Virus record (IMG/VR): IMGVR_UViG_3300007963_000040
Location: 1 to 25,915 of that record
Direction: 5' to 3' (one strand)
From: a virus
Length of the DNA stretch: 25,915 bases
The notes beneath the pieces were generated by a model, which was not told the origin of the DNA, ran no database searches, and saw only the letters and a list, made by a program, of their open reading frames with translations. This document shows, in pieces, positions 1 to 25,915 of the stretch (positions within the stretch are counted from its first letter, which is position 1; every line of letters begins with the position of its first letter). Both the position numbers and the translations under genes were made by a program.

Positions 1-30
1 AACCGTTGGCTCAGGAACCGTTGGCTCAGG
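1..30. repeat. 15-bp tandem repeat (two copies) coding PEPTV
   Basis: Bases 1-15 and 16-30 are identical (AACCGTTGGCTCAGG). Read on the minus strand in frame they encode Pro-Glu-Pro-Thr-Val twice. The array touches the window edge, so more copies may follow outside. It looks like an extended Pro/Glu linker within the truncated gene. Confidence 0.85.
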
Positions 31-1302
31 TGCCACCTCTACTGGCTCGCCACTGCTCCAGTCGATTACTGTCCGATCTCCCTCATACGTTGCCTGGCGC
101 TTACGTGCTTCACCAATAGCTTGTATCTTTGCCGCCCTGTCCGCGATGCCAACAGCCTCGGCCTCACTGACCGTTCCTTCGCCTGCCTGAACGGCCTGAC
201 CTGCTTGCGTGGCCTGGTCATCAGAGCTTAGCTGGACCCACTCGCCAGGGTTGCCTTTCTGTCCAGGCCCTTGCCAGTATGCCTTTCTTCCGACTACGAT
301 ATCCTTTAAGTCTTGAAGCTCGCTTTGTGAGAACACACCCATGTCGCCTGCATCTCTAAGCAGTCCGTCTAACTTTGCGTCAAACTGCGGAATAGAGTTA
401 TCCCCCGCCTGTACGCCCTTGTGAACCGCTGCCCCGTAAGCGCGTTCGTGTGCGGCAATCCTTCTAATCATGGCCGACTTTGCCTCACCGTACTGCTGCC
501 CCTGGTACTGGGCCAGCATGTGTGTTTCCCAGTCGTTTCCAACCGTGCCCACCTTAGTTCCTGACTTATCTTGGTAGAGGTTCACGGGGGGCTTGTCTAT
601 ACCAACAAAGTCACCGCCCGTGCCCTCTCCCCACGCGCCATCGTCAAGCATTGCTTGTCCACGCTTGGCCCGCTCGAAGCTTACACGGTCGTTCAAGTGC
701 TGACTTTTTATATTGTCGTAGTTGTCAATTTGACGACGAGCAAGAGCAATGTCATCTTCGGTTACTGGCTCACCCATGGCCTTGGCTTCTGCAAGTTGAC
801 GTGCTGCTACATTTGCGCGGGCGTCCCATGCGAACTCGGTGGGGCCTTCGTGAGCATTCCAGTCTTTCCACAAGTCTCCGGCGAACTGCTCGATGTTGTT
901 AATTAGATTTCCTGTCGTGTAGTTCCGCTGTGAAAGATCCCTTTGGTACTGACGGTTCCTATCTGCTGTTTGCTGTCGCATCCTCGCACTAGCAACTACC
1001 GCCCCAGCTTGAGTCGAAGCGCGCTTCTCAGCAGAGGTGAACCCTTCACGCCTAAGAGTTGCATCAAGTTTCATGCGTGCTTCTGTCAGCTCTCTATGCT
1101 CTTTCGTTCCAACGTCGAACTGGCGGATCTGTTCATCTAATCGCTTAAAGCCAAGTCGTAAGTTTTGGTCATGCTGACGCTTGCTTTCGTCAATCTGGTT
1201 CTGCTTGAGACGAACCTGAGTGTAGTCAAACGCACCCTTAGCTGTACCACCAAAGGCGTTGCTTAATGTCTTAAATGGGTCTGAACCTGGAATGTATGCC
1301 AT
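1..1302 (-). CDS. Virion/ejection-type protein, partial (stop lies beyond the left edge)
   Basis: An open frame of 434 codons begins with ATG at 1302 and reaches the window edge without a stop, so the protein is truncated here. The start has a clear Shine-Dalgarno (AGAGG) about 10 bases upstream. The N-terminal part (about residues 25-130) is rich in Lys, Arg, Gln and Glu and looks helical or coiled-coil. The middle is mixed and polar. The last visible residues are Glu/Pro/Val-rich and end in two copies of PEPTV, encoded by a 15-bp tandem repeat. No signal peptide or catalytic motif is recognisable. It follows the glycine-zipper protein by three bases in the late operon, so an internal or ejected virion protein is the best inference from position; no family is recognised. 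Confidence 0.8.
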   Translation of the reverse strand, partial: MAYIPGSDPFKTLSNAFGGTAKGAFDYTQVRLKQNQIDESKRQHDQNLRLGFKRLDEQIRQFDVGTKEHRELTEARMKLDATLRREGFTSAEKRASTQAGAVVASARMRQQTADRNRQYQRDLSQRNYTTGNLINNIEQFAGDLWKDWNAHEGPTEFAWDARANVAARQLAEAKAMGEPVTEDDIALARRQIDNYDNIKSQHLNDRVSFERAKRGQAMLDDGAWGEGTGGDFVGIDKPPVNLYQDKSGTKVGTVGNDWETHMLAQYQGQQYGEAKSAMIRRIAAHERAYGAAVHKGVQAGDNSIPQFDAKLDGLLRDAGDMGVFSQSELQDLKDIVVGRKAYWQGPGQKGNPGEWVQLSSDDQATQAGQAVQAGEGTVSEAEAVGIADRAAKIQAIGEARKRQATYEGDRTVIDWSSGEPVEVAPEPTVPEPTV

Positions 1303-1305
1303 TTG

Positions 1306-2862
1306 TTACAACCTCTTCTGGCTAAATAGACTGTCCATCTCTGTCATGTACGCTAACAATTCGTCGTAGTCCATGAATTCCTTTTGACCACTGGGCGCGG
1401 GGCCTGCGGTGGGAGCCCTGGTGGGAGCCGCCCCAAGAGCGGCAGCGGGCATGGCCCCTTGCCCAGTGGCGGTGGGAGCCTGTAGCCCTGCCACTCCGCC
1501 CCCAGCATAGCCCTTGGCTGGCTCCTGCTGCTGCCCTAGGGCCTGGGCCAGTTGGGCCGTCTGCTTGGCGTTCAGGACAAGCTCAGGGCCTTCCTCGCCC
1601 AGCACTGCGACCTCCGGTCCTGCCTGACCTGCGATGCCGCCAGATTCGTACTGTTGGACCTTAATCGGTTCTACCGGGGTGACTGGCAGACGAAATGGCA
1701 TAAACGGCGTTATGTTTGGAGCGAACTCACCTTTCTTCACCCTCTCAGCTTCCGATTCATGGATACTGCCCATGTCTGCTTCTAAAAGGTCATGCGCCGA
1801 GGTGCCCTGTGTGTGCATCTGTTTAAGGTTTTGTCCCGTGGAATCACCGGCGTAAGTGGTAGTGCCAAAGTCTAGCGTGCCCTTGCTTTCATGCCCCCCT
1901 AAGAAGTTTGTTTGAGTATCAATAGCCTGCTGCTCTGCTGCTTTGGCTGCAATTATGTTTGCCTGGTCTGTTCTCCAGTCTGTTTCTGCGGCACCTAACA
2001 TTGCATCAAGGTCTGCGTCTGACATCGCTGCTGGTGTCGCTGCTGGTGTCGCTGCTGTCGCGTCAACGCCAGTCTTTCCACTGGGAAGTGCGCCTGCGCC
2101 ACCGCCCGCACCGGCCCCTGCTCCACCTCTACTTTGTGCGGCAAGTGCGTCTGCCTGGGCTTGTGCCGCCTTCGCTTGTGCGTCTGCAACTTGAACGCCC
2201 TTCATGCTCATAGCAAGTTGACCAGCAGCGCCCAGTGCTTGGCCGACGCTGGCAGTATAGTCGGGTGATGCCTGACCTGTTATTCCGGCAACGTCTGTCT
2301 GGTACTTCTGGCCAGCAGCTTGCAAGCCCATGCCTGCCTTCTGGATCTGCATACCTGCTTCTTGACGTGCGCCACCTAAAGCCTGCTGGTAGACCGCAGG
2401 AGACTGTGCCGCTTGCTCTCGTTCGATGCCTTGTCGGACTTCTCTTAGGTACTCTGCCTTCTCTGCGCCAATCAGCCCAGATTGGTCTGCTTGCATCGCT
2501 GCCTGATCTACAACAGACTCGGTCCTTGCTGAGTCGGAAGCGCCTTTAGCCGCCATGCCCTGCTTGACTGCTTCAGAAGCAGCGTTGCCTGCTTGTCGGA
2601 CTGTACTGTTGAACTTTTGCTGTGCGGCGTCGTACTCTGCTTCGGCCTTGGCTAGTTCTTTCGCCTTCTTTTCTCGTTCGGCTTCGTCCATTTGGCCGCC
2701 GATAAAACCCATCGCACCGCCTAATACCGCGCCTACGCCAGCGCCGAGTCCAGCGCCAAGAGGTCCGCCAAAAAGACTACCAACCGCCATGCCGGTCCCA
2801 GCGCCGCCAAGTGCGCCAGATCCAGTAGCTAATCCAGTTCTTCCGCCACCACCGTTTGCCAT
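1306..2862 (-). CDS. Glycine-zipper internal virion protein with tape-measure-like C-terminal motif
   Basis: 518 residues; ATG at 2862 is preceded by a strong AGGAGA site. Residues about 11-56 are a long Gly/Ala glycine-zipper stretch that could insert in a membrane. Residues 57-100 are charged and helical (repeated EAEREKKAKE-type sequence). Residues 100-250 are Ala/Gln-rich helix, followed by a Gly/Ala/Pro linker. Near residues 408-434 is GGI...GEEGPELVLNAKQ, which resembles the GExGPE motif often seen near the C-terminus of tail tape-measure proteins. A second GGG segment and a Pro/Ala-rich linker follow. The gene sits after the fibre-like genes and just before the truncated edge gene. I infer an ejected or channel-forming virion protein; a short tape-measure-like protein is the alternative. 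Confidence 0.7.
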   Translation of the reverse strand: MANGGGGRTGLATGSGALGGAGTGMAVGSLFGGPLGAGLGAGVGAVLGGAMGFIGGQMDEAEREKKAKELAKAEAEYDAAQQKFNSTVRQAGNAASEAVKQGMAAKGASDSARTESVVDQAAMQADQSGLIGAEKAEYLREVRQGIEREQAAQSPAVYQQALGGARQEAGMQIQKAGMGLQAAGQKYQTDVAGITGQASPDYTASVGQALGAAGQLAMSMKGVQVADAQAKAAQAQADALAAQSRGGAGAGAGGGAGALPSGKTGVDATAATPAATPAAMSDADLDAMLGAAETDWRTDQANIIAAKAAEQQAIDTQTNFLGGHESKGTLDFGTTTYAGDSTGQNLKQMHTQGTSAHDLLEADMGSIHESEAERVKKGEFAPNITPFMPFRLPVTPVEPIKVQQYESGGIAGQAGPEVAVLGEEGPELVLNAKQTAQLAQALGQQQEPAKGYAGGGVAGLQAPTATGQGAMPAAALGAAPTRAPTAGPAPSGQKEFMDYDELLAYMTEMDSLFSQKRL

Positions 2863-2864
2863 TG

Positions 2865-4382
2865 TTATTCTCCTGTAGCTGGGTCTGTTCCGTCATTCAG
2901 AACGGATGCGCCATCTTTGCTCGAAGACAATGTGACGCCGTAAAAAAACTCTACACTTAATGCCGATGATTCTATTAGGTTCGTTGCGAGCAGTCCACCG
3001 CCTGGCCAGAAGTAGTTCTCTCTCCAGGTGGCGAGCGTTTGTGCGGAAAGGCCAAGGGCGTGCCACACGTTGGGATCCTGGCCCCACTGCCACGAAAAGT
3101 TTTGATTTGCGTCACCGTCCGGCACAACTAGTGGCGTCCCTCCTGCCTCTGTTCGGTCGCCGCCTGGTTGGATCAGGTTAACAGACATGTCTGAGTAAGA
3201 GGATACAAACTCAGCCTTTGTTCCAGATGTATCCGTCTGCACCCTTCCGTAGTGCATGGCTGGGCGGTACTTCAGAGAAAAGTTGTACTTGCGTCTACCT
3301 TTAAGCTCTACTACTCCAACGACCCTGTATGTCCCCTTCTGTCGAACGTTTAGGGATAAGTCTGTTATCTTCTTCCATGACCTACTCTTAGAAACTCCAC
3401 TTGGTTTCGTTCCTCTGTACTCGCCGTCCGGGTCATCTCCTATCCATGGATTGAAGCCATGACCTGTGTACAATGCTGTGTTCCCGTAGTCATTGCCATT
3501 GTAAAATTCGTCATCGAACACGATGGGGTTGGTGTCTACAAACAAGCCAAGCCGCAAGTACGCCGAGTGCTGCATTCCTTCTGCAAAGTTGGCGCCAACA
3601 TTGAAAAAGTCTACAACCCTGCTAACGTCTACTGACTCTGACTCGGTTCCGGTTGAACCGCCTGGCCAGGTAACGTCTATGGTTTCACTATCAAACCTGG
3701 AGCTAGTGTTTGTTCCAGTTGCCCTCAGTATGGGGGTGAGCAGGTAGTTCCCGGTGACTTGCGCTGTGATAACTGCAACGCACGGCTCATCTACATACAC
3801 AGACCCGGCTGCATCTGGAACTGTTAGCCACCTAGACCAGCATTCATCTTTTGGAAACCTGTCTAGTGGGGAGTTCGGTGGGGGCCAGTTGTCGCAAGAA
3901 AGGCCGTGGACTGATGAATAGTAAGAAACCGGGTCTGGAAATCCTTGCTCTTGAAAGTCGTAGTAAAGTGAACCACCAGGGTATCCAAGCAGCTCAAACG
4001 GATCATCATTTGGAAAGTCACTGGCTGTGTTTGTGTTTTTCTCTACGTCATATCCCCTGCTGGATAGGCTTTCATCAACGGCGTAGTCCTCCATGGATAG
4101 CCCATGTTGATTAATAAAAGTAACTGACTTTGATCCGTCAATCCAATTGTTCTCAAAAGTTGCAGTAGACGCTACATCTCTTGCTTGAGCATAGCCCTCT
4201 GCACCAGTGTTAAAAGATGCGATCTTTCCGCCAGTGTACCTTCTGATCTTAAACTTGCCAATCTTCCCGTTAAAGTCAGACTGCTGCACTCTCTCCTTCA
4301 GGAAGTCCTCAAGCTCCGCAAAGTTATCATCTACGATCTCTGCGTCAAGTTCGCCAGATACAGAATTCAGTGTAATCGGCAT
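2865..4382 (-). CDS. Tail fibre / receptor-binding-like virion protein (505 aa)
   Basis: ATG at 4382 overlaps the stop of the preceding 267-residue gene in a TAATG junction. The first 45 residues are acidic and helical, with a segment (VDDNFAELEDFLKERVQ) that resembles in spacing the N-termini of the next two upstream genes. The remaining 450 residues are rich in Ser, Thr, Gly, Asp, Tyr and Trp with little charge clustering, as expected of beta-rich fibre or spike proteins. No enzymatic (lyase or hydrolase) motif is recognised. Its place downstream of the nozzle-like gene and beside two similar proteins suggests an adsorption-apparatus component. The exact role is unknown. Confidence 0.6.
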   Translation of the reverse strand: MPITLNSVSGELDAEIVDDNFAELEDFLKERVQQSDFNGKIGKFKIRRYTGGKIASFNTGAEGYAQARDVASTATFENNWIDGSKSVTFINQHGLSMEDYAVDESLSSRGYDVEKNTNTASDFPNDDPFELLGYPGGSLYYDFQEQGFPDPVSYYSSVHGLSCDNWPPPNSPLDRFPKDECWSRWLTVPDAAGSVYVDEPCVAVITAQVTGNYLLTPILRATGTNTSSRFDSETIDVTWPGGSTGTESESVDVSRVVDFFNVGANFAEGMQHSAYLRLGLFVDTNPIVFDDEFYNGNDYGNTALYTGHGFNPWIGDDPDGEYRGTKPSGVSKSRSWKKITDLSLNVRQKGTYRVVGVVELKGRRKYNFSLKYRPAMHYGRVQTDTSGTKAEFVSSYSDMSVNLIQPGGDRTEAGGTPLVVPDGDANQNFSWQWGQDPNVWHALGLSAQTLATWRENYFWPGGGLLATNLIESSALSVEFFYGVTLSSSKDGASVLNDGTDPATGE

Positions 4383-5185
4383 TAGTAGTCCCTCGCCACC
4401 AGCATTAGGTACAGTCTATCAAGCCGTGATGGCCTGCTCCTTACGTGCCCGAACGGGCCACCCAGGATGTTCTTGGTGATAGTCCACGTATCTCGCGTGT
4501 GGTTGTTCTTAAACATCATACCAAACGCATCTACATTTACAAGGTCTCCTTTCTTTAGAGACACTGTGCAGATGATGGGGCCACCATACCCCACTGTTCC
4601 CGGCCTATCATAGCTGCCCACCCCAGTTCTAGATGTGGGCGCTGCTATCAGGTATGGGTGGCGCACTACGCCGTTTCTTGATGGGTCATACGGCGGCTGC
4701 TCCTGTCCGCTCCAGAACCCAACTCCCATTCCGGCAAACCTGCTCTGGTCAGCAATGCGTGTCCAGTTGCCAGTGTTCTTGTTTCTAAGAGCTGGCGCGA
4801 CCTTGATTGAGTCTGAAACACTGTACGGATAATACCAGAAAGAGAACTCGACCAACTCCTGATCGCCGGGCGCTCCTGCTGGTAGTTCAAAATCTAACTG
4901 TAAGGTATTGCTTGCTGTCGAAGAAGAGTCAGAGTACAAATTCCAAGTATCATCATAGGCAAAGAAGTGTGATTCGTTGCCGTTCCAAATAGCATCACCA
5001 CAGTCTTTGAATAGCATAAGTGTTGGTGGCCTGGCCATGTGTCTGAATCTTATTGTCTCATCCCGTAGGTTGTCTTTGGTAAACTTAGTGCTATTTACAT
5101 AATCAAGGAAGTCATCCTTAATTGTGTTGTAGTCTGACTCGCTAGGCTTAGAGCCTAATCGTTGTGAGAAGGTAAACCTTGGCAT
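4382..5185 (-). CDS. Fibre-like virion protein (267 aa)
   Basis: ATG at 5185 lies in a TAATG overlap with the upstream 253-residue gene, and its own stop overlaps the next start in the same way. Residues about 15-48 form a helical segment with FLDYVNSTKFTKDNLRDE. This layout (hydrophobic helix, Asn, then a D-N-L/I-R element) recurs in the 253-residue neighbour. The rest is beta-rich, with many aromatic and Gly/Asn/Ser residues. No known catalytic motif is visible. It is the middle member of three consecutive fibre-like genes. I infer a shared virion-attachment N-terminus with a divergent exposed domain, but no named family is recognised. Confidence 0.6.
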   Translation of the reverse strand: MPRFTFSQRLGSKPSESDYNTIKDDFLDYVNSTKFTKDNLRDETIRFRHMARPPTLMLFKDCGDAIWNGNESHFFAYDDTWNLYSDSSSTASNTLQLDFELPAGAPGDQELVEFSFWYYPYSVSDSIKVAPALRNKNTGNWTRIADQSRFAGMGVGFWSGQEQPPYDPSRNGVVRHPYLIAAPTSRTGVGSYDRPGTVGYGGPIICTVSLKKGDLVNVDAFGMMFKNNHTRDTWTITKNILGGPFGHVRSRPSRLDRLYLMLVARDY

Positions 5186-5946
5186 TATCTATTCCGCTTC
5201 CTAAGAACCATCGTTGCCTGCAAAACATTCAGGTCTGCACCAGGCTCGGTGTAAAGAACAACGCCTACGTTTCCTGTGCATCGAGGTAAGTGAACAGAGC
5301 CACAACCAGATAAATGGTAATACACGTAGTTCGCAATAAACGGCTTATTAATCCAGTATGTAGTATCCTCTCCTAGTCCAACCGGTGACTTGCTTATGCT
5401 CTCATGGGCGATGTTTCTCATTGCCCCTTTCTTTTGGTATTCCTCCCAGTTTTCAAAAGCCGCCTCGTAAGGATCGTCATCTGTGTTGAACCCTGTCACC
5501 GATGGGCCGTGTGCGGTTGCTCCACGAGCTACACCATTGTTGAACCATCCAACCAAAGCTTTGAAGTCCTGAGCAGCTCCAGCCATCCGGTCGCCAATGA
5601 ACGGAACTCCCCCGGCAAAGCAGGCATTCCTGGTCTTAGCTTCCACGTTCCATGTTATCCAGTAGTCACCAGAAACATCTAAAGACTCAATACTCGCAGA
5701 CAACGCTATCAGTGTTCCGGTGTCATTGGAAACTTTGCCCTTCTCCACACCAGTTGAAGAAAACCCTGCGCTGGTCTGTTCTATAAATGCCTTAGAAAAG
5801 AAGTGTGGATTTGAGAATTGATTTCTAGCTATGTTGTCGCTATCCAGACCTGAAAACCTATTGGCCCACTGAAGAAAGCCCTCCCACAGCTTTCTCTTAT
5901 TTAGGGCGTCATTTTCAGATATTAGATGTACGCGAGTTTCAAACAT
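5185..5946 (-). CDS. Fibre-like virion protein (253 aa)
   Basis: ATG at 5946; the stop overlaps the ATG of the 267-residue gene (TAATG). The N-terminus has a helical segment with FLQWANRFSGLDSDNIAR, matching in layout the N-terminal segment of its downstream neighbour. The remainder is beta-like, with a Cys/Gly/His-containing C-terminal strand region (about residues 210-245). No catalytic residues are identifiable. As the first of three such genes after the nozzle-like protein, it is probably an adsorption-apparatus or fibre component. This rests on position and composition rather than on a recognised domain. Confidence 0.6.
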   Translation of the reverse strand: MFETRVHLISENDALNKRKLWEGFLQWANRFSGLDSDNIARNQFSNPHFFSKAFIEQTSAGFSSTGVEKGKVSNDTGTLIALSASIESLDVSGDYWITWNVEAKTRNACFAGGVPFIGDRMAGAAQDFKALVGWFNNGVARGATAHGPSVTGFNTDDDPYEAAFENWEEYQKKGAMRNIAHESISKSPVGLGEDTTYWINKPFIANYVYYHLSGCGSVHLPRCTGNVGVVLYTEPGADLNVLQATMVLRKRNR

Positions 5947-6104
5947 TATTTGACTTCTAGTATGAATCTGCTACGAGGGGGCTGCCCCCTTACGTGCTTA
6001 AGTAGCTCTTTCTCTTTTTCGGTCTTAGGCGCTGGCCTGTCTTGGTTGCCAGAGGTTGTCTCCGATCTACCCCAGACGACTTCATTTCTATTCCTTATCC
6101 GCAA
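5946..6104 (-). CDS. Possible small ORF (52 aa, TTG start) or frameshifted C-terminal extension of the nozzle-like gene
   Basis: Between the 733-residue gene and the next ATG is a 142-base gap, unusual in this packed operon. In the +1 frame relative to the nozzle-like gene an open frame ends in TAA at 5948-5946, forming the TAATG overlap seen at many neighbouring junctions. It can start at TTG 6104, with GGGAG five bases upstream, and reads 52 residues with a Lys/Glu-rich middle. It overlaps the nozzle-like gene by 17 bases, so it might instead be reached by +1 frameshifting near GAA TAG. A competing ORF (ATG at 6085, SD AAGGA, stop at 5990, 31 basic residues) lies in another frame. Which is used is undecided. 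Confidence 0.4.
   Translation of the reverse strand: MRIRNRNEVVWGRSETTSGNQDRPAPKTEKEKELLKHVRGQPPRSRFILEVK
5976..5990. repeat. 6-bp GC inverted repeat in the gap before the fibre-like genes
   Basis: AGGGGG and CCCCCT flank a 3-base loop (CTG). No U-run follows on the minus strand, so it does not look like a terminator. It lies within the possible 52-residue ORF. Confidence 0.6.
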
Positions 6105-8289
6105 CGCTGCTCCCTACGCTGTACTCGACACCAACTGCCTTTATTCTTTGTGGGCCGGAAAACACGAACTTTATATCGTGCTTGAAAGCCGTGGTGTTAT
6201 GCTTCAGTCTGGTGTCTATATGGAAGTCGTTTGGCGCAACCCACTCAGAGTCGTTCCATGTAGACGTGCCGTCATTCCATGATGGGTAATAGTTTACGCT
6301 CTTAAGTACCGTTGATTTAGACGGGTAAGAAACTGCCACTCCAGTCTTTGTTTCAAATTCGTTGGAACCAGTAACGGCAACTGATACATTGTTCTTTGAT
6401 GAGGGCTCAAGAAACAACGACAACCCATCAAGTGTTGCTTCCTTGATGATTCCGTTCTTAGAGTTCAGGACGCCTCGCAGATGAATCTTTGAGTCTGCGT
6501 ACTCCCCGCCCCTGTAGAGAAAGTAGATGTCGTCCTTCACGCCAAGGATGTAGTCTCCAGATACTTCCATATCTCTGACGGACTCCTTGACCTGGAACCA
6601 CCTGCTGGTTGGTAAGTGGTGCATTAGGATAAAGTTGTTCTCTCCTCCGGTCATCTCTTTCCGAATAGAGAGGAAGTACCATTCTCCCTGAACAACTGCA
6701 TTCTGGACACCTTGCCACCGATCAATGTAGTCTTTCTTCAGGAAGTACGGTGACTTGGTCTGGGTGAACCGCTGCCCATCAAACAAAAAGAATCCGTCGT
6801 TGAATAGCCCAAACGCCTGGTCACCAAACACAGCAAAACTTTGCCCATAGTACGAGCCCTTGTTCTCAAAAGTCTCAAGGTGCGCAATCTCTCCAGTGCT
6901 TGTGTAGTACAGGATTTCCGATGTTGAGTGTGTGACTATTAATAGCCTATCACCAAGAGGAAGTAGGGCCTCAATTGTGTCCTTTGCTTTGTAGCTATTG
7001 AACGGCCTAAACTGACCCATCTGTCCAGGGTCAGAGTACATCATTCTTTCTTTCCTGAGCGGGTCTCTCAGGATAATTCTGCTTCCCCATGAAGCAGCAA
7101 GGTCTGTAGACGGTGGCCCGCGAACGCCTGTGTTTAGGGTTGTGGCCTGAGCAAGCGTAGAGTCTCCTGCCATTGACGTGTGCCGCGAGCAGCTAGTGTT
7201 GTTTATGACCTTCTCGGTATAAAAGACACTATCGCTGTTCCCTTTTTCTGGGTGAAGGTCAAGAGTCTTATAGATAACGGCACCAGCTATGTGCCAGTCG
7301 TGCTTGGGTTGTCTCCAGTATACAGTGGCCCAGTGCTTTCCGTCAAAGTCGGCAAGTGAAATCTTCTCCTCTACAACCTTGTCTCCCCATGCTGGCCAAA
7401 CGCGAAGTGCGACATTCTTTGGAATTGTAACAACTGATGATGCTAAAGACTCGGGGCCCCTGTTCCCATACCTATCGAAAAACTGTATCTTCCAGCGCCA
7501 GGAAGTATCATTCCAGTTAATGGGGTTGTGATACTCGCCGGGCCTCTTCAGTCCATGGTAGTGTCCGCCTGGCTCGTATGTTAGTGGGCCGGAGTACCAT
7601 GCGCCTTGGTTTCCCCATACGCCGTACTTGTTGAAGTCTGTATAAAGGCCCGAACTTGTGCTCTCATCATGGAATACAACTCGCTCGCCATCGGCGTTAT
7701 TGAACTCACCAGCGTTTGTATACCAGGGAGTCCTGGATACGCTAACGGTCGGCGGTTGTGGTGCTTCGGTTACGCCAAGCGGTACCACATCTCTGAACCC
7801 ATCCCATAACAAAACCGGGTCACCTAGATTGGCAATTATCAGGTAGTTCTTGTGATTAAATAATGTCGGGTAGCAGGCTTCTTCGTCTTTCTGCCCGACG
7901 AATGTGTACAAAACTCTGTAACCGTTGCCTTCTGCTACACACAGCTTGTCGTCTACAACAAACACGATATGTTGCTGGCCGGAAGAGTCTCTATAAATCT
8001 TTATCCTGGTGAACTTACCAGACGGTGGCGTAGTGTAAACGGTTATCCCAGAGGAAACTCCGGGCGTGGCTGGTAGCGCGTTTGAGCCAGAGTCCTGAAC
8101 ATCAGGCTCGACTGGAATAATTGGTGGTGCCTTGTAGTACCTGGTCTTGCCTGGATAGTTTACAAGATAGCCTTCTCCGTCTGGGTAGAAGTTAAATGTC
8201 TCCTCACCAAGAACGGTCCCGTCAGTCTCTACCTCTTGGCTGAGTCCGTCTAACGGAACAAGGATGCTATGGGTTGTTAGTTCTGCCAT
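6088..8289 (-). CDS. Tail nozzle / packaged-DNA stabilisation-like protein
   Basis: 733 residues; the start ATG overlaps the stop of the upstream 441-residue gene (TAATG). The N-terminus (LDGLSQEVETDGTVLGEETF followed by YPDGEGYLVNYPGKTRYY) and the repeated blade-like segments (NYLIIANLGDPVLLWDG near residue 150, SWGSRIILRDPL, GDRLLIVTHSTSEILYYTST, DQAFGLFNDGFFLFDGQRF) resemble beta-propeller tail-nozzle and packaged-DNA stabilisation proteins of short-tailed phages (P22 gp10 type). These cap the portal-adaptor stack and hold DNA in the head. Its place directly after a connector-like gene fits. The assignment rests on fold-like repeats and gene order, not on a search. The C-terminal 130 residues are beta-rich and unassigned. 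Confidence 0.65.
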   Translation of the reverse strand: MAELTTHSILVPLDGLSQEVETDGTVLGEETFNFYPDGEGYLVNYPGKTRYYKAPPIIPVEPDVQDSGSNALPATPGVSSGITVYTTPPSGKFTRIKIYRDSSGQQHIVFVVDDKLCVAEGNGYRVLYTFVGQKDEEACYPTLFNHKNYLIIANLGDPVLLWDGFRDVVPLGVTEAPQPPTVSVSRTPWYTNAGEFNNADGERVVFHDESTSSGLYTDFNKYGVWGNQGAWYSGPLTYEPGGHYHGLKRPGEYHNPINWNDTSWRWKIQFFDRYGNRGPESLASSVVTIPKNVALRVWPAWGDKVVEEKISLADFDGKHWATVYWRQPKHDWHIAGAVIYKTLDLHPEKGNSDSVFYTEKVINNTSCSRHTSMAGDSTLAQATTLNTGVRGPPSTDLAASWGSRIILRDPLRKERMMYSDPGQMGQFRPFNSYKAKDTIEALLPLGDRLLIVTHSTSEILYYTSTGEIAHLETFENKGSYYGQSFAVFGDQAFGLFNDGFFLFDGQRFTQTKSPYFLKKDYIDRWQGVQNAVVQGEWYFLSIRKEMTGGENNFILMHHLPTSRWFQVKESVRDMEVSGDYILGVKDDIYFLYRGGEYADSKIHLRGVLNSKNGIIKEATLDGLSLFLEPSSKNNVSVAVTGSNEFETKTGVAVSYPSKSTVLKSVNYYPSWNDGTSTWNDSEWVAPNDFHIDTRLKHNTTAFKHDIKFVFSGPQRIKAVGVEYSVGSSVADKE

Positions 8290-9614
8290 TAGAATGGGTA
8301 CTTAAGTGATGCTGTAAACTCGTCGTCTGTGACCATGTTTACAGTCGGGGAGAAGAACCTGTATTCCCACGATGACGGATCAAGCCTGCGGTCGTCGCCA
8401 TCCTGGGCCATTAAGAAGTTGAGCTGCTCCCTGAACGCTCCTTGCATTGTTCTAAACTGGGCAGGATCCTTGCCTTGAATCGACTGCTTCATCAAGAAGT
8501 ACAGGTGAAACAACTCTATGAACTCTCGTTGACGGCCAAGCTTTAATATCTCTTGTGGCTCGGGCAGTGCAGGCCATGTGTCAATGTGTCGCGCGTGTGC
8601 CCGAAGGTACTCGTCGGGGGCGGGGTACAGAACCGTTCTTGTCCATGTTCCATCGTAGTACCTTAAATTGTCATCTAAGGTGTCGTCGCCTGTATTGAAT
8701 GGGAAGTCAGAAGATACGTCTGTTGGCATCTTATCTCCCCACTTGTACGCCGGGTTTCTAGTGTAGTCCGTGATCGCTCTAGTTATGTACAATCTACGGT
8801 AGTATGTTGTCTCAGCAGAGTGGTGTGAACCTGTGGCCGGGTAAGCCATGGTTGCAACATTAAGTGTGGAAGTTAGCGTGAACTTAGCCTCTGGTCCTGG
8901 CGGGCTTTCAAGACCAGTCTCCCTATCGAAGAATGTATAGAACGCCCGGTGTGTGCCGGTGGTCGCTGTGCTTGATGAATCGAAGGACAAGGTAACAGAC
9001 GGTGCGTACTTTGGCGCATTGATCTGGTGGTCGTCAATATTGTATGCAAGCGGTGTGCCAGAATCTCCATAGTACCACCGTGGATCTAGTCCGCGCTTAA
9101 ACCGGTAAATTTGCTCACCGGTAAGATTCTCAATCTTCTGGTCGTCGATGTGCATACTCTTGATCCCGTTGGTTTCAAAAGCAAGGTCACGTCGATAGAA
9201 GCTAACGGTCTGCTCTGTAGCGGTGGCTGAAACTATTTTCTTATCTAGAAAAATCCTGTTCGTATCTCCTGTTGGAGCTATGCGCACGCACTTGTACCAC
9301 TCCTCCCCTATATAGACATACCGGCCAGTGTGGTCTGCTTGGACAATATTTACAGGAGTAACAGTTGACTGGATATAATCACTTCCCTTGGTCCAAGAGA
9401 AAGTCTCTGTTGTGGAAACAGATGTTATAACAGGCGATGTAGTAAAGTGCCCACCTGTTTGCGTATCCGTGGTCCTGAGATTCCAAGACCACGGAAGACG
9501 ACGAACCTTTGAGTACACGTCCTCCAGCCAAAGCATGACCCGATCCTTTCCAGAGGACTGACCGTGGTCTTCCATGAACTGATTGATCAAGTCAATAACT
9601 TTGTGCTGGGCCAT
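8289..9614 (-). CDS. Head-tail connector / adaptor-like protein (441 aa)
   Basis: ATG at 9614 lies two bases after the stop of the 128-residue gene. The N-terminal 45 residues are helical (HKVIDLINQFMEDHG..., then MLWLEDVYSKVRRLPWSW). A beta-rich centre follows, with a fibronectin-like stretch near residues 200-260 (TGTHRAFYTFFDRETGLESPP). The C-terminus is helical (EFIELFHLYFLMKQSIQG and FREQLNFLMAQD). Helix-beta-helix architecture, and a position between the capsid genes and the nozzle-like gene, suit an adaptor or upper tail-tube protein linking portal and nozzle. I do not recognise a specific family, so the function is inferred from position. Confidence 0.55.
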   Translation of the reverse strand: MAQHKVIDLINQFMEDHGQSSGKDRVMLWLEDVYSKVRRLPWSWNLRTTDTQTGGHFTTSPVITSVSTTETFSWTKGSDYIQSTVTPVNIVQADHTGRYVYIGEEWYKCVRIAPTGDTNRIFLDKKIVSATATEQTVSFYRRDLAFETNGIKSMHIDDQKIENLTGEQIYRFKRGLDPRWYYGDSGTPLAYNIDDHQINAPKYAPSVTLSFDSSSTATTGTHRAFYTFFDRETGLESPPGPEAKFTLTSTLNVATMAYPATGSHHSAETTYYRRLYITRAITDYTRNPAYKWGDKMPTDVSSDFPFNTGDDTLDDNLRYYDGTWTRTVLYPAPDEYLRAHARHIDTWPALPEPQEILKLGRQREFIELFHLYFLMKQSIQGKDPAQFRTMQGAFREQLNFLMAQDGDDRRLDPSSWEYRFFSPTVNMVTDDEFTASLKYPF

Positions 9615-9616
9615 GA

Positions 9617-10003
9617 TTAGCTCGCGGTGGAGGACAGGAGGAGCGTAACTTTCGGCGGAGTGCCTGGAGCTGTTGTTCCGGCCTGGCCCGCTGTAGTCGT
9701 AGTGACCATGCTAAGTCCGACATCAAAATGAAGCGGTGGATGGAACGTATAAGTCTTTATGCCGTTTGCTGGAACGAAAAGAACTGCGGTCGCAGTGTCC
9801 GTCCCTGCTGTTGCCGACGACAAGTTAAAGAGCTTAGTGTACACGCCAGTTCCAAAAGCAGCGTTATTAACGCTGATTGAAACTAAGTATGTTGCTCCAC
9901 CAGCAAGGTTGTTGTCACCGACACCGCTTGCGCTGGTAGATGCGGTCTGGTTTACAAGAACCGTCTTTACTGGATTTACAAGATTTGTGGATGTTAGTGC
10001 CAT
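9617..10003 (-). CDS. Small beta-rich virion protein (128 aa)
   Basis: ATG at 10003 overlaps the stop of the 135-residue gene (TAATG). The composition is almost entirely Ala, Thr, Ser, Val, Gly and Leu with alternating strand patterns and very few charges, typical of a small beta-sandwich decoration protein. A segment GGATYLVSISVNNAA...KLFNLSS aligns by eye with GGTTYIIDIDNSNNS...RLYNNGN in the neighbouring 135-residue protein, suggesting tandem duplication. Position after the capsid genes supports a virion role, such as capsid decoration or neck. No family is recognised. Confidence 0.6.
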   Translation of the reverse strand: MALTSTNLVNPVKTVLVNQTASTSASGVGDNNLAGGATYLVSISVNNAAFGTGVYTKLFNLSSATAGTDTATAVLFVPANGIKTYTFHPPLHFDVGLSMVTTTTAGQAGTTAPGTPPKVTLLLSSTAS

Positions 10004-10410
10004 TATTCTGCCATAATCCGAACGGTTACATTGTTTTGTGGAGATGTATTTGTGGCTGTTGCCCCGCTAGTTGTGCAGGCAAAACTATAATCACCGCCAA
10101 AAGCAACTCCGTCTGCGGTCGCGCCATTGTTAGAGAATCCAGTTATGGTGACAGACTGGCGGGTTTGCTTTGGGCACGGGATTAAAATATCCGGCTCTGT
10201 TGAGCTTCCAGACCCGTCAAGCGTTGGGTTGCCGTTGTTGTACAGCCTTAGCGCGCAAGCTGCGGAGTTGTTAGAATTGTCGATGTCGATAATGTACGTA
10301 GTACCGCCAGACCCACTAAATACTGCGGCCTCTACAGTGGAGTTGGCCTGAGTGTCTACAATCAGCTTATCTACATACGGATTTGTTTGAGAGGTGACCG
10401 AAACTGCCAT
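10003..10410 (-). CDS. Small beta-rich virion protein (135 aa), paralogue of its neighbour
   Basis: ATG at 10410. The protein is rich in Thr, Ser, Asn, Gly and Ala, with strand-like segments and the GGTTYIIDIDNSNNS...RLYNN stretch (about residues 34-58) shared with the following 128-residue gene. It is the first gene after the perfect hairpin at 10434-10463, so its expression may be set apart from the capsid genes upstream. No enzymatic motif, signal peptide or membrane segment is seen. A virion beta-sandwich is the most plausible reading. Confidence 0.6.
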   Translation of the reverse strand: MAVSVTSQTNPYVDKLIVDTQANSTVEAAVFSGSGGTTYIIDIDNSNNSAACALRLYNNGNPTLDGSGSSTEPDILIPCPKQTRQSVTITGFSNNGATADGVAFGGDYSFACTTSGATATNTSPQNNVTVRIMAE

Positions 10411-10433
10411 TGTAAAATCCTAAAAGATGGGGG

Positions 10434-10463
10434 CACTGTGGGGCCATTGCTGACCCCACAGTG
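10434..10463 (-). terminator. Perfect 10-bp hairpin between capsid and connector gene blocks (attenuator or processing site)
   Basis: CACTGTGGGG (10434-10443) and CCCCACAGTG (10454-10463) are exact inverted repeats around a 10-base loop. The element lies in one of the few real gaps of the late operon, just after the 257-residue gene. On the minus strand the stem is followed by CCCCCATCTTTT, a weak U-tract six bases away, so partial termination is possible. RNase-type processing or 3'-end protection of the capsid message is an alternative. Confidence 0.5.
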
Positions 10464-10471
10464 GTTGGTGG

Positions 10472-11245
10472 TTAGGCTTGCGGCGAAGCATCTACAACGT
10501 GAGATCCTTCGGAGTCATCGCCGTAGCGTTCAGGCATACTAATGTCCGCAAGGCAGAACAATGTTGCCGATCCAGTGGACAGTGCTTGTCCAAGGAAACT
10601 GACAGTTATGTTCTCAGCAAGTGCGGCATCAACGCTGCTGAATGGATCGGTTGTTACCAGTCCACTAGCGCCAAACGTCAGTGGGTTTCCAACGGCAATT
10701 GCACCGTCTGGAAGAACGGCACACCGTCCACTGCGAATAACCCAGACGCCGTCACCGGCAGCGAGGGTTGTCACAACAAACGCATCTGACGCGAGTGTGC
10801 TGGACGCATAAGGTCCAACGGCAGCCTCGCCAAATGAGTCCACACCTACACTGAAATACTTCCCGAGGGAAACGCCAGCGGCGGTGATATGTGTATCGTC
10901 TGCCGCAGACAAGACTCCATCGTTTCCAAGAAGCTTACCTACAGTGTCAGTCACAGTGACAGAAGAAGCGCCAGCAGGCATCACCAAGAATGTCAAACTA
11001 AGACGGTACTTGTACGTGATGTTGTTGTGAACTTCCGTGTAAATGACCTCTCGCGGTCGTCGGTAAAGATCCCAAATATCCTGGTCTTCCTTATACCGAG
11101 CAACGTCAGCAGCAGGAATGTGGATGTTGGGATCCTTAAAGAACGAGTTCGGGTTTATGTCAGTCCAGGCTTGTGGGCCATGACCATCAAAAATCGCCTC
11201 GTAGTTTCCGCCGGCAGAGCCGACAGTCCCAGAGTAAACAGGCAT
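10472..11245 (-). CDS. Capsid decoration/structural protein (257 aa)
   Basis: ATG at 11245, stop TAA at 10472. The N-terminal 90 residues hold a charged region (VARYKEDQDIWDLYRRPREV) followed by strands. The C-terminal half (about residues 100-240) is an Ala/Gly/Val/Ser beta domain with short turns of the type GDGVWVIRSGRCAV...AVGNPLTFGASGLV. This resembles small capsid-decoration domains that bear G-D-x-V and G-x-x-L elements. It lies two genes after the major capsid gene and immediately before the hairpin. A head decoration or accessory capsid role is inferred; exact homology is untested. Confidence 0.55.
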   Translation of the reverse strand: MPVYSGTVGSAGGNYEAIFDGHGPQAWTDINPNSFFKDPNIHIPAADVARYKEDQDIWDLYRRPREVIYTEVHNNITYKYRLSLTFLVMPAGASSVTVTDTVGKLLGNDGVLSAADDTHITAAGVSLGKYFSVGVDSFGEAAVGPYASSTLASDAFVVTTLAAGDGVWVIRSGRCAVLPDGAIAVGNPLTFGASGLVTTDPFSSVDAALAENITVSFLGQALSTGSATLFCLADISMPERYGDDSEGSHVVDASPQA

Positions 11246-11254
11246 GATTGTCTC

Positions 11255-11710
11255 CTAGACAGTTACGTAGTTAATGTTAACGCGACAAGTTACGCCTGTT
11301 CCGCTTTGAGCGGCAACCTTCATAGCAACTCGCGTGTTAGCAGGGATGTTTGCCATTGAAACGGGGATTGTTGGTGCGGTAGCAGTTGCCCCTACACCTA
11401 CAACAAACGTTCCAATTTCTGCACCACCAGCACCTAGGGCGGCACCAGTTGTTGCGCCAGTAGCAACCGTAATGTGAAGCCTAGTCGCGGCACTGAAGCT
11501 ATCAGCCATAACACTAGTGATACGAAAATCACTAGTGATACCGCTTGCAGCGACAACCTCAACATAGTCTCCGGCTGTACCGGCAGTAGAACCATCGGAA
11601 GTCAATTGAATTCCGTTGGTTGCCCCTGTAGGGAGTACAGCCATCGTTCCCGTTGTAGCGGGAACAACAGCATCCTTAATCCGTCTAGCTAGCATCATGT
11701 TACCAGGCAT
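11255..11710 (-). CDS. Small Ala/Thr-rich head protein following major capsid (151 aa)
   Basis: ATG at 11710 has GGAG six bases upstream and lies 9 bases after the end of the major capsid gene. After a short basic start (MMLARRIKDAVV) the protein is Ala/Thr/Gly/Val-rich and beta-like throughout, with almost no charged residues. Small, uncharged beta proteins encoded right after the major capsid gene are commonly decoration or head-stabilising proteins. That is an inference from position and composition. No specific family is recognised. Confidence 0.55.
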   Translation of the reverse strand: MPGNMMLARRIKDAVVPATTGTMAVLPTGATNGIQLTSDGSTAGTAGDYVEVVAASGITSDFRITSVMADSFSAATRLHITVATGATTGAALGAGGAEIGTFVVGVGATATAPTIPVSMANIPANTRVAMKVAAQSGTGVTCRVNINYVTV

Positions 11711-11719
11711 TAGCTACTC

Positions 11720-12832
11720 CTACCAAGTGGACCAGCGGCCAGCGACATCGGATCCGGCAATACCGTGATCAGACATACGACCGACGCCGATGTTGAAGGA
11801 GTGAACAAGCCAGGAAGTCTGGTTAAGCTCACGGTAAGGAGTCCGTGCTTCCAGAGTACGCATACGAACGTTCGGGTTGTACGTAAGGAAGAGTCCTCCG
11901 TCCAACTCAAGCACGTTCTTGACAGTTGCGTCCTCAAGGTCGCCGTCGTACTTAGCCGAGTTCTCGCCCATCTTGCGGTTGTCGAACTTGGTTGCACCCA
12001 TGTGGACACAGATGACTCGGTCAGCGGGCATTTGCGGATCCCAAGCGAGCTTAACACCATCGAAGGTGAGGCTCTTGAATCCGTATGCCATATCCGACTC
12101 TTCAGTAGCCAGGTGGTACGCAGAAGACATCTCGATCATGGCACGTCGGAACATCATGTAGATCGCCTTGGTGGTAACCAAGTCGGTCGGTACACTCTGC
12201 CCAACGGTACACGAGTCGATGAGACTCTGAGCCGCGAGGATACCGGCTGGGATTGTAGTTCCAGACGCGATATGCCCGAAGTTCTCAGTAAGCTCAACAT
12301 ACTGGTTGCGCCACCAGGGCTTTGCGTTCTTGTCAACCATTCCAACAACCTGAGACTGCGACGTAGGTGCAGCAGCTTCAAGGATGCGGCCAACAAGACC
12401 ATCAGGCTGGAGTCCACCAGTACCATTAAGAACAGCGTTCGACAGCATCCGGCGCATACCCCAGGCAGCCTTAAGCGCCTCGAAGTCTGCATCTTGGAAG
12501 ATGACAGTCGGGTTGTTCTCATGTTCCCACAGGTCAACCAGATTAAGCGTGGTCGGCGTTGCAAGATAGCGGTTGTTGAATGTAGCCAACGCAAGCTGGT
12601 CACTGGAGCTATCAGGCAGCGTGGAACCACGCCCAATCCACTTACCTAAAGTGGGAACCGCTGGCATCAGCGGGATTTCAACGTTGTCGTAGCACTTAAC
12701 AGCCCGTGCTTGCTTCGTCAGCCGGTAGTAGAACCAGTTCTGAACAAGCTGCTGAGGAATGATCGCTTTCGCGCGATCCTCAATGGCCTGAATAAGTGCC
12801 CTAGTTTCGGTGTATTCAGAGCGAGCGCCCAT
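11720..12832 (-). CDS. Major capsid protein
   Basis: 370 residues; ATG at 12832 with a strong AGGAAG site in a short real gap. The gene follows the scaffold candidate directly and precedes decoration-type proteins, the standard place of the coat gene. The N-terminus is helical and charged (E-loop/N-arm-like). The centre has helix and strand segments compatible with an HK97-type fold, including LTFDGVKLAWDPQMPADRV before a strand ending in HMG. The C-terminus (MRTLEARTPYRELNQTSWLV...) has an alternating strand pattern, compatible with a coat P-domain. Identity rests mainly on gene order, length and fold-like patterns. It should be the most abundant virion protein. Confidence 0.8.
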   Translation of the reverse strand: MGARSEYTETRALIQAIEDRAKAIIPQQLVQNWFYYRLTKQARAVKCYDNVEIPLMPAVPTLGKWIGRGSTLPDSSSDQLALATFNNRYLATPTTLNLVDLWEHENNPTVIFQDADFEALKAAWGMRRMLSNAVLNGTGGLQPDGLVGRILEAAAPTSQSQVVGMVDKNAKPWWRNQYVELTENFGHIASGTTIPAGILAAQSLIDSCTVGQSVPTDLVTTKAIYMMFRRAMIEMSSAYHLATEESDMAYGFKSLTFDGVKLAWDPQMPADRVICVHMGATKFDNRKMGENSAKYDGDLEDATVKNVLELDGGLFLTYNPNVRMRTLEARTPYRELNQTSWLVHSFNIGVGRMSDHGIAGSDVAGRWSTW

Positions 12833-12853
12833 TTTTTACTTCCTAGTTAGAGA

Positions 12854-13690
12854 TTATCCATATCGAACGTTACCCGACTTCATGTTTCCATAAATCTCGG
12901 GGAACTTCTGTTGCATGATTTCCTCAACGGTCAGGTTTGAGTCTCGCTCGCCTGCGCTACTCTTGCTTGCGTCAGAGGTTTTAGCCTGAGTCTGCGTAGA
13001 TTCAGAACCACGGGGGCCGCCCGCAGTCTTCCTCAACGCTTCCTCATGCTGCCGTGCCTTCCACTCGCCAGTGTCAGCAAGGATTCGTTCAAAATTGTAA
13101 AGCTTATAAAGGTCCATTGGCGTAATTCTGCCATTCTGGAGAACATCGCGGGAGTAGTTTACAAACTTCTCAAGCTCTCCCTTGTTGGCAAACGCAAAGG
13201 AATGCCCATCACCAACTTGGATTGGAGCCTTAAGCATTGATTCAAAGTCGCCGCGAAACTTTTGGACAGACTCCTGGTTCTTCATTTGAGCAAGACGGGC
13301 CTGAACCTGCTGCTCAAGGTCGCTCTTTGAGTCTGCCTTCGGGGTATCGTCGTACACTCCACTTCGTTGTTGACCAGACTTGTCTGCCTGCTCAATCATC
13401 TCTCGGAGTTCCTTTACCGCGTTGAATGAATCACGCTTTGCGAAGTCATCACTCAGGTGGTCGTAAAGCCCTCGCATGTTCTCAGGCAGTTCAGAGCGGG
13501 CTCCTCCGCTGGCCTGCCAGGCTGCCATATCAAAGGGCTTCTCTGCGGCCCCCTGAGCCGCACCAGAGGCTTCGGCGGGGGAAGCTTGGGCCTCTGGTGC
13601 GGCTGGTGCGGCGGAGGCTGGAGAGGGTGCCTCAGAAGCCTGGGGAGCAGCGGGTGTGCTTGTCGGGGTAGTTGTGGTCGGTTCACTCAT
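12854..13690 (-). CDS. Scaffold (capsid assembly) protein
   Basis: The longest open frame begins at 13750, but ATG at 13690 is preceded by GGGAG and avoids a long overlap with the FmdB-type gene, so 278 residues are preferred. Residues 1-65 are Ala/Pro/Ser/Thr-rich and disordered (MSEPTTTTPTSTP...). They are followed by a charged helical stretch with coiled-coil character (LEQQVQARLAQMKNQESVQK) and a final region with ITPMDLYKLYNFERILA and a basic Lys/Arg helix. A disordered N-terminus with a helical charged C-terminus, immediately before the coat gene, is the usual layout of phage scaffolding proteins. They guide procapsid assembly and then leave or are cut. Confidence 0.75.
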   Translation of the reverse strand: MSEPTTTTPTSTPAAPQASEAPSPASAAPAAPEAQASPAEASGAAQGAAEKPFDMAAWQASGGARSELPENMRGLYDHLSDDFAKRDSFNAVKELREMIEQADKSGQQRSGVYDDTPKADSKSDLEQQVQARLAQMKNQESVQKFRGDFESMLKAPIQVGDGHSFAFANKGELEKFVNYSRDVLQNGRITPMDLYKLYNFERILADTGEWKARQHEEALRKTAGGPRGSESTQTQAKTSDASKSSAGERDSNLTVEEIMQQKFPEIYGNMKSGNVRYG

Positions 13691-14108
13691 TTGGATTTGT
13701 CTCCCAAGAATCGGGTACTCGCACATACTGTGCTTCAGTTGGTGTATCAAATTTGTCGAAGTCTTTATAGTTTTCTACATCTGCGTCATTCGTATACATT
13801 GTCGGCTTGTCACAATCTGGTGTTACCGCATCTACTAGTCCATGTCTCTTGTAGTATTGTTTTCTTTCTGAGGGGTTCTCAAACACGACTGGTGGCTGGC
13901 CAGGCTTGCTAAGAAACGGATTAACCATCGGGTAGTTTTCGTTCTCAGCCTTAAGGCCCCACGACCTAGTAGGTATAGAGATAACCTTATAGGCTTCAGA
14001 GTTACATTTTTCACAAAACGCAGGATTGAGCCGATCATCAACAGACCTCATTATTTCTGTGATGTGCCTGCACCGTTTCTGTGTACACTGGTATTCGTAT
14101 ATCATCAT
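13683..14108 (-). CDS. FmdB-type zinc-ribbon protein
   Basis: 141 residues from the first of two adjacent ATGs (14108; the second, at 14105, sits better with the AGGAG site). The N-terminus IYEYQC...C and the later CEKC (about residues 32-35) give a four-Cys zinc ribbon of the FmdB/putative regulatory type, which normally begins with Y-x-Y-x-C. The first pair is C-x4-C instead of the usual C-x2-C. The C-terminal half has a polar segment ERKQYYKRHGLVD and an acidic tail. It overlaps the portal stop and the scaffold start. FmdB-like proteins occur in several phage structural operons with unknown roles; DNA, RNA or protein binding is only inferred. Confidence 0.75.
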   Translation of the reverse strand: MMIYEYQCTQKRCRHITEIMRSVDDRLNPAFCEKCNSEAYKVISIPTRSWGLKAENENYPMVNPFLSKPGQPPVVFENPSERKQYYKRHGLVDAVTPDCDKPTMYTNDADVENYKDFDKFDTPTEAQYVRVPDSWETNPNE

Positions 14109-15985
14109 GCGCTCCTAGTCATTCCAGATAGCGCGTTAGCCAGGTTCGGTGGCGATGCTGACTGTGACTGGTCAGTTGGCCCTCTTCCTGGGTTCGGGTT
14201 CAGTTGTGATTGTAGCCCAGCTTGCGGTTGAGGTGAACCCAAAGCTGCCAAATCTTCTTCACCAGGCATAGGTACTTGCGGTTGCTCTTGCCTAACGGTG
14301 TCTGGAGCCCACCCGAAAACGCGAGCAACCTCTTCTGCAACTTTGCGCCAATCATATTGCTGCGAAAGCTCTGGGTTCATCGAAACTGTTCGGATGAACT
14401 GAGTGTACAACATCTTGTCCTCAGTGCTTGGGTCTGGTCCCATATCACGAACATCAATCTGGTATACTAGCGACGTAGTAAAATCATGCGTTCCTTGATC
14501 AAAAGTAACAACGCGATGACCGTACTTATATTGTTGCTTCTTTCCATGGAACAGCCCCAAGATGAACATTAACTTAGTTACTGCCTCTTGTGCCGACTCT
14601 GCAACAAGTTCACGCATTCCGCTGATAATCTGGTCTGTGGCTTCCATTAGTGCAGATGTTTGTCTAGCACTAATCTTCTTAACCGCCTGGCCCTTGTCAA
14701 TCTCAGAAGTCGCTGTAGATTGCTGCGCTATCTCACGCAAGAACCTAATGTAGCTAATCTTATTCATATCAATACCGGGGCCGCGCTCGATCTTGATTCC
14801 TTCTGCGCGATTAACTTTGATTGCTCCACGGTACGATGGGTTAAGAAGTTTCTTTAAGTCGTCATCTTTTGCATTTGCCGTCTGGTCAACAATAATCTTT
14901 GGATTGAGACTATCTAGCATATCCTGATCTATAGACTTTAGTGCAATGGAGTACATATCAGAAACAGGAACAATATCATCTACTACTGTGCGCTCCAAGA
15001 ACTTGCCCATCTTTGTGAGCTTGACTGGTGTATACGGGGTCATTCCGCCCCATGGGTTCGGCATGTCCCTGAGAACAGCGGTGGGCTCACCTAGAACCCA
15101 CGATGAGTACCAGTTGTTGTAGTTTGAATTAAGTCGATCACGCTTAATCCAGCATTCACAGATTAGTACACACTCGTCACCTAGGTAGTCGAAGTCAACG
15201 CCAGGGAACAGGCTCCAATACTGTCTTGAAATTCCCTTCATTGCAGACAAATCACCGCCTGTCAATGTCTTGATTTCGTCTACTGTCAGTATTCTTAATC
15301 TTGCGACGTAGTCTGCATCTAGGTAGTTCTCTATATCAGTAGGCGTTATGATGTGTTTTCCATTTACATACGTAAGGTATGGAAAGCCGATGCCGGTGTC
15401 GTTAAACACTGGAGACGGCTCCTTGTCCACGCCTGTAAGAAACTGGTCTGGGTCAAAATCTAAAGGCGAAAGCCTGTCAACCTTCTCAAGGTCAATTCCC
15501 TGCGCTGACGCCATGTTTGGATCTACTTCTTCCCACTTTGATTCAAGTGTGGATGGGTCTGTGACGTTCTTGTTTATCCCTGCGTACTGGTTTGGGTTGA
15601 GTCCAAACGCAGCGTATGGGTGGCCTACCTCAAGCCATCCCATGGAATACGTGGAGAACATCGTTGCCTGTCGCAACGCATCCTTAAGACGTACAATTCT
15701 AGACAAGTCGTTTGCAACAACCTCTAGGTCATTTGCGTTAGATGCAAACGTTGTATCCGCTGCCCTAACCTTAATGGTGGGCTCCTTGTTGACAACCCTA
15801 TGGTAAATGACTTTCTCAAACTCGCGGACTAGGTTTCCCTTGAAAACGGCGTTGTTGCCGTACCGGTCCTTAGAGTCATTTCTTACGTACTTCTCGTTCA
15901 TGTCCCATATTTTATCTAGGTTAGACATGCGGTTACGTAAATCTCTACGTACTCGTTGATCCCATTTTTCAAAATCAAATGCCAT
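14105..15985 (-). CDS. Portal protein
   Basis: 626 residues; ATG at 15985 is preceded by GAGGT and overlaps the TerL stop (TAATG). The position between TerL and the scaffold/coat genes is that of the portal, the dodecameric ring through which DNA enters the head. The N-terminal 130 residues are helical and charged. The central region is a mixed wing-like domain with Trp/Tyr-rich strands. Residues about 400-480 form a long helical region (REIAQQSTATSEIDKGQ, IISGMRELVAESAQEAVT) suiting the portal stem/crown. The last 60 residues are Pro/Gln/Gly-rich and probably disordered. Length is typical of podovirus portals (about 500-750 residues). Confidence 0.85.
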   Translation of the reverse strand: MAFDFEKWDQRVRRDLRNRMSNLDKIWDMNEKYVRNDSKDRYGNNAVFKGNLVREFEKVIYHRVVNKEPTIKVRAADTTFASNANDLEVVANDLSRIVRLKDALRQATMFSTYSMGWLEVGHPYAAFGLNPNQYAGINKNVTDPSTLESKWEEVDPNMASAQGIDLEKVDRLSPLDFDPDQFLTGVDKEPSPVFNDTGIGFPYLTYVNGKHIITPTDIENYLDADYVARLRILTVDEIKTLTGGDLSAMKGISRQYWSLFPGVDFDYLGDECVLICECWIKRDRLNSNYNNWYSSWVLGEPTAVLRDMPNPWGGMTPYTPVKLTKMGKFLERTVVDDIVPVSDMYSIALKSIDQDMLDSLNPKIIVDQTANAKDDDLKKLLNPSYRGAIKVNRAEGIKIERGPGIDMNKISYIRFLREIAQQSTATSEIDKGQAVKKISARQTSALMEATDQIISGMRELVAESAQEAVTKLMFILGLFHGKKQQYKYGHRVVTFDQGTHDFTTSLVYQIDVRDMGPDPSTEDKMLYTQFIRTVSMNPELSQQYDWRKVAEEVARVFGWAPDTVRQEQPQVPMPGEEDLAALGSPQPQAGLQSQLNPNPGRGPTDQSQSASPPNLANALSGMTRSA

Positions 15986-18108
15986 TACCAGACCTCTATG
16001 CCGTTGCTCTCAAAGATTGATTCCATAGAGTCTGCCGGAGGTGGGGGTGGTACAGGATCAGGAATACTTTCTATCATACGCCCTGTCAACCCCACACGGC
16101 AAACTTCCGCGTGCCCGCGAGCAAAAATACAATCGTCATGCTTACCAGAGCTGGGCTCTACCTTGCCATTCGCCTTACGTACAAGGCTTTTCATCTCATC
16201 GAAAAGATGCCGAGAAAGTACCCTACTTGGGTCGTCTCGTATCGCTGCCCGGAGCATATTCAGGAACGGAATACGAGCGCCAGGGCCAACGATGGACCAA
16301 GCAAAATCAGATACGCGACCCCTAGAGTCGTCACGATAATAAACATTCGGATAGCCCGTGGGTTCAAAAAACGCCCACACCGTCGCGCCATCTTTATTCC
16401 TTTCGCAATTGATCCGAGCGTCATTGTAGAACCTGCCGAGCAAGATTAAATAATACGCGAATTCCTCTGGAGGAATCCTGTCTCTAAACATTGCGACATC
16501 GCGACCGAATTCATCAAGAACCCAGATAACGGAAAAGTCAGTCTCAGACTTGGACCCACTTGTCACCATCTTGCCTTCTGATACGTCAGCGCCAATGAAG
16601 TACCTCATGCCTTCTTCGGGCATGTGCCATATCCTAAGCGTACCGTATGGGTCCGGCGTAACCTTTGCCTCTATGTTTAGCGCGGAGGTTAGTTGCAGTG
16701 TTGTTATCGGTTGTCCAACGTGCTCTATCCGCCCTATGAAGCAAGGCTCTTTGTGTTCTATCCTGCTGATGACACTGTGCGGGAAGAAGCCAACACCAAG
16801 ACTTGACCAGGCATGGTCAGGGCTTGTTGGGTACTCTTGATCAAACATTGTCCTGTCGCCACCAAATCCGGTTGGCGCTGGTGCCTTGATCTTCATCCTG
16901 CGCCACCACACTTGGTCATACGCAAGGTTGTACTTCTTGGCGAACTCTTCCTCTGTTACCGATATATTACCCTCGCCATCCGTTTCACAGACTTCAAGGT
17001 CATCGTTGAGCCACTTGAATTTGCCTTTGTGGAATGCGCGCTTCGGCGGGGTCTTCCTGTACTCTTCAGAGATGTACCAAGGAAGAAAGATAGGAACCAC
17101 CCGTACATCGGAAAAATCATCTTGTCCTTCGTGGATGCGAACCCAGTCAGACTTGAAATCGTCGAAGCCTTCGGCTGTCGATTCGTCCACAACAATCGTG
17201 TGTCTGCCCGTTGGGATTGCTGGAAGGATGGAAGCCTTAACTTGCTGCGATCTTCCTTCCGGCCACTTCGGTCGCTCAGACTGGTGCAAAGCCTGGAGCA
17301 TTTCCGAAGTACCTGGGTTCGGGGATTCAGCAGACTCAAGTAGGATTCTGCTGCCGTTAGTTAGCTCTAGAACCTTTGATGACCTACGCTTAACGGTTGG
17401 CAATCCTGGGAATCTTTCTGCTGCGTACTCAATCCATGATATAAGCATCTGGCGCTTCTCTTCAAGGTGAGCGCCCTTATCGATCATGAACATTGCAGTG
17501 TATCCTTCAATCTGGTAGCAAATCCAAATCCAGAATACAAGGAACATTGTCGTCACACCAAGCTGTCGTGACTTAAGTATCTGCAAGCGAACGGGTACAT
17601 GTTTATTAAAAAACAAATCAATAGCAATTGAAGCTATCTTCCTCTGTGCAGAGGTAAGAAGGAACGGCCCATACCCGCCATGCTCGCAGTGGTCTGCCAT
17701 TCCAGGCCGATACTTAATCTTAATGGCTTCGTGACAAAACAGAGTGAAGTCGCTAAGGATGTCTTCTACTGTAATATGTTTAGTATCGACATCAAAAACA
17801 CCACCAGTAGTATCATCAGGAGCAGCATCTTCGTCTCGTCTTCCGGCTTCATCTGGAACGACAAGGTAGTCTTCTTTGTCCATCAGTGCGGACTCTAGAG
17901 GTGAAACGCCAACAGTTCTTACGAATAACTCAAGCGCCTGCTGGTCAAGCTTCCTAAAGTCTATGTCCTGGTCGGACGACTCCGCCAGCTCATGGAATGT
18001 AACAATCCAGCCTTTAAGCTCCTCATCGTCAGGAAAGCCTAGTGACTTTGCCTTCTTCTCGATGTAAGCCTCTGTGTCTAAGCAGAGGTTTGGCTTAAGA
18101 TTCTTCAT
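15985..18108 (-). CDS. terL: Terminase large subunit (packaging ATPase and nuclease)
   Basis: 707 residues. The ATPase domain shows a Walker-A-like KSRQLGVTT (about 179-187), a Walker-B-like element ending in LHQSE (about 274-278), and a coupling motif DESTAEG (about 308-314). The nuclease domain has the RNase-H-type acidic residues expected of TerL: IGADVSEG (Asp near 508), INCERN (Glu near 569) and GKHDDC (Asp 658/659). The Walker A lacks the usual Gly-Lys (GV instead of GK), with the conserved basic residue earlier in the motif, as seen in many terminases. The C-terminus is Pro-rich (PPPPPA). It packages phage DNA by ATP-driven translocation and cuts concatemers. It overlaps the small-subunit candidate and the portal. 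Confidence 0.95.
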   Translation of the reverse strand: MKNLKPNLCLDTEAYIEKKAKSLGFPDDEELKGWIVTFHELAESSDQDIDFRKLDQQALELFVRTVGVSPLESALMDKEDYLVVPDEAGRRDEDAAPDDTTGGVFDVDTKHITVEDILSDFTLFCHEAIKIKYRPGMADHCEHGGYGPFLLTSAQRKIASIAIDLFFNKHVPVRLQILKSRQLGVTTMFLVFWIWICYQIEGYTAMFMIDKGAHLEEKRQMLISWIEYAAERFPGLPTVKRRSSKVLELTNGSRILLESAESPNPGTSEMLQALHQSERPKWPEGRSQQVKASILPAIPTGRHTIVVDESTAEGFDDFKSDWVRIHEGQDDFSDVRVVPIFLPWYISEEYRKTPPKRAFHKGKFKWLNDDLEVCETDGEGNISVTEEEFAKKYNLAYDQVWWRRMKIKAPAPTGFGGDRTMFDQEYPTSPDHAWSSLGVGFFPHSVISRIEHKEPCFIGRIEHVGQPITTLQLTSALNIEAKVTPDPYGTLRIWHMPEEGMRYFIGADVSEGKMVTSGSKSETDFSVIWVLDEFGRDVAMFRDRIPPEEFAYYLILLGRFYNDARINCERNKDGATVWAFFEPTGYPNVYYRDDSRGRVSDFAWSIVGPGARIPFLNMLRAAIRDDPSRVLSRHLFDEMKSLVRKANGKVEPSSGKHDDCIFARGHAEVCRVGLTGRMIESIPDPVPPPPPADSMESIFESNGIEVW

Positions 18109-18457
18109 TCTTTGGTAGTGGCTTGCTGTCTGAAATGATTCTTGTGTCTATGATTTCTGGTAGCTTTCGTGGCTTCTTAAGGAACTCTTCTGGGTCGCGC
18201 ATTTTCTTTGGAAGCAAGTGCTCGCCCGCAAGTCCAAGCTCTCCTCCACTAAGGATGTCATACGCTATGAGTCCACGCATGAGGTCTTCTGGTTTCCTTA
18301 ACCGCTCGACTCTAGAGACTTTTAGATCACCGCTCTTGTCGGGGGCCTCTACTATCTTAACAGTCTCACCTCTAATAACATCTGCGATGTTCTCAGAGAT
18401 CATTCTGTCATCAACGCCAAGTCGGTTAAGGCGTTCCAGAAGTTTGGATTTGGTCAA
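18095..18457 (-). CDS. Probable terminase small subunit
   Basis: 120 residues; ATG at 18457. It sits directly upstream of TerL and overlaps it by 14 bases. The N-terminus is a charged helix (KSKLLERLNRLGVDDRMISE), followed by a second helical segment with RKPEDLMRGLIAYDILSGGE and a Lys/Pro-rich tail. A small, basic, helical protein next to TerL is the usual TerS, which recognises the packaging start site. No helix-turn-helix is clear enough to name, so the assignment is positional. Confidence 0.6.
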   Translation of the reverse strand: MTKSKLLERLNRLGVDDRMISENIADVIRGETVKIVEAPDKSGDLKVSRVERLRKPEDLMRGLIAYDILSGGELGLAGEHLLPKKMRDPEEFLKKPRKLPEIIDTRIISDSKPLPKNEES

Positions 18458-18722
18458 GTTTACCCTCTATTCGTGCCAGCTTCTCGTTGATTGTCTGAAG
18501 CTTGATGTCAAGAACCTCGTCCTTAGTCTCAAGTCTATCGTCAACAATCTCTGCCACCTGGTCTGCTGAGATGCCACTATTCAAGAAGTTTGCACCACCG
18601 CCTGCGGCAGCGCCAACGCCACCAGATATAAGCATAAACACTGCACCTATCGGGACCGATATGGTGCCGTTTATTATCTTTGGAGTCGTCACTGGAACTT
18701 CCTGTGTGGTTTCGTCAGGCAT
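18426..18722 (-). CDS. Membrane-anchored coiled-coil protein, holin-like candidate
   Basis: 98 residues; the ATG at 18722 overlaps the stop of the Lys-rich peptide gene (TAATG). A polar N-terminus of about 16 residues is followed by one hydrophobic, glycine-rich segment (about 20-46: SVPIGAVFMLISGGVGAAAG), then a predicted coiled coil (about 55-92: DQVAEIVDDRLETKDEVLDI and KLARIEGKLDQIQ). The single membrane span plus coiled coil, close to a YkuD-like enzyme, suggests a lysis role such as a holin or an envelope anchor. Holin is not proven, since charge clusters and a start-codon pair typical of some holins are absent. It overlaps the small terminase candidate by 32 bases. Confidence 0.6.
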   Translation of the reverse strand: MPDETTQEVPVTTPKIINGTISVPIGAVFMLISGGVGAAAGGGANFLNSGISADQVAEIVDDRLETKDEVLDIKLQTINEKLARIEGKLDQIQTSGTP

Positions 18723-18835
18723 TAGTAACCCATCTTCTTCTTTGATTTCTTTTTCGTCTTCTTCTTGCTGGCCTTTAACTTAAAGACCTTCTTGGGCTTC
18801 TTGGCTTTTGGATCTTTTTTCTTTTTTGCAGGCAT
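18722..18835 (-). CDS. Lysine-rich 37-residue peptide
   Basis: A short gene: ATG at 18835, TAA at 18722. It is coupled on both sides by TAATG overlaps (upstream stop at 18837-18835, downstream ATG at 18722). Twenty of 37 residues are lysine, in runs (KKKK, KKK), with Ala, Pro, Ser and Thr between, ending MGY. There is no hydrophobic segment. The composition resembles protamine/histone-H1-like tails or a strongly cationic nucleic-acid or membrane-active peptide. Placement inside the envelope/lysis-type cluster leaves both DNA condensation and envelope interaction possible. The paired overlaps argue that it is a real gene rather than a chance frame. Confidence 0.65.
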   Translation of the reverse strand: MPAKKKKDPKAKKPKKVFKLKASKKKTKKKSKKKMGY

Positions 18836-19008
18836 TAGTCAATGATGTCTATTGCTAGCTTGCAAGCCACATTCAATGCGCGCTTTGAAAAAGCCTTAAG
18901 CTCCGCCTTGGTCATCGGCTTCTTGCGCCGCTTAACCTTCGCGATGTCCGACGCAAGCTCAAATAAACCTTCTGCAAGATCGCCAACTTCAGTCTTAGTG
19001 AGTGCCAT
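18835..19008 (-). CDS. Small helical basic protein, 57 residues
   Basis: ATG at 19008, TAA at 18837-18835, with TAATG overlaps at both ends. The protein is predicted helical, with a basic centre (AKVKRRKKPMTKAELKAFSK) and an alternating hydrophobic C-terminus (NVACKLAIDIID). No domain is recognised. It may bind nucleic acid or a partner protein. The chain of stop-start overlaps supports translation. Confidence 0.6.
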   Translation of the reverse strand: MALTKTEVGDLAEGLFELASDIAKVKRRKKPMTKAELKAFSKRALNVACKLAIDIID

Positions 19009-19100
19009 TATTCTTCCTCTGGTATCTGTTTCTTCTTCTTGAATGGTATCTTACTGACGACCACCGCCAGAAAGTTAAGTATAGCTACTGCTAATCTCAT
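19008..19100 (-). CDS. 30-residue single-membrane-span peptide
   Basis: ATG at 19100 overlaps the stop of the YkuD-like gene (ATGA), and its own TAA overlaps the next ATG (TAATG). Residues 2-19 form a hydrophobic stretch (RLAVAILNFLAVVVSKIPF), followed by a basic cluster KKKK and an acidic end. A very small membrane peptide with a positively charged tail, next to a cell-wall-enzyme-like gene, could be a holin/pinholin-like or regulatory lysis peptide. That role is inference. Confidence 0.55.
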   Translation of the reverse strand: MRLAVAILNFLAVVVSKIPFKKKKQIPEEE

Positions 19101-19648
19101 ACTTCTATCAATGTGTAGGAGAATGTGGGCCACTGCTGCTTCTTGCAAATAGACATGAACTCATTGAAGTCCGACTCATTAGCAAAAACCTGGCAGCCAG
19201 CCGACCACTTATCTACATTTTCCGATTCTCTTCCAGCTTTGTGTATGTTTATTCCGAAGTAACCGTCAGCAGAGTCTTCGTGATCTAGCTTCTCATCTCT
19301 GTTTGAGTCTCGCCAAACTGTAACTCTTCCTCCGGTTTGAACAAGCGCGTCGTACTTACCACGATGCTTGCCTATTTTGTAAACACCTCGGTACTGTCCT
19401 TCACACATTATTGCAGTTCCAGCAACGTTCATCGGCTTCTCTCGGTAGTACAGCCCTGGGTCGCAGGTCGCTTCCCAGGTACGTGTTACCCAGCCATGAT
19501 CGTCCTTGTATACTATACAGATTCTATCGTCAAACTTGTTTGAATCAGAACCTTTTGTGCGCAACCCTATTATATTAAGGTTGTACTTGCCCTTCTCGAA
19601 GACTGCATAGCCTTCAGCGGCAACAAAATCTAGCAGGAATGGCCTCAT
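19097..19648 (-). CDS. YkuD-like (L,D-transpeptidase fold) protein, candidate lysis or wall-active enzyme
   Basis: 183 residues. The C-terminal half contains GINIHKAG (His near 136) and, 16 residues later, SAGC (Cys near 152). This is the His ... Ser-x-Gly-Cys arrangement of YkuD/L,D-transpeptidase active sites, where the Cys attacks peptidoglycan stem peptides. An upstream WEATCDPGLYY segment resembles the strand before the active site in that fold. There is no signal peptide or wall-binding domain. It is immediately followed by a 30-residue membrane peptide and other small genes, so a lysis role is plausible. Alternatives are a virion-associated wall-remodelling enzyme or a non-catalytic relative. 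Specificity cannot be read from sequence. Confidence 0.65.
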   Translation of the reverse strand: MRPFLLDFVAAEGYAVFEKGKYNLNIIGLRTKGSDSNKFDDRICIVYKDDHGWVTRTWEATCDPGLYYREKPMNVAGTAIMCEGQYRGVYKIGKHRGKYDALVQTGGRVTVWRDSNRDEKLDHEDSADGYFGINIHKAGRESENVDKWSAGCQVFANESDFNEFMSICKKQQWPTFSYTLIEV

Positions 19649-20454
19649 TTGTGTAAGTGTGTCCTGCCGTTAAGTCTGTACTCTGGAGAGAATCCCTCAG
19701 AGCTATACGACACTCGATACCAGACCTTCCAGGTTCCATCGCTGGTTCCCGATGAAGTGGACGCTGGGTCGAAACCGCTGCACAGCATGATGTACACAAG
19801 GTCCGACTCGTCAAACTCAGTTGTCATTCCTCCGCGCGTGCCGTACTGCGAAGCTATTGAGTGATTTGCAGAGTTTAGATGTACCCAAGCGATAGCGTGG
19901 ATCTGCTCTTTGTCGTCGTCGTCGCTGCTTCTATCGAACGGGTTGAACAGTTTAGCAAATGCGCTCACGCCATCAGCATTGTTGCTGCTGTTCATTGACG
20001 CTTTGTCTCCGGCCCAAATCTTGCGTTGACCGTTAATGTTGGTGTAGTTCAGCCCAACCCAGTGCCGGTTTGTGCGATCTGGAGGATCGTCCGACAAGTG
20101 CAGCCCAATGAGGGCATCATCGTCGTTCTCTGTAACGCCAGTGATGAGGAAATCCACAGACCAGCCGTTGTCGCTCCACTTGAGTGGGGCTCCGGTTGGG
20201 GCAGTTAATAGCCTATAGTAGGCCGCAGCACCGTCTTCAGCGGGGTGCATGTGGTGGTCGTATGCCGCTGCGTTGTTCTGGAATCTGATCCCGCTAGCGT
20301 TCACAGACGCGCTGCTGATAACACTGTTCGGGTCATCAAGTGTCCAGCTTCCATCAAGCGGATTGACTGGAATCCATTCGTTGAACGATGTAACCGGTGT
20401 GGTTCCAAGCCCATTCCGGTCAAACTGTCCTGGTACTCTTGAGCGCCTACCCAT
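19645..20454 (-). CDS. Virion-associated beta-rich protein (269 aa)
   Basis: ATG at 20454. No strong Shine-Dalgarno is visible. The sequence is polar and beta-rich (YYRLLTAPTG..., GWSVDFLITGVTENDDDALI, then HRHWVGLNYT-like strands) and resembles a jelly-roll/concanavalin-like or carbohydrate-binding domain, with many Trp, Asn and Asp residues. It has an acidic DDDD run near residue 175. It overlaps the YkuD-like gene by four bases. It is probably a virion or adsorption component, or an accessory to the wall-active enzyme. No domain family is recognised. Confidence 0.5.
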   Translation of the reverse strand: MGRRSRVPGQFDRNGLGTTPVTSFNEWIPVNPLDGSWTLDDPNSVISSASVNASGIRFQNNAAAYDHHMHPAEDGAAAYYRLLTAPTGAPLKWSDNGWSVDFLITGVTENDDDALIGLHLSDDPPDRTNRHWVGLNYTNINGQRKIWAGDKASMNSSNNADGVSAFAKLFNPFDRSSDDDDKEQIHAIAWVHLNSANHSIASQYGTRGGMTTEFDESDLVYIMLCSGFDPASTSSGTSDGTWKVWYRVSYSSEGFSPEYRLNGRTHLHK

Positions 20455-20456
20455 GA

Positions 20457-20816
20457 TTATGCCGCGTCGATAAGGTTGATGTATCCGTGAACATTGACCT
20501 TGTCAGCAGTAGTCGATGCGCCTTCGATTTTGTTCGGTCCGCTCGCTCCCTGGAACGTCCAGCCAGGAACAGCCAACACGGTGGCTTCAGCAGGAACAAC
20601 AACCTTCACTTTGTTGTTGTCGGAAGTTCCGCCAAACCTCAATGTGACTACCTCCGTCGCTGTCGAAATGTTGCTGAGCCAAATCCACACTTCCGTAAAA
20701 TCTGCTGTCGTTGTGGTGATGCTGTGAATCTCTGTGAACGTGCCGCTGTCGGCAGCGAGCGCGGCGGGAATACCGTTCGCGCAACCACTAAGATGATCTC
20801 TTATGATTGTTGCCAT
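20457..20816 (-). CDS. Small beta-rich protein (119 aa)
   Basis: ATG at 20816. Residues are mainly Ala, Thr, Val, Gly and Ser in strand patterns (TTADFTEVWIWLSNIS; KVKVVVPAEATVLAVPG). This suggests a small beta-sandwich similar in style to the 128- and 135-residue proteins in the capsid block. It lies between a fibre-like gene and the 269-residue virion candidate. A minor virion or fibre-tip role is inferred; no family is named. Confidence 0.55.
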   Translation of the reverse strand: MATIIRDHLSGCANGIPAALAADSGTFTEIHSITTTTADFTEVWIWLSNISTATEVVTLRFGGTSDNNKVKVVVPAEATVLAVPGWTFQGASGPNKIEGASTTADKVNVHGYINLIDAA

Positions 20817-20825
20817 GATTAAATC

Positions 20826-21674
20826 CTAAGCAAAAACTTGCATGTGAAGTATGGTATTTGAGTCGTCGGCAGCAGCGCCACCGGCAGCAGCAGCCCAGAC
20901 GACATCACTGCCGTCGCTAGTTAGGACGTATGTGTCAGAGCCAAGAGCGAGTACAGACGGGTTACCGCTAGCGTCACCAACGATAATCTTGCCACGTACA
21001 AGACCAGCCATCTTATCTAGTGTGACCGCGTCATCTGCAATTCCGTTTGTGCCTACAGCAGCAAGCTCGAAGTCAAGCGTGTTGTCAGCATCTTGGTAGG
21101 TGACCGTGATACCCGTCTCAGTGTTACTGCCGACCATGTCTCCAACAGTGTCAGCAATCTTCTCTGTGAGCGTCTTGCCGTTTACCGTGATTGCATCTGC
21201 TTCCAGTGTGCCGTCAACGTCAACGTCTCCTCCTACAACTAGGTCAGTAGTAATGTTGGCATTCCCTGTAACATCCAGAGTGTGGGACGGGTTAGTGTCC
21301 ATGATGCCGACTTTCTGGCCCTTCATCGTTAGAGTAGTGTTTGCACTACCGTCGTTCATCACGCAGTCTACGCGAGCGTTGCCTGCGCCGTTCTGAATCT
21401 GGAAATTTGCACTGTTCGACGCATTGTTATCCATCTCAAGGATAAGATCGCCGGATGATGACTCCATTTCCAGGCTAGATGCTGGCGTTGCCGTGCCTAT
21501 ACCTATACGACCGGTATCACCTTCGACAACAAGCTTGCTTGTGTCTACAATAAAGTCATCACCAGCGTCATCACCAAGAACAACCTGTACAGATGTCTCA
21601 TTTGACGACTCAAGAGTGCCAACATTGATGGTTTTTGCGTTCAATCCAGAAAAAGTAGGTGCCTTTAGTCCCAT
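20826..21674 (-). CDS. Tail-fibre-like protein with GxxxTNPSxTLDVTG repeats
   Basis: 282 residues; ATG at 21674 has GGGGAG nine bases upstream and follows the stop of the 124-residue gene directly. Two segments fit a repeat seen in phage fibre and intramolecular-chaperone-linked proteins: IGIGTATPASSLEM (about 57-70) and VGIMDTNPSHTLDVTGNANI (about 123-142). The second is followed by DLVVGGDVDVDGTLEADAI, a classical V-x-G-D-V-x-V-x-G beta repeat. The C-terminus contains GIADDAVTLDKMAGLVRGKI and a polar beta stretch. It is probably a fibre or spike shaft component. No self-cleaving chaperone domain is seen. Confidence 0.65.
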   Translation of the reverse strand: MGLKAPTFSGLNAKTINVGTLESSNETSVQVVLGDDAGDDFIVDTSKLVVEGDTGRIGIGTATPASSLEMESSSGDLILEMDNNASNSANFQIQNGAGNARVDCVMNDGSANTTLTMKGQKVGIMDTNPSHTLDVTGNANITTDLVVGGDVDVDGTLEADAITVNGKTLTEKIADTVGDMVGSNTETGITVTYQDADNTLDFELAAVGTNGIADDAVTLDKMAGLVRGKIIVGDASGNPSVLALGSDTYVLTSDGSDVVWAAAAGGAAADDSNTILHMQVFA

Positions 21675-22049
21675 TTACGCTGCTCCCCAGATGTCTACAC
21701 GGTAAGATACTGTTTTTGTGCCAGATGCAGGCGCAGGCTTAAGATAAATCTTCATTGTGCCGGAGTCATCGTGCGCTTCGTAGTAGATCGGCTGCGTTGG
21801 AATCTCTGGTTCGGTATGCGCGCTGTCAGATTCTAGGATTTTGTTGATGTGCCCAGTGGCGCAGGCGGAGTTTGAACTGATAATTGGCGTAAGGTCTACG
21901 TTATCAGTGTCATTTGTCAGGTGGAACTGCGCAATATGACCTTTTTGCGGTACGCCACTAATGGTAATGACGGTGCTTGTTCCGACACTTGCCACAGTGG
22001 CCTGGTATCGGTAGACTAATTTGCGAATTGACGGGTGTGCAGAGGACAC
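21675..22049 (-). CDS. Small virion-type protein (124 aa)
   Basis: ATG at 22049, stop TAA adjacent to the next ATG. The sequence has strand-like segments (RKLVYRYQATVASVGTSTVI, TVSYRVDIWGAA) and a polar centre. It resembles the other small beta proteins in the operon and precedes the fibre-like gene. A fibre accessory or minor structural role is likely, but no domain is recognised. Confidence 0.5.
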   Translation of the reverse strand: MSSAHPSIRKLVYRYQATVASVGTSTVITISGVPQKGHIAQFHLTNDTDNVDLTPIISSNSACATGHINKILESDSAHTEPEIPTQPIYYEAHDDSGTMKIYLKPAPASGTKTVSYRVDIWGAA

Positions 22050-22057
22050 GTTCTCTC

Positions 22058-22594
22058 CTAAAAGAAGTTCAGCGGCGAGTCAGATGGCGAATCCGACTCA
22101 CCGCTGGACCGAATAGTGGTGTCTGCGTCACCTTTACTCTTCGCTATCGAGGGCGTACCCTCCGACCGCAAGGAAGATGATTGTTCCGCGCCAACGGAGT
22201 CACCCTCGGATGCTTTAGGTCGGCTGGATTCATCAGACCCACCCTGATGAACGGTGGGAGATGCCTCGGCGTCCCGCAGTGGACAACCGATTTCCATAAG
22301 GAAGATGGCATCCTTGTATGCCCGCTGCTGGTAGAACTCAGAGAGTTCATCTACGCTGCATTGTCTAGCCGCGTTGCGAGCAGCAGAAAGCACCTTTCTA
22401 GGTGGTTTTCCGCCACGCAACTGAGGCATGACATTGAACAAGGATTCAGCTTTGGACATACCACAAGAATATAGTATACGCGCGCGCGAGGCAAGCCAAA
22501 GCTTCCGAGAATTCTGTGGAGAAGCCGAAGCAGTACCATCCCATCGTGACTTACAATGCGCGCAGTGGCGGTCCATGAAACATGGATATTGCAT
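22058..22594 (-). CDS. Ser-rich protein of unknown function (first late gene); start uncertain
   Basis: The longest frame starts at ATG 22594 (178 residues), with another ATG at 22459 (133 residues, MSKAESLF...). Neither has a clear Shine-Dalgarno. If the longer start is used, the N-terminus has CAHC (about 11-14) and a later lone Cys at 44, a possible weak metal site. Residues about 60-110 are helical (RKVLSAARNAARQCSVDELS). The last 70 residues are Ser/Asp/Glu/Gly-rich and disordered, ending LNFF. It is the first gene of the leftward unit, just downstream of the Fur-box/AT-palindrome region. No function is recognised. Confidence 0.55.
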   Translation of the reverse strand: MQYPCFMDRHCAHCKSRWDGTASASPQNSRKLWLASRARILYSCGMSKAESLFNVMPQLRGGKPPRKVLSAARNAARQCSVDELSEFYQQRAYKDAIFLMEIGCPLRDAEASPTVHQGGSDESSRPKASEGDSVGAEQSSSLRSEGTPSIAKSKGDADTTIRSSGESDSPSDSPLNFF

Positions 22595-22612
22595 ACGGGG
22601 TGTCAGACACAG

Positions 22613-22629
22613 ATATTATTTAATAATAT
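22613..22629. repeat. Perfect AT inverted repeat over candidate leftward -10
   Basis: ATATTATT and AATAATAT flank a single T: an exact 8-bp inverted repeat. It overlaps both candidate leftward -10 elements, so it may act as an operator or an easily melted site. Confidence 0.7.
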
Positions 22630-22641
22630 AGCAGAAGGCAA
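22613..22641 (-). promoter_or_regulatory. Candidate leftward promoter for the late operon
   Basis: On the minus strand TTGCCT (22641-22636) lies 17 bases before TAATAT (22618-22613). An overlapping alternative is an extended -10, TGC-TATATT (22633-22625). Both would start transcription just upstream of the ATG at 22594. The match to consensus is modest, and a phage- or host-regulated activator may be needed. Confidence 0.35.
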
Positions 22642-22657
22642 ATCGCAGCAGCGTTTT

Positions 22658-22676
22658 GATAATGATAATCATTTTC
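22658..22676. promoter_or_regulatory. Fur-box-like operator
   Basis: GATAATGATAATCATTTTC differs from the classical 19-base Fur consensus only at one position (A to T at 17). The site sits about 30-60 bases upstream of the candidate leftward -10 and about 64 bases upstream of the first late-gene ATG, in the divergent region. Fur is the ferric uptake regulator of many bacteria and normally represses with iron. Binding here is predicted, not shown. Confidence 0.6.
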
Positions 22677-22778
22677 ATTTGGCCGCGTAACATGTTGGTC
22701 ACTGATTGTCCAATACTTTTTTGTCAAATCTTGCCCCATATCATTTTTTTAGGTCATGGTCAATAGTGATTCAGCGAT

Positions 22779-22840
22779 TTGACATGATTCATACAAGAGG
22801 GGTCAGGCTTTTTTCCATTCCCTTGACATTTCCTTGACAT
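22779..22840 (+). repeat. Three TTGACAT copies spaced by multiples of 11 bp
   Basis: TTGACAT occurs at 22779, 22823 and 22834. The last two form an 11-bp direct repeat (CCTTGACATTT and CCTTGACATCT), and the first lies 44 bp before the second, so all would face the same side of the helix. None has a -10 box at 16-18 bp, which argues for protein-binding sites rather than simple -35 elements. Confidence 0.5.
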
Positions 22841-23020
22841 CTTTCCTCCCCCACGTCGGTCGATAGTGTGCTACATTTAAGTCATAGAGAGGAACACAGA
22901 AAAGCACAGAAAAGAAAAGCAAATCAAATGTTGCACACCCGAGCGGATAGGTTAAGTAAATAGGGATAGCAACGAAGACCACAAACAAGGAAGGTCACAA
23001 CGAAAACAAGCAAGCACACG

Positions 23021-23326
23021 ATAGCCAGGTAGGACGCTGGTCAGCTATTCAGTTAGCAACATCGGTCCCATGCTACGGCATGGAGTAGGTGGACCAGAGT
23101 CACGGCGACCAATCACACGGATAACCACAGGGTTAGAGCCTGTTAATGCCAGCCAACGCGTAGAGGTACGCAACGGTGTGAGACGAGTCACCTGGATATA
23201 GCGATCGTAGCATCGTATGGACTGGTGTGCGAGCGATGACAACATAGCCGAAAACATGTACAAGACCTCCGGGTCCGTGAAAAACAGCGCACGCCATCGC
23301 GCGACGGCATACACCTAACGACCTAT
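23021..23326 (+). other. Hairpin-rich candidate leader segment
   Basis: Several short inverted repeats follow each other: ATAGC/GCTAT with inner CAG/CTG (23021-23048), CCATGC/GCATGG with a 4-base loop (23068-23083), GCGTA/TACGC with loop GAGG (23158-23171), and a near-palindrome around TCGCGCGA (23292-23309). No gene is convincing here. A structured 5' leader or small RNA of the rightward unit is possible; folding has not been computed. Confidence 0.35.
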
Positions 23327-23531
23327 GCGGTTACCACCGCGCAAGGTTTAGCAGACGGGCAAGGCTGCAAGGTGTGAATAGGGGTCGGACTGACAATCCG
23401 GCAGCATGGTAACGGGTGACGAGCACCGTGTAGCTTTAAGCGCACACGGGTCGCCAAGGACTCACCGAACGCCAAGCGAGAAACCCAACGCCCCTTGCCC
23501 CCATTTCACCTATTTCTTTTTTGGAGTCATT

Positions 23532-23840
23532 ATGGATTATGAACTTGGATACGGTAACGCATGGCGCAAGCAAGTAGGCATACCGTCTAACCGCTCGCGC
23601 AAGTGTTACCCGAAACGTACCCCACAAGGGCTACAAGGCCCGGCTAAACGTGCTTGGCAGCACGTATGCAAGTCAGTAGGCAAGCGGTACAGGTACACCC
23701 TGACGCTATGCGAGAGACGATATATCACACTGAAGGTCAACGGCGAGCCCGTCGTTATCTTCATCGACCACGCTGATGGTAGCTACAATTACTATTGGGA
23801 ACGCCATGCAATAGCGATTATTCGCAAGGCACGCAAGTAA
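23532..23840 (+). CDS. Small basic protein of unknown function (102 aa)
   Basis: The frame is open from 23406, but the ATG at 23532 has GGAG eight bases upstream and begins a typical protein (MDYELGYG...), so this start is preferred. The protein is basic (many Arg/Lys, and a CYPKRTPQG segment). It has two short strand-like stretches in its second half (RYRYTLTLCERRYITLKVNG and EPVVIFIDHADGSYNYYW), giving a compact alpha/beta or beta look. No family or motif is recognised. It is the first clear gene of the rightward unit and is isolated by about 400 non-coding bases on its right. Confidence 0.7.
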   Translation: MDYELGYGNAWRKQVGIPSNRSRKCYPKRTPQGLQGPAKRAWQHVCKSVGKRYRYTLTLCERRYITLKVNGEPVVIFIDHADGSYNYYWERHAIAIIRKARK

Positions 23841-23860
23841 GTCAACGCCCACAGCACAGC

Positions 23861-23936
23861 CTGAAGGCCAGCACCTACACCGGGTGTTGGCACGGGTATT
23901 GCAAGGCGAAAAACGTACACACACACCTTCAGGTGT
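23861..23936 (+). terminator. Nested stem-loops after the 102-residue gene
   Basis: CTGAAGG (23862-23866 region) can pair with CCTTCAG near 23926-23932. Inside lies GCCAGCACC/GGTGTTGGC (23867-23875 and 23883-23891; nine pairs with one G-U). A separate option is ACACC/GGTGT around 23923-23936. A T-run occurs only later (23962-23967), so this is a possible terminator or processing structure, not a canonical intrinsic terminator. Confidence 0.35.
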
Positions 23937-23944
23937 CCCCTTAC

Positions 23945-23962
23945 TACTCTACTTACTCTACT
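23945..23962 (+). repeat. 9-bp tandem repeat in a pyrimidine-rich tract
   Basis: TACTCTACT is repeated twice without a gap and is followed by five further T residues. It lies between the nested stem-loops and the first palindrome unit. Confidence 0.7.
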
Positions 23963-24001
23963 TTTTTAGCATAATGATTCTAATAACTTACGTGATACAG
24001 T

Positions 24002-24052
24002 AGGTTAAACCTAACTTATCGTCTAAGTACCTGGAATAACTACACTATTCCA
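24002..24052 (+). repeat. Palindrome-plus-hairpin unit, copy 1
   Basis: AGGTTAAACCT (24002-24012) is an inverted repeat. It is followed by TATCGTCTAAG and then TGGAATA/TATTCCA (24032-24052), a perfect 7-bp stem with loop ACTACAC. The same layout recurs 87 bp downstream. Confidence 0.65.
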
Positions 24053-24088
24053 TGAAAACCTTGACGGGTAAAGACACCGTGATAACCC

Positions 24089-24130
24089 AGGTTTAACCTG
24101 GCATATCGCCTAAGCCCCTGTAACTACAGG
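24089..24130 (+). repeat. Palindrome-plus-hairpin unit, copy 2
   Basis: AGGTTTAACCT (24089-24099) is the reverse complement of the palindrome in copy 1. It is followed by TATCGCCTAAG and a hairpin CCTGT/ACAGG (24117-24130) with loop AACT. About 25 of the first 32 positions agree with copy 1, and both hairpins carry AACTACA. Confidence 0.65.
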
Positions 24131-24160
24131 TGGAAAAAAGATACAGCAAGATCAAAAACA

Positions 24161-24226
24161 GGGGTGGCACCTGGCAGCGTGCGTGTACGCATTATGTAAA
24201 GTATCGGCTGCGCTCCGTGCCACCCC
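24161..24226 (+). other. 66-nt structured element closed by a perfect 10-bp stem
   Basis: GGGGTGGCAC (24161-24170) pairs exactly with GTGCCACCCC (24217-24226). Inside are GCAGC/GCTGC (24174-24178, 24207-24211) and TGCGT/ACGCA (24180-24184, 24187-24191), giving a possible three-tier stem. No T-run follows, so it is not a standard terminator. It ends 15 bases before the Shine-Dalgarno of the next gene. A leader control element, RNase III-type processing site or DNA cruciform are possible. Confidence 0.6.
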
Positions 24227-24250
24227 ACGACTTACAAAACGAGGTGTGAA

Positions 24251-24331
24251 ATGACGATTGAACTACTACTACACGCCGCGATTGTGTGGTGTGTGATTGA
24301 CTACCATTGGGGTGATAATGAACCTGACTGA
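24251..24331 (+). CDS. 26-residue hydrophobic peptide
   Basis: ATG at 24251 follows a strong GAGGTG site. The reading frame gives a hydrophobic N-terminal half (IELLLHAAIVWCVIDYHW) and an acidic end, then TGA at 24329. It overlaps the next gene by 14 bases. It may be a small membrane peptide or a translated leader that couples ribosomes to the next start. No homologue is known to me. Confidence 0.5.
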   Translation: MTIELLLHAAIVWCVIDYHWGDNEPD

Positions 24332-24803
24332 AGAACTGCGAAAACAGGCTGAGCAACAGGCGAAACTCTACAAACGTTTCCCTATTGGTGGTCTGCGATT
24401 CGAGATTGCAACCATGGCTGAGGGTGGATGCCCTCACGAGGCAGTGACTCGGGTCGATGGCCGTGAGTACGCTGAGGGCACGATCAAGCGTGAGGAATAC
24501 TACCCAGGTGTGCCGGATGAATACTTCCAATACATCTGTGACCTTATGGACTGGCAATACAAAAAGGAGGAGCCGTGTACAAGCACTCAACAAACCGATA
24601 CCGACCAAGATTGCAACGAGGATACTACGCCTGGAGATACTGTTAGAACTGTGAGTATCAAGGTGACATGGGAAGACTACGTATACAACGTGTTGCGAGT
24701 CTACGAACACCTGGACAACGACGGTAAGCGTGAAGCTATGGAAAACTTCCTTAAGATTGCACGCATGGCCGACAAGTACGCTGAACTAATGGAGGCAGAA
24801 TGA
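24318..24803 (+). CDS. Acidic protein of unknown function (161 aa)
   Basis: ATG at 24318 has GGGGTGA just upstream; a TTG at 24297 in the same frame is less likely. Residues 1-80 are mixed helix/strand (RFPIGGLRFEIATMAEGG...CDLMDWQYKKEE). A polar, Thr/Asp-rich linker follows (about 85-108). The C-terminal 50 residues are helical and acidic (VYNVLRVYEHLDNDGKREAM, ending MEAE). No motif is recognised. It is translationally coupled to the following 75-residue gene (ATGA overlap), in a cluster of small accessory genes. Confidence 0.7.
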   Translation: MNLTEELRKQAEQQAKLYKRFPIGGLRFEIATMAEGGCPHEAVTRVDGREYAEGTIKREEYYPGVPDEYFQYICDLMDWQYKKEEPCTSTQQTDTDQDCNEDTTPGDTVRTVSIKVTWEDYVYNVLRVYEHLDNDGKREAMENFLKIARMADKYAELMEAE

Positions 24804-25027
24804 AACTATACATCTACACAGTAGAGGGTTCGGGTAACTTTCCGTGGGATATGCTGCGGTATGACGCCTGCTGGCCTGCACGTATGGTAGACGTAAACAA
24901 TCTACAGTGGTCAACGATGCGCGAACGCAGATTGGTGCTGTTACGTAGCATTAGGGCACCAACAATAGATAGATGGAAGTCGTACGGATGGGACGTTAAC
25001 ATTGTATCACCACTGGAGGCAGAATGA
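24800..25027 (+). CDS. Small protein of unknown function (75 aa)
   Basis: ATG overlaps the preceding TGA (ATGA), with GGAGG inside the end of the upstream gene as its ribosome site. The N-terminus is strand-like and aromatic (KLYIYTVEGSGNFPWDMLRY), then helical and basic (WSTMRERRLVLLRSIRAPTI), ending LEAE. There is no recognised domain. The junction sequence to the next gene is identical over 14 bases to the one before it. Confidence 0.7.
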   Translation: MKLYIYTVEGSGNFPWDMLRYDACWPARMVDVNNLQWSTMRERRLVLLRSIRAPTIDRWKSYGWDVNIVSPLEAE

Positions 25028-25218
25028 CCGAAGCACAGTTTCAGATAGAGCACGCCGTGATTATGCAAAGCATCCAGCATTGCATGGATGAGATGGGCAG
25101 GTTTAGCGATGCGACCACACGGTCAGGAAGACAACGGTACTACGATGCACAGAAAGAACTACGAGAATGGGAACACGAACTGCGCCAACTAATGGCGCGA
25201 TACTATGGAGAAGAGTGA
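25024..25218 (+). CDS. Small helical protein of unknown function (64 aa)
   Basis: ATG overlaps the upstream stop (ATGA), with GGAGG before it. The protein is predicted to be almost all helical (EAQFQIEHAVIMQSIQHCMD, YYDAQKELREWEHELRQLMA) with mixed charge and a coiled-coil look. No catalytic motif is visible. It is followed by the zinc-ribbon peptide through a TGATG overlap. Confidence 0.7.
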   Translation: MTEAQFQIEHAVIMQSIQHCMDEMGRFSDATTRSGRQRYYDAQKELREWEHELRQLMARYYGEE

Positions 25219-25343
25219 TGAACTACAAGTACAAGTACAAGTGTATGCGCTGCGATACCATCTATGGGTGGCATTGGTACAGACCAAACGGGTGCTGCCC
25301 TAAGTGTGGACTGACTAACTTCTGTACGTGGAGTGTGCGATGA
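25218..25343 (+). CDS. Zinc-ribbon microprotein (41 aa)
   Basis: A short gene: ATG at 25218 overlaps the previous TGA, TGA at 25341 overlaps the next ATG. After a Lys/Tyr-rich start (NYKYKYK, from three TACAAG repeats) come CMRC (about 9-12) and CPKC (about 27-30) with two aromatic/Trp residues between, plus one extra Cys at 26 and one at 36. Two CxxC pairs separated by about 14 residues form a typical zinc ribbon. The role (nucleic acid or protein binding) is inferred; paired overlaps support translation. Confidence 0.7.
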   Translation: MNYKYKYKCMRCDTIYGWHWYRPNGCCPKCGLTNFCTWSVR

Positions 25344-25726
25344 ATCCACTACATGAGACGGTAAAGGATATCGGCTCCGACTACTACTCATTATACGCAT
25401 TCAACGGAACAAGAGAGCGAGACGGAGCCAAGCTCGACGACTACTTCACAATGGACGGATGCAGATACCAGTTTGATAGGCTGCTAAGGAGTAGGGACGG
25501 GTGGGAACAGTTCGATACAGACCAGGATGCGAGATACTTTGGAGTATGGATTAACAGGGATGCGAGGATGACCGTTACCTATGCAGAGGGTGACCTGACT
25601 ATCAAGTACGACATCCCAGACATGGAGAAAGAATACAAAGACATGTGCGACTTCTATGGTAAGGCACCAGCATGGGCTACCACTATTGACAACGACGGAA
25701 CAGTAACCAAACACTATTCGAGGTGA
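25340..25726 (+). CDS. Acidic protein of unknown function (128 aa)
   Basis: ATG at 25340 overlaps the zinc-ribbon stop and has GTGGAG seven bases upstream; an in-frame GTG at 25328 is less favoured. The sequence is polar, acidic and rich in Tyr, Asp and Arg (DYYSLYAFNGTRERDGAKLD, then RYQFDRLLRSRDGWEQF), with a strand-like centre (FGVWINRDARMTVTYAEGDL). No family is recognised. Confidence 0.65.
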   Translation: MNPLHETVKDIGSDYYSLYAFNGTRERDGAKLDDYFTMDGCRYQFDRLLRSRDGWEQFDTDQDARYFGVWINRDARMTVTYAEGDLTIKYDIPDMEKEYKDMCDFYGKAPAWATTIDNDGTVTKHYSR

Positions 25727-25728
25727 GT

Positions 25729-25915
25729 ATGAGAAAGCTTGACCGATACAGAGAGAACCTTAGAGTAGACACGTACAATGTGTACAGCTACGATACTTTG
25801 GTGGCAAAGATTAGCCACAAGAACAAGACGGTAAGGTCACTCGCCTGGAAGTCAGTGACAACATCTAAGCATATTAACTACGTTGCCAGTGAGTACGGGT
25901 ACAAGGTGGTGAAGG
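25729..25915 (+). CDS. Small phage protein, partial (right edge), DUF8033-like pattern
   Basis: ATG at 25729 has GAGGTGAG just upstream, close to the end of the previous gene. Sixty-two codons are visible before the edge. The pattern YDTLVAKI...(basic)...WKSVTTSKHINYVASEYG resembles a small phage domain in which a Y-x-T-x-V-A strand is followed by S-x-T-T-S-K-H-I-N. I recall this as DUF8033-type, but the match is by eye only. The function of that family is unknown to me. The gene is cut at the window end. Confidence 0.5.
   Translation, partial: MRKLDRYRENLRVDTYNVYSYDTLVAKISHKNKTVRSLAWKSVTTSKHINYVASEYGYKVVK

Follow-up and report, generated by a model that had tools for sequence, protein, structure and literature searches.

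The main early/late control region of an uncultured tailed phage appears to contain an operator for the Fur protein of its host, or for a close member of the Fur family, and this is the reading of the sequence that we favour. The phage is represented by a virus record of 25,915 bases, which was analysed over its whole length and is referred to here as the window. The Fur box GATAATGATAATCATTTTC (22658-22676, plus strand) matches 18 of the 19 bases of the consensus GATAATGATAATCATTATC, as had been reported in the preliminary description, with a single mismatch. Viewed as a 7-1-7 motif it consists of two overlapping cores that both match at 14 of 15 positions, TGATAATGATAATCA (22657-22671) and TGATAATCATTTTCA (22663-22677), and it is near-consensus and palindromic as a Fur box of the 7-1-7 or 6-6-1-6 type. 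The parts of the proposed role differ in strength: the box is very probably bound by a Fur-family protein, it would with moderate probability change phage transcription with iron, and a specific action on the late operon is doubtful.

A first-order Markov model gives an expectation of 4e-6 for matches of at least 18/19 over both strands of the whole window, and of 5e-7 for the 811-bp intergenic stretch only; these values apply to the Fur motif alone, among the many motifs that a reader could have noticed. None of 100 shuffles contained any match to the Fur consensus, even with up to three mismatches allowed, so that the earlier judgement that chance is unlikely holds. The accompanying concern that AT-rich DNA had produced the match falls away, since the intergenic stretch around the box is 52% A+T and, at the expectation found for it, AT-richness does not explain the match.

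Support that is independent of the Markov odds comes from the conservation of the element in a diverged relative. The terminase of the phage was found in nine contigs at 77-88% identity, with one further partial copy at 83%, and four of the contigs (L004, L005, L008 and L009) could be read through the late genes and their upstream region. Two contigs were left out: L006, which encodes proteins like those of L008 and begins after the region, and L001, the nearest relative, which does not reach it. No DNA relatives were found in the annotated phage collection, neither the first late gene nor an early gene led to any relatives, and the aligned second late protein returned only contigs that were already known. 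In L008, the terminase of which is 78% identical to that of the window phage, the Fur element occurs twice in the phage's own divergent region, with position and orientation unchanged. When the two control regions were oriented alike, their top local alignment was this very element, AGCGTTnTGATAATGATnATCAnnnTCATTTnGC in the window (22650-22683, plus strand), which spans 34 bp, encloses the Fur box and is identical at 28 positions (score 38); the maximum among 200 shuffles was 27 and none reached 38. The two L008 cores, a perfect 7-1-7 core TGATAATCATTATCA (chance expectation in that divergent region 1.6e-5) and a 14/15 copy TGATTATCATTATCA, lie in a 31-bp tandem repeat, a spacing of about three helical turns that would suit cooperative binding on one face of the DNA. 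Beyond the Fur core, the window and L008 also agree in the flanks AGCGTT and TCATTT(G/A)GC, a point in favour of a common ancestry of the element.

The preliminary description had looked to conservation in related phages, which stood for L008 and did not for L004, L005 and L009: no Fur core within two mismatches was found anywhere in these three contigs, and the L005 region has a 10-base gap. The box is thus kept in one of the four readable relatives, and since the other three do without it, it is dispensable in phages of this type. Any of the records may be a fragment, which makes absence weak evidence. In a tree of the terminase and the protein at the portal position the two carriers fall in different well-supported clades, each together with a non-carrier; the element is therefore either ancestral, with at least two losses, or has moved between phages.

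This patchy occurrence bears on two further explanations. The first is a chance resemblance without function, in line with which the box is absent from three relatives and perfect 7-1-7 cores also lie inside the ORFs of other viruses (57 of 118 survey sites among the matches listed), so that a large collection does contain Fur cores of chance origin. The low Markov expectation for the window, the homologous doubled element in L008 and the failure of all 200 shuffles to reach its alignment score make this very improbable. The second, that the 31-bp repeats are iterons of a replication origin beside an AT-rich stretch, would suit the tandem copies in L008 and the AT near-palindrome in the window. 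Yet the window has a single copy, consensus sites for DnaA and IHF are absent from the regions of both phages and the element is missing from three relatives, and we consider an origin scarcely probable as well.

The box lies in a divergent control region, in agreement with the original description. The leftward genes start at either 22594 or 22459; the latter, an ATG, is more likely and is the start that homologues suggest for the first leftward (late) gene (22058-22594, minus strand). The rightward genes start from about 23406. They begin with a presumably early gene (23406-23840, plus strand); neither of these first genes has an assigned function, and the small unassigned rightward genes as a whole are probably early. 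The leftward genes form the structural and packaging operon and include a major head protein (phrog_9953) and a large gene (15985-18108) with distant similarity to annotated large terminases; the large gene adjoining it would, by position only, encode the portal. The early side of L008 encodes an SNF2-type helicase, a PD-(D/E)XK nuclease and a primase/helicase-like protein. The genes on either side of the box have no Pfam match and are common to the relatives as ordinary phage genes, and no iron gene was recognised adjoining it. The records of L004, L005, L008 and L009 yielded no integrase. A Fur protein borne by the phage was rejected as the reader of the box, as neither the window nor any of nine other phage records contained a recognisable Fur gene, and a host protein is therefore the likely reader.

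Which promoter such a protein would act on is less clear-cut. A block of the form CTTGCCTC(CG)n followed by an AT-rich hexamer (about 22468-22495, minus strand) is shared with L004 (about 5840-5860), L005 (L027), L008 (about 6780) and, in weaker form, L009 (about 1050), and in each of the five phages it immediately precedes the first late gene. It resembles a late promoter. Its architecture would be unusual for a promoter, with a spacer made up of alternating C and G (CTTGCCTCGCGCGCGCG). The distance from the Fur box to this block is ~160 bp, and the Fur site may just as well act on a separate promoter of its own or on the early genes. Control of the leftward late operon, to which the box had originally been tied, is for this reason not upheld: a link with the late genes is possible and is not favoured over a nearer or an early promoter.

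Between the box and the late block lies the AT near-palindrome ATATTATTTAATAATAT (22613-22629), previously pointed out beside the box and present there, with a weak leftward promoter-like hit at 22641-22615. Of the candidate -10 elements that had been proposed beside the box, weak hits do exist, and promoter-like hits near it are no more numerous than in shuffles; no convincing promoter was found to overlap it. No terminator-like hit was found at the box, and an RNA element at this position was rejected (no Rfam match, weak folding). Elsewhere in the region, a conserved block of 19/20 bp, ACAAGACCTCCGGGTCCGTG, stands isolated at 23260-23279 (L004, about 4989-5008), in a long untranslated stretch before the early genes; it has no Rfam match and is possibly a leader RNA element. 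A twin TTGACAT block, CCTTGACATTTCCTTGACATCT (22821-22842, plus strand), is shared with L009 and may be a phage-specific operator or promoter element. Its form CCTTGACATTTnnTTGACATCT, with two TTGACAT copies 11 bp apart, occurs at these positions in the window and three times in L009 (678-708, 756-786 and 823-853).

These repeats raise the question of whether a repressor or activator encoded by the phage uses the palindrome as its operator, with a resemblance to a Fur box that is accidental. Other repeat arrays are found in the same region, namely TGTTGAACA palindromes in L008 and TTGACAT blocks in L009 and the window, from which it follows that phage-specific operators are probably present there, and the unassigned early genes could encode such a regulator. 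However, the L008 array stands in addition to the Fur boxes and does not replace them, the match of 18/19 is to a well-known host motif with a perfect core in L008, and the same 19-mer precedes iron genes in bacteria. We therefore regard a phage-specific operator as unlikely, and retain a host Fur-family operator as the preferred reading.

The bacterial occurrences of the 19-mer are extensive. The exact sequence was found in at least 118 stretches of bacterial genomes, whereas by arithmetic about two would be expected by chance in 257 billion bases, and it was intergenic at 75 of the 80 bacterial loci examined. Bacteria with the exact 19-mer are mainly Bacillota among the matches listed. Twenty nearby proteins, chosen for their short distance to the box, were scanned. 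Eight were binding proteins of the Peripla_BP_2 family, which comprises siderophore and haem binding proteins, and the others included FTR1, ChaN, two Fur-family regulators, two solute-binding proteins, an ABC ATPase and a ZIP transporter; four had no apparent tie to metals. The sequence of the phage box is thus also found ahead of genes of bacterial iron regulons. It behaves, as far as these neighbours indicate, as a Fur-family operator in many bacteria, although the Fur motif of the phage's own host may differ. The earlier description is borne out as regards a Fur-type operator sequence between divergent phage genes: the sequence is kept in one diverged relative and is the same as sites ahead of bacterial iron genes.

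A related possibility is that the reader is Zur, Mur or PerR, and that the signal is zinc, manganese or peroxide and not iron. It is generally known that Zur or PerR sites resemble the Fur motif in some bacterial groups, and the ZIP-type transporter, one of the 20 scanned neighbours, belongs to an Actinomycetota MAG. No related prophage that would name the host of the phage was found in the genome collection, and no tRNAs were found as host clues. Against a reader of this kind, iron-type genes make up most of the scanned neighbours of the identical 19-mer, which renders one of these other regulators quite improbable and leaves Fur itself as the preferred reader.

Fur-like boxes were also observed in other phages. 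The exact 19-mer is present in five other viral contigs. Three of these (L014, L015 and L017) are cyanopodovirus-like and carry it after the terminase gene; the L015 terminase is 83% identical to that of Tangaroavirus isolates, and the isolated Tangaroavirus cyanophages yielded no Fur box at that position. In L015 (5409-5467) and L017 (5300-5358) a promoter-like pair (TTCTCA or TTATCA, 17 nt, TATAAA) sits between two Fur-like boxes, and the locus in L014 is at 4379-4437. The first box differs in sequence between L015 and L017, with its Fur-likeness kept. In L018, a GC-rich phage contig, the 19-mer (11658-11676) is situated 32 bp upstream of a gene that by eye resembles an amidase endolysin, and this site could be of the Zur type. 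In one phage family (L051, L074, L076, L152, L197, L225, L239, L240 and L250) the sequence TGATAATNATTATCA, often extended or doubled, lies between the same two genes (MTNTNKVV... and MVNDSNRD.../MRVGGV...) at 11 of 11 sites among the matches listed.

Phage lambda contains a perfect core, TGATAATCATTATCA, at 48452-48466 of J02459 (553-567 of our locus L268), about 50 bp from the right end and beside cosQ. Many lambdoid prophage contigs likewise have a perfect core, for example at 7254-7268 of L104, with a small ylcI-like gene on one side and the gene for the terminase small subunit on the other. The open-access literature yielded no paper on the lambda core, and an earlier report may exist elsewhere. 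The idea that Fur cores are enriched in the intergenic DNA of viruses in general was considered and dropped. Among the matches listed, the raw counts were 61/118 intergenic cores versus 15/80 in a dinucleotide-matched control, and after grouping by family they became 23/66 versus 14/65 (p = 0.12).

Two iron-linked phage systems described previously can be compared with the window. In the lambdoid phages that encode Stx1, mutation of the Fur box in the stx1 promoter and deletion of fur show control by host Fur (PMC5552940). Both are Fur sites in phage DNA, with reading by host Fur shown for stx1 and predicted for the window. The stx1 box, however, serves an accessory toxin gene, whereas the window box is located in the main divergent region, and no accessory gene was recognised beside it that would make it a toxin promoter of the stx1 type. 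A prophage operon of Clostridioides difficile has a conserved predicted Fur site, as the window has in its phage DNA, and its expression is altered in a fur mutant (PMC6311696). There the prophage is integrated and its host is known; the phage of the window is uncultured, and no integrase was found in its relatives. Lambda, the lambdoid prophages and the window, all from tailed phages, are alike in having a 7-1-7 Fur core outside coding DNA. The lambda core adjoins cos and the terminase small subunit, whereas the window box is 4.5 kb from the terminase gene and does not show the cos-adjacent position. The cyanopodovirus-like contigs have the same 19-mer in a non-coding control region and an aquatic phage-type genome. 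They belong to an unrelated lineage, and their box follows the terminase gene, unlike that of the window.

With regard to mechanism, we infer Fur binding, the metal, the affected promoter and an effect that represses and does not activate. In a host replete with iron, Fur loaded with metal would occupy the 34-bp element and repress the adjoining promoter or bias it in some other way; under iron shortage, the site would empty and transcription would shift. Repression by metal-loaded Fur is the usual mode of this regulator and is expected here for that reason.

It may be that host Fur sites arose independently in the core control or packaging regions of several unrelated lineages, namely the group studied here, the cyanopodovirus-like phages and the lambdoid phages with a core beside cos. 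We put this forward tentatively, as rather unlikely; if true, infection or lysogeny in those lineages would be tuned to host iron. Iron limits growth across much of the ocean, and with a main control region responsive to the host iron regulator, the outcome of an infection would depend on how much iron is available.
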